From: Mesorhizobium sp. 65-26
GTDB lineage: Bacteria > Pseudomonadota > Alphaproteobacteria > Rhizobiales > Rhizobiaceae
Assembly (NCBI GenBank): GCA_001899205.1
Contig: MKVL01000010.1
Span: forward strand, 329,914-393,913
Length of the DNA: 64,000 nucleotides
Direction: 5' to 3'
Position numbers and translations under genes: made by a program. Within the stretch, counting starts at the first letter, position 1, and each line of letters begins with the position of its first letter. Positions 1 through 64,000 of this stretch are shown here, piece by piece. A model generated the notes under the pieces. The model searched no databases. It was given only the letters and a program-made list of their open reading frames with translations, and was not told the DNA's origin.

Positions 1-694
1 AGACGTCGGTGAGATCGCGGTCGTAGCGCTCGGCCCAGAGATGGCCGCCATCTTCCGCGTCGATCAACTGGCCGGTGATGCGCACCCGGCTTCCGACCTT
101 GCGCACGCTGCCTTCGAGCACATAGCGAACACCGAGTTCGCGCCCGACCTGCTTCACGTCGACCGCGCGACCCTTGTAGGTGAAGGAGGAATTGCGCGCG
201 ATGACGAAGAGCCAGCGTATGCGCGACAGGCCGGTGATGATGTCCTCGACCATGCCGTCGGCGAAATAATCCTGCTCGGGATCGCCGCTCATGTTGGCGA
301 AAGGCAGCACGGCGATGGACGGGCGGTCGGGCAACTCGGGGCAGGGCGCCGGCTGCCCGGCCGGCGCCGCGCCCGGGGCGCCGTCTTCCTCGCGCACCGC
401 CCCGACGAAGCGCAGGCCACGGCGCAATATGGTGCGGATGAGGCGCTGTTCCTCGCCACTGTCGCCGAGCGCGTTGCGGGCGGCGTTGACCCGGCTGGCG
501 AGCGTGGCGTCGGAAACTATGCGCCCCTGCCAGACCGCCTCGACGATGTCGTCCTTGCTCACCACGTGGTCACGGTTGCGGATCAGATATTGCAGCAGAT
601 CGAACACCTGCGGCTCGACCGCGACTAGGCTGCCTCCACGGCGAAGCTCGCGCCGGTCGCCGTCCAGGGCAAAGTCCTCGAAATGATACGGCAA
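1..694 (-). CDS. winged-helix/TolB-like/TPR transcriptional regulator, partial (N-terminal part)
   Basis: The minus-strand frame stays open from a TTG at 692-694 to the left edge, so the C-terminal part is missing. The N-terminus starts LPYHFEDFALDGDRREL and continues as an OmpR-type winged helix (VVSKDDIVEAVWQGR), followed by a TolB-like segment with SIAVLPFANMSGDPEQDYFADG and SSFTYKGRAVDVKQVGRELG. The same segment occurs in the complete paralogue at 7936-9480, which indicates a TPR domain beyond the edge. The TTG is chosen because an in-frame stop lies 14 codons upstream and no ATG or GTG lies between. The gene is divergent from the hydrolase at 879, a likely target by position. Family members are thought to be transcription regulators without a receiver domain; the ligand is unknown. 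Confidence 0.85.
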   Translation of the reverse strand, partial: MPYHFEDFALDGDRRELRRGGSLVAVEPQVFDLLQYLIRNRDHVVSKDDIVEAVWQGRIVSDATLASRVNAARNALGDSGEEQRLIRTILRRGLRFVGAVREEDGAPGAAPAGQPAPCPELPDRPSIAVLPFANMSGDPEQDYFADGMVEDIITGLSRIRWLFVIARNSSFTYKGRAVDVKQVGRELGVRYVLEGSVRKVGSRVRITGQLIDAEDGGHLWAERYDRDLTDV

Positions 695-878
695 ACGGCT
701 CGCTCCCGACCGCGCGGCGAATGGGCCAGCACTCTAACCGCGTCGTGGGCGCAAAATCAAAGCGATCTCAATGGAAAATCAAGAGGCCCTGAAGGTGGCC
801 TGAAAGCGAGCCAGCCCGACCCGTCGCATAGTCCTCCTGCAAGCAACGCAAACAACGTCTTTGAAAAGGAGAACTCAA

Positions 879-1646
879 ATGTCGAACACAGCAGCACTCA
901 TCGCCACGGCGGCCCTGGCCCTTGGCGTCGGCGCATCCGGAACCCTCTCGGCCAACGCGCAGCCCGCAAAGTCCGTCGTCCTCGTCCACGGTGGCTTCGT
1001 CGACGGCTCTGGCTGGGACGGCGTCTACCAGATCCTGAAGAAGGACGGCTATGACGTCACCATCGTCCAGAACCCCACCACCTCGCTCGCCGACGATGTC
1101 GCGGTGACGAAGCGGGCCATTGCAGCCGCCAAGGGCGACGTCGTGCTGGTCGGCCACTCCTATGGCGGCGTCGTGGTTTCGGAAGCCGGCACTGATCCGA
1201 AGGTCTCGTCCGTGGTCTACATTGCCGCCTTCGCCGCCGATGCGGGAGAGTCGGTTTCGAGCCTGATCGCCAACCCGCCTCCCGGCGCCTCGGTGCCGCC
1301 GATCCTGCCGCCAGTCGACGGCTTCCTGATGCTGGACAAGGCCAAGTTCGCCGCTTCCTTCGCCGCCGACGTCAAGCCGGAGGTTGCCTCCTTCATGGCG
1401 GACTCGCAGGTGCCGTGGGGCGTCGCCGCGCTCGAGGGCCAGGTCACCAAGCCGGCCTGGAAGGTAAAGCCGAGCTGGTATCTCGTGGCCACCGACGACC
1501 ACATGATACCGCCGCCGGCGCAGCGCCAGATGGCCGGCCGCGCCAAGGCCAAGACCGTCGAAGTGCCCGGCAGCCACGCCATCTACGTCTCCAATCCCAA
1601 GGCCGTCGCCGACCTCATCGAGCAGGCCGCGACCGCCAAGAACTGA
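879..1646 (+). CDS. secreted alpha/beta hydrolase
   Basis: This 255-residue protein has an N-terminal signal peptide ending near SANAQPA and an alpha/beta-hydrolase fold. The oxyanion loop VLVHGGFVDGSGW follows the signal, and the nucleophile elbow GHSYGG supplies the catalytic serine. A late Asp in ATDDHMIP and a His in GSHAIY complete a plausible triad. It resembles the small esterase-like hydrolases (AB_hydrolase_6) common in rhizobia; the substrate is unknown. The ATG at 879 has AAGGAG eight bases upstream and is preferred to an in-frame TTG at 861. The gene is divergent from the regulator at 1-694 and is followed by a strong terminator. Confidence 0.9.
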   Translation: MSNTAALIATAALALGVGASGTLSANAQPAKSVVLVHGGFVDGSGWDGVYQILKKDGYDVTIVQNPTTSLADDVAVTKRAIAAAKGDVVLVGHSYGGVVVSEAGTDPKVSSVVYIAAFAADAGESVSSLIANPPPGASVPPILPPVDGFLMLDKAKFAASFAADVKPEVASFMADSQVPWGVAALEGQVTKPAWKVKPSWYLVATDDHMIPPPAQRQMAGRAKAKTVEVPGSHAIYVSNPKAVADLIEQAATAKN

Positions 1647-1665
1647 ACTGCCACAACTGGTGGCG

Positions 1666-1698
1666 GATAGCCCGGGCGCCTGCCGCGCCCGGGCTATC
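1666..1698 (+). terminator. hairpin terminator after the alpha/beta hydrolase
   Basis: A perfect 14-bp stem (GATAGCCCGGGCGC at 1666-1679 pairing with 1685-1698) closes a 5-base loop. It is followed by a short T-containing run (GTTGTTC). It lies 20 bases after the hydrolase stop codon. The run is weaker than a classic U tract, but the stem is very GC-rich. Confidence 0.75.
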
Positions 1699-1839
1699 GT
1701 TGTTCGGGGACAAAACGGCGATGCTCGCATGCCTTGCTGACGATGGCGGAAAAGACGGGATAGGCTGTCGGGACGGGCGCGGGTCGTTCGTCCTCTGGGC
1801 GCAAGGGCCGACAGCATCGAGATATTCAGGAGCCAGCCG

Positions 1840-2493
1840 ATGATCCCCACCATCACCGCTTTCGCGCACTCGCCGGATCGCGGCAGGGGACAGGCGCGCG
1901 ACATGCGTGTTCGCTGGGCGCTGGAGGAAGTGGGCCAGCCCTACGATGTCCGCCTCGTGTCGTTCGAGGACATGAAGCAACCGGCGCATCGCGCGCTGCA
2001 GCCTTTCGGGCAGATTCCCACCTATGAGGAGGACGGCCTCGTGCTGTTCGAGACCGGCGCGATCGTGCTGCATATCGCGGAGCGTCACGCCGGCCTGCTG
2101 CCGGCCGACGCGAATGCCCGGGCGCGCGCGATCAGCTGGATGTTCTGCGCGCTGAATACCATGGAGCCGCCGATCCTCGACCGGCAGGTCGCGATATTCA
2201 TGGAAGGCAACGAGAGCTGGCACGAGCAGCGCCTGCCAAAGGTCGACGGTCGTATCCGCGACAGGCTGGGCGAACTCTCAATTCGTCTCGGCGACGCCGA
2301 TTGGCTCGACGGCGATTTCAGCGCCGGGGACCTGTTGATGGTGACGGTGCTGCGCAGGCTGAACATGTCGGGCCTGTTGCGGGACTATCCGAACCTCGAC
2401 GCCTATGTCACCCGTGGTGAGGCGCGGCCGGCCTTCAGGCGCGCCTTCGCCGCGCAACTGGCGGTCTTCACCGCCGCATCGGCCGGCGACTAG
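1840..2493 (+). CDS. glutathione S-transferase family protein
   Basis: A 217-residue cytosolic GST-fold protein. The thioredoxin-like N-terminal half contains the cis-proline segment FGQIPTYEEDGLVLFETGAI, including the glutathione-contacting E-T/S pair. An all-alpha C-terminal domain with DWLDGDFSAGDLLMVTVLRR follows; this is the N-capping-box region of GSTs. The ATG is preceded by CAGGAG at good spacing. It stands alone after a terminator and before convergent small lipoprotein genes. Substrate and detoxification role cannot be told from sequence. Confidence 0.9.
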   Translation: MIPTITAFAHSPDRGRGQARDMRVRWALEEVGQPYDVRLVSFEDMKQPAHRALQPFGQIPTYEEDGLVLFETGAIVLHIAERHAGLLPADANARARAISWMFCALNTMEPPILDRQVAIFMEGNESWHEQRLPKVDGRIRDRLGELSIRLGDADWLDGDFSAGDLLMVTVLRRLNMSGLLRDYPNLDAYVTRGEARPAFRRAFAAQLAVFTAASAGD

Positions 2494-2551
2494 GGCGTTG
2501 GCCTGTTGCCGCGCACGGGTTGGCGTTAGCCTGTTCGCCACATCAGGCTTC

Positions 2552-2932
2552 TTAATCGGCGACGACCGGCTTCTTTCCCGAAGGCGTGCCGTCGGGATTC
2601 ATGCCGTAGCGCCGGTAGAGGGCCTGCTCGTCGCGGGCCAATTGCGCATCCATCCGTGCGTTGGCGCTTTTAGCCAGCGCGTTGCGTGCGGCAAGTGCGG
2701 CCGGGGCCTTGGCAAAGGTGGAAAGCCCGGTCGGATCGGCGGAAGCCGCGAGGCTCGTAGCGCCCTGCGCGGCGCCGAGCGCTGCGGACTCCGCGTTCAA
2801 CTGTTTTTCCAAGGCCCTGGTTTCGTTGGAAAAGTTCGGCCCCTGGAAATTCGATGGAGAGCCCTGGCACGCGGCCAGTCCGAAGGCCGCGACCGATGCG
2901 AGGGCAATGCGGATGGTATGGTTCGAAGACAT
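2552..2932 (-). CDS. small lipoprotein of unknown function
   Basis: The 126-residue product starts MSSNHTIRIALASVAAFGLA followed by AC, a signal peptide with a lipobox ending at Cys22, so it should be lipid-anchored. The mature part is Ala-rich and charged, probably helical or coiled coil (ALEKQLNAESAALG and KSANARMDAQLARDEQALYRRYG). An ATG nine codons upstream (2957-2959) is also possible; neither start has a strong ribosome binding site. No family is recognised. It lies 59 bp downstream of another small lipoprotein gene on the same strand, suggesting a two-gene operon. Confidence 0.7.
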   Translation of the reverse strand: MSSNHTIRIALASVAAFGLAACQGSPSNFQGPNFSNETRALEKQLNAESAALGAAQGATSLAASADPTGLSTFAKAPAALAARNALAKSANARMDAQLARDEQALYRRYGMNPDGTPSGKKPVVAD

Positions 2933-2991
2933 GTTCTGATTGACCCGTGGGTTTGACATGATGGCCGGCCTGCGCGCCCTGCCTGGAGCCG

Positions 2992-3363
2992 CTAGTAACA
3001 GGCGACCTGGTAGTTTCCCTGGCCTCGCACCACCATGCTGTTCACCGGCCCCATCGAGCGCGCCGCCAGGGCGCCGCCCGGCCCGGCCAGGCTGACGGCC
3101 GCCATGGCGCTTTTCGTGGCCATGTCGGCGGCCCTGGTGGCATTGGCATGCGCCTGAAGCTGGTCGATGCACTTTTGCGCCGAGGCATAGCTTCGGGCGC
3201 GCTCCCGGTCTTCAGACGTGCCGCCGGGACGGCTGGCCGCCACTTCAGCCGCAGCCTGGCGGCTGGCCGTGTCGGCGCGCAGCGCGTTCATCCGGGCGTC
3301 GCTGCTGGTGCAGCCGGCGGCAAGCAGGCAGAGCGCGCCGGTGAAGAGATACGTCCTGATCAT
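2992..3363 (-). CDS. small lipoprotein of unknown function
   Basis: The 123-residue protein begins MIRTYLFTGALCLLAAGC, a typical lipoprotein signal with lipobox LAAGC. The mature chain has an Ala/Arg-rich helical stretch (ALRADTASRQAAAEVAA) and two further cysteines (KCIDQL and the C-terminal QVACY). The internal ATG at 3361-3363 is chosen over a longer frame because it puts the signal peptide at the N-terminus and has a G-rich stretch upstream. It precedes the lipoprotein at 2552-2932. Function unknown. Confidence 0.7.
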   Translation of the reverse strand: MIRTYLFTGALCLLAAGCTSSDARMNALRADTASRQAAAEVAASRPGGTSEDRERARSYASAQKCIDQLQAHANATRAADMATKSAMAAVSLAGPGGALAARSMGPVNSMVVRGQGNYQVACY

Positions 3364-3528
3364 GCCTGATAACCCCCACGGCAAATACGGCGCGGGAAGC
3401 GATCCCGCACCTTCTTGCAGGACCATAGAATGGGACGCGCGCGGCTATCTTGGGCGATGCCGAACAGATTTTTGACGAGGAACGAACAAACCTGGCTGAC
3501 GCTCGCGTCGACGAGACATCATCCCGCG

Positions 3529-4491
3529 CTACGACCGTCGGATCTCCGAGGGCGTGGCATCGAAGCGCCGGCGAAAGGCCCTGCTGAAGGTGGAGAGATC
3601 GGAGAAGCCGACATCGTAGGCGATTTCGGTGATCCTGCCGGCGTTCGCATCGCCTTCCCTGAGAAGCCGGAAAGCAAGGTCGAGCCTGCAATCGCGCAAG
3701 AAGGCGGTAAAGGTCGTTCCCTCGCTTTCCAGCAGGCGCTGTATGTAGCGCGGCGTGACGCCCTGGCGCCGGGCGATGGCGCCGATGTCGAGGCCGGGGT
3801 CGGACAGGTTTTCGAGTATATCCCTGCGCACGAGCCGGCGCCGAGCCGCCGCCTTGCTGCGTTCGTTGCGCTCGGCGCCGCCGCGCACGAAGCCGTCCAG
3901 CACCATGGCGGTGAGGTCGTAGAGATGACGGGATGCGATGTCGCCTGCCTTGGCCGAGCCGGGTGGATGACGGCGCAGCATCCCGGCGTAACCCGCCAGC
4001 AGCGGCATGCCGGAGGCCGTCGCGGGTATCCGATAGCTCGCCTCCAGTTCGACACGCGGCGCGAGGTCCGCAAGCGCCCGGCGGTCGAGCGAGATGAGGT
4101 CGACATTGGTAGGCCTGCCGTACCAGAATTCGTGGCACGTGCCTTCGTTGACCAGCACGACGTCGCCGGCGGCGACCTTGAACGGCGCCTTGCCACCGAT
4201 CGAAATCTCGTGCTCCTCATTGTGCACCAGCAGCAGGTACTGCTCGCGTCCGTCCTGCAACAGGTCGCGCGTGCGCGCGCCGCCCATCGGGGCATAGAAG
4301 CCGCGCGCCACCGTCAGGCCGCCGGGCAGCGGCATCGCTTCCATGTCGATGCGGACATTGTCGCGGTCGGCCGGCGCGAATTCCCGCCCACCGATATGCC
4401 GGGCCATGAAATCATGCACGAAAGCCAGCCGCTCGCGCCGGGGAACATCCTCGGTGGACAGTCGCCGCATGGGGAATGGGGCGGAGCTCAT
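3529..4491 (-). CDS. AraC family transcriptional regulator
   Basis: A 320-residue regulator. Residues 1 to about 190 match the AraC-binding-like/cupin sensor region (VAAGDVVLVNEGTCHEFWYG). The last 100 residues form the double helix-turn-helix: LDIGAIARRQGVTPRYIQRL is the first HTH, and ITEIAYDVGFSDLSTFSRAF with RRRFDATPSEIR is the conserved second HTH. An ATG at 4470 is a possible alternative start. It is flanked by a lipoprotein operon and the caspase-like gene, both on the same strand; no obvious target operon can be named. Confidence 0.92.
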   Translation of the reverse strand: MSSAPFPMRRLSTEDVPRRERLAFVHDFMARHIGGREFAPADRDNVRIDMEAMPLPGGLTVARGFYAPMGGARTRDLLQDGREQYLLLVHNEEHEISIGGKAPFKVAAGDVVLVNEGTCHEFWYGRPTNVDLISLDRRALADLAPRVELEASYRIPATASGMPLLAGYAGMLRRHPPGSAKAGDIASRHLYDLTAMVLDGFVRGGAERNERSKAAARRRLVRRDILENLSDPGLDIGAIARRQGVTPRYIQRLLESEGTTFTAFLRDCRLDLAFRLLREGDANAGRITEIAYDVGFSDLSTFSRAFRRRFDATPSEIRRS

Positions 4492-4658
4492 CTGCCTGAT
4501 CCTCTCGCCTCAATCCTTGAAAGCGCGCAATCACCTCAAGCATTATCGCGTCGGGAAATCAATTGCGCTCGTTTCGGCGCAATCCTGCCGGGCATGACGG
4601 CTTGCCGTAACTGACCGGGGCGGGAGATAAACCTTGCTCCGCGCCCCGATCCGTTTGT

Positions 4659-7067
4659 CTACTTGCCGCAGGCGGGCTCACCCTTTTGCCCGCAAGCAGG
4701 CTTCTTCTTGATTTCCTGCTGCGGCTTGGGCTGCTGGGGCATGCGTCGTTCCTGCATCTGAGGCTTCGGCTGGTGTTCCCGCTCCTGCACGCGGGGCTTC
4801 GGCTGTTGCTCCTGCTGCAGGTGGCGCTCGACCTGCGGCTTCGGCTGCGCGTTGAACTGAGGTTTTTGCGGCTTGAGCGCCTGTATGTTCGGCTTCTCCT
4901 GCTTCAGCCGCCGCTGCGTGCCTTCGCCGGCGTTGTTCAGCTTGCGCTGGACGTTCACGTTGTCGCCGCCGGACTGGCCGTTTGCGCCCGGAAGCTTGCG
5001 CAGCTTCTTTTCGCCCGTGTTCGGCGAAACGGCGCCTTGCCCGTTCTGTCCCGTGGCCGGGCCGGATGCGAGGCCCTGGTTGCGGAGCAGCTTCTTCTGC
5101 TTGCCATCGGGCGCGTTCTGGCCGGCTCCGGCGGGAGCGCCATTCACGGCTGGCAGCTTCTGGAGTTTTCCCTGGCCCTGCTGTCCGGTGACGCCGTTGC
5201 CGGTGACCGGTTGCCCGGTGGCCTGCTGGCCATTGACGCCGGGCTGCTTGCCCCGCGCCTTCTTGAGCTTTTCGTTCGGGGCGTTCTGGCCGTTGAGGAC
5301 CGGCTTGCCGTTAACCAGTGGCAGCGTGTTGCCGTTCGCGCCCGGCAGTGCATGGTCGTTGGAAAGCTTGCCCAAAGTCTTCTGCTGCGGCGTCGCGCCG
5401 GGCTGCTGGCCTTGCGTGGCGCCCTGGCGCAGCTTTAGCGGCTGGCCCTGGCCGCCCTGTCCCTGTCCTCCTTGACCTTGATTGCCGGGCAACTGGCCTG
5501 CCGCCACTCGCTTCTGCAGCAATGGCGGCAGCGCCACCTTGGCCGCCAATGCGGCAGCGCCGGCGCCAATAGCCATCTTCTGGCCCGTGGTGAGGGTGCC
5601 CTGGCCGCCGCCGTTCTGCTGGCCTTCGTTGATCGTGGTGTTGTTGATGATGGTGGTGTTGTGGATGTTGTTGAAGATGATGTTGTCCGGCGGCGCCACG
5701 ATGTCACGGGGCGGATTGATGAAGGCGGGCATCGGCACGAACACCGGCGTCGGCAGAACGAAGACGTCTACCGGCGGCGGCGGTGGCGGCAGTTCGATGA
5801 AGTCGGGCGGCGGCGGCGGCAGGAAGATCACGGCGACCGGCGGCGGCGGCTCGAAGTCGAAATCGGGGTCGTCGAAATAGAGCACCGGCCGGTCGACATA
5901 GATGACCTCCTCCGGCGGCGGCGGCGGCACGTCATAGTCGTAGACGGTGAACTGCTCCGGCGGCTCCAGGGCTGCTTCGAGATGCCTGAGGCGACGGCGC
6001 GCGTCCCAGGCGTGCGGGCCGTGTGGATATCGCCGGAGATAGGACCAGTAGGCGTCGGGCGTGTCCCGCAGCCAGGTCTCGCGCCAGGTGATCGCCTCGC
6101 GTCGCGCCGCGACGATGGCGCGCACACGGTTGGCCATCGGATCGCGCGGATAGGCGACGAGGAAATCCTGGTAGCCGGGCAGCGTGTCGCGATCGAGCGC
6201 GGCGACATAGGCGTCGTGCGCGTCGAAATCGCGGATCGCCTTTGTCCGGTTGACCCGAGATTCGGCCTCGGAGACCCTGGGCGCCGGCGCATCGGGCGCG
6301 CGGTCGAAGAAGAAGAACGGCGCGCTGACCTTGGAGGCGCTCCACGGCACTTCGGCGCCCTGCGTCGTTTCATTGACGCGCAGCCGCGTGCGGTCGAACA
6401 CGTCCTGCAGCGGCAGGCCGCCCTCCCGCATCATCTCGGCCAACGCCTGGGCATAGGCGCCATAGGGGCCCTTGCCCTCGGGCGCGACGGTTCCGGGCGC
6501 GGCGTTGAAGGCGATCAGCATGTTCGGATCGGGGTCGACCAGGGCAAGGCCACCGGCGAGCGGCTGGTTCGACGGTGGCATGGGCGTCGGCCGCGCCGCG
6601 TCGAGCACGACGACGTTGACCTTCGTCGGGAGGCCGGAAAGCGATCGGGTGAGATCGGAAATCCGCATTGCCTGGAGCGGGATGTCGTTGGGGCCGGCGA
6701 TCTGCGCGTCGACCGGCAAGAAATAGTTCTCGCCCTCGAGCTGTACGCCCTGGCCGGCGAGATAGACGAAGACGACGGCATCGGGGCCTGCATCCGAAAC
6801 CTTGGCGACGAAATCGCGGAACGTTCCGCGAAGCGCTTCCTGGTCCAGGTCGCGCGCGCCGACCACGTCGAAGCCGGCCGCCTGCAAGGTCTGTGCGATC
6901 AGGCCGCCATCATTGGCGGCCGTCGCCAGCTCGCCGGTCTTATAGGCGCCGTTGCCGATGACCAGCGCGAGGCGTTTTTCGCCCTGCGCGAATGCCCCGG
7001 TCGCTGAATTGAGTGTGAAAACAACGAGAATGGCCAAGAGGCCCAGGATCTTCTGAAGCGTCCGCAT
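4659..7067 (-). CDS. secreted caspase-fold (C14-like) protein with dead active site and long low-complexity tail
   Basis: The 802-residue protein has a signal peptide (cleavage near GAFAQGEK) and a caspase/metacaspase-type p20 fold at about 30-260: RLALVIGNGAY, then FVYLAGQGVQLEGENYFLP, then VVVLDAARP. Caspase-fold peptidases carry His in the SGHG motif and Cys in DACR; here these are Gln106 and Ala158, so peptidase activity is not expected. Residues 265-365 are charged and TPR/SEL1-like. A poly-proline stretch follows (370-450), then an Asn/Thr-rich patch (IIFNNIHNTTIINNTTIN), and a Gln/Asn/Pro/Lys-rich tail of about 300 residues with recurring QNAP and KLRKLPGANG units. It ends in two PACG motifs. 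It is likely a periplasmic or envelope scaffold; function unknown. Confidence 0.85.
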   Translation of the reverse strand: MRTLQKILGLLAILVVFTLNSATGAFAQGEKRLALVIGNGAYKTGELATAANDGGLIAQTLQAAGFDVVGARDLDQEALRGTFRDFVAKVSDAGPDAVVFVYLAGQGVQLEGENYFLPVDAQIAGPNDIPLQAMRISDLTRSLSGLPTKVNVVVLDAARPTPMPPSNQPLAGGLALVDPDPNMLIAFNAAPGTVAPEGKGPYGAYAQALAEMMREGGLPLQDVFDRTRLRVNETTQGAEVPWSASKVSAPFFFFDRAPDAPAPRVSEAESRVNRTKAIRDFDAHDAYVAALDRDTLPGYQDFLVAYPRDPMANRVRAIVAARREAITWRETWLRDTPDAYWSYLRRYPHGPHAWDARRRLRHLEAALEPPEQFTVYDYDVPPPPPEEVIYVDRPVLYFDDPDFDFEPPPPVAVIFLPPPPPDFIELPPPPPPVDVFVLPTPVFVPMPAFINPPRDIVAPPDNIIFNNIHNTTIINNTTINEGQQNGGGQGTLTTGQKMAIGAGAAALAAKVALPPLLQKRVAAGQLPGNQGQGGQGQGGQGQPLKLRQGATQGQQPGATPQQKTLGKLSNDHALPGANGNTLPLVNGKPVLNGQNAPNEKLKKARGKQPGVNGQQATGQPVTGNGVTGQQGQGKLQKLPAVNGAPAGAGQNAPDGKQKKLLRNQGLASGPATGQNGQGAVSPNTGEKKLRKLPGANGQSGGDNVNVQRKLNNAGEGTQRRLKQEKPNIQALKPQKPQFNAQPKPQVERHLQQEQQPKPRVQEREHQPKPQMQERRMPQQPKPQQEIKKKPACGQKGEPACGK

Positions 7068-7325
7068 CGCAATCCGCTACGTTTGGTCCGCTCCCATTCG
7101 CTAATGACGAGGGCAGCGGAATGTTTCCCCTGCGCGCAGGGTCGAACCGCATCAAGGCGGCTTTGCGGCGGAATTTCGTTGGGAAACAGCGGTTCTCATA
7201 AACTTATCGAGAGGTTGCGATGCGCCCTCGTTACCGCACGGCCGGGTATTCGCCGGCACGGGAAAAATCCGCCGGCGCCGCGGGACCGCGATCGTGCGGA
7301 ACCAGCCAACGTCCGCGATGGAGCC

Positions 7326-7787
7326 CTAGGCGCTTGTCGTGAGGGTGGAGATCTGGTCGGTGTCGAAGCGGTTGCGCAGCTCGGCAAGCGCCTTCGGGTC
7401 GGGAGAGCCGCGCGCGGCCAGGCCGGCGAGCTCCTCGAAATAGTGCTCGTGCCCGGGCGGCGAGACGGTCATCAGCACGCGGGCCGGCTTTTCGCCGACA
7501 TTGGTGATGTTGTGTCGCACACCCGGCGGGATGAAAAGGAATGTGCCCGGGATGGCATGGATCGTCCTGTCGCCGACGTGCCAGACGCATTCGCCCTCGA
7601 GCACATAGAAGGTCTCTTCCTGCACGCGATGGACATGCAGGCCGGTGACGAAGCCGGCGGGTATCGTCCAGTCGAACATGCTCGTGTGTCTGGTATCCTC
7701 GCCAGTGACGAGGAACACCATCGGATGGCCACGCAGCATGACGCCCCTGTTCTCGTCGGGCATGCGGATGACGGCGGCGGCGCTCAT
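7326..7787 (-). CDS. cupin domain protein
   Basis: The 153-residue single-domain cupin contains the metal-binding motif 1 (GLHVHRVQEETFYVLEGE) and motif 2 (PGTFLFIPPGVRHNITN). The His, His, Glu and His ligands are all present, so it probably binds a metal. The C-terminus PPGHEHYFEELAGL resembles quercetinase-like cupins. The ATG at 7785-7787 has GGAGGATC just upstream. It is divergent from the winged-helix/TolB/TPR regulator at 7936, with paired repeats between them, so that regulator may control it. Substrate unknown. Confidence 0.88.
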   Translation of the reverse strand: MSAAAVIRMPDENRGVMLRGHPMVFLVTGEDTRHTSMFDWTIPAGFVTGLHVHRVQEETFYVLEGECVWHVGDRTIHAIPGTFLFIPPGVRHNITNVGEKPARVLMTVSPPGHEHYFEELAGLAARGSPDPKALAELRNRFDTDQISTLTTSA

Positions 7788-7866
7788 TTTGATCCTCCAT
7801 TGGCCGGGTGCTTCCTGCAAGCACCGACGCAGGATGCGCCTGGCGGGCCGGACAGTCGTGAAGCGC

Positions 7867-7896
7867 TTGCGAAATCATTGCGAAAAGATCGCAAAA
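7867..7896. promoter_or_regulatory. repeated TTGCGAAA sites in a divergent promoter region
   Basis: TTGCGAAA occurs at 7867-7874 and again at 7878-7885, exactly 11 bp apart, so on one face of the helix. An inverted copy TCGCAAAA lies at 7889-7896. The cluster is between the cupin gene (minus) and the regulator gene (plus), about 40 bp before the latter. The arrangement suggests an operator, possibly for the adjacent regulator; this is inference. Confidence 0.45.
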
Positions 7897-7935
7897 CGGT
7901 ATCTGCTTCGGGAATGGCAATTTGGCGCGTGAGAT

Positions 7936-9480
7936 ATGCGGCTTAGCCTCGCGTTTGGTCCATTTCGCATCGACAGGGGAGCCGGGATCCTGTTTCACGG
8001 CGACCAGCCGGCGCCGCTCGGCCAGCGGGCCGTGGCGCTGCTCGCACTGCTGGTGGAGCAGGCGGGCAAGCCGGTTTCAAAACAGGCGCTGATCGAGGCG
8101 GCATGGCCCGCGCAAGCGGTCGAGGACAGCAACCTGACGGTCCAGATCGCGGCGGTGCGGCGGGTGCTGGAAACGATGGCCGGCGGCGGACGCTGGATCG
8201 AGACGCTGCCCCGGCGCGGCTATCGCTATGTCGGGCCCGAGGTGGCGATCGACGGGGGCGACGCGGAGCAGGCAACGGCGAGCCTGGAACTGCCCGGCAA
8301 GCCTTCCGTCGCGGTCCTGCCGTTCTCGAACATGAGCGGCGATCCCGGGCAGGACTATTTCGCCGATGGCGTGGTCGACGACATCATCACCGGGCTGGCG
8401 CGCATCAACTGGCTGTTCGTCATCGCGCGCAATTCGTCCTTCACATACAAGGGCCGCGCCGTCGACGTGAAGCAGGTCGGGCGCGAGCTCGGCGTGCGCT
8501 ATGTGCTCGAAGGCAGCGTGCGCAAGGCCGGCGGCACCGTGCGCGTCACCGGCCAGATGATCGACGCGTCGACGGGCGCCCATGTCTGGGCCGAGCGGTT
8601 CGACCGCGCCTCCGCCGACATTTTCGCCCTGCAGGATGATATCGCGCTTGCCGCCGTCGCGGCCATCGCGCCGAGCCTGCGGCGCGCCGAGATCGAAAGG
8701 GTCAAACGCAAGCGGCCCGACAGCCTCGATGCCTACGACCTCGTTCTGCGAGCCCAGCAGGATGTTGATTCTGGCATGCCCGAACGCGTCACCAGGGCGC
8801 TCGTGCCGCTGGGGCGCGCCATCGAGCTCGACCCGGCCTATGCACTGGCGCACGGCAACGCCGCCATGTGCCATCATTGCCTCTTCCTGCGCGCCGGTCT
8901 GCGTGAAGCCAATCGCGCGGCCTCGATACACCACGCCCGCCAGGCCATCCTGCATGGGCAGGACGATGCCGCCGCGCTGACCCTCGCCGGGTTTTCCCTC
9001 GGCATGGACGGACATGACCGCAAGGCTGCCTTCACCGCGCTGGAGGCGGCGCTCGCCATCAGTCCGTCGTCGGCCCTGACCTACATACTGGGCGGCGTCA
9101 TCCTCGGCTGGGGCGGGGAGGCCGAGGAGGCCATCAAATGGAGCGAACGGGGCATGCGGCTGAGCCCCTTCGATCCATGGGCGTTCGCCGCCTTCGACGC
9201 GCAGGCGATGAGCCATCTGCTGCGCGGGCGCTATGACGATGCCTGCCGCGCCGCCTACAAATCCGTTCAGGCCAACCCCGCCCACAGCATCACCTATGTG
9301 CAACTGGCGGCCGCGCTGGCCATGCTCGGCCGGCTGGACGAGGCAAGGGCCGCAGCCGCGCGGGTGCAAGAGCTGCATCCGACGTTCCGCTACGGACGCC
9401 AGTTCGCCGCCGTAAACTGCTCTCCCGCGCTCGCCCAATGCCTGGGCGAGGCGCTGCAGGCCGCCGGCCTGCCGGAATAG
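7936..9480 (+). CDS. winged-helix/TolB-like/TPR transcriptional regulator
   Basis: A 514-residue protein. Residues 1-100 form an OmpR-type winged helix (PVSKQALIEAAWPAQAVEDS ending RWIETLPRRGYRYVG). Residues 120-235 form a TolB-like N-terminal domain (SVAVLPFSNMSGDPGQDYFA, then GRELGVRYVLEGSVRK). Residues 265-490 carry TPR-like helices (LGRAIELDPAYALAHGNAAM and GRLDEARAAAARVQELHP). This is the architecture of CadC-like or adenylate-cyclase-type TPR regulators in rhizobia; no transmembrane segment or cyclase domain is seen. It is a close paralogue of the partial gene at 1-694. It is divergent from the cupin gene; the ligand is unknown. Confidence 0.9.
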   Translation: MRLSLAFGPFRIDRGAGILFHGDQPAPLGQRAVALLALLVEQAGKPVSKQALIEAAWPAQAVEDSNLTVQIAAVRRVLETMAGGGRWIETLPRRGYRYVGPEVAIDGGDAEQATASLELPGKPSVAVLPFSNMSGDPGQDYFADGVVDDIITGLARINWLFVIARNSSFTYKGRAVDVKQVGRELGVRYVLEGSVRKAGGTVRVTGQMIDASTGAHVWAERFDRASADIFALQDDIALAAVAAIAPSLRRAEIERVKRKRPDSLDAYDLVLRAQQDVDSGMPERVTRALVPLGRAIELDPAYALAHGNAAMCHHCLFLRAGLREANRAASIHHARQAILHGQDDAAALTLAGFSLGMDGHDRKAAFTALEAALAISPSSALTYILGGVILGWGGEAEEAIKWSERGMRLSPFDPWAFAAFDAQAMSHLLRGRYDDACRAAYKSVQANPAHSITYVQLAAALAMLGRLDEARAAAARVQELHPTFRYGRQFAAVNCSPALAQCLGEALQAAGLPE

Positions 9481-9498
9481 CAGGATGCCGTGAGCCGG

Positions 9499-9939
9499 CT
9501 AGCGGAGCGAGATGCTCATGCCGCTGAGGTCGGCGTTGACCTGCAGGCCCACCTGCCTGCCGGTCAGCTCAAGCTTGGCGCCCTTGTCATTGGTCATGAT
9601 GATGACCTGGGCTCCCTTGCCGATGGCGCCGCCGCCGCCAGCCGCCCCATAGACACCGGTGACGTCCTTGGCACGGCGAATGTTGCGGACGGTGCCCTGG
9701 AAGTAGGTCTTGGACACCCCGAAGGCGAGACCGCCGGAGACTGCGCCGATCGAGATGGGGTAGCGGCGGCCGTGGAATGTCAGCGTGCCCTCGCCACCGG
9801 CGCCGCCGATGAAGAAGGCCGCCTTGTAGATGGCGAAACGGATCGTGCCGCTGTCGGCATGCGCGACGCTGGCAAAACCCATTCCCGCGATGGCGACAGC
9901 GGCAAAGGCGGCTGAACGGAATCCGGACGAAATCTGCAT
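9499..9939 (-). CDS. secreted conserved protein of unknown function
   Basis: The 146-residue product starts MQISSGFRSAAFAAVAIAGM with a signal peptide cleaved near VAHADSG. The mature part is Gly-rich with alternating hydrophobic residues (AAFFIGGAGGEGTLTFHGRR and VQVNADLSGMSISL), suggesting a beta-rich periplasmic or outer-membrane-associated protein. The ATG at 9937-9939 is preferred to the longer frame because GGGAGC lies at correct spacing and the signal peptide begins there. The pattern resembles conserved rhizobial secreted proteins, but I cannot assign a named family. Confidence 0.75.
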   Translation of the reverse strand: MQISSGFRSAAFAAVAIAGMGFASVAHADSGTIRFAIYKAAFFIGGAGGEGTLTFHGRRYPISIGAVSGGLAFGVSKTYFQGTVRNIRRAKDVTGVYGAAGGGGAIGKGAQVIIMTNDKGAKLELTGRQVGLQVNADLSGMSISLR

Positions 9940-10133
9940 GTGAGAGCTCCCTCTAGGGCGACACCTGCCCACCTGTCGGGCACCTCGGCGTCGTAAACGA
10001 TTGAACAGTCTGGGCCGTGATTTGTTCCAGGCAAGCGAACGGAATCAGACTGTGGCAAGGCTCGCCACGAAACGAGGCGGCCTCATGTCCGGCGACATGC
10101 CTTGCCGGGTATATTTTCCCTCGCGCGCTCCGG

Positions 10134-10304
10134 TCAGGGACGCCGGAGGAACAGGAGATAGAAGGCGCCAAAGAGCAGGACAATCGCGACGTTCACCGTC
10201 AGCCGTTCCCAGAACCGACCCCTGAGGAACAGGAAATCGACACTGACGATGACAGTGATCATCACCAGCACGTAAAGCGTCACAGCCAGGCGACTGCCCG
10301 TCAT
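10134..10304 (-). CDS. small membrane protein, two predicted TM helices
   Basis: A 56-residue protein (MTGSRLAVTLYVLVMITVIV onwards) with two hydrophobic helices separated by the basic turn LRGRFWERL, ending in LLFLRRP. The start at 10302-10304 follows an excellent AAGGAGG ribosome binding site. Function unknown; such two-helix proteins are common in rhizobia and are often annotated as hypothetical. It lies 129 bp beyond the stop of the histidine kinase gene on the same strand. Confidence 0.7.
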   Translation of the reverse strand: MTGSRLAVTLYVLVMITVIVSVDFLFLRGRFWERLTVNVAIVLLFGAFYLLFLRRP

Positions 10305-10433
10305 GGCGGGCCTCCTTCTTGTGTGGCTCGCTCGCAGGATAGAAGGTAGCGCGCTCTGAGGGGGGTGCAAGATCGGAGCGTATCCGGCACGGCTAAGCCT
10401 GAAGTTGCGCTCGATGGCCTCGTCGAGACCCGT

Positions 10434-11909
10434 TCACTCGACGATGACGTTGCCGACCGGCGCCGTAAGCGTCCACCGCAGAAAGCCGGGAAGGCGTTCC
10501 AGGGAGGCGCTCCCGGAGAGGCTGGTGGGCACCACGCGCTGGAGGACGACGCTGCCGAAACCGCCATTGGGCTCGATCTCGACCAGCGGGGCCTGACGCG
10601 ATGAGCGTTCCTCCCAGACCAGCTCGAAATCGGTCTTGCCCTCGGGTGTGGTCGACACCCGCCAGGTCACCCGGACCGTTCCGGCGTCGGCCGACAGGGC
10701 GCCGTATTTCGTGGCGTTGGTGCCGAGCTCGTGCAGCGCCATGCCGATGTTCTGGACCGCGTTGGAGCGCAGCGTCACGTCCGGACCGGAAGGCAAGACG
10801 CGATGCTCGTGCGCGAAGGGTTTCATATGCTCGTGCACGAGGTCCGCCATGCTGGCGCCGATCCAGTCGTTCGACACCAGAAGATCGTGCGACCGCGACA
10901 GCGCCATGATGCGCTCTCGGATCTGGCTTTCGAAGGCGCGCGGATCGGTCGCCCGCTTGCTCGTCTCGCGGATCATCGACAGCACCACCGCGTACTGGTT
11001 CTTCACGCGGTGGTTCACCTCGCGCATCAGCACCAGTATGTGCCGCTCGGCCGCCCTCTTGGCGGTGATGTCGGCGGCCATGCCGAACCATTCGACGACG
11101 GCGCCGTCGTCGCCGAGGATCGGAATGGCGCGTGACGAGGTCCAGCCTTCGCCGCCATCGGCGCGCCGAACCCTGTGCTCAAGCTGGAAAACGCCGCGTT
11201 CGGCGATGGCGCGGTCGATGGCGGCGCGCACGCCCGGCTGGTCTTCAGGGAAGAGATGGTCGTCCATCCATCGGATCGCCGGTCCCTGACCATCCGACAG
11301 GAAACCGCGTCCGTCCAACTCATGCATCTCCTGCCAGTCGGGGCTCATGCGGTACACCACGTCGGAGCTGGCGGTCACCAGGGCGCGGAACCGCTGCTCG
11401 CTCTCGCGCAGCCTGGCAGCGGCAAGCACCCGCGCCGTGGTCTCCGAGACGATGCACAGCACCGCCTCGACGGTTCCGTCCTGTGCCCTGACCGCGGAAT
11501 AGGAAATGTCGAAATAGACGGTCTCGCCGCCCGTGTCCGATCGTTCGATGTAGAAGGGGCGGTCCTTGGCCGAGAAGGTCTCGCCGGTCCTCAGCACGCC
11601 GCCCAGCAACGGTTCGAGGTCGTCCCACAACTCCGCCCAGTTTTCCCTGGCGGGGCGCCCGAGCGCGCGCGGATGCTTGTCGCCGATGGTCGGCGCGTAA
11701 GCGTCGTTATAGAGGGCGACGAACTCCGGACCGCAGAAAAGAACGATCTCGGCCTCTGCGGCCAGCATGAGGTCGACCGTCGTCCGCAGGCTCGGCGTCC
11801 ACGCCTCGGTAGGCCCCAGCGGGCTCTCCTGCCAGTGGTGTCCCCGGATCAGGCCGGCGACTTCGCCGCTTCCCCGAGGCCAAAGTGTTTGAAGGTGCCT
11901 CTCCGCCAT
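10434..11909 (-). CDS. PAS-containing HWE-family sensor histidine kinase
   Basis: The 491-residue protein has an N-terminal PAS/GAF-like region (about 20-150), a second PAS at about 165-290 (ERGVFQLEHRVRRADGGEG, AVVEWFGMAADITAKRAAER), and an HWE-type kinase core. The phospho-acceptor box is MREVNHRVKNQYAV, the N-box is MALHELGTNATKYGALS, and the family-defining W-x-E appears in FELVWEERS. No transmembrane segment is visible, so it is probably cytosolic. The ATG at 11907-11909 is preferred because the longer upstream frame is not protein-like. No response regulator is adjacent, so its partner is unknown. It is divergent from the ABC exporter at 12037. Confidence 0.9.
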   Translation of the reverse strand: MAERHLQTLWPRGSGEVAGLIRGHHWQESPLGPTEAWTPSLRTTVDLMLAAEAEIVLFCGPEFVALYNDAYAPTIGDKHPRALGRPARENWAELWDDLEPLLGGVLRTGETFSAKDRPFYIERSDTGGETVYFDISYSAVRAQDGTVEAVLCIVSETTARVLAAARLRESEQRFRALVTASSDVVYRMSPDWQEMHELDGRGFLSDGQGPAIRWMDDHLFPEDQPGVRAAIDRAIAERGVFQLEHRVRRADGGEGWTSSRAIPILGDDGAVVEWFGMAADITAKRAAERHILVLMREVNHRVKNQYAVVLSMIRETSKRATDPRAFESQIRERIMALSRSHDLLVSNDWIGASMADLVHEHMKPFAHEHRVLPSGPDVTLRSNAVQNIGMALHELGTNATKYGALSADAGTVRVTWRVSTTPEGKTDFELVWEERSSRQAPLVEIEPNGGFGSVVLQRVVPTSLSGSASLERLPGFLRWTLTAPVGNVIVE

Positions 11910-12036
11910 AGGCGCATTAACGCGCGACACTGCTAATGTATCCGTCGCCAGAGCGCGAAATCTCGCTTTGCGATCGCAATCGCATCGACATGCTTGAAGG
12001 CGTGAAACCTTCTGTTTTTTCGACCGTTGTCGGCTG

Positions 12037-14106
12037 ATGCCCACGGTGAAGCCAAAACCGAACCCCGCCAGCGGTACCAAACCGCGCGGCGCCCGCAAGC
12101 TCCGGCTCGTCAAGTCACGGCCGAACAAAACGCGCCCGCTGAACTCGCGGGAAGAGCAGGCTCCAGAAGAAAAGGCGGCCGAAAAGGGCATGTCCGCGCC
12201 CGAAGCCGCATCGGAAGTGGTCGGCCATGCGGCGCCGCCGCCGGAGGCTGTCGAGCCGGATCCGCGGATGACGCCCGAAGAGGCCGAGCAGGCGCGCAGG
12301 AAATACTTGCTGCGGCGCTTCTGGATCAGCGGGCGCGGCTACTGGAGCCAGCGCGGCGACAGACTCGCCTGGCCGCTCACGGTCGGGCTCGTGACGCTGA
12401 TCTGTGTCAATGTCGGTTTCCAGTACGGCATCAATGTGTGGAACCGTGCGATCTTCGACGCCATCGAGCAGCACAATGCGCACACCGTCTATGTGCTGAG
12501 CGCCGTCTTCCTGCCTCTGGTGGCCGGCAGCATCAGCCTCGTGGTCGCGCAGGTCTACCTGCGCATGACGATCCAGCGCCGCTGGCGCTCGTGGCTCACC
12601 ACCTCGGTCATCGCGCGCTGGCTGGCCAATGGCCGCTACTACCAGCTCAACCTCGTCAAGGGCGACCACCAGAACCCGGAAGCGCGGCTCTCGGAGGATT
12701 TGCGTGTCGCCACCGAGTCGCCCGTCGATTTCGTCGCTGGCGTCATCTCGGCCTTTCTTTCGGCCTCCACCTTCATCGTCGTGCTGTGGACGATCGGCGG
12801 CGCGCTGACCGTCACGCTTGGCGGCTCGACCGTCACCGTGCCCGGCTTCCTGGTGATAACGGCGGTGATCTACGCCGCGATCACCTCCACCTCGATGTTC
12901 GTCATCGGCCGCCATTTCGTCGAGCTCTCCGAGAAGAAGAACCAGGCCGAGGCCGAATTCCGCTACGTTCTGACGCGCGTGCGGGAGAACGGCGAGAGCA
13001 TCGCCCTGCTGGGCGGCGAGGACGAGGAGAACGCCGGCATCGACAGGACGTTCGCCGGGGTCCTGAAGCGCTGGGCGCGGCTCACCGGCCAGCACATGCG
13101 CACGGCGCTGGTTTCGCAAGGGTCGAGCCTGTTCGCGCCTGTCGTGCCCGTGCTCCTGTGCGCGCCGAAATTCCTCGATGGCTCGATGTCGCTCGGGCAG
13201 GTCATGCAGGCCGCGTCTGCCTTCGCCATCGTGCAGGGCGCGTTCGGCTGGCTGGTCGACAACTATCCGCGTCTTGCCGACTGGAACGCCTCGGCGCGCC
13301 GCGTCGCCTCGCTGATGATGTCGCTCGACGGGCTGGAACGCGCAGAGAGCAGCGACGAGCTTGGGCGTATCCAGCGTGGCCGGACCGAAGGCGACACGAT
13401 GCTCTCCCTCGACAATCTCTCCGTGACGCTCGACGACGGCACTTCCGTGGTGAAGGAGACCGAGGTGGCCGTCCAGCCGGGCGAGCGTGTGCTGGTGTCG
13501 GGCGAATCCGGCTCGGGCAAGTCGACGCTGGTGCGCGCGATCGCCGGGCTTTGGCCATGGGGCAGCGGCAGCGTGAACTTCCATCCCGACAAGCGGCTGT
13601 TCATGCTGCCGCAACGCCCCTACATCCCCTCGGGCACGCTGCGCCGGGCGGTCGCCTATCCCGGCGCGGCCGACCAGTGGACGGTCGGGCAGGTCGGGGC
13701 CGCGCTCGAGAAGGTGGGCCTGGGCTTCCTCGCCGACCGCATCGCGGAAGATGCGCCGTGGGACCAGACGCTTTCGGGCGGCGAGAAGCAGAGGCTGGCC
13801 TTCGCGCGCCTCCTGCTGCACCGCCCCGACATCATCGTGCTCGACGAGGCGACCTCGGCGCTCGACGAGAAGAGCCAGGACAGGATGATGGAGACGCTGA
13901 TCCACGAGCTGCCCGACGTCACCATCGTCAGCGTGGCCCACCGCGCCGAACTCGAAGCCTTCCACACCCGCAAGATCACGCTCGAACGACGCGAGGACGG
14001 CGCCAAGCTGGTCAGCGACGTCGACCTCATTCCGCGCAAACGCAAGCGCGGCCTGCTGCAACGCGCCCTGTGGGGTAGCGGCGCGCGGGGCGGGAAGGCG
14101 GCGTGA
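12037..14106 (+). CDS. SbmA/BacA-like ABC transporter, fused permease and ATPase
   Basis: A 689-residue half-transporter. A charged N-terminal extension of about 85 residues precedes a membrane domain (about 105-330) with the SbmA/BacA-like segment FQYGINVWNRAIFDAIEQHN and RWRSWLT. The C-terminal nucleotide-binding domain has Walker A GESGSGKST near 489, signature LSGGEKQRLAFARL near 579, and Walker B IIVLDEATSALDE near 603. This matches the ABC_membrane_2 group (YddA, peroxisomal ABCD-like). Relatives move peptides, cobalamin or fatty acyl compounds. A downstream ATG (GMSAPEAA) could be the real start, since the first 50 residues are low complexity. Confidence 0.9.
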   Translation: MPTVKPKPNPASGTKPRGARKLRLVKSRPNKTRPLNSREEQAPEEKAAEKGMSAPEAASEVVGHAAPPPEAVEPDPRMTPEEAEQARRKYLLRRFWISGRGYWSQRGDRLAWPLTVGLVTLICVNVGFQYGINVWNRAIFDAIEQHNAHTVYVLSAVFLPLVAGSISLVVAQVYLRMTIQRRWRSWLTTSVIARWLANGRYYQLNLVKGDHQNPEARLSEDLRVATESPVDFVAGVISAFLSASTFIVVLWTIGGALTVTLGGSTVTVPGFLVITAVIYAAITSTSMFVIGRHFVELSEKKNQAEAEFRYVLTRVRENGESIALLGGEDEENAGIDRTFAGVLKRWARLTGQHMRTALVSQGSSLFAPVVPVLLCAPKFLDGSMSLGQVMQAASAFAIVQGAFGWLVDNYPRLADWNASARRVASLMMSLDGLERAESSDELGRIQRGRTEGDTMLSLDNLSVTLDDGTSVVKETEVAVQPGERVLVSGESGSGKSTLVRAIAGLWPWGSGSVNFHPDKRLFMLPQRPYIPSGTLRRAVAYPGAADQWTVGQVGAALEKVGLGFLADRIAEDAPWDQTLSGGEKQRLAFARLLLHRPDIIVLDEATSALDEKSQDRMMETLIHELPDVTIVSVAHRAELEAFHTRKITLERREDGAKLVSDVDLIPRKRKRGLLQRALWGSGARGGKAA

Positions 14107-14187
14107 GGGCGAGGGGTGGGCGCAACCTGTATGCGTCGATAGGGCCGGCCTCCTGCCGCATCGGCCAGCAAATCGCGTGGCCCCTTG

Positions 14188-14754
14188 TCAGCGCATTGCC
14201 GCGCGTATGCGTGCCAGCTCCTCAGCCGCTACAAGGTCGAATGGCTCGAAGCTCTTTTCCGCGCGGGCGAGGATCACCGCGCCTTCGCTGGCCGAAATCA
14301 GGGTCACCGCGATACCCGGCGCGCGCTCCTCGGGGATGCCGCCTTCTGCCAGCAGCCGGGCGAGGCGGTCGCGCCAACTTCGAAATGTCTCGGAAGCGCG
14401 CGCCACAAGCTCCGGCGCGTCTGTCGCCACCGTCACCGCCGCTACAGCGCAGCCGGCGCCGAAGTTCGATCGTTCCAGCACCAGGCGCCAGAGTTGAAGA
14501 AATGCCTTCGCGACCTCGTCGGCGGCGCGTCCCTCCAACTGCTCCAGGGCGGCGATCGCTCTTTCGCCGGCAAGCGCCACCGCCGCCAGCACCAATTCGT
14601 CCTTGCCGCCGGGAAAATGGTGATAGAGCGAGCCGCGCGGGGCGCCGGACGCCTCGAGTACCTCGCTGAAGGACGCACCTTGCAAGCCTTTCTGGGCGAG
14701 CAGGATCGCTGCTCGTTCGATCATCTTCTGACGCGTATCTCTTGCCATGTTCAT
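14188..14754 (-). CDS. TetR family transcriptional repressor
   Basis: A 188-residue protein. The TetR HTH lies at residues 8-55 (RQKMIERAAILLAQKGLQGA and SGAPRGSLYHHFPGGKDELV); the C-terminal domain resembles the LmrA/YxaF-type TetR ligand domain. The start could also be the ATG two codons downstream (14748). There is no clear ribosome binding site, and the first operator palindrome begins four bases upstream of the ATG, so the gene may be autorepressed from a leader-poor transcript. It is divergent from the tautomerase gene, the likely target. Confidence 0.92.
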   Translation of the reverse strand: MNMARDTRQKMIERAAILLAQKGLQGASFSEVLEASGAPRGSLYHHFPGGKDELVLAAVALAGERAIAALEQLEGRAADEVAKAFLQLWRLVLERSNFGAGCAVAAVTVATDAPELVARASETFRSWRDRLARLLAEGGIPEERAPGIAVTLISASEGAVILARAEKSFEPFDLVAAEELARIRAAMR

Positions 14755-14757
14755 TGA

Positions 14758-14775
14758 CTATGACGGTCGTCATAG
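14758..14775. promoter_or_regulatory. palindromic operator, copy 1 (TetR-tautomerase intergenic)
   Basis: CTATGACG-GT-CGTCATAG is a perfect inverted repeat with 8-bp arms and a 2-bp spacer. A second near-identical copy lies 26 bp away, centre to centre. Both sit in the 63-bp gap between the divergent TetR and tautomerase genes, the expected place for TetR operators. Confidence 0.8.
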
Positions 14776-14784
14776 TATAGCAAC

Positions 14785-14800
14785 TATGACGATCGTCATA
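14785..14800. promoter_or_regulatory. palindromic operator, copy 2 (TetR-tautomerase intergenic)
   Basis: TATGACGATCGTCATA is a perfect 16-bp palindrome. It shares TATGACG/CGTCATA arms with copy 1, and only the two central bases differ. It ends 17 bp before the tautomerase ATG, so occupancy could block transcription of that gene. Confidence 0.8.
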
Positions 14801-14817
14801 ATTTGGAGAGAGCGGAT

Positions 14818-15240
14818 ATGCCCATGATCGATATTTACCTGCCGAAGGGGATCGTTCGGGACACGCGACAGTTGGCCATCGATGCTGCCTCAACGGTGAA
14901 ATCCGTGGAGGGCGTGCCGGACATACCCATGTTCAGGCAGAACACCGCGGCGTTCGTGCATGAGATCGACAGCTCGTCCATGGCCGACGTCGACGGGGAT
15001 GCCCATCACGTACGCGTCCAGGTTCTGACAAATGCCGGGGCGCTCGACCGTGAAAAGCAGATCGCCGTTGTCAGGCGGCTGACTGATCTTGTCGCTGCCG
15101 CGGCGAACGATGCTGACCTCGTCGACCGCACCTGGGTGCTGTTGACGGAGGCCGCGCCAGGCGGCTGGGGACTTTGGGGTCATGCTCATACCAACGAGGA
15201 GATCGTTGCCGCCGCGCGTGCGCGGTTGTCAAAGGGCTGA
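14818..15240 (+). CDS. tautomerase (4-OT/MIF-like) family protein
   Basis: A 140-residue protein starting MPMIDIYLPKG. Removal of Met would expose Pro1, the catalytic base of the tautomerase superfamily. The chain is about twice the usual 4-oxalocrotonate tautomerase subunit, and C-terminal WVLLTEAAPGGWGLWGHAHT resembles the second beta-alpha-beta unit of fused tautomerases. The ATG at 14818 follows GGAGAGAG; a TTG at 14803 is rejected. It is controlled by position by the divergent TetR gene through two operators. The physiological substrate is unknown. Confidence 0.85.
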   Translation: MPMIDIYLPKGIVRDTRQLAIDAASTVKSVEGVPDIPMFRQNTAAFVHEIDSSSMADVDGDAHHVRVQVLTNAGALDREKQIAVVRRLTDLVAAAANDADLVDRTWVLLTEAAPGGWGLWGHAHTNEEIVAAARARLSKG

Positions 15241-15367
15241 AACCGGGTCCGTCTGTCCGCCCACCCCAGGAGATGTGGCCGGCAGACGCGCCTCGTCACC
15301 CGAAGCCTGTTGACCGGCGCCCCGTCTTCGCATCAGGCTGGCGGCTTCATCGGGAGCAGGACGAAGC

Positions 15368-16516
15368 GTGACCCTTACCAATCGAGACATTGTCGAGCTG
15401 ACGGCGTGGCGCCGCCGGCTGCACCAGAACCCGGAGATCTCCAACGAGGAGGAAAGGACGGCCGGCGAGGTCGTCGGCTTCCTAGCCGACACCGCGCCCG
15501 ACAAGATGCTGACCGGGCTCGGCGGCCATGGCGTCGCGGCGGTGTACGACAGCGGCCGACAGGGGCCTACCGTGCTGTTCCGCTCGGAGCTCGACGCGTT
15601 GCCGATCCACGAGCTTTCCGGTGTCGAGCATGCCTCGCTGGTGCCGGGCAAGTCGCATATGTGCGGCCATGACGGGCACACCGCCATCCTCGCCTCGCTC
15701 GGCCGGCAGTTCGGGCGCCAGAGGCCGGCGCGGGGGCGCGTCGTGCTGATGTTCCAGCCGGCGGAAGAGACCGGCAACGGCGCGGCCGGCGTGGTGGCCG
15801 ATCCGCGCTTCGGCGAGATCGCGCCCGATTTCGCCTTCTCGCTGCACAATCTGCCGGGCGTGCCGTTCGGCGAGGTGCGGGTCAAGGCCGGTGTGGTGAA
15901 CTGCGCCTCGCGCGGCATGCGCATTGTGCTCGAGGGCAAGACCGCGCATTCCTCCATGCCCGAGACCGGAATCTCGCCGATGCTGGCGATCAGCCAGTTG
16001 ATGCCGGCGCTGCCGGCGCTGGGGCGCGGCACCTTCGCCGATGACGATTTCAGCATGGTCACAGTCACCCATGCTGCGATGGGCGAGGCCGTGTTCGGCA
16101 TCGCGCCCGCCCATGCCGAGGTGTGGGCGACGCTGCGCACGCGCCGCGACGAGCGCATGGCCGAACTGGTCGCGGCGGTGGAGGCGCTGGCGGCAAGGAT
16201 CGCCGCCGAGCATCGGCTTGCCGCCAGCCACGATTATCACGAGGTCTTCGTCGCAAGCGTCAACGCGCCCGACGCTGTGGGCCATCTCGAACGCGCGCTC
16301 GACGAGGAGGGCGTGCCGCGCGGCGAGGAAGCGCTGCCGATGCGCGCCTCGGAGGATTTCGGCATCTTCGGCCACAACGCCGCCTCGGCGATGTTCTTCC
16401 TCGGCGCCGGCGAGCGTCACCCGGCGCTGCACAATCCCGATTACGACTTTCCCGACGACCTCATTCCGATCGGCTCGCGGATCTTCATGCGCGCGGCGCG
16501 CAACATACTGGGCTGA
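15368..16516 (+). CDS. M20 family metallo-amidohydrolase
   Basis: The 382-residue enzyme shows the M20D (hippurate hydrolase/IAA-amino acid hydrolase-like) pattern: RRRLHQNPEISNEE at the N-terminus, the metal-binding MCGHDGHTAIL, the catalytic PAEETGNGAAG and the C-terminal SEDFGIF and HNPDYDF. The start is GTG at 15368, with GGAGCAGGA upstream. The family cleaves amide bonds of N-acyl amino acids. The gene converges on the serine hydrolase at 16537, with 20 bp between stops, and may belong functionally to the catabolic island that follows. Confidence 0.92.
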   Translation: MTLTNRDIVELTAWRRRLHQNPEISNEEERTAGEVVGFLADTAPDKMLTGLGGHGVAAVYDSGRQGPTVLFRSELDALPIHELSGVEHASLVPGKSHMCGHDGHTAILASLGRQFGRQRPARGRVVLMFQPAEETGNGAAGVVADPRFGEIAPDFAFSLHNLPGVPFGEVRVKAGVVNCASRGMRIVLEGKTAHSSMPETGISPMLAISQLMPALPALGRGTFADDDFSMVTVTHAAMGEAVFGIAPAHAEVWATLRTRRDERMAELVAAVEALAARIAAEHRLAASHDYHEVFVASVNAPDAVGHLERALDEEGVPRGEEALPMRASEDFGIFGHNAASAMFFLGAGERHPALHNPDYDFPDDLIPIGSRIFMRAARNILG

Positions 16517-16536
16517 GCCCGCCCCGGGGTGCTGAT

Positions 16537-17724
16537 CTAGCCCAGCGCGTTCGCCAGCGCGCCCATCAGCGCCTGCATGTCGATGCGCATGGCGTGGTCG
16601 ATGGCGTGCGGCCAGGTCGACAGTTTCACGCCGACGAAGTCGCGTTCGTGGTCGATGTAGATCATCTGGCCGTAGACGCCGAGCGCCAGGATCACCGGAC
16701 GGCCCTGCTCGGCGATCCAGAACTGGTTGCGATAGGCGCCGCGTGGTCGGTGCGTCCTGTAGCGGGCGGGGAAGCGGCCGGCATCACCCTGGCGCGTTTC
16801 TGTGACCCATGCTTCCGGCACCACCTGCCGGCCATTGGCAGCTCCGCCGCGCGCATAGATGAGGCCGAAGCGGCCGAGGTCGCGCAGGCTGGCGGAAAGA
16901 CCGCCATCGGCGATGGCGTAACCCTCTGGGTCGAGGCCGAAGCTGGCGTCCTCGCCGGCGCCCATCGGTCGCCAGATCAACTCCGAGACGAGGTCCGGCA
17001 GCGTGCCCCGCATGGCCGCCTCGATGCAGAGGCCGAGCACTTCGGTCTCCATCGAACGGTATTCGAACTGCTCGCCATGCGGGCGGGAAACGGCGCGCAG
17101 CGAGGCCACAAGCTGTCGTACGCCCCGCGGGCAGGCGGTGCCGGGCGGGGCAGGCTTCCAGCCCACGGCTATGTCCATCAGCCCGATGCCGGAGACAGGA
17201 TCGGCGACGTCCTCGGGAAAGTCGACGCCGCTCGTCATGTCGAGAAGCTGGCGCATGGTCACATCGCGATAGGCCGAGGCGGAGAATTGCGGCACATAGG
17301 CCGCCACCGTTCGTTCGAGCGGGAAATCGCCGCGATGATGCAGGATGCCGGCGAGGGCGGCGATGACGGATTTCGACACCGATTGCGTCAGGTGCACGCT
17401 GCCCGGCCCCATGCCGTTGCGGTAGTCCTCATGCACGACGCGGCCGCGATGCAGCACCAGGAAGCCGTCCGTCCACGAGGCGTCAAGCACCGCCGCGGCA
17501 TTCGCGCGTTCGCCGCGATGATCGGTGAAGGCGAGGGCGGCTAGGTCGAGCCCCGTTCCGGCCACGGGCAACGGCGCCGGCGTTCCCCGCGCCACGGTGG
17601 CGGTGGGCAGGAACTCCGCGATGTGCTGGTAGGCCCAGCGGTTGTTCGGCGCGCGGTCCCAGTTGGCCAGGCTCAGATCGGCCGGCCGGCCGGCGGCGCC
17701 GGCGCTATCTGTCTGTCCCAGCAT
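16537..17724 (-). CDS. serine hydrolase of the beta-lactamase/6-aminohexanoate-dimer hydrolase family
   Basis: A 395-residue cytosolic protein of the class C beta-lactamase fold. The active-site SxxK is in LTQSVSKSVIAALAG near residue 116, and the Tyr of the second motif is in GEQFEYRSMETEVLG. It resembles 6-aminohexanoate-dimer hydrolase (NylB) and EstB-type esterases, which cleave amide or ester bonds. No signal peptide is present. The ATG has GGAGACG upstream. It is the last gene of a minus-strand group (VOC, RraA-like, GMC, this gene), so it probably takes part in the same breakdown pathway; the substrate is unknown. Confidence 0.88.
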   Translation of the reverse strand: MLGQTDSAGAAGRPADLSLANWDRAPNNRWAYQHIAEFLPTATVARGTPAPLPVAGTGLDLAALAFTDHRGERANAAAVLDASWTDGFLVLHRGRVVHEDYRNGMGPGSVHLTQSVSKSVIAALAGILHHRGDFPLERTVAAYVPQFSASAYRDVTMRQLLDMTSGVDFPEDVADPVSGIGLMDIAVGWKPAPPGTACPRGVRQLVASLRAVSRPHGEQFEYRSMETEVLGLCIEAAMRGTLPDLVSELIWRPMGAGEDASFGLDPEGYAIADGGLSASLRDLGRFGLIYARGGAANGRQVVPEAWVTETRQGDAGRFPARYRTHRPRGAYRNQFWIAEQGRPVILALGVYGQMIYIDHERDFVGVKLSTWPHAIDHAMRIDMQALMGALANALG

Positions 17725-17768
17725 GATCGTCTCCGAGAACCGGCTGCTGCGTCTTGGAGATCGCGCCT

Positions 17769-19406
17769 TCAGCGGCGCGCATCGGCGAGGATCATGTCGG
17801 CGGCCTTCTCCGCGATCATGACGACGGCGGCATGGGTGTTGCCACGCACGACGCGCGGCATGATCGAGGCGTCAACCACGCGCAGGCCGCTGACGCCGTT
17901 GAGCCGCAGGCGCGGATCGACCACGGCGCCGGCGTCGGCGCCCATGCGACAGGTGCCGACGGCATGGATGTCGGAGCCCGCCTTGTCGCGGATGAATTGG
18001 AGGATCTCGGCGTCGCTTTGCACGTCCTTGCCGGGCTGCAGCTCCGTGGCGATGTAGGGCTGCATGGCCGGCTGCTCGGAAATGCGGCGCACCAGACGGA
18101 TGCCGAAGGTCATGGCGCGGATGTCGTATTCGCTCTGGAAGAAGTTGAAGGCGATGCGCGGCGGCGCGGCAGGGTCGGCGGAGCGCAGCGTGACGGCGCC
18201 GCGCGCGTCGGGATTGACGTGCTCTGGGCTGAAGGAGAAGCCGGAGAAGGGGTGCTGGCGCGCGCCCTTTGCGGTGCGCTCGACGACGCTCCAGGCAGCC
18301 ATCGCCATCTGGATGTCCGGCCGGTCCTGGCTTTCGTCGCTGCGGGCAAAGCCGCCGACATAGATGCCGGTCTCGGCAAGATAGCCTTTTCGCGTCAGCG
18401 CATATTGCAGGCCGACGCCGATGCGCCGCGCCAGGCTGTTGGCGATGTCGTTGACGGTGATCGGCTTCGTACAGCGGAACATGAGCTGGATGCAGGTGTG
18501 GTCCTGCAGGTTCGCGCCGACCTCGGGCAGGTCGCGCACGCTGGCTATGCCGTGTTCGCGCAGCGCTTCGGCCGGCCCAATGCCGGACACCATCAGCAAT
18601 TGCGGCGAGGCGATCGTGCCCGCCGACAGGACGACCTCGCCGGCGGCGGCGTAACGGCGCTGGCCGCCATGGCTGAACAGAACGCCCCTGGCGGCGCCGC
18701 CTTCCACCACGATGCGCTCGGCGCGGGCGCCGGTGAGAATCCTGAGATTGGCGCGCTTGCGCGCCGGGGCGAGGTAGCCACGCGCCGCGCTCCAGCGCCG
18801 GCCGTTGTGGATGTTCATCTGGTAGTAGCCGAAGCCGTCCTGGCTGGCGCCGTTGAAGTCCTCGTTGCGCGCGAGCCCGGCCTCGGCCGCGGCACGGCAC
18901 AGCGCGTTGGGCAGCTCGTGGTCGAAGGACTGGTCGGAGACCTTTAACGGCCCGCCGATGCCGTGCCAGCGGTTCTCACCGCGCGACTGGTCCTCGGCTT
19001 TGCGGAAATAGGGCAGCACGTCGTCATAGGCCCAGCCCGCGCAGCCGGCCCTGGCCCAGTCGTCGAAATCGAGCGCGTTGCCGCGCACATACATCATGCC
19101 GTTGATCGAGCTGGAACCGCCCAGCACCTTGCCGCGCGGCTGGTAGAGCACACGCTCGTGCAGGGCGCTTTCCGGCTCACTCTCGTACATCCAGTTGTAG
19201 CGGCCGTCGGTGTAGAGCTTGGAGTAGCCCATGGGCAGGTGGATCCACGGGTTGCGGTCGCGCGGGCCTGCTTCCAGCAACAGCACCTTGCGGCGCCCGT
19301 CCTCGCTCAGGCGCGCGGCCAGCACGCTGCCGGCCGAGCCCGCGCCAATGACGATGAAATCATAGGGCGCGCCGTCGAGCGGCAGGGCGGAACTGACATC
19401 GGACAT
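17769..19406 (-). CDS. GMC family FAD-dependent oxidoreductase
   Basis: The 545-residue enzyme has an N-terminal FAD-binding GAGSAGSVLAARLSED, the GMC signature 1 GKVLGGSSSINGMMYVRG, signature 2 near GTIASPQLLMVSGIGP, and the C-terminal catalytic block DIHAVGTCRMGAD with His and VVRGNTHAAVVMIAEKAADM with the second His. It resembles choline/alcohol dehydrogenases that oxidise a primary alcohol to an aldehyde. It lies between the serine hydrolase and RraA-like genes on the same strand. The substrate is probably a product of the imported compound, which is inference. Confidence 0.93.
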   Translation of the reverse strand: MSDVSSALPLDGAPYDFIVIGAGSAGSVLAARLSEDGRRKVLLLEAGPRDRNPWIHLPMGYSKLYTDGRYNWMYESEPESALHERVLYQPRGKVLGGSSSINGMMYVRGNALDFDDWARAGCAGWAYDDVLPYFRKAEDQSRGENRWHGIGGPLKVSDQSFDHELPNALCRAAAEAGLARNEDFNGASQDGFGYYQMNIHNGRRWSAARGYLAPARKRANLRILTGARAERIVVEGGAARGVLFSHGGQRRYAAAGEVVLSAGTIASPQLLMVSGIGPAEALREHGIASVRDLPEVGANLQDHTCIQLMFRCTKPITVNDIANSLARRIGVGLQYALTRKGYLAETGIYVGGFARSDESQDRPDIQMAMAAWSVVERTAKGARQHPFSGFSFSPEHVNPDARGAVTLRSADPAAPPRIAFNFFQSEYDIRAMTFGIRLVRRISEQPAMQPYIATELQPGKDVQSDAEILQFIRDKAGSDIHAVGTCRMGADAGAVVDPRLRLNGVSGLRVVDASIMPRVVRGNTHAAVVMIAEKAADMILADARR

Positions 19407-19483
19407 CGTCTACGACCTCGAATGGCGCGGCGGCCGGCGGTTTGAAATGGCGGTCTTGCCTGACGCGCGGCAGCGGCCGGGCA

Positions 19484-20128
19484 TCAGCGCGGCTGGGCCG
19501 CGTCGACAGGCGACAGATATTTACGCAGGTCGAGAAGGTCCAGCGTCAGCGCGCCCTGGCGCAGCCGCTCGCGCATCTCGACCTCCTGGGCGAGCCGGCG
19601 GCCGGTGGCCTCGAACACCCGCCCGATATCGGCGGCCGGCACGGCGCAGGCGCCGTCGTCGTCGGCGACGACGAGATCGCCCGGCGCGATCCGCACGCCG
19701 CCGCAGTGGACAGGCTGGCCGATCTCGCCGGGATGGATCTTGGTCGCGCCGCGGATCGCCAGGCCTCTCGCCCAGACCGGAAAACGCATCCTGTTCAGCT
19801 CTGCCGCGTCGCGCACGAAACCGTCGACGACGACGCCGGCAATGCCGCGACTGGCGGCTGCCTCGGCCAGTATGTCGCCTAGATAGCCGCAGGCCACGCC
19901 GTCTCCGGAAAGCACGATGACGTCACCCGGGGCCGCTTCCGCGACGGCGTGGTGAAGGGCGAGGTTGTCGCCGGGCTCACAGCGCACGCAGAAGGCGGGA
20001 CCGGCGATGGCCAGGCCTCGCACGATGGCGCGCAGCGCCGGATCGATGTCGCCGACCCGGTCATGCGCCTCGTAGACGGTGGCGGCGCCCGCGCGGGCGA
20101 AGAACTCGATCCGCGAAGCCTCAATCAT
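19484..20128 (-). CDS. RraA-like/4-hydroxy-4-methyl-2-oxoglutarate aldolase-like protein
   Basis: The 214-residue protein matches the RraA/HMG-aldolase fold, with GDVIVLSGDGVACGYLGDIL and the hallmark RGIAGVVVDGFVRD (Arg-Asp pair for metal and substrate). It lacks an obvious membrane or signal segment. Members are either divalent-metal aldolases/decarboxylases acting on 2-oxo acids or regulators of RNase E; the catabolic context favours an aldolase. The ATG overlaps the 3' end of the upstream VOC gene by 8 bp, with GAGGAAATCG as ribosome binding site, so the two are translationally linked. Confidence 0.85.
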   Translation of the reverse strand: MIEASRIEFFARAGAATVYEAHDRVGDIDPALRAIVRGLAIAGPAFCVRCEPGDNLALHHAVAEAAPGDVIVLSGDGVACGYLGDILAEAAASRGIAGVVVDGFVRDAAELNRMRFPVWARGLAIRGATKIHPGEIGQPVHCGGVRIAPGDLVVADDDGACAVPAADIGRVFEATGRRLAQEVEMRERLRQGALTLDLLDLRKYLSPVDAAQPR

Positions 20129-20516
20129 CGATTTCCTCCATCAGTTCTATGCGGCAGCCGGGCAGGGGCTCGAAGAAGGCGATGCGGCGATGGCCGAACC
20201 CGCCCCGGATGGTCGAGGGACCCCAGATCAGCCTGGCGCTCCAGTCGGGATTTTCGAGAATCGCATCCAGGCTCGGCACCGCGAAGCTGGCGTGCAGGAA
20301 GCCGGCGCCGGCGGCCTGGGTCTCGCCGTCGTAAAGGGCGGTCTCGAAGAAGTTGATGCGCACGCCGCCGAAACCTGCTTCCAGGAACTGCTCACCATCT
20401 ATGTCGTGCATGGCGCGCTTCGACCAGCCACCGGTGCTTTCGACGAGCGCCTCGGCCTCGGCCACGCTGCGCACGCGGAACGCGAGATTGATCAGTTTCG
20501 CTTCGCCGTCGCTCAT
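20121..20516 (-). CDS. VOC (glyoxalase-like) family protein
   Basis: The 131-residue protein starts MSDGEAKLINLAFRVRSVAE, the first beta strand and helix of a VOC module. It continues with GGVRINFFETALYDGETQ and ends FEPLPGCRIELMEEI, where the terminal Glu is a usual metal ligand. The longer frame upstream to 20699 is rejected because it covers the promoter region and reads as non-protein. It is the first gene of the minus-strand catabolic group. The reaction is unknown; VOC folds serve dioxygenases, glyoxalases and epimerases. Confidence 0.82.
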   Translation of the reverse strand: MSDGEAKLINLAFRVRSVAEAEALVESTGGWSKRAMHDIDGEQFLEAGFGGVRINFFETALYDGETQAAGAGFLHASFAVPSLDAILENPDWSARLIWGPSTIRGGFGHRRIAFFEPLPGCRIELMEEIDD

Positions 20517-20570
20517 CTGGACGTCATCCTCTCCCTGTGAGGTCGACCCATATCGGCAGCCGGAAATTTG

Positions 20571-20596
20571 ATCAACAGAAATTGTTTTATGAGAAC
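20571..20596. promoter_or_regulatory. candidate IclR-type operator, site 1
   Basis: This AT-rich stretch begins ATCAAC, has a core ATTGTTTTATGA at 20581-20592 and ends with AGAAC-like bases. About 19 of its first 24 positions match the site at 26748-26771. The core is shared with a site just before the IclR start codon. It lies between the divergent VOC and transporter genes and could control both. IclR as the binder is inference. Confidence 0.55.
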
Positions 20597-20634
20597 AAAA
20601 AATTGCGTGGAGCACAAAATCGGCTCGAAACCGC

Positions 20635-20664
20635 TTGACACGGATGGGTCTCGTGGCCTTACAT
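20635..20664 (+). promoter_or_regulatory. candidate sigma-70 promoter for the transporter operon
   Basis: A perfect TTGACA at 20635-20640 is followed after 18 bp by TTACAT at 20659-20664. TATAAA at 20677-20682 is an alternative -10-like element. It is 70-99 bp upstream of the binding-protein start codon. Confidence 0.5.
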
Positions 20665-20680
20665 CGGGATATTCGGTATA

Positions 20681-20704
20681 AATGTTGTGTTAAAAACAAA
20701 CATT
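20681..20704. promoter_or_regulatory. 24-bp imperfect palindrome before the binding-protein gene
   Basis: The element begins AATGTT and ends AACATT, with a further TT/AA pair inside: 8 of 12 positions per arm are symmetric. It lies between the candidate promoter and the ribosome binding site of the substrate-binding protein gene, a place where a bound repressor would block transcription. It is distinct from the ATTGTTT motif, although its minus strand reads TTGTTTTTAA. Confidence 0.45.
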
Positions 20705-20733
20705 GCCGACCTCAACAGGAATGGGAGACGATT

Positions 20734-21780
20734 ATGCGTGGTTCGATACTGGCCGCAGGCATCCTTGCAGCGGCTTTTGCCGGGACGGCGTCCGCCGAGG
20801 AGACGACACTGACGCTGAACACGCCCGGCGGCGCCGTGCAGGAGGGCGGGCGCGCCGTGCTGTGGGGGCCGGCAGCAAAGAAGCTCGGCGTCCAGATCAA
20901 GGAAGAGACCGCCGACAACGCGCTCGACGTGCTTCGTCTGGAGGTTGGGTCCAACTCGGTCAAGACCGACATTATCATCATGAGCGGCTACCAGGCGGCG
21001 ATCGCCGGCAGCCAGGGCATGCTGGAGCCGATCGACTACAAGGCCGTCGATGCCTCCGGCTTCCTGCCTGGCACGGCCGCGCCCTACTGCGTGGGCATCT
21101 ACGGCTACGCAGCCGTCATGGCCTGGAACACCAAGACCTACGCCAAGGAAGCGCCGTCGAGCTGGGCCGATTTCTGGAATGTCGAGAAATTCCCCGGCAA
21201 GCGCTCGATGCGCGCCGACGCCGAGGCGCAGGTGGAGATGGCGCTGCTCGCCGACGGCGTCGCGCCGCAGGACGTCTACAAGGTGCTCGGCACCGAGGAC
21301 GGCATCAAGCGCGCCATCGCCAAGATCGCCTCGCTCAAGCCCAGCATCTCCGTGTGGTGGTCGTCGGGCGCCCAGCACGGCCAGCTCATGAAGGATGGCG
21401 AGGTCGACATGACCACCGGCTGGAACGGCCGTTTCCAGACCGCCAAGGAGGCCGGTGGCCCGGTGAACTACACCTACAACCAGGGCATCCTGACCTATGA
21501 CTGCTTCGCCGTCACCAAGGGTTCGGCCCACAAGGCCGAGGCCATGAAGATGATCAACGAGATGTCGTCGGCGCAGTCGCAGGCGGGGCTGACGAAATAC
21601 GTGTCCTACGGGCCGCTCAACCAGGGCGCCTACAAGACCGGCATCATCAGCAAGGAAGCCGAGGCGGTGCTGCCGACGAGCCCGTCCAATTCGGGCGCCA
21701 TGCTCGTCCAGGACATCGACTGGTGGGCGAAGAACAACGACCACGTGCAGCAGCTGTTCGAAGACATGATGACCGAATAG
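20734..21780 (+). CDS. ABC transporter substrate-binding protein (PotD/spermidine-putrescine type)
   Basis: The 348-residue periplasmic protein has a signal peptide MRGSILAAGILAAAFAGTAS with cleavage near SAEE. The mature chain is a type II periplasmic-binding fold; AVMAWNTKTYAKEAPSSWAD and FWNVEKFPGKRSMR are the central hinge region usual in PotD-like proteins. The ATG at 20734 is preceded by GGGAGACG, and the longer frame is rejected. It starts a four-gene import operon with a PotA-like ATPase and two permeases. The ligand may be a polyamine, an opine-like or an amino-acid derivative; sequence alone cannot tell. Confidence 0.9.
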   Translation: MRGSILAAGILAAAFAGTASAEETTLTLNTPGGAVQEGGRAVLWGPAAKKLGVQIKEETADNALDVLRLEVGSNSVKTDIIIMSGYQAAIAGSQGMLEPIDYKAVDASGFLPGTAAPYCVGIYGYAAVMAWNTKTYAKEAPSSWADFWNVEKFPGKRSMRADAEAQVEMALLADGVAPQDVYKVLGTEDGIKRAIAKIASLKPSISVWWSSGAQHGQLMKDGEVDMTTGWNGRFQTAKEAGGPVNYTYNQGILTYDCFAVTKGSAHKAEAMKMINEMSSAQSQAGLTKYVSYGPLNQGAYKTGIISKEAEAVLPTSPSNSGAMLVQDIDWWAKNNDHVQQLFEDMMTE

Positions 21781-21834
21781 GCGCGCTCCCCTATGCTTCT
21801 CTCCCCGGCTTCCACGCCCAGCCAGACAGGTCAT

Positions 21835-22881
21835 ATGAACAGTCGTTCCGCAGAATCGGTCCGCATCGAGGCCGTGTCCAAGATGTATGGCGAATTCCGC
21901 GCCCTCGACGATGTCAGCCTGACGGTGGAGGCCGGCGAGTTCGTCGCCATGCTGGGGCCTTCGGGCTCCGGCAAGAGCACGCTTCTCATGGCGGTCGCCG
22001 GCTTCATCCGCCCGGATCGCGGGCGGATCTTCTTCGGCGGCAGCGACATCGTCAGGCTGCCGGCCAACCAGCGCGGCTTCGGCGTCGTCTTCCAGAGCTA
22101 CGCGCTGTTCCCGCACATGGACGTAATGGCCAATGTGACGTTTCCGCTCAATGTGCGCGGTGTGCCGCAGGACGAAGCGCGCCGCCGCGCGGCGGCCGCG
22201 CTCGACGTCGTCAAGCTGGGCGGCTTCGGCGGGCGGCGCATCGGCGAGCTTTCGGGCGGCCAGCGCCAGCGTGTGGCGCTGGCTCGCGCCATCGTCTTCG
22301 AGCCCAAGGTGCTGCTCATGGACGAGCCGCTCTCGGCCCTCGACAAGACTTTGCGCGAGGAAATGCAGATGGAGATCCGCGAGCTCCACAACAAGCTGCA
22401 GATCACTACGCTCTACGTCACGCACGACCAGCGCGAGGCGCTCACCATCGCCGACCGCGTCGCCGTCATGAACAAGGGCAGGATCGTGCAGCTCGACAGT
22501 CCGGAGGCGATCTACCGGCGGCCGACCGACGAGTTCGTCGCCCGCTTCATCGGCGAGGCGACGATCCTGCCGCTCGCCAAGGCACGCGGCATGGTCGCGG
22601 GCGATCTCGGCGCCGTCGAGCCGTCGGCGCGCGCGCTGATGGTGCGGAGCGAGGATTTCTGCCTGTCCCGGGCCGGCGGGGACGGCGGCTGGCTCACAGT
22701 CTCGGGCCTGCTGCGCGGCATCGTCTTCCAGGGCGACAGCTGGCTGCTGCAGGTTGATCTGGCCGACGGCCAGGCAATCACGGCGCGCGCGCAGAAGCAT
22801 TTCAGCGCCGAGGTCGGCGCTCTCGAAGTGGGGCAGACCGTCGAGCTCCACGTCCGTCGCGACCGCGTGCATCTGCTCTAG
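21835..22881 (+). CDS. ABC transporter ATP-binding protein (PotA-like)
   Basis: The 348-residue ATPase has Walker [10 protein letters not shown], the Q-loop [20 protein letters not shown], signature [15 protein letters not shown] and Walker [14 protein letters not shown], followed by a C-terminal TOBE-like regulatory domain ([20 protein letters not shown]). This is the PotA/MalK class. The ATG at 21835 with ACAGG upstream gives the usual N-terminus ([20 protein letters not shown]); an ATG at 21793 is possible but less likely. It powers the permeases encoded directly downstream. Confidence 0.92.
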
Positions 22882-22883
22882 CC

Positions 22884-23789
22884 ATGACAGCCCTCAATCC
22901 CGCCGCATCGCTGCGCGAGGCCGACAATTCGGCTCATCTCGCCTGGGACGCCAGGCTCGAGCGCCTCGTCTCCTTCGCCTTCACTCTGCCCTGCCTGATG
23001 GTCGTGGCGCTGTGCGTTCTGGTACCCTGCGCCTGGTTGTTCTTCCTGTCCGCCTATGGCGCGGACGGCCGCATGAGCCTGGAGAACTACCAGCGCATCG
23101 TCGATGGGGCGAGCTACGCGCGCATCTTCGTCACCACCTTCCAGGTGGCGCTGGCCACGGTGGTTGCCTGTGTCGTGATCGGCGTGCCTTTCGCCACCTT
23201 CATCAACAGCCTGCCGCCGCGGCGCTCGGTACTCTTCCTGGCGGCCGTGCTGCTGCCGTTCTGGACGTCGCTGCTGGTGCGCGCCTATGCCTGGCTCGTG
23301 CTGCTGCAACGCACCGGCATCGTCAATTCCGTGCTGATGGGGCTCGGCGTCACCAACGCGCCGCTGGAGCTTGCCTTCAACCATTTCGCCACGGTGCTCG
23401 GCATGACCCACATCATGCTGCCGATCTTCATCCTTCCGGTGCTGGGCGCCATGCGCAACATCGACCGCGCGCTGATCCGCGCCGCCGCCAGCATGGGGGC
23501 GACGCGCGGCTATACCTTCCGCAAGGTGTTCCTGCCGCTCGCCGCGCCCGGCATCGCCGCCGGCGCCATCCTCGTCTTCGTCATGAGCCTCGGCTTTTAC
23601 GTGACGCCGGCGATCCTCGGCGGCGGCAACGTCACCGTCATTTCGATGCGCATCGCCCGCAGCCTGTCCAACTATTCCAACTGGGGCGCGGCCAGCGCGC
23701 TGGGCGTGCTGCTGCTGGTGTTCACGGCGCTGCTGTTCGCGCTCAGCTACGGCGTGCAGCGCATCCTGCTTTCGCGCCAGAGGAGCTAG
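22884..23789 (+). CDS. ABC transporter permease (PotB-like)
   Basis: A 301-residue inner-membrane protein with about six TM helices. The EAA-type loop is IRAAASMGATRGYTFRKVFL followed by PLAAPGIAAGAI, the ATPase-contact motif of binding-protein-dependent permeases. The start is two bases after the ATPase stop codon, so the genes are coupled. It forms the membrane channel together with the permease at 23793. Confidence 0.93.
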   Translation: MTALNPAASLREADNSAHLAWDARLERLVSFAFTLPCLMVVALCVLVPCAWLFFLSAYGADGRMSLENYQRIVDGASYARIFVTTFQVALATVVACVVIGVPFATFINSLPPRRSVLFLAAVLLPFWTSLLVRAYAWLVLLQRTGIVNSVLMGLGVTNAPLELAFNHFATVLGMTHIMLPIFILPVLGAMRNIDRALIRAAASMGATRGYTFRKVFLPLAAPGIAAGAILVFVMSLGFYVTPAILGGGNVTVISMRIARSLSNYSNWGAASALGVLLLVFTALLFALSYGVQRILLSRQRS

Positions 23790-23792
23790 GCC

Positions 23793-24596
23793 ATGCTCGA
23801 CGGTTTCGAGGAAACACCGCTCGTCGAACGGCTGAAATGGGTGCTGGCGATCCTGCTGGTCATCTTCCTGGCGGCGCCATCCTTCATCGTCATCCCGATG
23901 TCGTTCTCGTCGTCGGACTTCCTTGCCTTTCCGCCGCCGTCGCTGTCGATGCGCTGGTACCAGTATTTCCTGGATTCCATCACCTGGACCCAGGCCGCGC
24001 GCGCTTCGCTGATCGCCGGCACGCTGACCACGCTGGTGTCGGTGCCGATCGGCACTTTCGCCGCCTACGGCACCATTCAGCTCAGCCAGCGCCTGCGCAT
24101 GCTGGTGAGCGGGCTGATCGTGCTGCCGGCGGTGATCCCGTCGATCCTCATCGCCATCGGCCTGTTCTTCGTGCTGGCGCGCATCGGCATGGTGGGCACC
24201 ATGACCGGGCTGGTGCTCGGCCATGTGGCGCTGGCCATTCCGGTGGTGTTCGTGGTGATGAGCGCCGCCTTCAGCCAGTTCGACTTCAGCCAGGAGCGTG
24301 CCGCCCGCAGCCTGGGCGCGCGCTGGCACCAAGCCTGGCTCAGGGTGGTCCTGCCACAGGTCGGCGGCCCCATCCTCGCCTCCAGCCTGCTTGCCTTCGT
24401 CACCTCGCTGGACGAGGTGGTGGTGGCCATGTTCGTGTCGGGCGGCGGCAACGCCACCCTGCCCAAGGTCATGTTCTCGGCGCTGCGCGACAAGATCGAC
24501 CCGACCATTGCCGTCGTCTCGACGGTGATGCTCGTCGTGGCGACGGTGGCGGTGTTCGTCGTGCTGCGCAAGGGGGCGTCGACATTGAAGGCGTGA
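23793..24596 (+). CDS. ABC transporter permease (PotC-like)
   Basis: A 267-residue permease with about six TM helices and an EAA-type loop (ERAARSLGARWHQAWLRVVL). It starts three bases after the PotB-like stop, behind AGGAG. It completes the ABC importer. The convergent RidA-like gene ends at 24620. Confidence 0.93.
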   Translation: MLDGFEETPLVERLKWVLAILLVIFLAAPSFIVIPMSFSSSDFLAFPPPSLSMRWYQYFLDSITWTQAARASLIAGTLTTLVSVPIGTFAAYGTIQLSQRLRMLVSGLIVLPAVIPSILIAIGLFFVLARIGMVGTMTGLVLGHVALAIPVVFVVMSAAFSQFDFSQERAARSLGARWHQAWLRVVLPQVGGPILASSLLAFVTSLDEVVVAMFVSGGGNATLPKVMFSALRDKIDPTIAVVSTVMLVVATVAVFVVLRKGASTLKA

Positions 24597-24619
24597 CGCC
24601 GGTCCCCGCCGGGATCATG

Positions 24620-25120
24620 TCAGGCCGACAGCTTGAAGATGCCCTCGATCTCGATCGGCGAGTTGAGGGGCAGCGCCGATGCGCCATAGGCAAGGCGCGC
24701 ATGCACGCCGATCTCGTCTCCGAAAGCGGTGATGAGATGAGAAGAGATCGGGTCCAGTATCGTCGGATGGTCGTGAAAATCGGGCGTGCAGGCCACGAAG
24801 CAGGAGAGCCGGACGCAATGGGAGATCCGGTCCAGGTCGCCCGCGCAGGCAGCCTTGACCTGCGCCAGGAGGTTGAGCGCGGCGATTGCCGCCGCCTCGC
24901 GGCCCTGCTCGACGGTAACGTCCCGCCCGAGGAGGCCGGGATGAACGACCGCCCCGTCACGCCAGCTCAGTTGTCCGGAGGTGAACAGCCAGCCATCGAC
25001 GATCCTCACCGGACGATAGTTGCCGATTGCTGGCTGGGGCGGAGGCAGCGTGACGCCGGCCTTCGCCAGTCTTTCCTCCGCAGCGCCGCGCGGGCTCGAC
25101 GTCGAAACAATTGTTGTCAT
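24620..25120 (-). CDS. RidA/YjgF/YER057c-like protein
   Basis: The 166-residue protein belongs to the YjgF_endoribonuc-like branch of the Rid family. LFTSGQLSWRDG and GVHARLAYGASALPLNSPIE followed by IEGIFKL match the region with the conserved Arg and the closing Glu of RidA proteins. RidA members hydrolyse reactive imine/enamine intermediates from amino-acid breakdown. It is encoded convergent to the importer and divergent from the IclR regulator, and it suits a nitrogen-containing substrate for the island (inference). Confidence 0.87.
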   Translation of the reverse strand: MTTIVSTSSPRGAAEERLAKAGVTLPPPQPAIGNYRPVRIVDGWLFTSGQLSWRDGAVVHPGLLGRDVTVEQGREAAAIAALNLLAQVKAACAGDLDRISHCVRLSCFVACTPDFHDHPTILDPISSHLITAFGDEIGVHARLAYGASALPLNSPIEIEGIFKLSA

Positions 25121-25265
25121 GGTACACCCATGCTCTCTGGCTTTGCCGACGGCGACGTGGGCGCCGGTCCCTTGCCTTTCTGGCTTTCGGTGAAGCCGGA
25201 GGCCGGGCGAGGGGGCAGCCGGCGGGGAATGTCCGTTTGACAGGGCAAAGCCAACATCCTATTCC

Positions 25266-25277
25266 ATTGTTTCATAA
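25266..25277. promoter_or_regulatory. candidate IclR operator, site 2 (autoregulatory position)
   Basis: ATTGTTTCATAA matches the core of sites 1 and 3. It ends 21 bases before the TTG start codon of the IclR gene, a position consistent with autoregulation. Confidence 0.5.
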
Positions 25278-25298
25278 TCAAACTTCCGGGAGAAAACG

Positions 25299-26096
25299 TT
25301 GGACAATCCGAACCCCGTAAACGAGGTCGAGAGTCCTGCCGGGCACATACAGAGCCTTGAAAAGGGCCTGCGCATCCTCGACGAGATCATCGAGGCGCCG
25401 GCGCCGCTGAAGCTGGCCGACATCGTGCGGCGCTTCAACATGGACCGCGCCTCCGCCTTCCGGTTCCTGCAGACGCTGGAGCATCGCGGCTTCCTGAGAA
25501 AGGACGCGACGACGAAGGAATATGACGTCGGCGGCCGCATCTACTACTGGGCATCGAGGCTGCGCGAGAAGACGCGGCTGATCGATTCCTTCCACGAGCA
25601 GCTGCAGCGGCTGGCCAGCATCACCCAGCAGACCACCCATCTTGGACTGTTCGTCAACGACCGCGTGCTGCTGGCGGATTTCGCGCTTTCGGATTCGATC
25701 ATTTCGATCCGCCATTGCATCGGCGTGCTGGAGCCGCTCTACAGCTCGGCCGTCGGCAAGGCGGTGCTTGCCTTCCTGCCGGTAGAGCGGCGCGAGGCGC
25801 TGATCAACAACATCGAGTTTGTCCGCCTCACCGGCAACACCATCATGAACGCGGATGCGCTGCGCATCGACCTGGCGATCACCCGTGACCGAGGCTACGC
25901 TATCGACGCCAACGAGACGCATGAGGGGCTGACCTGCATCGCCAGGCCGATCTTCGGCAAGGACGGCGTTCCGGTGGCGTCCATCGGCATCACCTGCGTG
26001 ACGGCGCTGGTCAGCGCCGAGCCCGGACGGTTCGAGCATCTGATCCAGTCGATCCAGGCGATGGGCAGCGAGATCACCACCAACCTCGCCATCTAA
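25299..26096 (+). CDS. IclR family transcriptional regulator
   Basis: A 265-residue regulator with an N-terminal winged helix (SLEKGLRILDEIIEAPAPLK, then NMDRASAFRFLQTLEHRGFL) and a C-terminal IclR effector domain (LGLFVNDRVLLADFALSDSI, YSSAVGKAVLAFLP, EGLTCIARPIFGKDGVPVAS). The start is TTG at 25299, preceded by GGGAG at good spacing; no ATG is available. It lies inside the catabolic island between the RidA-like and VOC genes, so it is probably its local regulator. Confidence 0.93.
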   Translation: MDNPNPVNEVESPAGHIQSLEKGLRILDEIIEAPAPLKLADIVRRFNMDRASAFRFLQTLEHRGFLRKDATTKEYDVGGRIYYWASRLREKTRLIDSFHEQLQRLASITQQTTHLGLFVNDRVLLADFALSDSIISIRHCIGVLEPLYSSAVGKAVLAFLPVERREALINNIEFVRLTGNTIMNADALRIDLAITRDRGYAIDANETHEGLTCIARPIFGKDGVPVASIGITCVTALVSAEPGRFEHLIQSIQAMGSEITTNLAI

Positions 26097-26174
26097 GCCG
26101 CCGCGAAGCACGCGCGCCGCGCCCTTTCCCCTGCCAGCCGCGCCGCGGCCGGCGAGGGTGGTCTTCATGCCGGC

Positions 26175-26675
26175 TCAGGCCGCCGCCTTGCGGTAGAGGA
26201 AAAGCGTCGCCATCCGGTTCTGTGCCGACTGCTCCTGCTCGCTCTCCAGCTTGCGCAGCGGCGTGTCGAACACCGACAGGTCGAGCTCCGCCGCATCGGG
26301 ATGGTCGATCTCGAACAGGTTGTCGGAAGGGTCGCGCACGAACATCTGCATCTCGCCCGACGGCAAGAGCCACAGGTCGGCATAGCGTGTACCTTCCTCG
26401 AAGGCGCCCTTCGCCCGCAGTGCCCGGTAGGCGCCGACGAAATCCGCGACCTCGACGGCAAAGTGCTGGTAGGTGCGCACGCCGGACGAAGGGCCGACCT
26501 GCTGCAGGTGGAGCTGCAGGTCGCCGAGCCGCATCCAGCACACCGGGAAGCCGAAGTTAGGCGCCTGGATGCGCTCGCATCCGAGCACCTCGCGATAGAA
26601 CGCCTCCGATTTCTCGAGGTCGCGGGCGGGAATGCTGACATGGTTCAGCCTAGCTGACTGGGGGCGGTTGCTCAT
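26175..26675 (-). CDS. VOC (glyoxalase/dioxygenase-like) family protein
   Basis: A 166-residue single VOC-domain protein: LNHVSIPARDLEKSEAFYRE carries the first His ligand, the segment TYQHFAVEV carries the second, and FVRDPSDNLFEIDHPD carries the final Glu, so a metal site is likely complete. The second VOC protein of the island, it is divergent from the ThuA-like gene with a candidate IclR site between. The reaction is unknown; ring-cleavage, glyoxalase or fosfomycin-type activities share the fold. Confidence 0.88.
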   Translation of the reverse strand: MSNRPQSARLNHVSIPARDLEKSEAFYREVLGCERIQAPNFGFPVCWMRLGDLQLHLQQVGPSSGVRTYQHFAVEVADFVGAYRALRAKGAFEEGTRYADLWLLPSGEMQMFVRDPSDNLFEIDHPDAAELDLSVFDTPLRKLESEQEQSAQNRMATLFLYRKAAA

Positions 26676-26757
26676 CCTGGGGTCCTCGAAGCCTGTTCCG
26701 GCCGGCGGCTGGAATTCGCGGCAACCATTGCGCAGCTTGTGAAAAATATCAACGATA

Positions 26758-26769
26758 ATTGTTTAATAA
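26758..26769. promoter_or_regulatory. candidate IclR operator, site 3
   Basis: ATTGTTTAATAA is the core of a 24-bp stretch beginning ATCAAC at 26748. That stretch aligns with site 1 at about 19 of 24 positions, well beyond the core. It lies between the divergent VOC gene (26675) and ThuA-like gene (26895). Confidence 0.55.
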
Positions 26770-26842
26770 GATACGTATGTTGTGCCTTGCGAGAAAAATC
26801 GGCAGAAAAGGCGGCGCGCTTCTGGAAATCGAGGTACGATTG

Positions 26843-26852
26843 TTGTTTTATG
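26843..26852. promoter_or_regulatory. second ATTGTTTTAT-like element before the ThuA-like gene
   Basis: TTGTTTTATG is identical over 10 bases to the core of site 1 (20582-20591). It ends 42 bases before the ThuA-like start codon and might be a second operator of lower affinity; the surroundings match less well. Confidence 0.35.
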
Positions 26853-26894
26853 GGTAACGATAGTGACGTGCGCGAGCCGACAAGGAGAAATTGC

Positions 26895-27536
26895 ATGAAG
26901 CGGTGTCTGATCATTTCCGGGGGCTATGCGCCGCATCGCGCCTTCGAGGCCGGCGAGCGGGTGCGCGCCATGCTGGAGGCGGATGGTTTCGCCGTGACCA
27001 ACAGCGAGACACTGGACGCCTATGACCGGGAGGACCTGACGCGCTATGACCTGATCGTGCCCAACTGGACGGTGGGGCAGATGAGCACCGAGACGTCGAA
27101 GCGGCTGTGGGAAGCGATCTGGTCGGGCGTTGGCCTCGGTGGCTTCCATGGCGGCATGGCCGATGGTTTCCGCGAGAACGACCGCTTCCGCTACATGGTG
27201 GGCGGCGCCTATGTGCGCGAGCCCGGCGGCGTGCGCCGCTACACGGTGGAGATCGCGCGGCCGGACGACCCGATCATGGCTGGCCTGTCCGATTTCGAAT
27301 ATCACTCCGAGCAGTATTACATGCATGTCGACCCGGCCAACGAGGTGCTGGCCACCACCCGCTTCAGCGGCGAGGATTATCCCTGGATCGAGGGCGTCGT
27401 CATGCCCACGGTGTGGAAGAAGCCCTTCGGCAAGGGGCGCGTCTTCTTCAGCGCGCTCGGCCATGTGCCGGAAGAGTTCGACAATCCGTCGATGAGCACG
27501 ATCCTGCGGCGCGGGCTGAACTGGGCGAGCCGCTAG
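26895..27536 (+). CDS. ThuA-like domain protein
   Basis: A 213-residue ThuA/glutamine-amidotransferase-like protein: KRCLIISGGYAPHRAFEAGE at the start, then GLGGFHGGMADGFRENDRFR (the nucleophile-elbow position of the fold, here without Cys), DFEYHSEQYYMHVDP, and C-terminal GRVFFSALGHVPEEFDNPS. The family was named for trehalose utilisation, but its biochemical role is unclear; many members sit in sugar or sugar-acid catabolic clusters. The ATG at 26895 follows AAGGAGAAA; the longer frame upstream overlaps the regulatory region. It is probably the last gene of the island. Confidence 0.9.
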   Translation: MKRCLIISGGYAPHRAFEAGERVRAMLEADGFAVTNSETLDAYDREDLTRYDLIVPNWTVGQMSTETSKRLWEAIWSGVGLGGFHGGMADGFRENDRFRYMVGGAYVREPGGVRRYTVEIARPDDPIMAGLSDFEYHSEQYYMHVDPANEVLATTRFSGEDYPWIEGVVMPTVWKKPFGKGRVFFSALGHVPEEFDNPSMSTILRRGLNWASR

Positions 27537-27544
27537 AGCCGGAA

Positions 27545-27575
27545 ATGATTTCAGGTCGAGCCGATCTGAAATCAT
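27545..27575. repeat. intergenic hairpin after the ThuA-like gene
   Basis: ATGATTTCAG (27545-27554) pairs perfectly with CTGAAATCAT (27566-27575) around an 11-base loop. No U tract follows. It may act as an mRNA 3' end stabiliser, or it may be a copy of a rhizobial intergenic mosaic element; only one copy occurs in this window. Confidence 0.55.
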
Positions 27576-27691
27576 CGCCTCTCAATCAAAGAGATAGGGC
27601 ACGATGTCGCCCGAAAACCACTTCACACTTTCGGCGCAATACTCCAATCGGCGTGACGTGGCGGCTGAGGAATATCGGGGAAGGCGGCGGA

Positions 27692-28372
27692 TCATCCGGA
27701 GGCGATCGTGGTTGCGGCGTGCTTTGCGCTTGTGAGAATGGGATCGTCGCGGGCTATCGAAAACGTTTCGCAAAAGCGATCGAGCCGTCTCTGGCCCGGA
27801 TCGGTTTCGCCGACTGCGACAAGGGCAAGCCCCCATGCCAGATCCGTCTGCACATAGTTCTCCAATGAAAACCGTCGAAACGTGATCTTCGAACGTTTTT
27901 CGAAGGCGCCAGGAACGTCCTTCAGCGTCCTGATGGCTGACCAATCGCGTCTGGCAGCCTTAAGGCCTTGTACGGCGGCTCTTTCAACGTAGCGCGGATG
28001 GTCGTTCCAGTAAAAGGAGCACCACCCTTCTATATGGCCGGAGGTGTCGATCGGATCTATGCAGAGATCGAAATTCGCCGACTTGGCCGTTCTTTTCCAA
28101 CGCAGGTTGCCGGACCGGAAGATGGGTACGAAGTCGATGGAGATGCCCCAACAAGCGGAGAAACTCATTCCCTTCATGGGCTCAAATCGCAGCAGATATC
28201 GGATGTGATCTGTCGGAACGCTGACCCACTGCAGATCGCCTATCCGCTGAAAACCGGGCGGCAGCGCGCCATCCAGCTTGCGAGCGACGATGTCTCCCAG
28301 GACATGGGCCGGCTGGCGAGGGCGATTGAGGGCAGGAGCTCGCCGGAATCTCCGGATCAGATTGAAAAACAT
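27692..28372 (-). CDS. hypothetical protein, possibly truncated by a frameshift
   Basis: A 226-residue protein without a recognised family (MFFNLIRRFRRAPALNRPRQ and VSVPTDHIRYLLRFEPMKG). It is soluble and rich in Trp, Phe and Tyr. The coding region has visibly lower GC than its neighbours, suggesting acquisition. The frame stops at 27692-27694, but an overlapping frame runs on to 27582 and ends in a protein-like stretch (ESVKWFSGDIVPYLFD), so the native C-terminus may have been moved out of frame. The start at 28370-28372 has GAGG close upstream. It lies between the catabolic island and the ABC-F gene. Confidence 0.6.
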   Translation of the reverse strand: MFFNLIRRFRRAPALNRPRQPAHVLGDIVARKLDGALPPGFQRIGDLQWVSVPTDHIRYLLRFEPMKGMSFSACWGISIDFVPIFRSGNLRWKRTAKSANFDLCIDPIDTSGHIEGWCSFYWNDHPRYVERAAVQGLKAARRDWSAIRTLKDVPGAFEKRSKITFRRFSLENYVQTDLAWGLALVAVGETDPGQRRLDRFCETFSIARDDPILTSAKHAATTIASG

Positions 28373-28455
28373 AGGGCCTCGGCACAGATTGTCGCGTCAG
28401 CGGAAGGTACACGCTTTGTGAGAATTACCCATCGCTAGCTAGGGATTCCCCTCGC

Positions 28456-30042
28456 TCACCCACCCAGCTCCAGCCGGCGCGAAATGCCGATGGCCTCGAG
28501 GAAGGTCTCGTCGTGGCTGACCACGAGCAGGGCGCCGTCATAGGCGAAGAGCCCGGCTTCCACCGCCTCGATGGATTCGATGTCGAGGTGATTGGTCGGC
28601 TCGTCGAGGATCAGCAGGGATGGCGGCCTCGGCCCGCCCAGCACGCAGGCCAGCCCGGCGCGCAGCAACTGTCCGCCGCTCAGGCTGGAAACCTGTTGCA
28701 GCGCTGCGTCGGCGCGAAACATGAAGCGGGCAAGCGCTGCGCGACAGGCATTGGCGTCGGCATCGGGGTTGATGCGCCGGAAATTGTCGAGGATGGACGC
28801 CGATGCATCGAGCAGGCTGACCGCCTGGTCGAACATGGCGAAGTCCGGCACCACGCGCATGCTGCCGGCCAGGGGCCGCAATTGTCCCGCGACGAGCTTG
28901 AGCAGGGTCGTCTTGCCCGACCCGTTGGGGCCTGTGACGGCGACGCGTTCCGGCCCGGTAATAGTGAAGGACAGCTCGCGCAGGACCGGGCGGTCCGGCG
29001 CGTGGCCAGCGCTTACCGCGTCCAGGCCCAGCACCGCGCGACCGGCGGGCAGGCCGGTCGCGGCCAACCTGACCGAGAATGGGTGCAGCACCTCGATACG
29101 CTGACGCGCCGTAGTCGCGGCATCCAGCGCCTGAGCGTGGCGGCGCTCGGCGAGCCGGGCGGCCTCGCCGCCGCTATCCTGGCTGCGGTCCTTGCGCGCG
29201 CCGGCCAGGATGCGCGGCATGTCGCCTTTCGCGCGCTTGCGCTGGCCGGCGCCGTCCTTGCGCGCCTTGCGCTCGGCCGTCTCCTGCGTCTTGCGTTCGA
29301 TGTCGGCCACGCGCTGCTCGGCATCGGCGAGATCGCGCCGCGCGGCCGCCAGCTCGATCGCCTTGCGCTCGCGATAGCGGCTCCAGTTGCCGCCATAGCG
29401 GTTCGCGCCGAGCGCGGTGAGCTCGACCACGGCATCGACGGTTTCGAGCAGTTCCCTATCGTGGCTGACGACGATTGCCGCGCCGCGCCATTCGGCGAGC
29501 ATGCGGATCACCGCCTCGCGGCCCTCGCGGTCGAGATTGTTTGTCGGCTCGTCCAACAGCAGCACGTCGGGTTCGGCAAACAGCAGCGCGGCAAGGCGCG
29601 CCCGCGTGGCCTGGCCACCCGACAGGTTCGCCAGCGGCGTTTCCAGCGGCACCTCCAATCCGGTATTGCCGGTGGCGGAGGCGATGCGGGCCTCCAGCGT
29701 CCAGTCGGCGTCGGCGAGCTCCTCGAGGCTTGCCTCGCCGCGTTCGGCGCGCGCCAGCACGGCGAGCGCCTGGCGCGCGCCGAACAGGTCGATGACGGCC
29801 GTGTTCCGGGGTGGCGCCTGAACGGACTGGCTGAGCATGCCGACGCTGCCGGAAACCGAGACCGCGCCCGATTGCGGCATGCGCTGGCCGGCGATCAGGG
29901 CAAGCAGGGTCGACTTGCCGACGCCATTGCGACCGACGAGGCCGGTGCGCTCGGCGCCAAAGCTGAGGTTTACGTCGGAAAGAAGCGGGCGGCCGTCAGG
30001 CGTGGAAACGGTGAGGGCGGAAAGAACGATCGAAGCGGACAT
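28456..30042 (-). CDS. ABC-F family ATPase (duplicated nucleotide-binding domains)
   Basis: A 528-residue protein with two ABC domains and no membrane segment. Domain 1 has GRNGVGKST, LSGGQATRARLAALL and VLLLDEPTNNLDR; domain 2 has GPNGSGKTT, LSGGQLLRAGLACVL and LLILDEPTNHLDI. The linker (about 215-310) is charged and helical (AARRDLADAEQRVADIERKT), as in ABC-F proteins. ABC-F members act on the ribosome as translation factors or antibiotic-resistance proteins; no specific subfamily can be fixed here. The gene stands alone. Confidence 0.92.
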   Translation of the reverse strand: MSASIVLSALTVSTPDGRPLLSDVNLSFGAERTGLVGRNGVGKSTLLALIAGQRMPQSGAVSVSGSVGMLSQSVQAPPRNTAVIDLFGARQALAVLARAERGEASLEELADADWTLEARIASATGNTGLEVPLETPLANLSGGQATRARLAALLFAEPDVLLLDEPTNNLDREGREAVIRMLAEWRGAAIVVSHDRELLETVDAVVELTALGANRYGGNWSRYRERKAIELAAARRDLADAEQRVADIERKTQETAERKARKDGAGQRKRAKGDMPRILAGARKDRSQDSGGEAARLAERRHAQALDAATTARQRIEVLHPFSVRLAATGLPAGRAVLGLDAVSAGHAPDRPVLRELSFTITGPERVAVTGPNGSGKTTLLKLVAGQLRPLAGSMRVVPDFAMFDQAVSLLDASASILDNFRRINPDADANACRAALARFMFRADAALQQVSSLSGGQLLRAGLACVLGGPRPPSLLILDEPTNHLDIESIEAVEAGLFAYDGALLVVSHDETFLEAIGISRRLELGG

Positions 30043-30244
30043 AGACTAGAATTCCCCTGGAGGCAAAGCGGGTGAGCTGTGCTTGCGGGGTAAAATCCAT
30101 GACGGCTGGGATCCTCTTCTAAACTGCCGGAGCCGCCCGAATGGCGGTCCGGACGGTTGAACGTCCGACCGGTCACCTAGTGGCTGATGGCGTCGAAATC
30201 AAGGGCGCGATCCTGCAGCACGATCGCCTTGCGGCGTCGGCGCG

Positions 30245-30616
30245 TCAGTCGCGGTAGACATCCACGTCGATGAAGTCGCTGTGGACCTCGACGCGGATCA
30301 TCGGCGTTCCGTCGAGGATGGCTCGGCGCGCCGAGGGTGTGACCGAACCGCGCTCCAGCATACGCTCCAGGCGGGCACGGTTGCCCTTGTCGGCGAAGAA
30401 GGAGTCTTCCTCGTCTTCCGGATCGCCCTTGCCATAGACGTAAAGATTGGCCCGGTCCTGCCGGATGATCGCGGCAATGCTGGTCAGGCGCTCGCCATTG
30501 GAGTTGAAATGGTCGGCGGCGCTGAGCCGGGCGACATAGGTCTCGAGCGGCCGCGCCACGGCGAGGGAAGCGGAGGCGGCCAGAAACAGGCCGGTGAACA
30601 GGACGAGTTTCTTCAT
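30245..30616 (-). CDS. small secreted protein of unknown function
   Basis: The 123-residue product has a signal peptide MKKLVLFTGLFLAASASLAV cleaved near VARPL. The mature part is charged and contains GKGDPEDEEDSFFADKGNRA; it ends in the Asp-rich DFIDVDVYRD. No family is recognised. It lies about 90 bp from the first palindromic repeat of the GIY-YIG locus. Confidence 0.72.
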   Translation of the reverse strand: MKKLVLFTGLFLAASASLAVARPLETYVARLSAADHFNSNGERLTSIAAIIRQDRANLYVYGKGDPEDEEDSFFADKGNRARLERMLERGSVTPSARRAILDGTPMIRVEVHSDFIDVDVYRD

Positions 30617-30706
30617 GATCCCCTCAATGTGGCCGATGTCGGCGGCTCACGATAGCCGCCCGCTCTAGCCGCTCTAGCTGCTCGAACGGCCGATGTCACC
30701 GGCATT

Positions 30707-30770
30707 CGTCATCCCAGGGCGAAGCAAGGAGCGAAGCGACGCGGCGGAGACCCTGGGATCCATGCCGTGA
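30707..30770 (+). repeat. palindromic repeat, left flank of GIY-YIG gene
   Basis: A 64-bp unit from CGTCATCCC to CCATGCCGTGA. ATCCCAGGG (30711-30719) pairs perfectly with CCCTGGGAT (30751-30759) around a 31-base loop that contains GAAGCAAGGAGCGAAGCGAC. Its inner end (CCATGCCGTGA) faces the GIY-YIG gene. It is nearly identical, in inverted orientation, to 31153-31216, with a compensating change in the stem. Confidence 0.9.
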
Positions 30771-30835
30771 GATCGGCCGTATGGTGCAAGCGGAGCAGAA
30801 TAGTCACCAGCCGCAACGCCGACTAAGGTCGCCCC

Positions 30836-31123
30836 ATGACCGGCTATGTCCACATGACCGCAAGCCAGAAAGGCGGCACGATCTATATCGGCGTCACCAA
30901 TGACCTCGCTCGTCGCATGCCTGAGCACAAGAGTGGGGAAGGTTCGCGCTTCACCAGCCGCTATGGCGTGCAGCGCCTCGTCTGGTACGAGGAGTATTTC
31001 GACATTGCCGATGCCATCCAGCGCGAGAAGTCTCTGAAGCGCTGGCCGCGACAATGGAAGGTCGAACTCATCGAGAAGACCAATCCGGAATGGTTCGAGC
31101 TCTTTCGCGGAACGGGATGGTGA
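30836..31123 (+). CDS. GIY-YIG family nuclease
   Basis: A 95-residue single-domain protein. The GIY strand is degenerate (GYVHM, residues 3-7), followed by TIYIGVTNDLARRMPEHKSG with the YIG motif and the catalytic Arg. The catalytic Glu lies in REKSLKRW and the Asn in EKTNPEWFEL, so the nuclease site looks complete. It is of the UPF0213/YhbQ-like size. The start has AAGG about eight bases upstream. The gene sits between two inverted palindromic repeats, 65 bp before its start and 29 bp after its stop, which suggests a functional or mobile unit (inference). Confidence 0.93.
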   Translation: MTGYVHMTASQKGGTIYIGVTNDLARRMPEHKSGEGSRFTSRYGVQRLVWYEEYFDIADAIQREKSLKRWPRQWKVELIEKTNPEWFELFRGTGW

Positions 31124-31152
31124 GTGTTCTGGACTGTCGCGGCGCTCTTGCG

Positions 31153-31216
31153 TCACGGCATGGATCCTAGGGTCTGCGCCGCGTCGCTCCGCTCCTTGCT
31201 TCGCCCTAGGATGACG
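31153..31216 (-). repeat. palindromic repeat, right flank of GIY-YIG gene (inverted)
   Basis: A 64-bp inverted copy of the element at 30707-30770. ATCCTAGGG (31164-31172) pairs perfectly with CCCTAGGAT (31204-31212), and the loop is again 31 bases. Relative to the left copy a C-G stem pair has become T-A, so pairing has been kept. Its TCACGGCAT end faces the gene. Confidence 0.9.
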
Positions 31217-31332
31217 AAGAAGGGGGACGTGCTTCGTCGGCGCAATGCGTAGCGATGGGACGACGCTTCGCCGTCGCGCGGCCTCTGTACTGGCGCGCCA
31301 CGCTATTGCCGTCGTGGCCACGCCCCTCCCAT

Positions 31333-31370
31333 CGTCATCCTCGGGCTTGACCCGAGGATCCATGCCGTGA
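31333..31370 (+). repeat. short palindromic repeat variant
   Basis: It has the same outer ends as the longer units (CGTCATCC and GGATCCATGCCGTGA), but the stem ATCCTCGGG/CCCGAGGAT (31337-31345 and 31351-31359) closes a loop of only five bases, CTTGA. It has the same orientation as the left copy of the GIY-YIG locus. This short form is known to be widespread in alphaproteobacterial intergenic DNA. Confidence 0.85.
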
Positions 31371-31423
31371 CGATCGTCATGGGCGCGGCTACGCAGAATT
31401 CCGCACGGCTGCGGCGCTGATAC

Positions 31424-31487
31424 GCCACGGCCTGGATTCCAGGGTCTGCTCGCGTCGCTTCGCTCCTTGCTCCGCCCTAGGATGATG
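31424..31487 (-). repeat. degenerate palindromic repeat, inverted orientation
   Basis: A fourth copy, inverted: ATTCCAGGG (31436-31444) and CCCTAGGAT (31475-31483) pair with one wobble and one mismatch around a 30-base loop with the same CGTCGCTTCGCTCCTTGC core. With 31333-31370 it forms an inverted pair enclosing about 50 bp and no gene. The gene-free stretch 31124-31510 is filled mainly by these repeats; I see nothing else in it. Confidence 0.8.
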
Positions 31488-31510
31488 AAGGGGGCAGGCC
31501 GCGCCCTGCC

Positions 31511-33427
31511 TCAGCCCTTCGCCAGGCCGCGTTCGATGAGGCGGGCGAGGCGGGCCGAGAAGGCCCTGGCGTCGGCCGGTTTGTCGCCGTCCAGCACCCG
31601 GGCCTCGTCGTAGAGGAGGTGGGCCGCGTCCTCCTTGAAGGTCCTGTCGTCGTCGCCGAGCCTCGCCAGCGCGGCGACGCGCTCGTGGCGCGGGTTGATC
31701 TCCAGGATCGGCCTGGCGGCCTTGTCGAGCCGGCCGGCGGCGTTGAGCAGGCGCTCGAACTGGCGGTCGGGACCATGCTCGGGCGCGACCAGGCAGACGG
31801 CGCTGGTCGTCAGCCTATCCGACGCCTTCACATCGGACACCTCGTCGCCGAGCGTCGATTTGACGAAGGCAAGGAAGGCGCCCACTTCCGGCGTGGCCTC
31901 GGCCGGCTTCGCAGCATCCTCGGGCAGGGGGACATCCGAGAGCTCGGCCGCGCCCTGCGTGACCGACTTAAGCGGCTTGCCGTCGAATTCAGGCGCCATC
32001 GTCACCCAGAAGGAGTCCACTGGATCGGTGAGCAACAGCACCTCGATGCCGCGCGCCCGGAAGCCTTCGAGCTGCGGCGAGGCTTCGAGCCGCGCGCGGT
32101 CGTCGCCGGCCATGAAGAAGATCGCCTTCTGGCCCTCCTTCATCGCGCCGACATAGTCGGCAAGGCTGCGCGAAGCCTCGCCCGACGTCGTCGAGCGGAA
32201 GCGCGAGAGCTTCAGCAACTGTTCGCGCCGCTCGTAATCCTCGTAGAGGCCCTCCTTGAGGACGACGCCGAAATTCTCCCAGATCCTGGCATAGGCCTCG
32301 GCATCGTTGTCGGCCAGCTTGGCGAGGTCGCCCAGGACGCGGTTGGTCACGCCCTTGCGGATCGAGGCGAGCAGGGGGCTTTCCTGGATCATCTCGCGCG
32401 AGACGTTGAGCGGCAGGTCGGCGGAATCGACAAGGCCGCGCACGAAGCGCAGGTAGCGCGGCAGGATGTCTGCGTCGTCGGTGATGAAGACGCGGCGCAC
32501 ATAGAGCTTCATGCGCCCCTGGCGGTCCTGGTCGAACAGGTCGAAGGGCCGGGAGCCCGGCACGAAGGCAAGCACGCTGTATTCCTGGCGGCCCTCGGCG
32601 CGAAAATGGATCGTCACGGCCGGCTCGTCATACTGGCCGGCGATGCCGCGATAGAAATCGGTGTATTCCTCGGGCTTGATCTCGCTCTTCTGGCGCACCC
32701 AGAGCGCGGTGCCGTCGGCGATGTCGCGCGGCTCCGCGCCGGGCTTCTCGACCAGGGTGATCGGCACCGGCACATGACCCGATTGCGACGTCACCAGTCC
32801 TTCCAGCCGGTAGGGCGTGGTGTAGGACGAGGCGTCCTCCATGAGGTGCAGGATGACGCGGGTGCCGCGCGCGGGCGCGGCGTCGAGCGGCGCGGGCGCG
32901 ATCTCGTAGGTACCCTTGCCGTCGGATGACCAGCGCCAGGCGTCGGTGCCGCCGGCCTGGCGGCTGATCACGTCGACGCGGTCGGCAACCATGAAGGCCG
33001 AATAGAAGCCGACGCCGAACTGGCCGATGAGCTGGCTGTCCTCCGTTGCCTTTCCTGCTTCCAATCGCTCCATGAAGGCGCGGGTGCCGGAACGGGCGAT
33101 CGTGCCCAGCGCCTCGGCCATCTCGTCGCGGCTCATGCCGATGCCGTTGTCCTCGACGACGAGCTGGCGGTTGTCCGGGTCGGCCGAAATCGTGATGCGC
33201 GGTTTAGGATCGTCGCCGAGCAGTTCGGGTCGGCCGATCGCCTCGAAGCGCAGTTTCTCGCAGGCGTCGGCCGCGTTGGAGATCAGCTCGCGCAGGAAGA
33301 CGTCCTTGTCGGAATAGACCGAGTGCACCATCATGTGCAGCAGGCGGGCCACATCCGCCTCGAATGCCCTGGTCTCCCGGTTGTTGGTTTCCCTGGCGCC
33401 GGTTTCCGTCGCTGTCGTATCCGTCAT
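31511..33427 (-). CDS. htpG: molecular chaperone HtpG (Hsp90)
   Basis: A 638-residue protein with the GHKL ATP-binding domain: LRELISNAADACEKLRFEAI, DNGIGMSRDEMAEALGTIAR and GQFGVGFYSAFMVADRV. The Hsp90 middle domain follows (LYVRRVFITDDADILPRYLR, LPLNVSREMIQES), then a C-terminal dimerisation region. Length matches bacterial HtpG. The ATG at 33425-33427 has GGGAA upstream; the longer frame to 33682 is rejected. It is a cytosolic ATP-dependent chaperone. It is divergent from the peptide-type importer, with which it has no obvious link. Confidence 0.97.
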   Translation of the reverse strand: MTDTTATETGARETNNRETRAFEADVARLLHMMVHSVYSDKDVFLRELISNAADACEKLRFEAIGRPELLGDDPKPRITISADPDNRQLVVEDNGIGMSRDEMAEALGTIARSGTRAFMERLEAGKATEDSQLIGQFGVGFYSAFMVADRVDVISRQAGGTDAWRWSSDGKGTYEIAPAPLDAAPARGTRVILHLMEDASSYTTPYRLEGLVTSQSGHVPVPITLVEKPGAEPRDIADGTALWVRQKSEIKPEEYTDFYRGIAGQYDEPAVTIHFRAEGRQEYSVLAFVPGSRPFDLFDQDRQGRMKLYVRRVFITDDADILPRYLRFVRGLVDSADLPLNVSREMIQESPLLASIRKGVTNRVLGDLAKLADNDAEAYARIWENFGVVLKEGLYEDYERREQLLKLSRFRSTTSGEASRSLADYVGAMKEGQKAIFFMAGDDRARLEASPQLEGFRARGIEVLLLTDPVDSFWVTMAPEFDGKPLKSVTQGAAELSDVPLPEDAAKPAEATPEVGAFLAFVKSTLGDEVSDVKASDRLTTSAVCLVAPEHGPDRQFERLLNAAGRLDKAARPILEINPRHERVAALARLGDDDRTFKEDAAHLLYDEARVLDGDKPADARAFSARLARLIERGLAKG

Positions 33428-33617
33428 TTCAAATTCCCAGATCGTCACTTTTGCCCGGCGAAGGCCGGTGCGTCCGGGCGACAGTATCGTGATGAGCCAC
33501 GAAGACAACAAGGGCCGGCGAGGCCTGAAGTCGCGGTCGGCGAGGCAAGGCCGGCGGGCCCGGCGCGGCGGCCGGCAGGGCTTGCCGGCGCCGTTCGGGA
33601 TAATGTCTTCGCCCACC

Positions 33618-33636
33618 TTGACACACGGTATACCGT
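33618..33636 (+). promoter_or_regulatory. TTGACA box overlapping a GntR-type palindrome
   Basis: TTGACA at 33618-33623 is followed at once by the perfect 12-bp palindrome ACGGTATACCGT at 33625-33636. GGTATACC-type palindromes are typical operators of GntR/FadR-class regulators, and this placement would let a repressor block RNA polymerase. It lies 58 bp before the binding-protein start codon. No GntR gene is present in the window. Confidence 0.6.
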
Positions 33637-33693
33637 ATGCGCAAATCGACCGGTAACGATCGGTTTTCGCCAAGCGCGCCAAAGGGAGACAAG

Positions 33694-35256
33694 ATGAGCC
33701 GCAAGCCGAATCTCGGGGACAATTCGTTCGCGTCGTCCAGGCGCTCCTTCCTCAAGGCCGCATTGATGGCCGGCGTCGGCGGCGCTGCCGTGATGGGCAT
33801 GTCGAGCATCCTGCCGGCGCGGGCGCTCGCCGCCGACGGCGCGCCGGCAGGCACGCTGACCTATGGCAACGCCGAGCCGCCGACCTCCAACTACTGGGAC
33901 CCGGCCGCCGGCTTCGGTCTCGTCGACGAGCAGGTCGCCTCGCTGGTGCATGACACGCTGCTGGCCTTCGACGACGCAGGCAAGGTGCAGCCCTCGGTGG
34001 CGACCGCCTGGGAGCTGAAGAGCCCGACGACGGTGGCGCTGACGCTGCGCTCGGACGTCAAGTTCCACGACGGCAAGCCGGTGACGGCGGAGGACATCAA
34101 GGCCACGATCGATCGTCTGGGCGAGGGCAAGCTTGCCCAGTCCATGGTCGTGGTGCCCGGCATCAAGGTCAACATTGCCTCGCCGACCAGCATCGAGGTG
34201 GTGTCGCCGCAGCCTTTCGGCGTGATCCTCAACGCGCTGGCCTTCATCAAGATCCTGCCCAAGGCCAACATCGACAATCCCGACAATTTCAAGAAGGGCG
34301 CGCTGGGCTCCGGCCCCTACAAATTCGTGTCCTATTCCGGCAACGACGTGGTGCTGGAGGCCAATCCCGACCACTGGGCCGGCGCGCCGAAGATCAAGAC
34401 CGTCACCTTCCGCTACATCGAGGACGCGCAGGCGCGCATCAACGCGTTGCTGTCGGGCCAGGTCGACATCCTCACCCGCGTCTCCTCGGAAGATCTCGCC
34501 CGCGTCGAGGGCAACGACACCTTCATCGTCAACCGCCAGTCGCCGCCGGCGCAGATCGTCGCCATCTACCAGCACAACGGGCCGCTGGGAGACGTCAAGC
34601 TGCGCCAGGCGGTCGCCCATGCGATCAACCGCGAGGCCATTGCCAAGTCGCTGATGCGCGGCGCCAACTCGGTCGGCTTCTCGTCGCTGCCAACCAACTC
34701 GCCCTTCTACACGCCGCTCGAGCCGAAGTTCGAATACGACCTTGAGAAGGCCAAGGCGCTGCTGGCCGAATCCAGCCACGCCGGCGGCGTCACGCTGCGG
34801 ATGTCGACCTCGACGCTGGTGCCGAACCAGATCGAGATCGACCAGGTGATCGCGGCCTCGCTGCAGCAGATCGGCATCAATGTCGAGGTGGAAAGGCTCG
34901 AGGTCGGCGCGTTCCGCTCCTCCTACAACACCTACGACATCAACCTGAACACGCTGGCCATCTTCAACAACGATCCCGATTTCGTGCTCGGCTTCTATGT
35001 CGGCGGCACGGGCGAGGCAGTGTTCCACTTCAAGGACGCCAAGTATGAGGAGCTGCACGCCGCCCAGCGCGCCGCGACGCCCGACAAGCGCGCCGAGGCG
35101 GTGACCGCGGCGGCGAGCTATCTCTGGGAGAACCAAGTCACGCTCTACCTGTCCGACGAGGTCTGGCACTTCATCGTCAACAAGCGCGTGCACGACTATG
35201 TGCGCGCGCCGCTGGTCGGCGAGAACCTCCTGGCGAAGGTTTCGGTCGCCTCCTGA
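33694..35256 (+). CDS. ABC transporter substrate-binding protein, family 5 (peptide/opine/nickel type)
   Basis: A 520-residue protein with a twin-arginine signal: SSRRSFLKAALMAGVGGAA, followed by a cleavable region ending near ALAADG. The mature part is an SBP_bac_5 fold: VKFHDGKPVTAEDIKATIDR is the family signature, and NPDHWAGAPKIKTVTFRYIE and LRQAVAHAINREAIAKSLM follow. The ATG at 33694 has AAAGGGAG upstream. Tat export suggests folding before export. It opens a seven-gene operon with DppBCDF-like parts, a deacetylase and an epimerase. Confidence 0.93.
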   Translation: MSRKPNLGDNSFASSRRSFLKAALMAGVGGAAVMGMSSILPARALAADGAPAGTLTYGNAEPPTSNYWDPAAGFGLVDEQVASLVHDTLLAFDDAGKVQPSVATAWELKSPTTVALTLRSDVKFHDGKPVTAEDIKATIDRLGEGKLAQSMVVVPGIKVNIASPTSIEVVSPQPFGVILNALAFIKILPKANIDNPDNFKKGALGSGPYKFVSYSGNDVVLEANPDHWAGAPKIKTVTFRYIEDAQARINALLSGQVDILTRVSSEDLARVEGNDTFIVNRQSPPAQIVAIYQHNGPLGDVKLRQAVAHAINREAIAKSLMRGANSVGFSSLPTNSPFYTPLEPKFEYDLEKAKALLAESSHAGGVTLRMSTSTLVPNQIEIDQVIAASLQQIGINVEVERLEVGAFRSSYNTYDINLNTLAIFNNDPDFVLGFYVGGTGEAVFHFKDAKYEELHAAQRAATPDKRAEAVTAAASYLWENQVTLYLSDEVWHFIVNKRVHDYVRAPLVGENLLAKVSVAS

Positions 35257-35290
35257 CGGGTCGCCTCTGTCGCGAGGCCGGCGTTCAAGC

Positions 35291-35338
35291 AAAGCAGTTC
35301 CAGGGAGAGCCTTCATGCGCTTTCCCCGGAATTGCTTT
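35291..35338 (+). repeat. hairpin between binding-protein and permease genes
   Basis: AAAGCAGTTCCAGGG (35291-35305) pairs with CCCCGGAATTGCTTT (35324-35338), with one wobble and one mismatch, around an 18-base loop. Hairpins at this place often protect the binding-protein mRNA and reduce read-through into the permease genes. It may also be a mosaic element; no second copy is seen here. Confidence 0.6.
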
Positions 35339-35373
35339 AGCGTCCGGCTTCGCTTTCAATTTCAGGAGCGGCG

Positions 35374-36300
35374 ATGGGCAGTTTCATCATCAGAAGGGTA
35401 GCGCAGTCGCTGATCATCGTGGTGCTGATCGCGGTGACGGTGTTCCTCGTGCTGCGGCTCTCGGCCGGCGATCCGGCGCGCATCCGCGCGCCCGTCTTCG
35501 CCCGCCCCGACGTCATCGAGCAGTATCGTCGCGACTTCGGCATCGACAGGCCGCTGATCGAGCAACTCGGCTCGTTCTTCCTCAACGCCCTGCGCGGCGA
35601 CCTCGGCCAATCCTTCCGCTTCCAGGCGCCGGTCACCGACCTGATCCTGCAAGCGCTGCCCAAGACGCTGATGCTGGCCGGCGTGTCGCTGGCGCTGTCG
35701 CTGGCAGTGGCCATCGTGCTCGGCAGCCTTGCGGCGCTCAGGCCGCGCTCCTTCTGGGGCTGGCTGTCCTCGGCGGTTGCCGCCTTCGGCCAGTCGGCGC
35801 CCGTGTTCTGGACCGGGGCCGTGCTGGTGCTGGTCTTCGCGGTCGGCCTGCGCTGGCTGCCGTCGGGCGGCTACAACGGCCTGTCCAGCCTGGTGCTGCC
35901 GGCCATCGCGGTGACGCTGTCGATCCTGCCAACGCAGCTTCGCGTGCTGCGCGCCTCGATGCAGGCGGTGCTGAAGGAGGACTATATCCGCACCGCCCGG
36001 GCATTCGGCCTGCGCGAGCGGCGCATCACCTTCGTCTACGCGCTCAAGAACGCCTGCCTGCCGCTGCTTACGGTCATCGGCGTCGACATCGGCTATCTGC
36101 TCGGCGGCGTCATCGTCGCCGAGGTGGTGTTCGCCTTTCCCGGCATCGGCGAGCTTGCCCTGGTTGCGCTCAACGCGCGCGACTATCCGCTGATCCAGGG
36201 CATCACCATCGTCACGGCGAGCTTCTTCGTCATCGTCAACCTGCTGATCGACCTTCTCTACACGCGCGTCGATCCCCGCATTCGCCTGGAACGGTCATAA
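35374..36300 (+). CDS. ABC transporter permease (DppB/OppB-like)
   Basis: A 308-residue inner-membrane protein with about six TM helices. The N-terminal ARVF-type sequence is MGSFIIRRVAQSLIIVVLIA and the permease EAA loop is EDYIRTARAFGLRERRITFV. The C-terminal VVFAFPGIGELALVALNARD is characteristic of DppB/OppB. The start follows CAGGAGCGGCG. It forms the channel with the DppC-like protein; the deacetylase gene separates the two. Confidence 0.94.
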   Translation: MGSFIIRRVAQSLIIVVLIAVTVFLVLRLSAGDPARIRAPVFARPDVIEQYRRDFGIDRPLIEQLGSFFLNALRGDLGQSFRFQAPVTDLILQALPKTLMLAGVSLALSLAVAIVLGSLAALRPRSFWGWLSSAVAAFGQSAPVFWTGAVLVLVFAVGLRWLPSGGYNGLSSLVLPAIAVTLSILPTQLRVLRASMQAVLKEDYIRTARAFGLRERRITFVYALKNACLPLLTVIGVDIGYLLGGVIVAEVVFAFPGIGELALVALNARDYPLIQGITIVTASFFVIVNLLIDLLYTRVDPRIRLERS

Positions 36301-36311
36301 TTGGAGCGGTC

Positions 36312-37031
36312 ATGAACATCCTCGCCATCGGAGCCCACCCCGACGACATCGAAATGCAGTGCGCCGGCACGCTGGCGCTGTACGCCAGGGCCGGACACAA
36401 GGTCTTCATGGCCGTGGCGACCAACGGCAATGTCGGCTCGCCGACCCACAGCCGCGAGGAGATCGCCGCCATCCGCCACCAGGAGCAGCTTGCTTCCTGC
36501 GCCATGATCGGCGCCGAGCTGATCTGGATGGATTTCGATGACGAGTGGCTGTTCAACGACCGCCCGACGCGCGAGCGCTTCATCGACGCCATCCGCCAGG
36601 CAAATCCCGACGTGATGTTCATCCACGGGCCGAGCGACTATCACCCCGACCACCGCATTTCAGGACAGGTCGCCGAGGACGCGCGCATTCCGGCCTCGGT
36701 GCGGCTGGTCGAGACCAGCTTGCCGCATATCAAGAAAATCCCGCACGTCTTCTACATGGACAATCCGGTCGGCCTCGAATTCGAGCCGGAAGCCTATGTC
36801 GACATATCCAGCGTGTTCGAGACCAAGCGCGCCATGCTGCTCAAGCACGAGAGCCAGGACAGGTGGATGCGCGCCGTCTATGGCGAGCACACCTCGATCG
36901 CCGACATGATGACCCAGAATGCGGCGCTGCGCGGCAGCGCGGCCGGATGCGCCCATGCGGAAGGGTTTCGTGAGGTGAAGACCTATCCGCGCACCGGCTC
37001 GTTCGCGCTGCTGCCCGGCTTCGGTCGCTGA
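36312..37031 (+). CDS. PIG-L/LmbE family deacetylase
   Basis: A 239-residue zinc hydrolase with the family motif AIGAHPDDIEMQCAGTLALY (His, Asp, Asp) and the second metal motif GPSDYHPDHRISGQ with HPDH. Members remove acetyl groups from N-acetylglucosamine-type compounds (GlcNAc-PI, mycothiol precursors, lincomycin-type substrates, chitobiose). It lies between the DppB- and DppC-like genes, 11 bp after the former and 2 bp before the latter, so it is expressed with the importer. The imported compound may carry an N-acyl group on a sugar (inference). Confidence 0.93.
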   Translation: MNILAIGAHPDDIEMQCAGTLALYARAGHKVFMAVATNGNVGSPTHSREEIAAIRHQEQLASCAMIGAELIWMDFDDEWLFNDRPTRERFIDAIRQANPDVMFIHGPSDYHPDHRISGQVAEDARIPASVRLVETSLPHIKKIPHVFYMDNPVGLEFEPEAYVDISSVFETKRAMLLKHESQDRWMRAVYGEHTSIADMMTQNAALRGSAAGCAHAEGFREVKTYPRTGSFALLPGFGR

Positions 37032-37033
37032 CG

Positions 37034-37909
37034 ATGGCGGCGCCGGCGACGCTTCCCACGCAAGGCGGACCGGGCCTCATCCAGCGCCTGCGCGTCAACG
37101 TCGCGCTCGGCGCCGGCGTCGTGCTGCTTGTCATCATGGTGCTGGCGGCGGTCGCCGCGCCGCTTCTGGCGTCGTCCGGTCCCACCGAGGTCGACCTGAT
37201 GGCGGTGCGCCTGCCGCCGTCGCCGCAGCACTGGTTCGGCACCGACGCGGTGGGCCGGGACCTGTTGTCGCGCGTCCTTTATGGCGGCCGTGTCTCGCTG
37301 CTGATCGCTGGCGTCGGCATGATCGGCTCGCTTACGCTCGGCACGCTGATGGGCATGCTGGCCGCCTTCGGCAACCGCTTCGTGCGGCCGGCGGTCGACC
37401 GTGTCATCGAGATCCAGCTTGCCTTTCCCTATGTGCTGCTGGCCATCGCGGTGACAAGCGCGGTGCGGCCCTCGACGCCGGTCCTGATCCTGCTGATGGT
37501 ATTGGCCGCCTGGGCGGCGGCGGCGCGCGTGGTGCGCGCCATCGCCCTGCAGGAGCGCGGCAAGGACTACGTCAAGGCCGCGGAGGTGCTCGGCGCCTCG
37601 CGCCTGCGTATCGCCATGCTGCATGTCTTTCCGAGCGTCCTTCCCAGCCTCGTCGTGCTGGCCGCCATGCAGATGGCGGCGATGATCGTGTTCGAGGCGA
37701 CGCTGTCCTTCCTCGGCATGGGCGTGCAGCCGCCGACGCCGAGCTGGGGCGGCATCATGCTCGACGGCAAGAACTACATCACCTCGGCCTGGTGGGTGGC
37801 CTCGCTGCCCGGCCTCGCCATCGTCGTCACTTCGCTCGCGCTGGTGCTGATCGGCGACGGCCTGCAGGCGCGGACCGAGGCGATGCGCGCACGCGAGGGA
37901 GACCGCTGA
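37034..37909 (+). CDS. ABC transporter permease (DppC/OppC-like)
   Basis: A 291-residue permease with an N-terminal OppC_N segment (LGAGVVLLVIMVLAAVAAPL and HWFGTDAVGRDLLSRVLYGG) and the EAA loop KDYVKAAEVLGASRLRIAML. The C-terminal FEATLSFLGMGVQPPTPSWG is typical of DppC. It starts two bases after the deacetylase stop. It is the partner of the DppB-like permease. Confidence 0.94.
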   Translation: MAAPATLPTQGGPGLIQRLRVNVALGAGVVLLVIMVLAAVAAPLLASSGPTEVDLMAVRLPPSPQHWFGTDAVGRDLLSRVLYGGRVSLLIAGVGMIGSLTLGTLMGMLAAFGNRFVRPAVDRVIEIQLAFPYVLLAIAVTSAVRPSTPVLILLMVLAAWAAAARVVRAIALQERGKDYVKAAEVLGASRLRIAMLHVFPSVLPSLVVLAAMQMAAMIVFEATLSFLGMGVQPPTPSWGGIMLDGKNYITSAWWVASLPGLAIVVTSLALVLIGDGLQARTEAMRAREGDR

Positions 37910-38901
37910 TGGAACCGGTGCTTTCGGTCGAGAACCTCAGCGTGCGCTTTCCCGGGCGCGCCGGCGATATCACCGTCGTCGACGACCTCTCCTTCAGCCT
38001 GGAAGCCGGACGCAGCCTGGTGATCGCCGGCGAATCCGGCTCCGGCAAGTCGATGGCCTGCCAGACACTGCTCGGCATCGCGCCGGGCTCAGCCAGGGTC
38101 ACGGCGACGCGCATCGGTTGGCGCGGCCGCGACCTGCAGAAGCTATCCCAGGAGGATTGGCGTGGTGTTCGCGGTGCCGAGATCGCCATGATCTTCCAGG
38201 ATCCGACCGCGGCGCTCAATCCGCTGATCACGGTCGAGCACCAGATCGTCGACGCCGTGCGCGCGCATCGCCGCTGCAGTCGCGACGAAGCGCGCGCACG
38301 CGCCGTCGAGGTGCTGGGCATGGCCGGCTTTCCCGACGCGGCGCAGCGCATGAAAAGCTATCCGAGCGAGCTTTCCGGCGGCCTGCGCCAGCGCGTGGCC
38401 ATCGCGCTGGCGCTCGCCAACGCGCCCTCGCTGATCATCGCCGACGAGGCGACGACCAACCTCGATGTCTCCATCCAGGCGCAGATCGTCAAGCTGCTGC
38501 GCGAGCTACAGAAAAAGCTCGGCATGGCGCTGATCTTCGTCACCCACGACCTCGGGCTGGCGGCCGAGATCGGCGACGATCTGCTGGTCATGTACGCCGG
38601 CCACGCGGTCGAGTACGGGCCGGCGCGCGGCGTGCTGGCAGATCCCTGCCATCCCTACACGCGCGGCCTGCTGCGCTCGGCGCCGACGCTGAAGTCGAGC
38701 CGCGACAACCCGCTGGTGCCGATACCCGGCCAGCCGCCGCAGCCCGGCTCCATCGGCGGCGGGGCGCCGTTCCGCTCGCGCTGCCCGGTCTCGGTCGCGG
38801 GTGTCTGCGAGACGGCGCGGCCCGGCTGGAGCGAGGCGGGCCCGGGCCATCTCGTTGCCTGCCATCGCTTTGCCCAGGACGGCCGAAGGGGGCTGCCATG
38901 A
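37909..38901 (+). CDS. ABC transporter ATP-binding protein (DppD/OppD-like)
   Basis: A 330-residue ATPase: Walker A AGESGSGKSMACQTLLG, IFQDPTAALNPLITVEHQIV, LSGGLRQRVAIALALA and IIADEATTNLDVSIQAQIV. Near the C-terminus HPYTRGLLRSAPTL and the cysteine-containing tail GAPFRSRCPVSVAGVCETAR match the OppD/DppD C-terminal region. Its ATG overlaps the permease stop codon (TGATG), so translation is coupled. Confidence 0.94.
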   Translation: MEPVLSVENLSVRFPGRAGDITVVDDLSFSLEAGRSLVIAGESGSGKSMACQTLLGIAPGSARVTATRIGWRGRDLQKLSQEDWRGVRGAEIAMIFQDPTAALNPLITVEHQIVDAVRAHRRCSRDEARARAVEVLGMAGFPDAAQRMKSYPSELSGGLRQRVAIALALANAPSLIIADEATTNLDVSIQAQIVKLLRELQKKLGMALIFVTHDLGLAAEIGDDLLVMYAGHAVEYGPARGVLADPCHPYTRGLLRSAPTLKSSRDNPLVPIPGQPPQPGSIGGGAPFRSRCPVSVAGVCETARPGWSEAGPGHLVACHRFAQDGRRGLP

Positions 38902-39722
38902 ATGCTGCCGTGAGCACGAGCGCCGGGGTCCTCGAAGCGCGCAACATCGTCAAGACCTTCTCGGTGCGCCGCGAGGGGAGGACGCGCGAGGTGCGGGCTG
39001 TCAACGACGTGTCCGTCGCCGTCGCGCCGGGCGAAATCGTCGGCCTCGTCGGCGAAAGCGGCTGCGGCAAGACCACGCTGTCGCGCATCATGATCGGCAT
39101 CGAGCAGCCGACGCAGGGCGAGGTGCGCTATGGCGGCAAACCCGTCGCCGATCGCGCCGACTGGGCCGCGCTGCGCCGGTCAGTGCAATACGTCTTCCAG
39201 GACCCGTTCACGGCGCTCTGCCCGACGATGCGCATCGGCAAGGCGCTGGCCGAGCCGCTCGCCATCCACGGCCTCTGCGCGCCGTCCGAGCGCGATGGAA
39301 AGGTGGCGCGCATGCTGGAGATGGTGGGGCTGCATCCTGATGTCGCACGGCGCATGCCGAACCAGCTTTCGGGCGGCCAGCGCCAGCGCGTCAACCTCGC
39401 GCGGGCGCTGATGGTGGAGCCGAAGATCCTGATCTGCGACGAGATCGTGTCGGGCCTCGACGTCTCGGTGCAGGCGCAGGTGCTGCAATTGCTGCTCGAC
39501 CTCAAGCAGCGGCTGGACCTCAGCCTGATCTTCATCTCGCACGATCTGCGCGTCATCCGCTACCTCTGCGACCGCGTGCTGGTGATGTATCTCGGCGAGA
39601 TCGTCGAGCAGGGCGAGACGGCCTCGGTGTTCGACAACCCGCGTCACGACTACACGCGCACGCTGCTGGCCGCGATACCGGACCATTCGCGCGCGCTCGC
39701 GGCCATGGCCGACAACGCCTGA
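38898..39722 (+). CDS. ABC transporter ATP-binding protein (DppF/OppF-like)
   Basis: A 274-residue ATPase: Walker A VGESGCGKTTLSRIMIG, the Q-loop [34 protein letters not shown] and Walker B ILICDEIVSGLDVSVQAQVL. The ATG overlaps the DppD-like stop by four bases (ATGA). Frames starting further upstream belong to the neighbouring gene. It lacks the Cys-rich C-terminal tail of many DppF proteins. Confidence 0.94.
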   Translation: MNAAVSTSAGVLEARNIVKTFSVRREGRTREVRAVNDVSVAVAPGEIVGLVGESGCGKTTLSRIMIGIEQPTQGEVRYGGKPVADRADWAALRRSVQYVFQDPFTALCPTMRIGKALAEPLAIHGLCAPSERDGKVARMLEMVGLHPDVARRMPNQLSGGQRQRVNLARALMVEPKILICDEIVSGLDVSVQAQVLQLLLDLKQRLDLSLIFISHDLRVIRYLCDRVLVMYLGEIVEQGETASVFDNPRHDYTRTLLAAIPDHSRALAAMADNA

Positions 39723-39764
39723 TGCAAGTCGCTCAAACGTGTCAGGCTGTTTCGGGGCAACGGC

Positions 39765-40670
39765 ATGCAGGGACGTAAGGATTTCAGGCTGCGGCTGCGC
39801 GCCGGCGTGCTGACGCTGGAACTGGTGCCGTCGCTGGGCGGCGCGGTCAGCGCCTTTCGCCTTGAGACCAGGGCAGGGCCGTTCGACCTGTTCCGGTCGC
39901 TGAAAGTGCCGGAAGGCGCGCGCGAGGACGCGCTTCATGCCGGCTGCTTCCCGATGGTGCCCTTTGCCAACTGCATCCGCGACAATCGCTTCGGCTTCGA
40001 GGGCAGGCGTTATGCCGTTTCGCCGAACATGGCCGGCAGCCGCCTCAATTTCCATGGCTCGGGCTGGCAGTCCGCATGGCAGGTCGCGGCGCGCGCCCTC
40101 GACCGCGTGGAACTGCGCCTCGGCGACGGACGCGTCGACGGCGTTTATCGCTACGAGGCGGTTCAGCTGTTCGAGCTCGATCCCCGCGCGCTGACCCTCA
40201 CCACGACGCTGCGCAATCGCGGCGAGCGGGCGATGCCGTTCAGCTTCGGCCAGCATCCGTGGTTTCCCCGTCATGGCGGCATGCTGGTCCGTTTCCGCGC
40301 CGGCGCGGTGCTGGGCACCGACGCCGAAGGCGGGGCGCTGTCCCGTGAGCCGATCGCGCAGGATGCCGACTACAGCGTCTTTCGTTCCGTGCCCGCCGGC
40401 TATCGCAACCAGTGCTATGCGGGCTGGACCGGCGAAGCCGAGATTGCCTGGCCGGCAAACCGCATCGGCCTCGCGATCACGGCCGATCCCGTCTTCGGTC
40501 ACCTGATGCTGCACGCGCCGGCGAGCGGCGAGCCGGTTGTGTGCCTGGAGCCGCAGAGCCCGGCGCCCTGCGGTTTCGACGGACTGGAGGAGGGGAAAAT
40601 GGCTCCCGGCGTATTCGTGCTGGCGCCGGGCGAAGCGATCGCCGGCGCCATCCGCTTCGAGGTGAGCTAG
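39765..40670 (+). CDS. aldose 1-epimerase family protein
   Basis: A 301-residue galactose-mutarotase-like protein: LVPSLGGAVSAFRLETR, then FPMVPFANCIRDNRFGFEG with the conserved N-R, RLNFHGSGWQSAWQVA with the active-site His, SFGQHPWFPRHGG with the second His, and CLEPQSPAPCGFDGLEEG with the catalytic Glu. It converts anomers of a sugar. It follows the ABC operon after 42 bp, so it probably belongs to it and supports a sugar-containing substrate. Confidence 0.9.
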   Translation: MQGRKDFRLRLRAGVLTLELVPSLGGAVSAFRLETRAGPFDLFRSLKVPEGAREDALHAGCFPMVPFANCIRDNRFGFEGRRYAVSPNMAGSRLNFHGSGWQSAWQVAARALDRVELRLGDGRVDGVYRYEAVQLFELDPRALTLTTTLRNRGERAMPFSFGQHPWFPRHGGMLVRFRAGAVLGTDAEGGALSREPIAQDADYSVFRSVPAGYRNQCYAGWTGEAEIAWPANRIGLAITADPVFGHLMLHAPASGEPVVCLEPQSPAPCGFDGLEEGKMAPGVFVLAPGEAIAGAIRFEVS

Positions 40671-40755
40671 TCCAACTGCCCCTAAATGCGACGCCGCATC
40701 TTCGACCGGATGTCGGCTAAATGGTCGGGTGGCAGGCGACCGGAACCGGCCAACC

Positions 40756-43700
40756 CTACCAGTTGACCTTCAACCCGACATCGCCTCCGTAGCTCTGCAT
40801 GCCCTTTCCGAATTTGCCGTCGAAGGCGGCGAACATCGAGGTGTTGCCGCTCCAGTTCATCTTCAGGCCGGCATCGACGGCGACGGAGTTTTCGGCGGCC
40901 GCGGCGCCCTGGATGACAAAGGGAAAGCCAGGTGCGGCCTGGAATTCCGGCTTGACCGAGCGGTCCGGCTCGAACTCGTGCACCCAGGCTGCACGGCCCC
41001 ACGCCTGCAGCGACTTGCCGTCCCCTATGCCAACCGTCGTGTCGAGCTGCAGTCCGAGCGAAACCGGCACGGAGAGGATGGTGCGGTCGGCGAAGCTGAG
41101 ACCAAGCGTGCCGCCGCCAAGCGAGGTTTCGTTGAATGCGCCCGTCGACAGCATGGCGAACTGCGCGCCGGCAAATGGGGTGATGGCGCCTTGGCCGACC
41201 GTCTGTCGCCAGCCGGCCTCGATATTGGTGCCGAAGCCGGCGCTCAGGAAATTGCTCTTCCAATGCTCGGCGGCGCCGGCAACCGGGTCGAGCGGCGCGT
41301 TCGAGCCGGGGAGGGTGACATCGCGGTCGACATTGTTGTTGTAGAGGCCGAAGGCGAGCGCGCCGTTGATATAGAACTGGTCCCATTTGCGGGTGAGGTA
41401 GGCGCCGGCCTGACCACCGATGATGTTACCCGATGTCTGGCGGTCGTCGACAGCAAAGGAGGCCGCGGAGCCGCCAAGCGCGAAGCCCATCAGCACATCG
41501 GGGTCGCCTGCGGATTCGAGTCCAGCGGCAAAGTTGCCGCCTCCGTAGACGTTGTCGGCACTGCCCACGGCAGCATTGCCCTTGATCTCGCCGCCATTGC
41601 CGCCGGCGGTCGCCCAGTAGCTCCAGCGCTGTTCATTTGGCTGCAGGGCGTTGAACGGATCTTTCTTGGCCTTCGCGGGCTCGTCATAGGCCTGCGCCGC
41701 TATGGTGCGGTCGGTCGGATCGATACCGAGCCCGGTGCGCCAGAAATCCGCCTGGCGGGTCATCGAATTGAGGAACGTGTCATAGGCGTCGAATTGCGGC
41801 TGCTCGACACCTGAGACGCCTTCGCCCGAGAGCGCATCGTAGACGCCGCCGAGCTGATTGACCGTCGGGACATAGAACAGCGCCGCGGCAATCTTGTTGA
41901 AGCTTGGCGGTGGCGAACCGCTCTGGATCGTATTGACCACGTTGCCGATTACGGTCTCATTCCCGGTCAGCCCGGTGGGGGCGAAGTTGACGTCGACGTT
42001 GAGGACAACGTCGTCGGCATTCGGGTATTTCAGTTCATACTGCGCGACGGCGCTGGGTATTGTGTTGAGCTTCAACCCGTTGGTGGTCACACCTCCGTCA
42101 GCGTGCAGGATGAGGAAATCCTGGCTGCCAGGCTTGGCCGCGCCCGGATCCATGATGTTCACGTCGATGGCCCCGCTCATATCGGCGGCGCCGCTGATGT
42201 TGAACAGGTCCGATGCCGGATCGAGGTCGACGTCGACCTTGTAGGCGCCGGTCGAGGACTGGGTCCAGTTACCGACGAGATTGGTCGTCATGACGTTGCC
42301 GTCGCCGCCCGGCGAGAAATAACCGCTGTCGGCGAACAGGTTGTTGGCGCCGAGTTTGGCGTCGGCGCCGGCATTGAAAGTGGCGCCAGCCAGGTTCGTA
42401 AAGCTGTTCAAACCGGTTCCAAGATCGAAGGAGCCGGTAACGGTGCCGTAGTTGGTGACTGCCTCGTTGCCCCCGCTCGCCAGGATCGCCCAGCCGCCGG
42501 CGGTCCTGCTCGCGGTGGTGATCGTGCCCTTGTTGGTGATCGTGTTGTCGTTGCCGTCCAGCAACCAGACACCGACGCCTGTATGGGTGGCGTCGGTCGC
42601 GCCGCCCATCACCAGGCCGGTGGCGCTGTTCAGGTTGATGGCGATGTCGCCATTGCCTTCGACCGCCTTGCTCTGCGCCACGATTGCATCGGTGCCGGCG
42701 GCATGTGTGACAACCGAGCCCGTGAGATCCACCGTGACGGCGCCGGCGACGCCGAGATAGTTCTGCGTGACGTCCTTCTTGCCACCGTTGCTCTGCGCGA
42801 AGATGCCGATCGAGCCGCTGCCATAAGTGTCGATCGTGCCGGCATAGTCGACATGAACCACGCCAGAGTCGCCGGCGTCGCCATTGCTGCCGACAGCCCA
42901 ATTCGTCACCGTGCTGACACCCGGGATCAGCTCGTTGCCGAGCGTGCCGAGGATGCCGCCGCCGCCGCCGACGGACTGCGCGAAGATGCCGGCCGAGGAC
43001 GTGCCATGGGTGATGATCGCTCCATCGCCCTCGACGGTGACGTCCTTGCCCGAGCCGCCATTGCCGCCGCCTTGCCCAAAGGCAAGGCCGATGCCGAGGT
43101 TGAGTGATGGAATCGGGCCCAGCCCGTTCGCCAGCACGCGGTCGACATTGCCCGCGACACCACCGCCGCCGCCGATCGACTGCGCGAAGATGCCGTTGGA
43201 GGCCGCGCCGAAGGTCTCGATCGTGCCGTTGCCGTTGTTGGTGACATGGACGACGCCGCCGTCGCCGCCGCTGGTGCCCTTGCCGCCGACGCCGATCGTG
43301 CCGGTGGCGCCGATATTGGCCTTGCCGCCAACGCCACCGCCGCCGCCCACCGACTGGGCGAAGATGCCGTTGGAATTGCTGCCTCTGGTGGTGATGTTGC
43401 CGGTGTTGATGACCTCTACCAGACCGCCGGTGCCGGTGCTGCCGCCCTGGCCGCCGACGGCGATGCCAATGTTGCTGTAGATCTTGGTCTTGCCGAACAG
43501 CACATTGGCGATAAGCGCCGCCGGAACCGGGATCAACTGGTCGGTGCCAAGGATGCCGTTGCCACCCGCGCCGCCGCCGCCGCCGACCGACTCCGCGTAG
43601 ATGCCGTCCGACATCGAAGCGTTGGTGATGATGTTGCCGTCATTGGTGACTTTGACGTGGCCGCCATTGCCGGCGCCGCCGCCATCGCCGCCAACCGTCA

Positions 43701-46700
43701 CCGACATGGCGATGTTGGTTTCGGCGCCGGGCGGGGCGTCGCCCTGGCCAACCAGCACGTTGATCGAGTTGGCCCGGCCGCCGATACCGCCGCCGCCGCC
43801 GATCGACTGCGCGAAGATGCCGAAGGCGCTGTTGCCGGTGACGATCTCATTGCCGTCGGCGTCGACCGTGTGGGTGTCCAGGCCCGTCTCGATCGTGCCG
43901 TGATTGTTGACGATCACGTCCTCGCCGTTGCCGGCCGCGCCGCCCGTGCCGCCGACCGCGACCGACATATTGACCGTTTGCGCGGTCTTGCTGGGCGCGT
44001 TCGCCCAGCCGACAACGCCCGTGATGGCGTTACCGCCGTCGCCGCCACCGCCGCCGGCGCTCTGTGCGAAAATGCCGGCGGCATTGTCGGCGTAGGTGCG
44101 GATGCCGGCCCAATTGTTCACCGTAGCCGTCGAACCATCGCCGCCGACGCCGCCGCTACCGCCGACCGTGACGCCGAGGTTCATGTTCAGGATTTCGCTG
44201 TTGTTGATGCCGACATTGACACCCACGGCAAAGCCGCCATCGCCGCCGCCGCCGCCGATCGACTGCGCCCGGATGCCGTCGGCGCCCATCCCGAAGGTGG
44301 TGATCAGGGAATCCGGTACAACGTTGCCGTTTGCGTCCTTGCCTGCGTCGACGATGACGGCGCCGGCCGTCTCGCCCGTGCCGCCGGTGCCGCCGACCGC
44401 AACGGTGATGGTGCCGCCCGGACCAATCGCCATGGAGCCGCTGGCCGCGTAGCCACCCGTGCCGCCGCCGCCGCCGACACTTTGCGCCCAGATGCCATGG
44501 GCATCGGTGCCATAGGTGGTGATATCGCCACCATTGGTGACGTGGACCGTATCGGCGATGCTGCCGTCGCCGCCACCGCCGCCGACCGCGATCGAGACCG
44601 CTACGGTGGGGATTTCGGCTGGATCGGGCGACGCTGTCGCGGTGAAGGCGACCGCCGACCCACCATTGCCGCCACCGCCGCCGACGCTCTGCGCGAAGAT
44701 GCCGTACGCCTTGTCGCCGGAGGTGATGATGTCGCCCTGGTTGTCAACGGTGACGGTGCCGCCATTGCTGCCGCCGCCGCCATGGCCACCGACCGCGGCC
44801 GACACCGCGCCAACCGCGACAGCACCCGAAATCGCGAAACCGCCATTGCCGCCGCCGCCGCCAAGGCTCTGCGCGTTGATGCCGATCGCGCCTGCTCCAT
44901 GGGTGATGATCGTCGAGGCATTGTTGACCGTTACGGCCTTGGCGAGCCCGCCCGTGCCTGCTTCGCCGCCCAGCGTGACAGACATGGCTACCGCGCCCAG
45001 CGTGCCGCCGCCGGCAAAGCCGCCATTGCCGCCGCCGCCGCCGACGCTCTGCGCGAAGATGCCGTAGGATTGCAGGCCGAAGGTCTCGATCGTGCCGCCC
45101 GTGGTGTTGACGGTGACGATATCGCCGTCACCGGCCACGCCACCCTTGCCGCCCATGGCAAGGCCGAAATTGAAAGCGCCGCCGGCGCTGACCGCAACCG
45201 AACCGCCGCCATCGCCGCCGCCGCCGCCGACGCTCTGCGCGAAGATGCCGTAGGCACTGTTGCCCTGGGTGGTGATGTCGCCCTTGTAGTTTACGGTTAC
45301 ATCCTTGGCGTCGCCGCCGGGACCTCCCGAGCCGCCGAGCGCAAAGCTGATTCCGGCGCCGGTGCCAGTGCCGCCGGCAACAGCCACGGCAAGCCCGCCG
45401 CGGCCGCCGCCGCCGCCGACCGACTGGGCGAAGACGCCATAGGCCTTGTTGCCGGTGACAACCAACTGGCCGTCGACGATGGTTCGGGTACCGGTATCGA
45501 TCTCGGATCGAGCCAGGCCCGTGAGATCGCCAGGTGTCGTGACCTGGTTGACCACGACCGATCCGCCGTCGCCGCCTTTTTCGCCAGAGCCGCCGATGGC
45601 GATCGCGACGGTTTCGCCGACCGTATACGAGCCGCCGCCATTGCCGCCGCCACCGCCAAGCGACTGGGCAAGGATGCCGACCGAATTGTCGCCGCTGGTG
45701 GTGAGGTGACCAGACGAGTCGACGGTGACGTTCAAGCCGTTGCCGCCGCCGCCGCCAGACCCGCCGATGGAAAACAGCCCGCCCGCCGAGCCGCCATCGC
45801 CGCCACCGCCGCCGATCGACTCCGCCTGGATCGCTGTGCCAGCGGTGGTGATGGTGCCGCTATTGGTGACGGTGACCGTACCGCCGTCGCTGGTCGAGGA
45901 GCCCTTGCCGCCGATGGCGACCAAGCCGCCTGAATCGCCGCCATTGCCGCCGCCGCCGCCGATCGACTGGGCGAAAATACCGCGTGCCTTGGGGCCGGTG
46001 GTGATCAGCGTGCCGTCATTGGTAACAGTCACCGACCCGCCGGCGCCGCCCGTGCTGCCCTCGCCGCCGATAGCAACCAGTCCGCCGCTGCCCGAGCCAT
46101 TGCCGCCGCCGCCGCCGATCGATTGTGCCACGATCGCATCCGCGCCGACATCCTTGATGGTCGGGCCCAGATCGGTGACGTTGGTGTCCGTGCCGCCGTA
46201 TGTCGTAATATTCGCGTGGTTGTTGACGATCACGGTCTTGCCGTCGCCACCGGAGCCGGCGTTACCGCCAATGGCGACGAGGCCTCCTGCTCCGCCGGCG
46301 TCGCCACCGCCGCCGCCGATCGACTGCGCCAGGATGCCGAAGGCGCCGACGCCATAGGTGGTGATGTTGCCGCCGGCATTGTTGTTGACAGTCACCGTAT
46401 TGCCGGTGCCTCCACCGGAGCCGAGGCTACCTTTGAGGGCGACGATGCCGCCGGCATCGCCGGCATTGCCGCCGCTACCGCCGAGCGACTGCGCCCAGAT
46501 GCCATAGGACCGCGCGCCCATTGTCTCGATGACCCCGGTATTGGTCACGGTGACTGTCCCACCGTTGCCGCCAGCGGAAGCCGAACCGGGCTCGCCGACG
46601 ATGCCGAAGCTGTCGCCGCCCGCGCCGCCACCGCCGCCGATCGACTGGGCAAAGATGCCGACCGATTTGTCCTGGTTGGTGGTGATCTGGCCGCTGTTGG

Positions 46701-47646
46701 TGACGATGACGGTGCCGCCGGTTGTCGGCGGGCCGCCCGCGCCGCCTTGGGCGAGGATATAGCCGTCACCGCCGGCGCCGCCCTGGCCTCCCTTGCTCAT
46801 CACGAAGATGCCATCGGCTCCGACCGCGTCGGTGGTGATCGTCGCTGCCGAGGTAAGGGTGATGTCGCCGCCCTGGCCGGCGGCGCCGCCCTGGCGAGCC
46901 TTCTGATTGCCGTAGGAGTCGCCACCCTTGCCGCCATCGCCGCCGACGCTGGCGATCTCCACCGCTGCCTTGCCGGCCTGGCTGGAACTGTAGCTGGTGC
47001 CCAAAGCCAGCGTATCGTTGATCGTCGGCCCATTGCCGCCCGGCTGGCCGTCGGAACCGCTCACGCCGATGGTCAGGCTGCCCAGAATGCCGAAGTCGAT
47101 CTCTATCCCGTAAGCATTCGAGCCGCCCGAACCGTTGGTACCGGTTTGTCGGTCGACAAAGCGCACGTCATTGCCCTGGGTCACCGTGCCGCCGGTGCCC
47201 GACGCCCCGGCGCCGCCCCCCGCTGTCGGAACGTTGAGCTGATAGGTGTTGAGCGTGGTTTGAGGATGGCCGGAATCGGTCTCGTTCTCCACCACTATGC
47301 CGGTGTAGTAGTCGGTGCCGTTCACCGTCGTCTTTGTATAGGAGAGGACCTTGTAGGTCTTTCCTCCGGAAACGTAGGTGGTGTTGATCGCGGGCGGATC
47401 GACGATAACGGCATTATACGTGGTCGTGCCGCCGGAGGTCACCTTTGTGACCACCCAGCCATTGGGCGGCGACGGGACCTGGAAAACGGTCTCGAACTGT
47501 TGGGTGCCGGGGTTGTACACCGTGTCGGCGAGGGCGCTGCCTATTGGCAGAAGCAGCGCCGAGCCGGTCAGCAGCCCAAACACGCTCGACCGGGCAGACC
47601 GGCGAAGAGCCTTCAGCCCAATTCCGGACACACCGACATTCTTCAT
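40756..47646 (-). CDS. giant autotransporter with glycine-rich repeat passenger
   Basis: A 2296-residue secreted adhesin-like protein. The extended signal peptide is about 41 residues and ends LLPIGSALADT. A passenger of about 1700 residues carries 22 copies of an A(Q/E)S motif, most as GIFAQSxGGGGGxGG, every 55-90 residues, within units that include TVTVTNxGxITTxG beta-helix-like strands. A linker follows, then a C-terminal autotransporter barrel from about 1990 (QRWSYWATAGGNGGEIKGNA) ending VGLKVNW with an aromatic terminal residue, as outer-membrane proteins need. No protease or lipase motif was seen. Likely roles are adhesion, biofilm or surface masking. Confidence 0.93.
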   Translation of the reverse strand: MKNVGVSGIGLKALRRSARSSVFGLLTGSALLLPIGSALADTVYNPGTQQFETVFQVPSPPNGWVVTKVTSGGTTTYNAVIVDPPAINTTYVSGGKTYKVLSYTKTTVNGTDYYTGIVVENETDSGHPQTTLNTYQLNVPTAGGGAGASGTGGTVTQGNDVRFVDRQTGTNGSGGSNAYGIEIDFGILGSLTIGVSGSDGQPGGNGPTINDTLALGTSYSSSQAGKAAVEIASVGGDGGKGGDSYGNQKARQGGAAGQGGDITLTSAATITTDAVGADGIFVMSKGGQGGAGGDGYILAQGGAGGPPTTGGTVIVTNSGQITTNQDKSVGIFAQSIGGGGGAGGDSFGIVGEPGSASAGGNGGTVTVTNTGVIETMGARSYGIWAQSLGGSGGNAGDAGGIVALKGSLGSGGGTGNTVTVNNNAGGNITTYGVGAFGILAQSIGGGGGDAGGAGGLVAIGGNAGSGGDGKTVIVNNHANITTYGGTDTNVTDLGPTIKDVGADAIVAQSIGGGGGNGSGSGGLVAIGGEGSTGGAGGSVTVTNDGTLITTGPKARGIFAQSIGGGGGNGGDSGGLVAIGGKGSSTSDGGTVTVTNSGTITTAGTAIQAESIGGGGGDGGSAGGLFSIGGSGGGGGNGLNVTVDSSGHLTTSGDNSVGILAQSLGGGGGNGGGSYTVGETVAIAIGGSGEKGGDGGSVVVNQVTTPGDLTGLARSEIDTGTRTIVDGQLVVTGNKAYGVFAQSVGGGGGRGGLAVAVAGGTGTGAGISFALGGSGGPGGDAKDVTVNYKGDITTQGNSAYGIFAQSVGGGGGDGGGSVAVSAGGAFNFGLAMGGKGGVAGDGDIVTVNTTGGTIETFGLQSYGIFAQSVGGGGGNGGFAGGGTLGAVAMSVTLGGEAGTGGLAKAVTVNNASTIITHGAGAIGINAQSLGGGGGNGGFAISGAVAVGAVSAAVGGHGGGGSNGGTVTVDNQGDIITSGDKAYGIFAQSVGGGGGNGGSAVAFTATASPDPAEIPTVAVSIAVGGGGGDGSIADTVHVTNGGDITTYGTDAHGIWAQSVGGGGGTGGYAASGSMAIGPGGTITVAVGGTGGTGETAGAVIVDAGKDANGNVVPDSLITTFGMGADGIRAQSIGGGGGDGGFAVGVNVGINNSEILNMNLGVTVGGSGGVGGDGSTATVNNWAGIRTYADNAAGIFAQSAGGGGGDGGNAITGVVGWANAPSKTAQTVNMSVAVGGTGGAAGNGEDVIVNNHGTIETGLDTHTVDADGNEIVTGNSAFGIFAQSIGGGGGIGGRANSINVLVGQGDAPPGAETNIAMSVTVGGDGGGAGNGGHVKVTNDGNIITNASMSDGIYAESVGGGGGAGGNGILGTDQLIPVPAALIANVLFGKTKIYSNIGIAVGGQGGSTGTGGLVEVINTGNITTRGSNSNGIFAQSVGGGGGVGGKANIGATGTIGVGGKGTSGGDGGVVHVTNNGNGTIETFGAASNGIFAQSIGGGGGVAGNVDRVLANGLGPIPSLNLGIGLAFGQGGGNGGSGKDVTVEGDGAIITHGTSSAGIFAQSVGGGGGILGTLGNELIPGVSTVTNWAVGSNGDAGDSGVVHVDYAGTIDTYGSGSIGIFAQSNGGKKDVTQNYLGVAGAVTVDLTGSVVTHAAGTDAIVAQSKAVEGNGDIAINLNSATGLVMGGATDATHTGVGVWLLDGNDNTITNKGTITTASRTAGGWAILASGGNEAVTNYGTVTGSFDLGTGLNSFTNLAGATFNAGADAKLGANNLFADSGYFSPGGDGNVMTTNLVGNWTQSSTGAYKVDVDLDPASDLFNISGAADMSGAIDVNIMDPGAAKPGSQDFLILHADGGVTTNGLKLNTIPSAVAQYELKYPNADDVVLNVDVNFAPTGLTGNETVIGNVVNTIQSGSPPPSFNKIAAALFYVPTVNQLGGVYDALSGEGVSGVEQPQFDAYDTFLNSMTRQADFWRTGLGIDPTDRTIAAQAYDEPAKAKKDPFNALQPNEQRWSYWATAGGNGGEIKGNAAVGSADNVYGGGNFAAGLESAGDPDVLMGFALGGSAASFAVDDRQTSGNIIGGQAGAYLTRKWDQFYINGALAFGLYNNNVDRDVTLPGSNAPLDPVAGAAEHWKSNFLSAGFGTNIEAGWRQTVGQGAITPFAGAQFAMLSTGAFNETSLGGGTLGLSFADRTILSVPVSLGLQLDTTVGIGDGKSLQAWGRAAWVHEFEPDRSVKPEFQAAPGFPFVIQGAAAAENSVAVDAGLKMNWSGNTSMFAAFDGKFGKGMQSYGGDVGLKVNW
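42660..46670 (-). repeat. repeat array in the autotransporter passenger
   Basis: About 22 imperfect repeats spaced roughly 160-260 bp encode xGIFAQS(V/I)GGGGGxGG. At DNA level each has a GGCGGCGGCGGC-type run on the coding strand (GCCGCCGCC on the plus strand). The units differ in length and sequence between the conserved cores, unlike a CRISPR array or tandem satellite. Confidence 0.85.
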
Positions 47647-47968
47647 TGCCCAGTCGCCCCCTGACCCCTGGGGAGCTCCAATTCGGCTGAAGCCGGGGCG
47701 AGGCTTGCCGACGGCAGCCTGCTGGCGGGTTCACGCGCGGCGGGTTCTCCCATTCCATGCGTATCTGATTTGCACGGTTTTCCGATCTGACTTTTTCTGG
47801 GTGAATCCTGTTCCTCACGCGAAGGTGAATGCTGGCCATTCGCGCCGAGGTCCGCAATCGCCGCCCGTCGGCCGCCAGGAAAAAGTCGTTCGTGAAGAAC
47901 GTGGAAGGCTTTGTTTTGCCGCATTTGCGCGCGGCCAGATGTTCCCATCTGGCTGCAAAATGCTCCGG
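47647..47968. other. 322-bp gene-free region before the autotransporter
   Basis: This region lies upstream of the autotransporter start (minus strand) and downstream of the L,D-transpeptidase stop. A short AT-richer part (GACTTTTTCTGGGTGA near 47790) could hold the autotransporter promoter, but no clear -35/-10 pair or terminator could be defined. Short frames in it are not protein-like. Confidence 0.4.
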
Positions 47969-48934
47969 TTAAGGCCCCGTGCAGATCGGGATCGGCTGCG
48001 GCGGGGGCGCCGGATGGTCCTGCTTGTACTGGGCGATCAGCGGCTCCAGCGTCTTCTTCGGCCAGAATTTCGGCGCGCCGATCTGCTTGAGGCACGAAGC
48101 ATTCCAGTAGCTGCCGCCATGTCCGGCGGCGGCGATGTCACGCGATTCCGGATAGATGTAGAGCGTGGTGGGGTTGCCCTTCATCATCGGGATGATCTCG
48201 GCGGCATCCTGCGCCGACCAGCTCGTGCAGCCGTTGCTGCGTCCGCCGGCATAGTCCACCAGCTTGCCGAACAGCACATAGCCTTGCCTGTCGGCATAGG
48301 GGCTACCCGGCTTCTTGCGCTTGCACATGCCTTTCAGCACCTGGGCGGCGTGGCCGCCGATCAGGCGCTCGCGGGCGTTGGCCGTCTCGCCTTCGCCGTC
48401 GAACTGGATGAAGGTGCGCTGCAGGATGGCGTCCTGCCTTGCGGCGTTGCGGTAATAGCCCTTGAAGGAGGTCTTGGTGTCGGCGGTGATGTAGCCGCCG
48501 CCCATGGTCAGCTCCGAATCCTGGGCGTTGCCGAAATTCTTCACGCATTGGCGACCGTTGGAGAAATCGACGACGCCCTTGAGGTTGCGCCCGGCGCCAT
48601 GCCCGGAGGGAACCGCGCGGAACAGCTGCTTTGCCTCGCAGATGATGTAGTAGCGGCGACCCAGCTGCCCGCCGCCGAGATCGCCGGGGCGCGTGGCGTC
48701 CATGGCGAAGTAGCAGGGGTTGCGCACCGTGCCGTCGCTGGACTTCCTCTCATAGAGCGCGCGCGCCCGCTCCAGCACGACCCGCGAGATCTGGCCGTCG
48801 GCGTCGCCGACATGAGCCTGCAGCCAGGGCGGTACCTGGGCCGAGGCGCCGGCGGCAGAGGCCGGCAGGGCCTGCGCCATGAGCAGAAGGCCGATCGTGT
48901 TCAGGATTGCCAGAAGAATGGTTCTCAACCGCAC
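47969..48934 (-). CDS. murein L,D-transpeptidase-like (YkuD_2 family) secreted protein
   Basis: A 321-residue protein with a signal peptide (RTILLAILNTIGLLLMAQAL, cleavage near ASAAG). The catalytic-domain pattern fits the YkuD_2 family: VVDFSNGRQCVKNFGNAQDS, then FDGEGETANARERLIGGHAA, then the active-site GGRSNGCTSWSAQDAAEIIP with the nucleophile Cys and preceding Ser, and LYIYPESRDI. The start is taken as GTG at 48932-48934 with GGGAAG upstream, which puts the signal peptide first; an ATG at 48994 gives 20 extra residues. It would cross-link or modify peptidoglycan in the periplasm. Confidence 0.8.
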   Translation of the reverse strand: MRLRTILLAILNTIGLLLMAQALPASAAGASAQVPPWLQAHVGDADGQISRVVLERARALYERKSSDGTVRNPCYFAMDATRPGDLGGGQLGRRYYIICEAKQLFRAVPSGHGAGRNLKGVVDFSNGRQCVKNFGNAQDSELTMGGGYITADTKTSFKGYYRNAARQDAILQRTFIQFDGEGETANARERLIGGHAAQVLKGMCKRKKPGSPYADRQGYVLFGKLVDYAGGRSNGCTSWSAQDAAEIIPMMKGNPTTLYIYPESRDIAAAGHGGSYWNASCLKQIGAPKFWPKKTLEPLIAQYKQDHPAPPPQPIPICTGP

Positions 48935-49080
48935 CGGACAAGCTTCCCGTCGTCTGCACCCGCCGCCGGAGCCCGGCGCCAGGGCGCGAATCACCTAGTG
49001 TCTTTCATAAATCGCGGCGCGCGGCTCCGCGACACACATCTTGTTTAGCGTGACGTGGAGATAAGGGGAGGTGGGGCTGC

Positions 49081-50589
49081 TCAGAACGCCAGGCTGCCCT
49101 GTTCGGCCTGCTCAGGCGCGTCGGGGTTGCCGGCGGCGGTGGCCCAGGCGAGTTCCACCAGCGTAATGGTGCGCTTGCCGGTGCCGTCGACCTGGCAGAC
49201 GATCAGGCCCTGTTCCTCGATATAGTCGAGCAGGCGGCGGGCGCGGCGCAGCGAGTGCGTGCCGTAGGCGCGGGCGATCGCCGCGTCGCTGGGGCAGGGG
49301 CGGCCTTCCTTGGCGGCGCGGGCGATCATCATGAACACGCCCTGCATGTCCTCCGGCAGCAGCGAGGCGCGCACGGAGACGTCCCGCCATGCCTCGTCCT
49401 CGGCGATGTTGGAGCCGAGGCCGGCGCGGGCGCGCGTCAGCATGCGGCGGAATTCGGGGAGATCGGGCACCGCTGATCCCAAGCCCTCGATGCGGCAGCG
49501 CACGGTGAATTCCTGGTAGAGCTGGCCGATGACGCGGAAGCCGGCGTCGGGCTCCGCCAGCACGGCGGCGAGAACACGGTCCATGCGCTCGCGCCGCTCG
49601 GCCAGGTCCTCGGCGCTGGGCTGGTCTTCGGCCGGCTCGGGGCGCAACTCCATCGGCGTCGACTTGGCCGCCATGAGCTGGTCGAGCAGGTCGGGCGACG
49701 GGGTGGTGCGGCGCGGCGCGCGGGTTGGCTCGGGCGGCGGAGCGGCAAGCACGATGGCGCGCGCGGCTTCGGGCGAGGCCTCCGGCAGTGGCAGCAGCCT
49801 TGGCGTGGCGTTGCGCGGGCTGGTGTCGGTCGGGCCGATGCGCAGGCCGAGCGGCCGGCGCGACAGGGCCGGACCCAGCGCCATGAACTGGCCGCGCTCC
49901 AGGTCACGGAAGGATTCGGCCTGCCTGCGCTCCATGCCGAGCAGGTCGGCGGCGCGCGCCATGTCGATGTCGAGGAAGGTGCGGCCCATCAGGAAATTCG
50001 AGGCTTCCGCCGCGACGTTCTTGGCAAGCTTGGCCAGGCGCTGCGTGGCGATGATGCCGGCGAGACCACGCTTGCGGCCGCGGCACATCAGGTTGGTCAT
50101 GGCGCCGAGCGAGAGTTTTCGCGCTTCGTCCGACACCTCGCCGGCGACGGCGGGGGCAAAGAGCTGCGCCTCGTCGACCACGACCAGCATCGGATACCAG
50201 TGGTCGCGCGCCGTGTCGAAAAGACCGCCGAGGAAGGCGGCCGCGCGGCGCATCTGGTTCTCGGCGTCCAGCCCCTCGAGGTTGAGCACGGTGGAGATGC
50301 GATGGATGCGGGCCCGCTCGCCCGCCACCTGCAGGCCGCGCTCGGTGTGCTCCTCGGCGTCGATCACCAGATGGCCGAAGCGATCGGCGAGCGTGACGAA
50401 GTCGCCCTCGGGGTCGATGATGGCCTGCTGCACCCAGGGCGCGCTCTGTTCCAGCAGGCGGCGCAGCAGATGTGACTTGCCGGACCCGGAATTGCCCTGC
50501 ACCAGCAGGCGGGTCGCCAGCAGTTCCTCAAGATCCAGCGCCGCCGGCGTTCCGGCCGACGTATTGCCCATCTCGATCGCTACGGTCAT
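49081..50589 (-). CDS. HerA/DUF87-type ATP-binding protein
   Basis: A 502-residue P-loop ATPase: Walker A LVQGNSGSGKSHLLRRLLEQ, Walker B PMLVVVDEAQLFAP, and a conserved RGRKRGLAGIIATQRLAKLA arginine-rich stretch resembling HerA/FtsK-like helicases. After the ATPase core (about residues 30-260) a proline-rich linker (PPPEPTRAPRRTTPSPD) joins a helical C-terminal region that may contain a winged helix (LRRARRLLDYIEEQGLIVCQ). No NurA nuclease partner or defence gene is next to it, so the role is unknown. Confidence 0.87.
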   Translation of the reverse strand: MTVAIEMGNTSAGTPAALDLEELLATRLLVQGNSGSGKSHLLRRLLEQSAPWVQQAIIDPEGDFVTLADRFGHLVIDAEEHTERGLQVAGERARIHRISTVLNLEGLDAENQMRRAAAFLGGLFDTARDHWYPMLVVVDEAQLFAPAVAGEVSDEARKLSLGAMTNLMCRGRKRGLAGIIATQRLAKLAKNVAAEASNFLMGRTFLDIDMARAADLLGMERRQAESFRDLERGQFMALGPALSRRPLGLRIGPTDTSPRNATPRLLPLPEASPEAARAIVLAAPPPEPTRAPRRTTPSPDLLDQLMAAKSTPMELRPEPAEDQPSAEDLAERRERMDRVLAAVLAEPDAGFRVIGQLYQEFTVRCRIEGLGSAVPDLPEFRRMLTRARAGLGSNIAEDEAWRDVSVRASLLPEDMQGVFMMIARAAKEGRPCPSDAAIARAYGTHSLRRARRLLDYIEEQGLIVCQVDGTGKRTITLVELAWATAAGNPDAPEQAEQGSLAF

Positions 50590-50759
50590 CTCTCGACTGG
50601 TGTCATATCAGGACTCAGGGGAAGCTTTTCGCCCGCAGGGCTTATCAACCCCCACGCGCCACGTCGAGGATTTGGCGCCGGCTGTCCCCGGATAGTGGGC
50701 AGGCTGTGGAACGAATGATCACCCGGTGGTGCTTTCGTGACGCACCCCGGCGGCTCCCT

Positions 50760-52421
50760 TCAGGCCGGCTTTCGCTTCTCCACCTCGGCCTTGCGCAGCA
50801 GGAAGCGCTGGATCTTGCCGCTCGGCGTCTTGGGCAGTTCCTTCACGAACTCGATCTCGCGCGGATAGGCGTGCGCCGAAAGCCGCTTCCTGACATGCCG
50901 GGCGAGTTCCTCGGCCAGCACCTCGCTGCCCTGGAAGGATGGCGCCAGCACCACGAACGCCTTGACGATCTCCGTGCGCTGCGGATCGGGCACGCCGACG
51001 ACGGCGGCCTCGTTGACGGCGGGATGCTCGATCAGAGCGCTCTCGACGTCGAACGGCCCGATGCGATAGCCGGATGAGGTGATGACGTCGTCGGAGCGGC
51101 CGATGAACGAGATCGAACCGTCCGGCTCGAACTCCACCGTGTCGCCGGTGCGGTAGTAACCGCCCGAGATCGCCGGGGTTTCCGACTGGTGGTAGCCGTC
51201 GAACCAGCGCAAGGGTGACTTGGCGATATCGACGGACAGAATGCCGGGCTGGTTGGGACCGAGCTCCTTGCCCGCGTCGTCGAGCACGACGATGCGGTAG
51301 CCGGGCATGGCGAAGCCGGCCGAGCCGGCCCGCACGGCGTGCGAAAGGCCGTGATGGTTGTTCACCATCATGCCGTTCTCGGTCTGGCCGTAATGGTCGT
51401 GGATCGGGACGGCGAGGTTCGCCTCGAACCAGCGGATCACTTCCGGGTTGAGCGGCTCGCCGGCGCTGCTCACCACGCGCAGCCGGCCCTTGACCCGGGC
51501 AGCCGGCGCGGCACCCTCCGCCATCAGCAGGCGGAAGGCCGTGGGCGAACCGGCAAGGCTGGTCACGCCCAGCCGCTCGATCGTGTCGTAGGTGCTTTTG
51601 GCGTTGAAGGCGCCCTCGTGGAAGGTGGTGGCGATGCCGAGCAGCAGCGGTCCGGTAATGCCGTAGTAGAGGCCGTAGGCCCAGCCGGGGTCGGCGATGT
51701 TCCAGAACACGTCGTCGGCGGTAAGACCGACAGCGTCGCGCATATAGGCGCCGAAGGCCATCAGTGCGTTGAGCGGCACCGGCACGCCCTTGGGAAAGCC
51801 CGTCGTGCCCGAGGTCGACATCATCATGAAGAGGTCGCTGCCCTTGCGCATGACGGGAGCGCAGTCCGGGCTGGCACCGGCAAGGGCCGCGCGGAAATCG
51901 ATGTCGCCGGCGGGCAGCGCATCGCCGGCGCCGAGGATGGTCGCGACGCGCGGGCGGTTCTCGATCTCGTCCAGCTTGCCGCGATTGGCCGGATTGGTCA
52001 CCACCAGCTTCGCGCCCGACGTTTTCAGCCGATGCTCGATCGCCTTGGGGCCGAAGGCGGTGAACAGCGGCTGGTAGATGGCGCCGACGCGCCAGACGCC
52101 AAGGATCAGCGCCACCAGCTCGGGAATGCGCGGCAGCAGGCCCGCCACCATGTCGCCGGGGCGCACGCCGGCGTCCTTCAGCACATTGCCGGCGCGGCCC
52201 GACATGTCGGCGAGGTCGTCGAAGGTGAATTCGCGCAACTCGCCGCCGGCCGAGATGGCGCGCAGCGCCAGGCGGTTCCCGCCGGTGTGACGGCCGCAGC
52301 ATTCGACATAGGCGTTGATGGCGGTTGCCGGGTCGCCGTCGAGCCTGGCGATCTCGTCCTCGATGCGGAAACGCCGGACGGCGTCCTCGTAGCGCGGCAG
52401 GCGCGATGCAGCTTCTGTCAT
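50760..52421 (-). CDS. AMP-binding acyl/acetyl-CoA synthetase
   Basis: A 553-residue ANL-superfamily ligase: phosphate loop MMSTSGTTGFPKGVPVP, adenine site DHYGQTENGMMVNNHHG, YYRTGDTVEFEPDG, hinge GRSDDVITSSGYRIGPFDVE, and the catalytic lysine motif ELPKTPSGKIQRFLLRKAEV. It is nearer to acetyl-/medium-chain acyl-CoA synthetases than to long-chain ligases. It activates a carboxylate with ATP and CoA. The ATG at 52419-52421 follows GGGAGGATTG. The gene is divergent from the AraC regulator at 52703. Confidence 0.93.
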   Translation of the reverse strand: MTEAASRLPRYEDAVRRFRIEDEIARLDGDPATAINAYVECCGRHTGGNRLALRAISAGGELREFTFDDLADMSGRAGNVLKDAGVRPGDMVAGLLPRIPELVALILGVWRVGAIYQPLFTAFGPKAIEHRLKTSGAKLVVTNPANRGKLDEIENRPRVATILGAGDALPAGDIDFRAALAGASPDCAPVMRKGSDLFMMMSTSGTTGFPKGVPVPLNALMAFGAYMRDAVGLTADDVFWNIADPGWAYGLYYGITGPLLLGIATTFHEGAFNAKSTYDTIERLGVTSLAGSPTAFRLLMAEGAAPAARVKGRLRVVSSAGEPLNPEVIRWFEANLAVPIHDHYGQTENGMMVNNHHGLSHAVRAGSAGFAMPGYRIVVLDDAGKELGPNQPGILSVDIAKSPLRWFDGYHQSETPAISGGYYRTGDTVEFEPDGSISFIGRSDDVITSSGYRIGPFDVESALIEHPAVNEAAVVGVPDPQRTEIVKAFVVLAPSFQGSEVLAEELARHVRKRLSAHAYPREIEFVKELPKTPSGKIQRFLLRKAEVEKRKPA

Positions 52422-52702
52422 GGCAATCCTCCCAGGCCGGCGCGTCCCACCCTCCCAACGCGCCATGCCGGCAGATTGCCCCAAATCATGGCCCGGGTCG
52501 ATTGCGGCGAAAGTCGGGGCCGAGCCTTGCGCCGGTCTTCGTCACCTCGAGGTCGCTTCGCGGTCGCCATGATCCACGCTCAAGGCGGACTCTGATCGTT
52601 GTTAGCTGTCATTCCGATGTTGCCGAGTATCGCCGCAACCCAGTGGCCAAAGCGATGGGGCTGGGAAAGTTCCTTGTCCAAAACGGCAATGGAATTGCCG
52701 TA

Positions 52703-53761
52703 ATGCGCACAAGTATTTCTTGCTCTGGACAGACCTTTATCCGTTCAAATACGGTGCCTTTCCAAGTGAAGACGCGTGCCCAGGAAAGGTTCGGTCGCTT
52801 CGTGCAAAAGAATGTCTTCTCGTCGGTCGACCTGCCATCCCATCTGGATCACCACGCGCGCTTCGCGCTCTGGCAGGACATCCACGTCGCCGAGATCTGG
52901 TCGGTCGAATATACGATTTCCGAGAAGCTGGCGTTCGAGGCGGCGATCGAAGCGACGGCAGTCGGACCGCTGGTGCTGGGACAGATGGCCGGGACGATCC
53001 GGCATGCCAGCCGCAAGGCGAGCAACATCGCCGCCGACGGCAGGGACGGCTATCTCCTGCTGATCAACAATGGCGACACGGTGCTTCGCGGCGCCCAAAT
53101 TGGCCGCGACTACAGCGTGGGCAAGGGCGAGGCCGCGCTGGTCTCCGCCTCGGAAGGGCTGCAGATGACGGGCGGCGACAGCAATGTCTGGGCCAATGTG
53201 GTGGTTCCCCGCGTCGTCCTGGAGAGCGCCTTCAAGCAAATCGACGACCGGCTGGCGCTGTGCATCGGAGCCGACAACGAGGCGCTCGACATGCTCAAGC
53301 GCTATTGCAGCTTCCTGGAAGCAGGGCCCACCTTGCTGTCGCCCGATCTCGTCAACCATGCCACGGAGACCATCGTCGATCTGATCGGCCTGGCAACGGG
53401 CGCCAAGGGCGAGACCGCCGAACTGGCGGGGTTGCGTGGCCTGCGCGCGGCGAGGCTGCAGGCAATCCTGCAAAAGATGCGGGAGAATTTCGCCGACCCT
53501 TCGATTTCGGCCCAGGGCGTTGCCCGGCAATTGCGGCTGTCGGTGCGGTATGTGCATGACATCCTGCAGGAAACCGGGGTGAGTTTTGCCGAGCGGATCC
53601 TGGAGTTGCGCCTGCAGAAGGCCCATCGGATGCTGAGCGACAGGCGCAACGACGGCATGCGGATCAGCGAGATCGCGCTGCTCAGCGGCTTCTCCGACGT
53701 GTCCTACTTCAACCGTTGTTTCCGTCGCCGCTTCGGCTCGACACCGAGCGGCGCCCGGTAG
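52703..53761 (+). CDS. AraC family transcriptional regulator
   Basis: A 352-residue regulator with an AraC_binding_2-like N-terminal region (HLDHHARFALWQDIHVAEIW) and a C-terminal double HTH (ISAQGVARQLRLSVRYVHDI, then ISEIALLSGFSDVSYFNRCF and RRRFGSTPSGAR). The start is uncertain: ATGs at 52655 and 52703 are in frame, neither with a strong ribosome binding site; the later one fits the domain better. It is divergent from the acyl-CoA synthetase, a possible target. Confidence 0.87.
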   Translation: MRTSISCSGQTFIRSNTVPFQVKTRAQERFGRFVQKNVFSSVDLPSHLDHHARFALWQDIHVAEIWSVEYTISEKLAFEAAIEATAVGPLVLGQMAGTIRHASRKASNIAADGRDGYLLLINNGDTVLRGAQIGRDYSVGKGEAALVSASEGLQMTGGDSNVWANVVVPRVVLESAFKQIDDRLALCIGADNEALDMLKRYCSFLEAGPTLLSPDLVNHATETIVDLIGLATGAKGETAELAGLRGLRAARLQAILQKMRENFADPSISAQGVARQLRLSVRYVHDILQETGVSFAERILELRLQKAHRMLSDRRNDGMRISEIALLSGFSDVSYFNRCFRRRFGSTPSGAR

Positions 53762-53960
53762 GGAAAAATGCATTCCGGCCAAAAGGATGCCGCGCCCGGC
53801 TGATGCCGATCGGCCACACTGATCCCGAAGACGTCCGGAGCGCTTTGCGCGACAATTCCGGTGCGGCTCAGCCCAAGACGCCACTGGAGAACAATGCAAC
53901 ACCGGGAGCCGCCGCGAAGCATTCCCGCACTGGCGCGGCATCCTGGGGCAGCAGATACTC

Positions 53961-54677
53961 ATGAAAACCGTTTCGCTCGCCGCGGCCCTGCTTCTGGCGC
54001 CGGCCGGCCTGGCCACAGCCGAGCCCGCCGATGGGGCCTCGCCCACGGCCGCGTATAACTGGTCCGGCGTATATATTGGCGCGCAAGCCGGATACGCCTG
54101 GGGCGAGGGAAGGGTCGGGCAGACTTTCGTGCCCGGCGCCTTCGACAACTATGGCTGGGGCTACAACCCCTCCGGTGGTTTCGGGGGACTCTATATCGGC
54201 TACGTCAAGCAGTTCGACAGCGGTGTGGTCCTCGGCATCGAGGGCGATTACAATTTCGCCAGCGTCAAAGGTACGACGCTGTATCGAGCCTTGGGCGTCG
54301 ACGATCCATTGTTCGGAGGTGAGCTCAGGCTGGATGCAGTTGGCTCGTTGCGTGTCCGGGCAGGCTATGCGGTGGGGCGGTGGCTGCCCTTCATCAGCGG
54401 CGGCCTGGCTATGGCAAACTACAAGCACACCACCGTGCATCTTCCCGGCAGCGTTCCCTACGCTGACGTCAGCGAAACCATATCAGGCTACACGGTGGGC
54501 GGCGGCGCCGAGTACGCGGTCACCGACAATTGGGTGCTTCGCGGCGAGTACCGGTTCGCTGATTTCGGCCGCCACCCCTCCGTGCGTCACTCGACGCTCG
54601 ACGGGGCCGCTATCAAGCCCGACGCGATCGATCTGAAGGCGCACGATCTGCGCATCGGTGTCGCCTACAAATTCTAG
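53961..54677 (+). CDS. outer-membrane beta-barrel protein (Omp25/Omp31-like)
   Basis: A 238-residue protein with a signal peptide (MKTVSLAAALLLAPAGLATA). The mature chain has the Omp25/31-type opening YNWSGVYIGAQAGYAWGEGR, repeated amphipathic strands (IGYVKQFDSGVVLGIEGDYN and LRVRAGYAVGRWLPFISGGL) and ends DLRIGVAYKF with terminal Phe, as needed for barrel insertion. It probably forms an 8-strand barrel. It is followed after 70 bp by another barrel gene. Confidence 0.92.
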   Translation: MKTVSLAAALLLAPAGLATAEPADGASPTAAYNWSGVYIGAQAGYAWGEGRVGQTFVPGAFDNYGWGYNPSGGFGGLYIGYVKQFDSGVVLGIEGDYNFASVKGTTLYRALGVDDPLFGGELRLDAVGSLRVRAGYAVGRWLPFISGGLAMANYKHTTVHLPGSVPYADVSETISGYTVGGGAEYAVTDNWVLRGEYRFADFGRHPSVRHSTLDGAAIKPDAIDLKAHDLRIGVAYKF

Positions 54678-54747
54678 AAAATCGCCATTTTCCGCAACCG
54701 GGCACTGTCTCCGGAAACAAACGCATATTCGCATCCGAGGGCTTTAA

Positions 54748-55569
54748 ATGCACCGTTGTTCAGTCGTCATCGCGGTAATGATCGCCGCCACGTCAGCCGT
54801 CGCTGCGGACACCATGCAGCCCTTGGCCGGGGCGACAGCGGTGACGCCTCGTGTCTCTGGCTACGGCGAACTCTATCTCGGCGGACTCCGCTTCGTCGGT
54901 GACGACTACACGACCCGGGCCGGCGGAGGGGCCGCCAGCCTCAACATTCCTTTTGCCCAGCGATGGAACCTGCAGGGCGACCTGACCTATGACCGCATCT
55001 GGGGCCACTATTCCCCTCTGTATGATACGCGTGGCGCGATCCACATGTACTATCGCGATGCCGACAGTTTCGCGGCCGGGCTGTTCGCCACATACACATC
55101 GTTCGGCATTGCCGACGACGTGACGGCTTACAATTATGCGGTCGGTCCGGAAGCCCAGCTCTATCTCGGCAACCTTACCCTTTATGGCCAGGCCAGCGTC
55201 GGCCAACTCACCATCAACAGCTTTCATGGCGACCAATGGGGCGTGCGCGCCGTGGCGCGCTATTTCCCCCGGAAGAACCTTCGCCTCGATGGCGAAATCG
55301 CGTTCAAAAGAACAGACTACGGGATGAACGAGGACGTGTTCGGCGTTGCGGTCCAGGCAATGTACCGATTCGACGAAACGCCCTGGTCGCTGTTTGGCCG
55401 CTATGAATTCGAACGAACGAAGGTCGAAACATTTGCCGGGGACACCAGGGCCAACAAGTTCGTCATCGGCCTGCGCGCCAGCTTCGGCAGCGAGACGCTG
55501 TTCGATGAAGATCGCAATGGGGCGACCATGGACACCTATCGGCCCGCTTCGGTGATCAACACGAAATAG
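54748..55569 (+). CDS. predicted outer-membrane barrel protein of unknown family
   Basis: A 273-residue protein with a signal peptide ending near SAVAADTM. The mature part alternates aromatic and small residues in strand-like pieces (GYGELYLGGLRFVGDDYTTR, QLYLGNLTLYGQASVGQLTI, WSLFGRYEFERTKVE), consistent with a porin-like barrel. It does not end in an aromatic residue but in a short polar tail (RPASVINTK). No family is recognised. It may be co-transcribed with the upstream Omp25-like gene. Confidence 0.75.
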   Translation: MHRCSVVIAVMIAATSAVAADTMQPLAGATAVTPRVSGYGELYLGGLRFVGDDYTTRAGGGAASLNIPFAQRWNLQGDLTYDRIWGHYSPLYDTRGAIHMYYRDADSFAAGLFATYTSFGIADDVTAYNYAVGPEAQLYLGNLTLYGQASVGQLTINSFHGDQWGVRAVARYFPRKNLRLDGEIAFKRTDYGMNEDVFGVAVQAMYRFDETPWSLFGRYEFERTKVETFAGDTRANKFVIGLRASFGSETLFDEDRNGATMDTYRPASVINTK

Positions 55570-55646
55570 GCGCTTCGCCAGCCGCCTGCGCCACTCCTTG
55601 GACTTTGGGAAAATACAACCCATATTGAGTCCATGGAGCTTTGAGC

Positions 55647-57035
55647 GTGACCTTCGCGCGGACGGCCCTTTTTGCCGTGGCCTTCGTCGTCGCGGCTGTC
55701 CTTTCTCCCTTCTCTTCGGCCGGGAGCGAGAAAGTTGCGTTGCTGGCGGCGATCGACGGCGCCATCGGGCCGGCTAGCAGCAAGCAGCTCGAGGAAGCGC
55801 TCGACACCGCGGCCAAGCGGAATGCCGCGGTTCTTATCCTGGAGATCGACACCCCCGGCGGGCTGGTCACCTCGATGCGCGAGATGATCGCCGACATCCT
55901 TGCCTCGCCGGTGCCTGTCATCGGCTATGTGGCGCCAGCCGGCGGCCATGCGGCGAGCGCCGGCACCTATATTCTCTACGCCACCCATGTCGCCGCCATG
56001 GCGCCCGGCACCAATCTCGGCGCCGCGACGCCCGTCGAGATCGGCGGATTGCCGTCGCTTCCTGGTGGCGATCAGGGTGACAAGGGCAAGGACGACCAGA
56101 AAAACGCCAGCGGCCGACCGGCCGGCGACGCGATGATGGCCAAGGTAACCAATGACGCGGTCGCCCTGATCCGCTCGCTGGCGGAACTGCGCGGTCGCAA
56201 TGGCGACTGGGGCGAGAAGGCGGTGCGCGAGGCGGCCAGCCTTTCGGCCAATGCGGCGCAGCAGGAACACGTGATCGATTTCGTCGCTCGCGACACGACC
56301 GAGCTCCTGCAACTGGCCGATGGGCGCACCGTCGATGTGGCCGGCAGGAAAGTGGTCCTGGCGACCAGGGGGCTGCCGGTGGAGACGCTGGAGCCAGGCT
56401 GGTTCATAAGGCTGCTCGCCGTCATCACCGACCCCAACACAGCCGTCGTCCTGATGCTGGTCGGCGTCTACGGCATCGTCTTCGAATTCACCAGCCCAGG
56501 CGCGGTCGCGCCCGGCGTGATCGGGACCATCTGCCTCGTGCTCGGGCTCTACGCGCTCGATCTCCTGCCGATCAACTTCACCGGCCTTGCCCTGATGCTG
56601 CTCGGCATCGCCTTCCTTGTCATCGAGGCCTTCAATCCCACTGTCGTGCTTGGCCTCGGCGGCGTGGCCGCCTTCCTGTTCGGAGCCACCATACTGCTCA
56701 GGGTCGAAGGGCCGGGCTTCACCATGTCGTGGGCGGTCATCGGCCCAGCCGCCGCGCTGACGCTCGGGCTGGCGCTGCTGACCGGCACCTATGTCCTGGC
56801 GGCGCGCAGGAACCCGCCCCGCGTCGGTCGGGAGGCCATGCGCGGCCTGCCGGCCGAAATCCTCGACTGGCAGGGCGGCGAGGGCCATGTGCTGGCCTGG
56901 GGCGAGCGCTGGCGGGCAAGGGCCGATGAACCGGTTGCCGTCGGCGACAGCGTCGAGGTGACCGGTGTCGGCGACCTCGTGCTGACCGTGCGACGGCGAC
57001 ACGTGGCTGGAAATGGGCAAGGCGAAACGGGGTAA
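55647..57035 (+). CDS. NfeD-like membrane-bound serine protease (long form, ClpP-type domain)
   Basis: A 462-residue protein: N-terminal hydrophobic signal, then a ClpP/SppA-like domain with [19 protein letters not shown] and the catalytic Ser in [20 protein letters not shown], a presumed catalytic Lys further on, then about four TM helices ([20 protein letters not shown] onwards) and a C-terminal NfeD OB-fold ([11 protein letters not shown]). The start is taken as GTG at 55647 with GGAG at good spacing; TTG at 55641 is possible. The slipin gene follows, the conserved partner of long NfeD proteins. Confidence 0.92.
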
Positions 57036-57039
57036 GGCA

Positions 57040-57798
57040 ATGATGATCGGTTCCATAGCCTATCTGATCGTCGCGCTGGTCGTGGTCATCTTCCTGTCCG
57101 CGGCCATCCGCATCCTCAGGGAATACCAGCGCGGCGTCGTCTTCACGCTCGGCCGCTTCACCGGGGTCAAGGGGCCAGGCCTCATCATCCTCGTCCCCTT
57201 CGTCCAGCAGATGGTGAAGGTCGATCTTCGCGTGGTGGTGCAGGACGTGCCGCCGCAGGACGTGATTTCGCGTGACAACGTCTCGGTCAAGGTCAACGCG
57301 GTGCTTTACTTCCGCATCGTCGACGCCGAGCGGGCGATCATCCAGGTAGAGGACTACATGGCCGCCACCAACCAGCTCGCGCAGACCACGCTGCGTTCGG
57401 TCCTCGGCAAGCACGAGCTCGACGAGATGCTGGCGGAGCGCGACAGGCTCAACAGCGACATCCAGGAGATTCTCGACCAGCGCACGGATGCCTGGGGCAT
57501 CAAGGTGTCCAATGTCGAGATCAAGCATGTCGACCTGAACGAAAGCATGGTCCGCGCCATCGCCAAGCAGGCCGAGGCCGAACGGCTGCGGCGCGCCAAG
57601 GTGATCAATGCCGATGGCGAGCAGCAGGCGGCGGCGAAACTGGTCGAGGCGGGCCGCATGCTGGCGGCCGAGCCCCAGGCCATGCAACTGCGCTATTTCG
57701 AGGCCTTGCACGACATTGCCGGCGAGCGCTCGTCCACGGTGGTTTTTCCGCTGCCGGTGGACCTGCTCAACCAGTTCCTGAAGCAGCACGAGCGTTGA
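57040..57798 (+). CDS. slipin (SPFH/band 7 family) membrane protein
   Basis: A 252-residue protein with an N-terminal TM helix ([20 protein letters not shown]) and a stomatin-like band 7 domain: [60 protein letters not shown]. The C-terminal [20 protein letters not shown] is the usual coiled-coil region. The start at 57040 follows TAAGG; a 57013 ATG that overlaps the previous gene is less likely. NfeD proteases are thought to cleave slipins, so the two probably act together in membrane microdomains. Confidence 0.93.
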
Positions 57799-57843
57799 GG
57801 GTGGCAACTTCGCCTTCGAAGGTAGGGCATCGCATATGAGGTT

Positions 57844-57926
57844 CCCCCACTCCGTCGCCGCTACGCGGCGCCACCTCTCCCCCCTCCGGAGGGAGAGGTG
57901 GTCGGCAAAGCCGGCCGGAGCGGGGG
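57844..57926. repeat. intergenic palindromic element
   Basis: The 83-bp element has outer inverted ends (CCCCCACTCCG and CGGAGCGGGGG, one mismatch) and an inner hairpin CCACCTCTCCC/GGGAGAGGTGG at 57871-57901. It also contains GTCGCCGCTACGCGGCG. This layout recalls rhizobial REP-like intergenic elements. It occurs once in this window, after the slipin gene. No gene is seen between 57799 and 57975. Confidence 0.7.
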
Positions 57927-57975
57927 TCGTGCCCATGCTTGTCCTGCTGGAGGTTGACGTCTCAAACGCCACGCC

Positions 57976-58200
57976 TCAGCGTGTGGCTGGGCCGGCCAGA
58001 AGCCGCAGCCAGGGCGGCAGGTGGAAGGCGCTCATCAGCAGGTACATCATGGTCATGCCGTCGAGCGGGAAATCGCCCGGCATGGCCGAGCATACCATGC
58101 CGCCACCGGTCACGGCGCTAACCAGCGCCATCGCCGCGAAGGTCGGCGCGGCCGCCAGCCCGAGCCAGCCCGCCGCGCCGAGGGCGCCGGCCTCACGCAC
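57976..58200 (-). CDS. tiny membrane protein coupled to the DUF899 gene
   Basis: A 74-residue protein with two hydrophobic helices ([20 protein letters not shown] and [20 protein letters not shown]), ending [11 protein letters not shown]. The GTG at 58198-58200 overlaps the DUF899 stop codon by eight bases and has GGAGAG at correct spacing inside that gene, so translation is coupled. A longer upstream frame is rejected because it runs inside the DUF899 reading frame. Function unknown; the coupling suggests a partnership. Confidence 0.72.
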
Positions 58201-59002
58201 GACGCTCTCCGTAGGCGTCGTGATGGCGCCACCACACACCGGTCTCGTTGCGGCCCATGGGCGCGCGGTCGAGCCACTGGTACATGCCCCACAACCCGTC
58301 GACGCCGCGCGCGTAGCCGGAATAGGTGTGGTGGACAGCGCCGTCCTGCAGGGCGAAGGCGCTGACGCCGGGCCGGTCGCGCGTGTAGGTGGCGACGTCG
58401 GTGCCGGTCATCGAGGCGATGATCTCCACCGGACCTTCGCTGCCGCGCAGCTTCCATTCGCTGACGGTCTTGCCTTCCAGCGGCGGGCGGGGCGCCATCG
58501 CCGGCTCCCGGCGGTAGTTGTATTCGATGCCGCCCTGCTGCTGCTGTTCCTCGGTGAAGAAGACGTTGAAGTCGGCGTTGAAGTCGCTCGGCGCGGACGA
58601 CACCCAGTTGAAGTCCCAGCCCATGCGGCGCCTGAACCCCTGCAGTTTTTCCAGCGGCGCGCGCGATACCACGGCGAAGGCGACGTCATGGTTCTCCAGA
58701 TGCACCACGACGCCGTTGAAGCCGTCGGCGATCGACGAGCAGGAAGGACAGCCGGCGGTGTAGTCCGGGCCGAACATGAAGTGATAGACCAGAAGCTGCG
58801 AGCGGCCGCGGAAAAGATCCTTCAGCGTGGCGGCGCCGGCTTCGGTGTCGAAGCCGTATGGCTTGTCGATCCGCACCCAGGGCAATGCCTGGCGCTGCAT
58901 GGCCACTTCGTCGCCACGGCTGGTCAGCGCCTTTTCCTCCTTGAGGAGGGTGAGGCGGGCGGCGAGCCATTCCTCGCGTGTTCCTGTCGAATGCCGTGTC
59001 AT
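58193..59002 (-). CDS. DUF899 family (thioredoxin-like) protein
   Basis: A 269-residue DUF899 protein: an N-terminal helical start ([20 protein letters not shown]), then [20 protein letters not shown] and the hallmark [18 protein letters not shown], with a CPSC cysteine pair in a thioredoxin-like fold. The C-terminal part has [11 protein letters not shown]. The family is poorly characterised and may act on small thiols or be redox-active. The ATG has GGGAGAAACGAC upstream. It is divergent from the TPR/winged-helix regulator at 59100. Confidence 0.93.
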
Positions 59003-59099
59003 GTCGTTTCTCCCTGTTCGAGACTTGCCGGTTTGTTCGCTGGAGGTAGGCTAGTCCCGAGATCTGCAAGGCGTGAGTTACAACTGTGACGGGATTTGA

Positions 59100-60350
59100 A
59101 TGGACTCGCTGATCACCGCCGCCGCTCGCGCGCTGGCCGCCGGAGACCCGCTCGGCGCGCTCAACCGGGTGGCGCTGCGCGAGGATGCCTCGGCGCTGGC
59201 GCTGCGCGGCATCGCCATGGCGCAGCTCGGCGATCTCGACCGCGCCAAGGCGCTGCTCAGGCGCGCCGCCCGGGGCTTCGGGCCGAGGGAAGCACTGGCG
59301 CGCGCCCGCTGCGTGCTGGCCGAGGCCGAGATCGCGCTTGTCTCGCGCGACCTCGGCCGGCCAGACAAGGCGCTCGACCAGGCGCGCGTGACGCTGGAGG
59401 CGCATGGCGACCGGCTGAACGCCGCGCATGCGCGCATCGTCGAGGCGCGGCGCCTGTTGCTGTTCGGGCGGCTCGACGAGGCCGAGCGGATGCTGGACGG
59501 GCTGGGACCTTCCGCCACCGGCCTCGGCGTGCCGGCTCCGTCACCGCTGCCGGCGGCGCTTCGCGCGGCGGCCGAGCTGGTGACGGCGGGCATCGCGATC
59601 CGACGCATCCGCATCGGCGCGGCGCGGCAGGCGCTGGCCAGGGCCGGGCAGGCGGCGCGCGCGGCCGGCATCGCCGCCCTGACGGCGGAAGTCGAAAGCG
59701 CGTCGAGCGTGCTGGACGCGCCGGCCGCCCGCCTCGTCGGCCATGACGGCGAGCGACTGGTCGGGCTGGACGAGGTCGAGGCGCTGTTTGCTTCCGACAC
59801 GCTGGTGGTCGACGCGTGCCGCAACGTGGTGCGCGTGCCAGGCGTGTTGTTGCCGCTGGCCAGCCGGCCTATCCTGTTTGCGCTGGCGCGCGTGCTGGCC
59901 GAGGCGTGGCCGGGCGATGCCTCGCGCGAGACACTGGTGCTCGGGGCGTTCCGGGGCAGGGATGCCGACGAATCGCATCGTGCCCGGCTGCGGGTCGAGA
60001 TCGCGCGGCTGCGCGTGGAACTCGCTGCGCTTGCCGAGATCGTCGCGACCAAGCGGGGTTTCGCGCTCGAACCGCGCGGCGGCCGCAAGGTTGTTGTGCT
60101 GGCGCCGGCCGTCGAGGACCAGAACTCGTCGGTGCTGGCGCTGCTTGCCGATGGCGAGTCATGGTCGAGCTCGGCGCTGGCCGCCGCGCTCGACGCCAGC
60201 GCGCGCACCGTGCAGCGGGCGCTGGAGCAACTTGCCCGCGAAGGCAAGGCGCAGGCTTTCGGGCGCGGACGGGCGCAACGCTGGATGACACCGCCGGTGC
60301 CGGGTTTCCCGACAGCATTGTTGCTCCCGGCGCCGCTGCCGAACGGCTAA
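59100..60350 (+). CDS. TPR protein with OmpR-like winged helix and a second C-terminal helix-turn-helix
   Basis: A 416-residue protein. Residues 1 to about 200 are TPR-like helices (LALRGIAMAQLGDLDRAKAL, LLFGRLDEAERMLDGLG). About 230-330 resembles an OmpR-type winged helix (LVVDACRNVVRVPGVLLPLA, then ARLRVEIARLRVELAALAEI and TKRGFALEPRGG). Residues 345-395 contain another winged-helix segment (WSSSALAAALDASARTVQRA). It is probably a transcription regulator, with DNA-binding units at the C-terminus rather than the N-terminus. It is divergent from DUF899 and 45 bp before the beta-propeller gene, either of which may be its target. Confidence 0.82.
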   Translation: MDSLITAAARALAAGDPLGALNRVALREDASALALRGIAMAQLGDLDRAKALLRRAARGFGPREALARARCVLAEAEIALVSRDLGRPDKALDQARVTLEAHGDRLNAAHARIVEARRLLLFGRLDEAERMLDGLGPSATGLGVPAPSPLPAALRAAAELVTAGIAIRRIRIGAARQALARAGQAARAAGIAALTAEVESASSVLDAPAARLVGHDGERLVGLDEVEALFASDTLVVDACRNVVRVPGVLLPLASRPILFALARVLAEAWPGDASRETLVLGAFRGRDADESHRARLRVEIARLRVELAALAEIVATKRGFALEPRGGRKVVVLAPAVEDQNSSVLALLADGESWSSSALAAALDASARTVQRALEQLAREGKAQAFGRGRAQRWMTPPVPGFPTALLLPAPLPNG

Positions 60351-60395
60351 AGCACGCTGCAGTGCCTCGACGGTCAGATTCAAGGAGATAGCGCG

Positions 60396-61031
60396 ATGAA
60401 ACGGGCGACAGCGGAAATCATCAGGGAATACGGACCTTTCGAGCATATCGACCAGGTCGCCGGCGTCACCTATGACGGCAAGCATGTCTGGTTCGCGTCG
60501 GGCGACCGGGTGAACGCGCTCGATCCCGACAGCGGCGAGATCGTTGGGTCAATCGAGGTGCCCGCGCATGCCGGCTCGGCCTTCGACGGCCAGCATCTCT
60601 ACCAGCTTGCCGACGAGCGCATCCAGAAGGTCGACCCCAAGACCAGCCGGGTGCTGTCCACCATCCCGTCGCCGGCTGGTGGCGGCTCGGGGCTTGCCTG
60701 GGCCGAGGGCTCGCTGTGGGTCGGCCAGCACCGCGCCCGCAAGATTCATCAGGTCGATCCGGAGACGGGCGCGATCCTGCGCACCATCGATTCCAACCGC
60801 TTCGTCACTGGCGTCACCTGGAGCGATGGCGAGCTGTGGCATGCTACCTGGGAAGGCGACGAGAGCGAGCTGCGCCGTATCGATCCCGAGACCGGTGAGG
60901 TGCTGGAGCGGCTCGACATGCCCGCCGGCGCGAACGTATCCGGGCTCGAGGCCGACGGCGGCGACCGTTTCTACTGCGGCGGCGGCAAGGTCGGCATCGT
61001 ACGCGCCGTGCGCCGGCCCCGGCGCGGGTGA
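60396..61031 (+). CDS. beta-propeller (PQQ/NHL-like) protein
   Basis: A 211-residue soluble protein with four to five propeller-like repeats: GVTYDGKHVWFASGDRVNAL, DGQHLYQLADERIQKVDPKT, LAWAEGSLWVGQHRARKIHQ and VTWSDGELWHATWEGDESEL. The C-terminus repeats the same strand pattern. No signal peptide is present. Too short for a full seven-blade propeller; it may resemble glutamine-cyclotransferase-like propellers. The ATG follows CAAGGAGATAG. Function unknown. Confidence 0.8.
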   Translation: MKRATAEIIREYGPFEHIDQVAGVTYDGKHVWFASGDRVNALDPDSGEIVGSIEVPAHAGSAFDGQHLYQLADERIQKVDPKTSRVLSTIPSPAGGGSGLAWAEGSLWVGQHRARKIHQVDPETGAILRTIDSNRFVTGVTWSDGELWHATWEGDESELRRIDPETGEVLERLDMPAGANVSGLEADGGDRFYCGGGKVGIVRAVRRPRRG

Positions 61032-61120
61032 GGGCGCCAGCGCGGATGGCGAAAACTTCCGGTTGACCGGCCCGGCGCGCGCGGCGACTATCCTCGGGCT
61101 GTTTTGCCGGAGGAAACGCG

Positions 61121-61432
61121 ATGGACGAGCCCGAACGCTGGCGTCATATGTCGAGCGCGCCGAGGGACGGCAGCCGGGTGCTGGTCACCATGCGCCAGTC
61201 GGAGCAGGGGCCGGCGGAGGTCGACCTCGCCTACTGGTCGAGGGCCGACCAGTTCGGCGACGAGGGCTGGCGGGCTTCCGACTCCTCGCCGGGCCGCATC
61301 GTCGAATATTCCGAATCGGAACTGAAGTGCTGGATGCCGCTGCCGACGGCGAGCCCCGGCAACAGCACGCCCGCCATGCCCGAGCCGTGGCTGGGCGAGG
61401 ACGAGCAGGAACTCGACGGTTCCGGGATTTAG
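61121..61432 (+). CDS. small conserved hypothetical protein
   Basis: A 103-residue protein starting MDEPERWRHMSSAPRDGSRV followed by LVTMRQSEQG and DLAYWSRADQFGDEGWRASD. The W-x-x-M-S-S-A-P-x-D-G opening is seen in short phage- and rhizobial-type proteins of unknown function. The ATG follows CCGGAGGAAACGCG, a strong ribosome binding site. Neighbours give no clue to function. Confidence 0.72.
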   Translation: MDEPERWRHMSSAPRDGSRVLVTMRQSEQGPAEVDLAYWSRADQFGDEGWRASDSSPGRIVEYSESELKCWMPLPTASPGNSTPAMPEPWLGEDEQELDGSGI

Positions 61433-61467
61433 GGCGCCGACACCTTCTTTCCCCATGATGCAAGAAA

Positions 61468-61503
61468 GCGGCGTTCATCCCCCGCTCGGGAGATGAACGC
61501 CGC
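61468..61503 (-). terminator. hairpin terminator of the 61554-62066 gene
   Basis: GCGGCGTTCATC (61468-61479) pairs perfectly with GATGAACGCCGC (61492-61503). On the minus strand the stem is followed by TTTCTTGC. It sits 51 bp after the stop of the secreted-protein gene. The stem also lies 35 bp after the convergent 61432 stop and could serve both directions. Confidence 0.75.
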
Positions 61504-61553
61504 AGCTTGATCTGTCATGACGCCCGGCGCCGCGCGAACGGCACCGGGGAGGC

Positions 61554-62066
61554 TCAATGGCCCGTCATCGCATCGCAGGACACGTTGGGGTTCATGTCGG
61601 CGAACAGGCCGGACGGATTTCGCTTCCAGGCCCAGACGTGAAGTTCGTAGAAGGCCGGCAGGCCGTATCGGTTGGGCGCGCCGGTGAAGTTGAAAAGGTG
61701 GCCGCCAAGCGAGGCTGGTCCCTTGGTGGTAATGTATTCCACCGCCACCAGTTCCAGCGTGCCGTCCTCGGTCGGCTCGTACATGACCGCCTGTGGCTTC
61801 GCCACATCGACCGGACCGTCGCCGATCAGCGCCGCGTTGACATAGTGGATGCCCATGGCGCCGCCGTCGGCACCGCTGGCGCAGGGAATGGGCGCATAGC
61901 CCTCGCGCTCCGCGACAGCCACGTCCTGGAAGCGGCTGTTGGCCTCGCGCACGCTGTCGGCAAGCAACATTGGCGCCGCGCCGACGGAATCGTTGTGCGC
62001 CAGAGCAAGGCCCATGCCGCCAAGGCCCGTCGCGAACAGCAAGGCAAGCAGTTTCATCGTCTTCAT
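61554..62066 (-). CDS. secreted conserved protein of unknown function
   Basis: A 170-residue protein with a signal peptide (MKTMKLLALLFATGLGGMGL, cleavage near LALAHND). The mature part includes MGIHYVNAALIGDGPVDVAK, QAVMYEPTEDGTLELVAVEY and YELHVWAWKRNPSGLFADMN, ending PNVSCDAMTGH. The His-rich layout could bind metal, but this is guesswork. The start at 62064-62066 is chosen for the signal peptide with GAGGGAC upstream. It is followed by a strong terminator. Confidence 0.78.
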   Translation of the reverse strand: MKTMKLLALLFATGLGGMGLALAHNDSVGAAPMLLADSVREANSRFQDVAVAEREGYAPIPCASGADGGAMGIHYVNAALIGDGPVDVAKPQAVMYEPTEDGTLELVAVEYITTKGPASLGGHLFNFTGAPNRYGLPAFYELHVWAWKRNPSGLFADMNPNVSCDAMTGH

Positions 62067-62186
62067 CGTTTTGTCCCTCGTGTCGGTGGCAACGAGCGCC
62101 CGCGCCGCATCGGCGGCGACCTGTTCTCGTCGCAAAACTGTGGAGATGCGGCCGGCGCGCCCGCCACGCGCCGGCCGGGCGCTGCG

Positions 62187-62468
62187 TCAGCCCCTGGCGC
62201 GCGCCGTCTGCGGGCCGATCTGCGCGGCCACCGGGGTGATGCGATCGGCCGGGAAGCCGGCCTGCTCGGAATGGCGCCTGATGATGTCGGCGCTTTCGGC
62301 CTCGTGCACGCAATAGATCTTGTCGCCGGCGACGTAGCTGGTGATCCACCTGTAGGGCACGCCGAGCGCTTCGCAGACCTTCACCGAGTGGGTGGAAATG
62401 TCCTCCAGCTCCTTGGAGCTCATGGCGCCGGCGCCCGGCACGCTGCGTTCGATCATAAAGGTCGGCAT
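62187..62468 (-). CDS. DUF4242 family protein
   Basis: A 93-residue protein: PTFMIERSVPGAGAMSSKEL, then SVKVCEALGVPYRWITSYVA and KIYCVHEAESADIIRRHSEQ, ending AGFPADRITPVAAQIGP. The Y-C-x-x-E and R-H-S pattern fits the DUF4242 family, whose best known member is a nickel-binding streptomycete protein. The ATG at 62466-62468 follows GAGGAGAAG. It is upstream of the secreted protein at 61554 and divergent from the AraC gene at 62585, a likely regulator by position. Confidence 0.85.
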   Translation of the reverse strand: MPTFMIERSVPGAGAMSSKELEDISTHSVKVCEALGVPYRWITSYVAGDKIYCVHEAESADIIRRHSEQAGFPADRITPVAAQIGPQTARARG

Positions 62469-62584
62469 CTGCTTCTCCTCATCTGTTTTGCATCCGTTGC
62501 CGGAGCGGTCCGAAACCGCCGCCGGACGGGTCGCTGAAATCGCCCTTTTCCTTGCAAGAGACCATCACCGGAACACCGAAGACC

Positions 62585-63565
62585 ATGACCGAAACACCGA
62601 CCAACATCGCAGCCGCTCCCGAAACCAGCCTGCTCGCCGACGTGCTCTCGCGCGTGCGGCTGACGGGCGCGCTGTTCCTCAAGGGCGAGTACGGCGCGCC
62701 TTGGGCGCTGGAGTCGCCGGCCTCTCACGATCTGATGGCGATGCTGGCGCCAGGAGCCGAACGGTTGATCGTCTTCCACATCGTCACCGAAGGCCGCATG
62801 TGGGTGGAGGCCGAAGGCACGCGGGTCGAGCTGCGGGCCGGCGATATGGGCATCCTGCCCGCCGCGCACCGACACGCCATGGGCAGCCTGCTGCCTTGCG
62901 CGCCGCGCCCGATCGGCGAGTTGCTGCCGCCCGCGCCATGGCCTGATATCCCGACCTGCCGGCTCGACGGCGGCGGCGAGCCGACAAGGGTTGTCTGCGG
63001 CTATTTCCGCTGCGACGAACCGCTGTTCAACGGGTTGCTGCGGCAATTGCCGCCGGTGTTCGGCGTGCGCCCGGGCGGCCCGACGCTGGACTGGATGATG
63101 GCGACAGTAGGCTACGCGCTGCATCGCGGCGCGCAACCCGGCGAGGACGCGCTAACGGCCCGGCTTCCCGAATTGCTGCTGGTCGAGGCGCTGCGCCTCC
63201 ATGCCGAGCAGAGCGCGCGGCCGGATGGCTGGCTCGCCGCCATCCGCGACCCGGTCGTCGGGCGGGCGCTGGCATTGCTGCACCGCGACCCTGGCCATTC
63301 CTGGACGGTGCCGGAGCTGGCGCGGCTCGCGGCGACGTCGCGCTCGGTGCTGGGCGAACGCTTCGCGCAGCTTCTCGGCATCTCGCCCATGCAGTATCTC
63401 GCGGGCTGGCGCATGCAGATCGCGGCCGACCTGCTGCGCACGACGCGGCTCAAGATGCACGAGATCGCCGAACGCTCCGGCTACGGTTCCGAGGTCGCCT
63501 TCAGTCGCGCGTTCAGCCGCCATCTTGGCGTTGCGCCGGGGGCGTTGCGGCGCGCGCAGGACTAG
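62585..63565 (+). CDS. AraC family regulator with cupin sensor domain
   Basis: A 326-residue regulator. The N-terminal cupin_6-type domain (GALFLKGEYGAPWALESPAS, then MWVEAEGTRVELRAGDMGIL and PAAHRHAM) is followed by the AraC double HTH (SWTVPELARLAATSRSVLGE, then MHEIAERSGYGSEVAFSRAF and SRHLGVAPGALRR). The ATG at 62585 is preferred to a TTG at 62552. It is divergent from the DUF4242 gene and is the last complete gene before the riboswitch. Confidence 0.9.
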   Translation: MTETPTNIAAAPETSLLADVLSRVRLTGALFLKGEYGAPWALESPASHDLMAMLAPGAERLIVFHIVTEGRMWVEAEGTRVELRAGDMGILPAAHRHAMGSLLPCAPRPIGELLPPAPWPDIPTCRLDGGGEPTRVVCGYFRCDEPLFNGLLRQLPPVFGVRPGGPTLDWMMATVGYALHRGAQPGEDALTARLPELLLVEALRLHAEQSARPDGWLAAIRDPVVGRALALLHRDPGHSWTVPELARLAATSRSVLGERFAQLLGISPMQYLAGWRMQIAADLLRTTRLKMHEIAERSGYGSEVAFSRAFSRHLGVAPGALRRAQD

Positions 63566-63661
63566 GATTCCAGCCGACCCTGGACCGACGGTCGATATTT
63601 ATCCTCAATCTGGCCACGAGCTGTTGACTTGATTTGGTCAAGTCGTACTAGATGTTGTTGT

Positions 63662-63866
63662 CGAGGTTCTTTCGAGTCGGACAGGCTCGGGAGCTAAGAG
63701 GGAAGCCGGTGACCCGCCAAAGGGGAGGCCGGCGCTGCCCCCGCAACTGTAAGCAGCGAGTCCGCGTCGAGTAACGCCACTGGCGCCGCAAGGCACCGGG
63801 AAGGCCGACAAAGGGCGACGACCTGCAAGCCAGGAGACCTGCCCCGACAGTTCGAAACGTCCACGG
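63662..63866 (+). promoter_or_regulatory. cobalamin (adenosylcobalamin) riboswitch
   Basis: The conserved core is readable: AGAGGGAAGCCGGTG near 63697, GCTGCCCCCGCAACTGTAAG near 63735 (the B12 box-like CCCCGCAACTGTAAGC), GCCACTG near 63776, CCGGGAAGGCCGACAAAGG and GACGACCTGCAAGCCAGGAG near 63819. This is the class of cobalamin riboswitch used before B12 biosynthesis or uptake genes. End points are approximate. It is on the plus strand and controls the gene that begins near 63959, which the window edge cuts. Confidence 0.92.
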
Positions 63867-63940
63867 GCGGGGTGTCCCGGTGGTGCGCTGCTTTCGCGTG
63901 GGCTTCCAGGCGACTCAGGCAAGCGTGCGCCAGTGCTCCG

Positions 63941-63959
63941 TCCCCAACACCATCGGGGA
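63941..63959 (+). promoter_or_regulatory. hairpin masking the ribosome binding site below the riboswitch
   Basis: TCCCC (63941-63945) pairs with GGGGA (63955-63959), closing a 9-base loop. GGGG is the only Shine-Dalgarno-like run before the ATG at 63959, and the hairpin includes the A of that ATG. This fits a translation-off expression platform; it is short, so the assignment is tentative. Confidence 0.5.
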
Positions 63960-64000
63960 TGATGATGACCGCGACTGCAACTATCCACGCCAACGGAACC
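63959..64000 (+). CDS. start of a cobalamin-regulated gene, cut by the window edge
   Basis: Three in-frame ATGs (63959, 63962 and 63965) open a frame that reads MMMTATATIHANGT up to the window edge. Only 14 codons are visible, so the product cannot be named. Position below a cobalamin riboswitch suggests a B12 synthesis, cobalt-uptake or B12-independent isoenzyme gene. Confidence 0.45.
   Translation, partial: MMMTATATIHANGT

Follow-up and report, generated by a model that had tools for sequence, protein, structure and literature searches.

The window analysed here, a 64,000-nucleotide stretch of DNA from Mesorhizobium sp. 65-26, contains a putative autonomous mobile element of 515 bp (30705–31219, plus strand, the extent being that of the homology between the window and another Mesorhizobium locus, L063) in which a small nuclease gene lies between two palindromic repeats of the REP type. 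The left repeat (30707–30762, plus strand) has an outward CGTC head, a 9-bp stem, a 31-nt loop and a CCA tail on the side of the gene, and is followed by a left inner arm (30763–30835, plus strand) that begins with TGCCGTGA; this arm belongs to a stretch, degenerate and found only in Mesorhizobium, by which the inverted repeat extends inward. The gene itself (30836–31123, plus strand) encodes a 95-residue protein that matches the GIY-YIG family (PF01541, E 4.2e-15) and is separated by a right inner arm ending in CACGGCA (31124–31160, plus strand) from the right repeat (31161–31216, minus strand), which is inverted and again turns its CCA tail toward the gene. An earlier, sequence-only reading of the same DNA had described two 64-bp palindromic units bracketing the gene with their ends inward, an arrangement borne out by the inverted arms 30705–30770 and 31153–31218, which are 66 nt long and 94% complementary. 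To the right of the unit, the second inverted pair of that reading is indeed present and has no gene (31333–31487, unstranded); it is composed of a short repeat (31333–31362, plus strand), an interior, and a decayed long repeat (31432–31487, minus strand) with a CATC head where the others have CGTC. Its segment 31399–31449 is 76% identical to 31127–31177, which covers the 3' interior of the gene unit and the start of the right repeat, and the pair is, by this resemblance, probably a miniature derivative of the unit. Downstream of the nuclease gene, at 31511–33682, lies htpG (HSP90), as it does in Rhizobium tumorigenes (L351, 4009–5267), possibly by coincidence.

The stems of the left and right repeats (ATCCCAGGG/CCCTGGGAT and ATCCTAGGG/CCCTAGGAT, respectively) differ by one compensatory change, C-G to T-A, and both loops measure 31 nt, as had been pointed out earlier. 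The accompanying claim that pairing is under selection can be kept for the family, from which 30 distinct paired stems were obtained (in repeats chosen by a detector that requires pairing, GTCAT and ATCCA), but the two long-loop repeats of the window, folded as single DNA strands, do no better than shuffled sequences (z +0.60 and +0.77). The right repeat of the gene-less pair likewise folds no better than shuffles (z +1.15, single DNA strand), and the short repeat 31333–31362 folds better (z −3.66). A search of the window's own genome (6.84 Mb in 42 contigs) with the left repeat gave 31 matches at E ≤ 0.001, many of them arranged as inverted pairs without a gene, and the window repeats are therefore not a product of chance. 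An Rfam scan of 30000–32200 returned no match at E ≤ 1.

Because their anatomy (CGTC, a 9-bp stem beginning with A-T pairs, a loop and CCA) and their occurrence in pairs agree with those of the CGTC REPs, the window repeats are, as judged from sequence, members of this already published superfamily. A CGTC or TGTC head, AT in the first two stem positions and a CCA tail are found in three of the four window repeats, the fourth being the one with CATC; the stem of 8–9 bp with a loop of 4–5 nt is found in the short repeat, whose loop has 5 nt, and the two gene-unit repeats combine a 9-bp stem with longer loops, of 31 nt. In the passages of the 2013 survey by Di Nocera et al. that deal with CGTC REPs (PMC3733652), they are reported from five phyla and all orders of alphaproteobacteria, where, as for the relatives found here, most of them occur; they include the Neisseria dRS3 repeat, equated with CGTC-1, and two Rickettsia RPE repeats, and some families deviate in loop length. 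The same passages state that the superfamily "apparently lack[s] a dedicated transposase", regard its few associations with other transposase classes as fortuitous and leave its mode of spread open; relative to them, the link to a GIY-YIG gene, the unit and its derivatives are new.

The structure predicted for the protein (pLDDT 91) has as its nearest solved folds in Foldseek the uncharacterized UPF0213 proteins, followed at weak E-values (0.03 and above) by the GIY-YIG domains of Slx1 and UvrC. The UPF0213 proteins (PDB 1zg2, 1ywl), which are also the nearest solved sequences, are single-domain GIY-YIG proteins of similar size. In Slx1 and UvrC, enzymes of branched or damaged DNA, the domain is part of larger repair proteins that are not known to be mobile. 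Tyr17 of the YIG motif, Arg27, Glu64 and Asn83, all of which presumably have catalytic roles, are present in the window protein, and together with Gly19 and His31 they are invariant among 26 sequences of the subfamily. The earlier statement that the catalytic residues are present thus stands for these four and fails for the tyrosine of the GIY motif: residue 6 is Tyr in 142 and His in 3 of the 146 readable genes (out of 150), and the window copy has His (codon 30851–30853). The subfamily as a whole carries both the GIY and YIG tyrosines, the Arg, the Glu and the Asn of a GIY-YIG nuclease, and the window copy may be impaired or inactive through His6. Comparison of the window gene with 11 relatives of the Mesorhizobium type gave dN values of 0.039–0.094 and dS values of 0.61–1.51, from which it follows that the protein is under purifying selection; in a twelfth copy, L069, codon 92 is a stop. 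The closest protein relatives in named genomes are from Mesorhizobium (up to 94% identity), and the window's own genome has a single small GIY-YIG gene, plus a match inside a 707-aa frame that we read as UvrC. A search for the gene in phages gave one weak match, and public records name the subfamily 'GIY-YIG nuclease family protein', 'excinuclease ABC subunit C' or 'hypothetical protein'.

The neighborhood of the gene was explored at 150 loci, which include the window itself and a few duplicate records (L047/L123, L136/L178). Thirty came from the order (L033–L062, the best matches, one per genome, from 115 matching genomes among 199), 80 from named genomes (out of at least 585 relatives; 17 of these loci, L063–L078 and L130, belong to Mesorhizobium or its close kin). 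The remaining 40 represent other orders of the phylum and were picked by hand, with a single gene per genome, from the strong matches listed. A strict detector (GTC, a 7-bp stem starting with AT, a loop of 2–45, AT-CCA, one stem mismatch permitted) detected a REP no more than 250 bp from the gene at 95 of the 150 loci (20/30, 56/80 and 19/40 in the three samples), and a relaxed one, which permits two changes in total (mostly ACCCA tails) and has a background of 0.07 per 500 bp, did so at 124. Small genes in REP-rich intergenic regions might produce such an association by chance or through sampling, as most REPs are intergenic and many are near gene ends according to the survey passages (PMC3733652). 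Several controls argue against this. The strict detector gave 71 matches in the 1,227,250 bp of the 80 named-genome loci, or 0.0145 expected per flank, and REPs were observed in the upstream flank at 49 and in the downstream flank at 44 of the 80 loci; control ORFs of the same loci had a REP on any side in 51 of 923 cases and on both sides in 4 of 923, compared with 56/80 and 37/80 for the gene. Twenty scrambled tag and tail settings found a REP at 0 or 1 of 80 loci, and 20 weaker GIY-YIG matches to the family profile, taken to belong to the UPF0213 class and in this respect different from the subfamily, were REP-flanked in no case. A chance neighborhood is thus rejected on the basis of the control ORFs, the scrambled tags and the weaker matches, and the gene is found with the repeats far more often than control ORFs are.

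The orientation and sequence of the repeats point in the same direction and leave the explanation by chance or sampling with virtually no weight. The nearest upstream REP in the 80 loci points in the plus direction in 36 and in the minus direction in 13, and the nearest downstream REP points in the minus direction in 37 and in the plus direction in 7, so that the two usually face each other. Among 31 loci outside Mesorhizobium with a plus/minus pair, 68% have the same six variable stem bases at both ends, compared with 6.9% (maximum 25.8%) under 10,000 permutations; hence, the stems vary between loci, yet the two ends of one unit tend to match.

No CGTC REP was recognizable at 26 of the 150 genes even with the relaxed detector; among these, inspection by eye revealed hairpins with AT as the first stem positions on both sides in five (L051, L060, L100, L183, L207) and similar hairpins, AT-first on one side, in L200 and L201. 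Eight of 33 matching records from a plasmid collection were examined and six had a relaxed REP within 250 bp; none was detected within that distance in Sphingobium (L347) or Planktothrix (L350). On plasmid AZO_p3 of Azospirillum lipoferum 4B (L346, 2354–2972), sufB and sufC enclose the gene, which has one plus/minus REP pair to its left and another to its right, and in a Neisseria gonorrhoeae record (L349, 600–2200) a relative with 48% identity lies between arrays of CGTCATTCCC-type repeats, 3 bp from a repeat of the CGTC type. Tandem REPs with near-constant spacing occur beside the gene in L048 (1855–3235, ~193 bp) and L054 (825–1381, ~176 bp).

In Mesorhizobium, the REP–gene–REP arrangement is a discrete unit of ~510 bp that occurs at different sites. 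Between the window and L063, the homology around the gene covers exactly 30705–31219 (84% identity), the immediate flanks are unrelated, and a stretch of L063 located 2.7 kb from the unit matches window DNA 24 kb away. Among 433 short alignments, which are mutually dependent and derive from 41 elements (from the genus Mesorhizobium and, in addition, from a single locus of Nitratireductor and two further genomes), the homology ends 2–10 bp outside CGTC in 316 cases on the left and 269 on the right, and many of the remaining ends fall inside the unit. One genome has two units that are 96% identical, with 743 bp of homology beyond which only repeat arms are shared in the 6.3 kb compared. Two hallmarks of a transposable element, terminal inverted repeats that bound a discrete unit and the presence of this unit at unrelated sites of related genomes, are accordingly both observed. 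At three intergenic sites, units are found in opposite orientations (L068/L070, L067/L075 and L315/L320), either because the DNA between the REP ends was inverted or because units inserted more than once at the same place.

Two sites allow orthologous flanks to be compared in number. At site A, 30 loci comprise one unit, identical to the query, one gene-less pair and 28 cases with no strict REP between the flanks. For site B, the flanks were searched in 146 genomes of the genus and 30 loci were taken, of which 27 had both flanks and 13 were short enough to align; these 13 contain a full unit in five cases, a 360-bp unit in one, a solo hairpin in four and no REP in three, and the other 14 have a longer sequence between the flanks with no strict REP in it. 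No clean pre-insertion site was apparent at sites A and B, where the bases around the unit vary and no target duplication was found, and no direct repeat was visible by eye in 29 flank pairs. An empty counterpart of the window unit was sought in 119 genomes of the genus, four of which had a substantial match to the flanking gene (72–74%), with no strict REP, no match to the nuclease gene and nothing that aligns beyond the flanking gene; as a source of an empty site, L064 and L072 were too diverged. At site B (L315–L326), the unit occupies the center of a larger palindrome, of the GGGGGAGATGTCGCC ... GGCGACATCTCCCCC type, which is intergenic in Mesorhizobium and exists also without the unit. 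A general palindrome formed by the outer flanks was considered and rejected: it stands out at L065 and site B but is not significant overall (−19.6 versus −18.1, sd 1.25, in Mesorhizobium and −13.7 versus −13.6 in the others).

The unit has several kinds of derivatives. The 360-bp unit at site B is inverted and has lost the middle of the gene, leaving a 40-aa remnant. The four solo hairpins of the same site (L321, L323, L324, L325) have CGTC-type ends on both sides, three in one form and one in the mirror form, and we read them as a left and a right REP joined at a shared stem arm; such hairpins would arise through deletion or slippage between the two copies of that arm. Mesorhizobium loci further yielded 25 distinct plus/minus pairs without a whole gene, the 360-bp unit included, and both of their inner arms resemble those of the gene units, above all 20 shuffles, in 20 of 24 (21 of 25 before the removal of L278, whose right arm matched itself). 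We read these pairs as miniature derivatives of the unit, the counterpart of REPINs. As a general feature of the system, the inner-arm extension was rejected, since it is confined to Mesorhizobium (13.0 versus 12.5 in shuffled sequences elsewhere).

These observations bear on the main rival explanation, a homing-like process in which the nuclease cuts gene-less REPs or solo CGTC...GACG palindromes and repair copies the unit into them via REP homology, so that the unit would be a homing gene that stands on its own and has REPs as its home, rather than their first spreader. GIY-YIG is a known fold of homing nucleases, and the profile of group I intron endonucleases (TIGR01453) does match the protein, far below its cut-off; solo palindromes at an orthologous site where relatives have the full unit, as well as the presence of either orientation at one site, are also compatible with such copying. 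Three of the 13 aligned orthologous sites contain no REP at all, however, so a REP was not always present beforehand, unless it has been lost, and the inner arms common to gene-less pairs and gene units fit deletion derivatives better than homing targets. On balance, we consider homing-like copying into existing REPs rather unlikely, and a unit that moves as a whole and leaves deletion derivatives behind the better account.

The distribution of the repeats across genomes was assessed with a REP model, R1, in 160 of the 199 genomes of the order (with an E limit of 0.01 for one half of them and 1e-5 for the other, the top counts being at least 92), a genome being considered gene-bearing if a single-sequence search gave a strong match (E ≤ 1e-15). 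The median number of REPs is 28.5 in gene-bearing and 1 in other genomes (Mann-Whitney p 6e-10), and ten or more are present in 61 of 84 gene-bearing versus 21 of 76 gene-free genomes (38 of 54 versus 10 of 38 by genus); eight of the 84 gene-bearing genomes had no match to R1. The expectation that genomes without the gene lack the repeat is consequently correct in that REPs are rarer there and incorrect in that 21 of 76 keep at least ten. Neither of the two outcomes that the sequence-only reading had named as contrary to its proposal was encountered, namely that most homologues would lie far from the repeats or that genomes lacking the gene would have just as many of them. As several gene-free genomes (G076, G031, G021, G080, G055, G150) share a genus with gene-bearing ones, they have probably lost the gene recently, and REP numbers show no obvious drop with this likely loss.

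It might be argued that the nuclease is a passenger or a domesticated enzyme, which resides among REPs that spread by other means and perhaps processes their hairpins as DNA or RNA. Such an interpretation could draw on the 21 gene-free genomes with ten or more REPs, in 18 of which the family profile found nothing (three had weak or partial matches), and on the survey passages in which GTAG REPs are held to be spread by RAYTs (PMC3733652). The Y1/RAYT transposase (PF01797), on the other hand, was found to be absent from 40 of 52 genomes chosen by hand (37 that have the gene and 14 that do not, all with at least 20 REP matches, plus G000, which is among the 40), and RAYTs therefore cannot be the general driver of CGTC REPs. 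Combined with the fortuitous nature of the links to other transposase classes in those passages and with the relocation of the gene together with its REPs as one unit, this makes a passenger role improbable, clearly more so than homing-like copying.

The likeness to the REPIN/RAYT (TnpAREP) system proposed at the outset, with a GIY-YIG enzyme in place of Y1, is supported, at the level of sequence comparison, by the proximity of gene and repeats, by the abundance of REPs in gene-bearing genomes and by the matching stems. In both systems (for RAYTs, PMC3733652 and general background), REPs flank a single small gene for a nuclease, pairs of REPs serve as non-autonomous units, and REPs are found also in genomes that lack the gene. 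They differ in the enzyme (GIY-YIG, PF01541, here and HUH/Y1 there), in the tag (CGTC and GTAG, respectively) and in that, here, the gene unit occupies different sites from one related genome to another. Thus, we think it likely that the window contains an autonomous, transposon-like unit of ~510 bp with inward-facing CGTC REP ends, the 95-aa GIY-YIG nuclease of which is the dedicated enzyme of the CGTC REPs and, as such, probably their missing partner.

Since CGTC, AT and CCA are constant and the stem sequence is free, recognition by shape plus tag is the mode that suggests itself: the nuclease would recognize the constant CGTC-AT...AT-CCA parts of a folded REP, in the form of a hairpin or a cruciform, and an Slx1-like fold would suit branched DNA of this kind. 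It would then nick or cut at or near CGTC at both ends, after which host replication or repair would copy or excise the unit; the enzyme might also act in trans on gene-less pairs and single REPs and so move them, in the way proposed for RAYTs and REPINs. The more general proposal extends to a new class of bacterial mobile elements, hairpin-ended units in which a single-domain GIY-YIG protein acts on folded CGTC REPs as a transposase, and which would have seeded these repeats in alphaproteobacteria, in Neisseria (dRS3) and in other groups, as a counterpart of the RAYT/REPIN system, which is HUH-based and unrelated; for this we see about an even chance.

No connection between GIY-YIG proteins and REPs was found among the literature matches listed, a set outside of which lie preprints (bioRxiv) and most subscription journals. 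The terms 'nuclease', 'transposase' and 'RAYT' did not come up in a term search of a 2025 REP survey (PMC12306157), nor did 'GIY' in one of a survey of HuH enzymes (PMC6006769). The system described here belongs to the REP-plus-nuclease kind, and proof that the nuclease drives transposition would make it a new class. With a specific enzyme candidate, the spread of CGTC REPs becomes a question for the bench, and an answer would assign a function to GIY-YIG proteins of a subfamily that now has only generic names in the records. Finally, the findings suggest that units composed of REPs and a nuclease arose twice, with unrelated enzymes.
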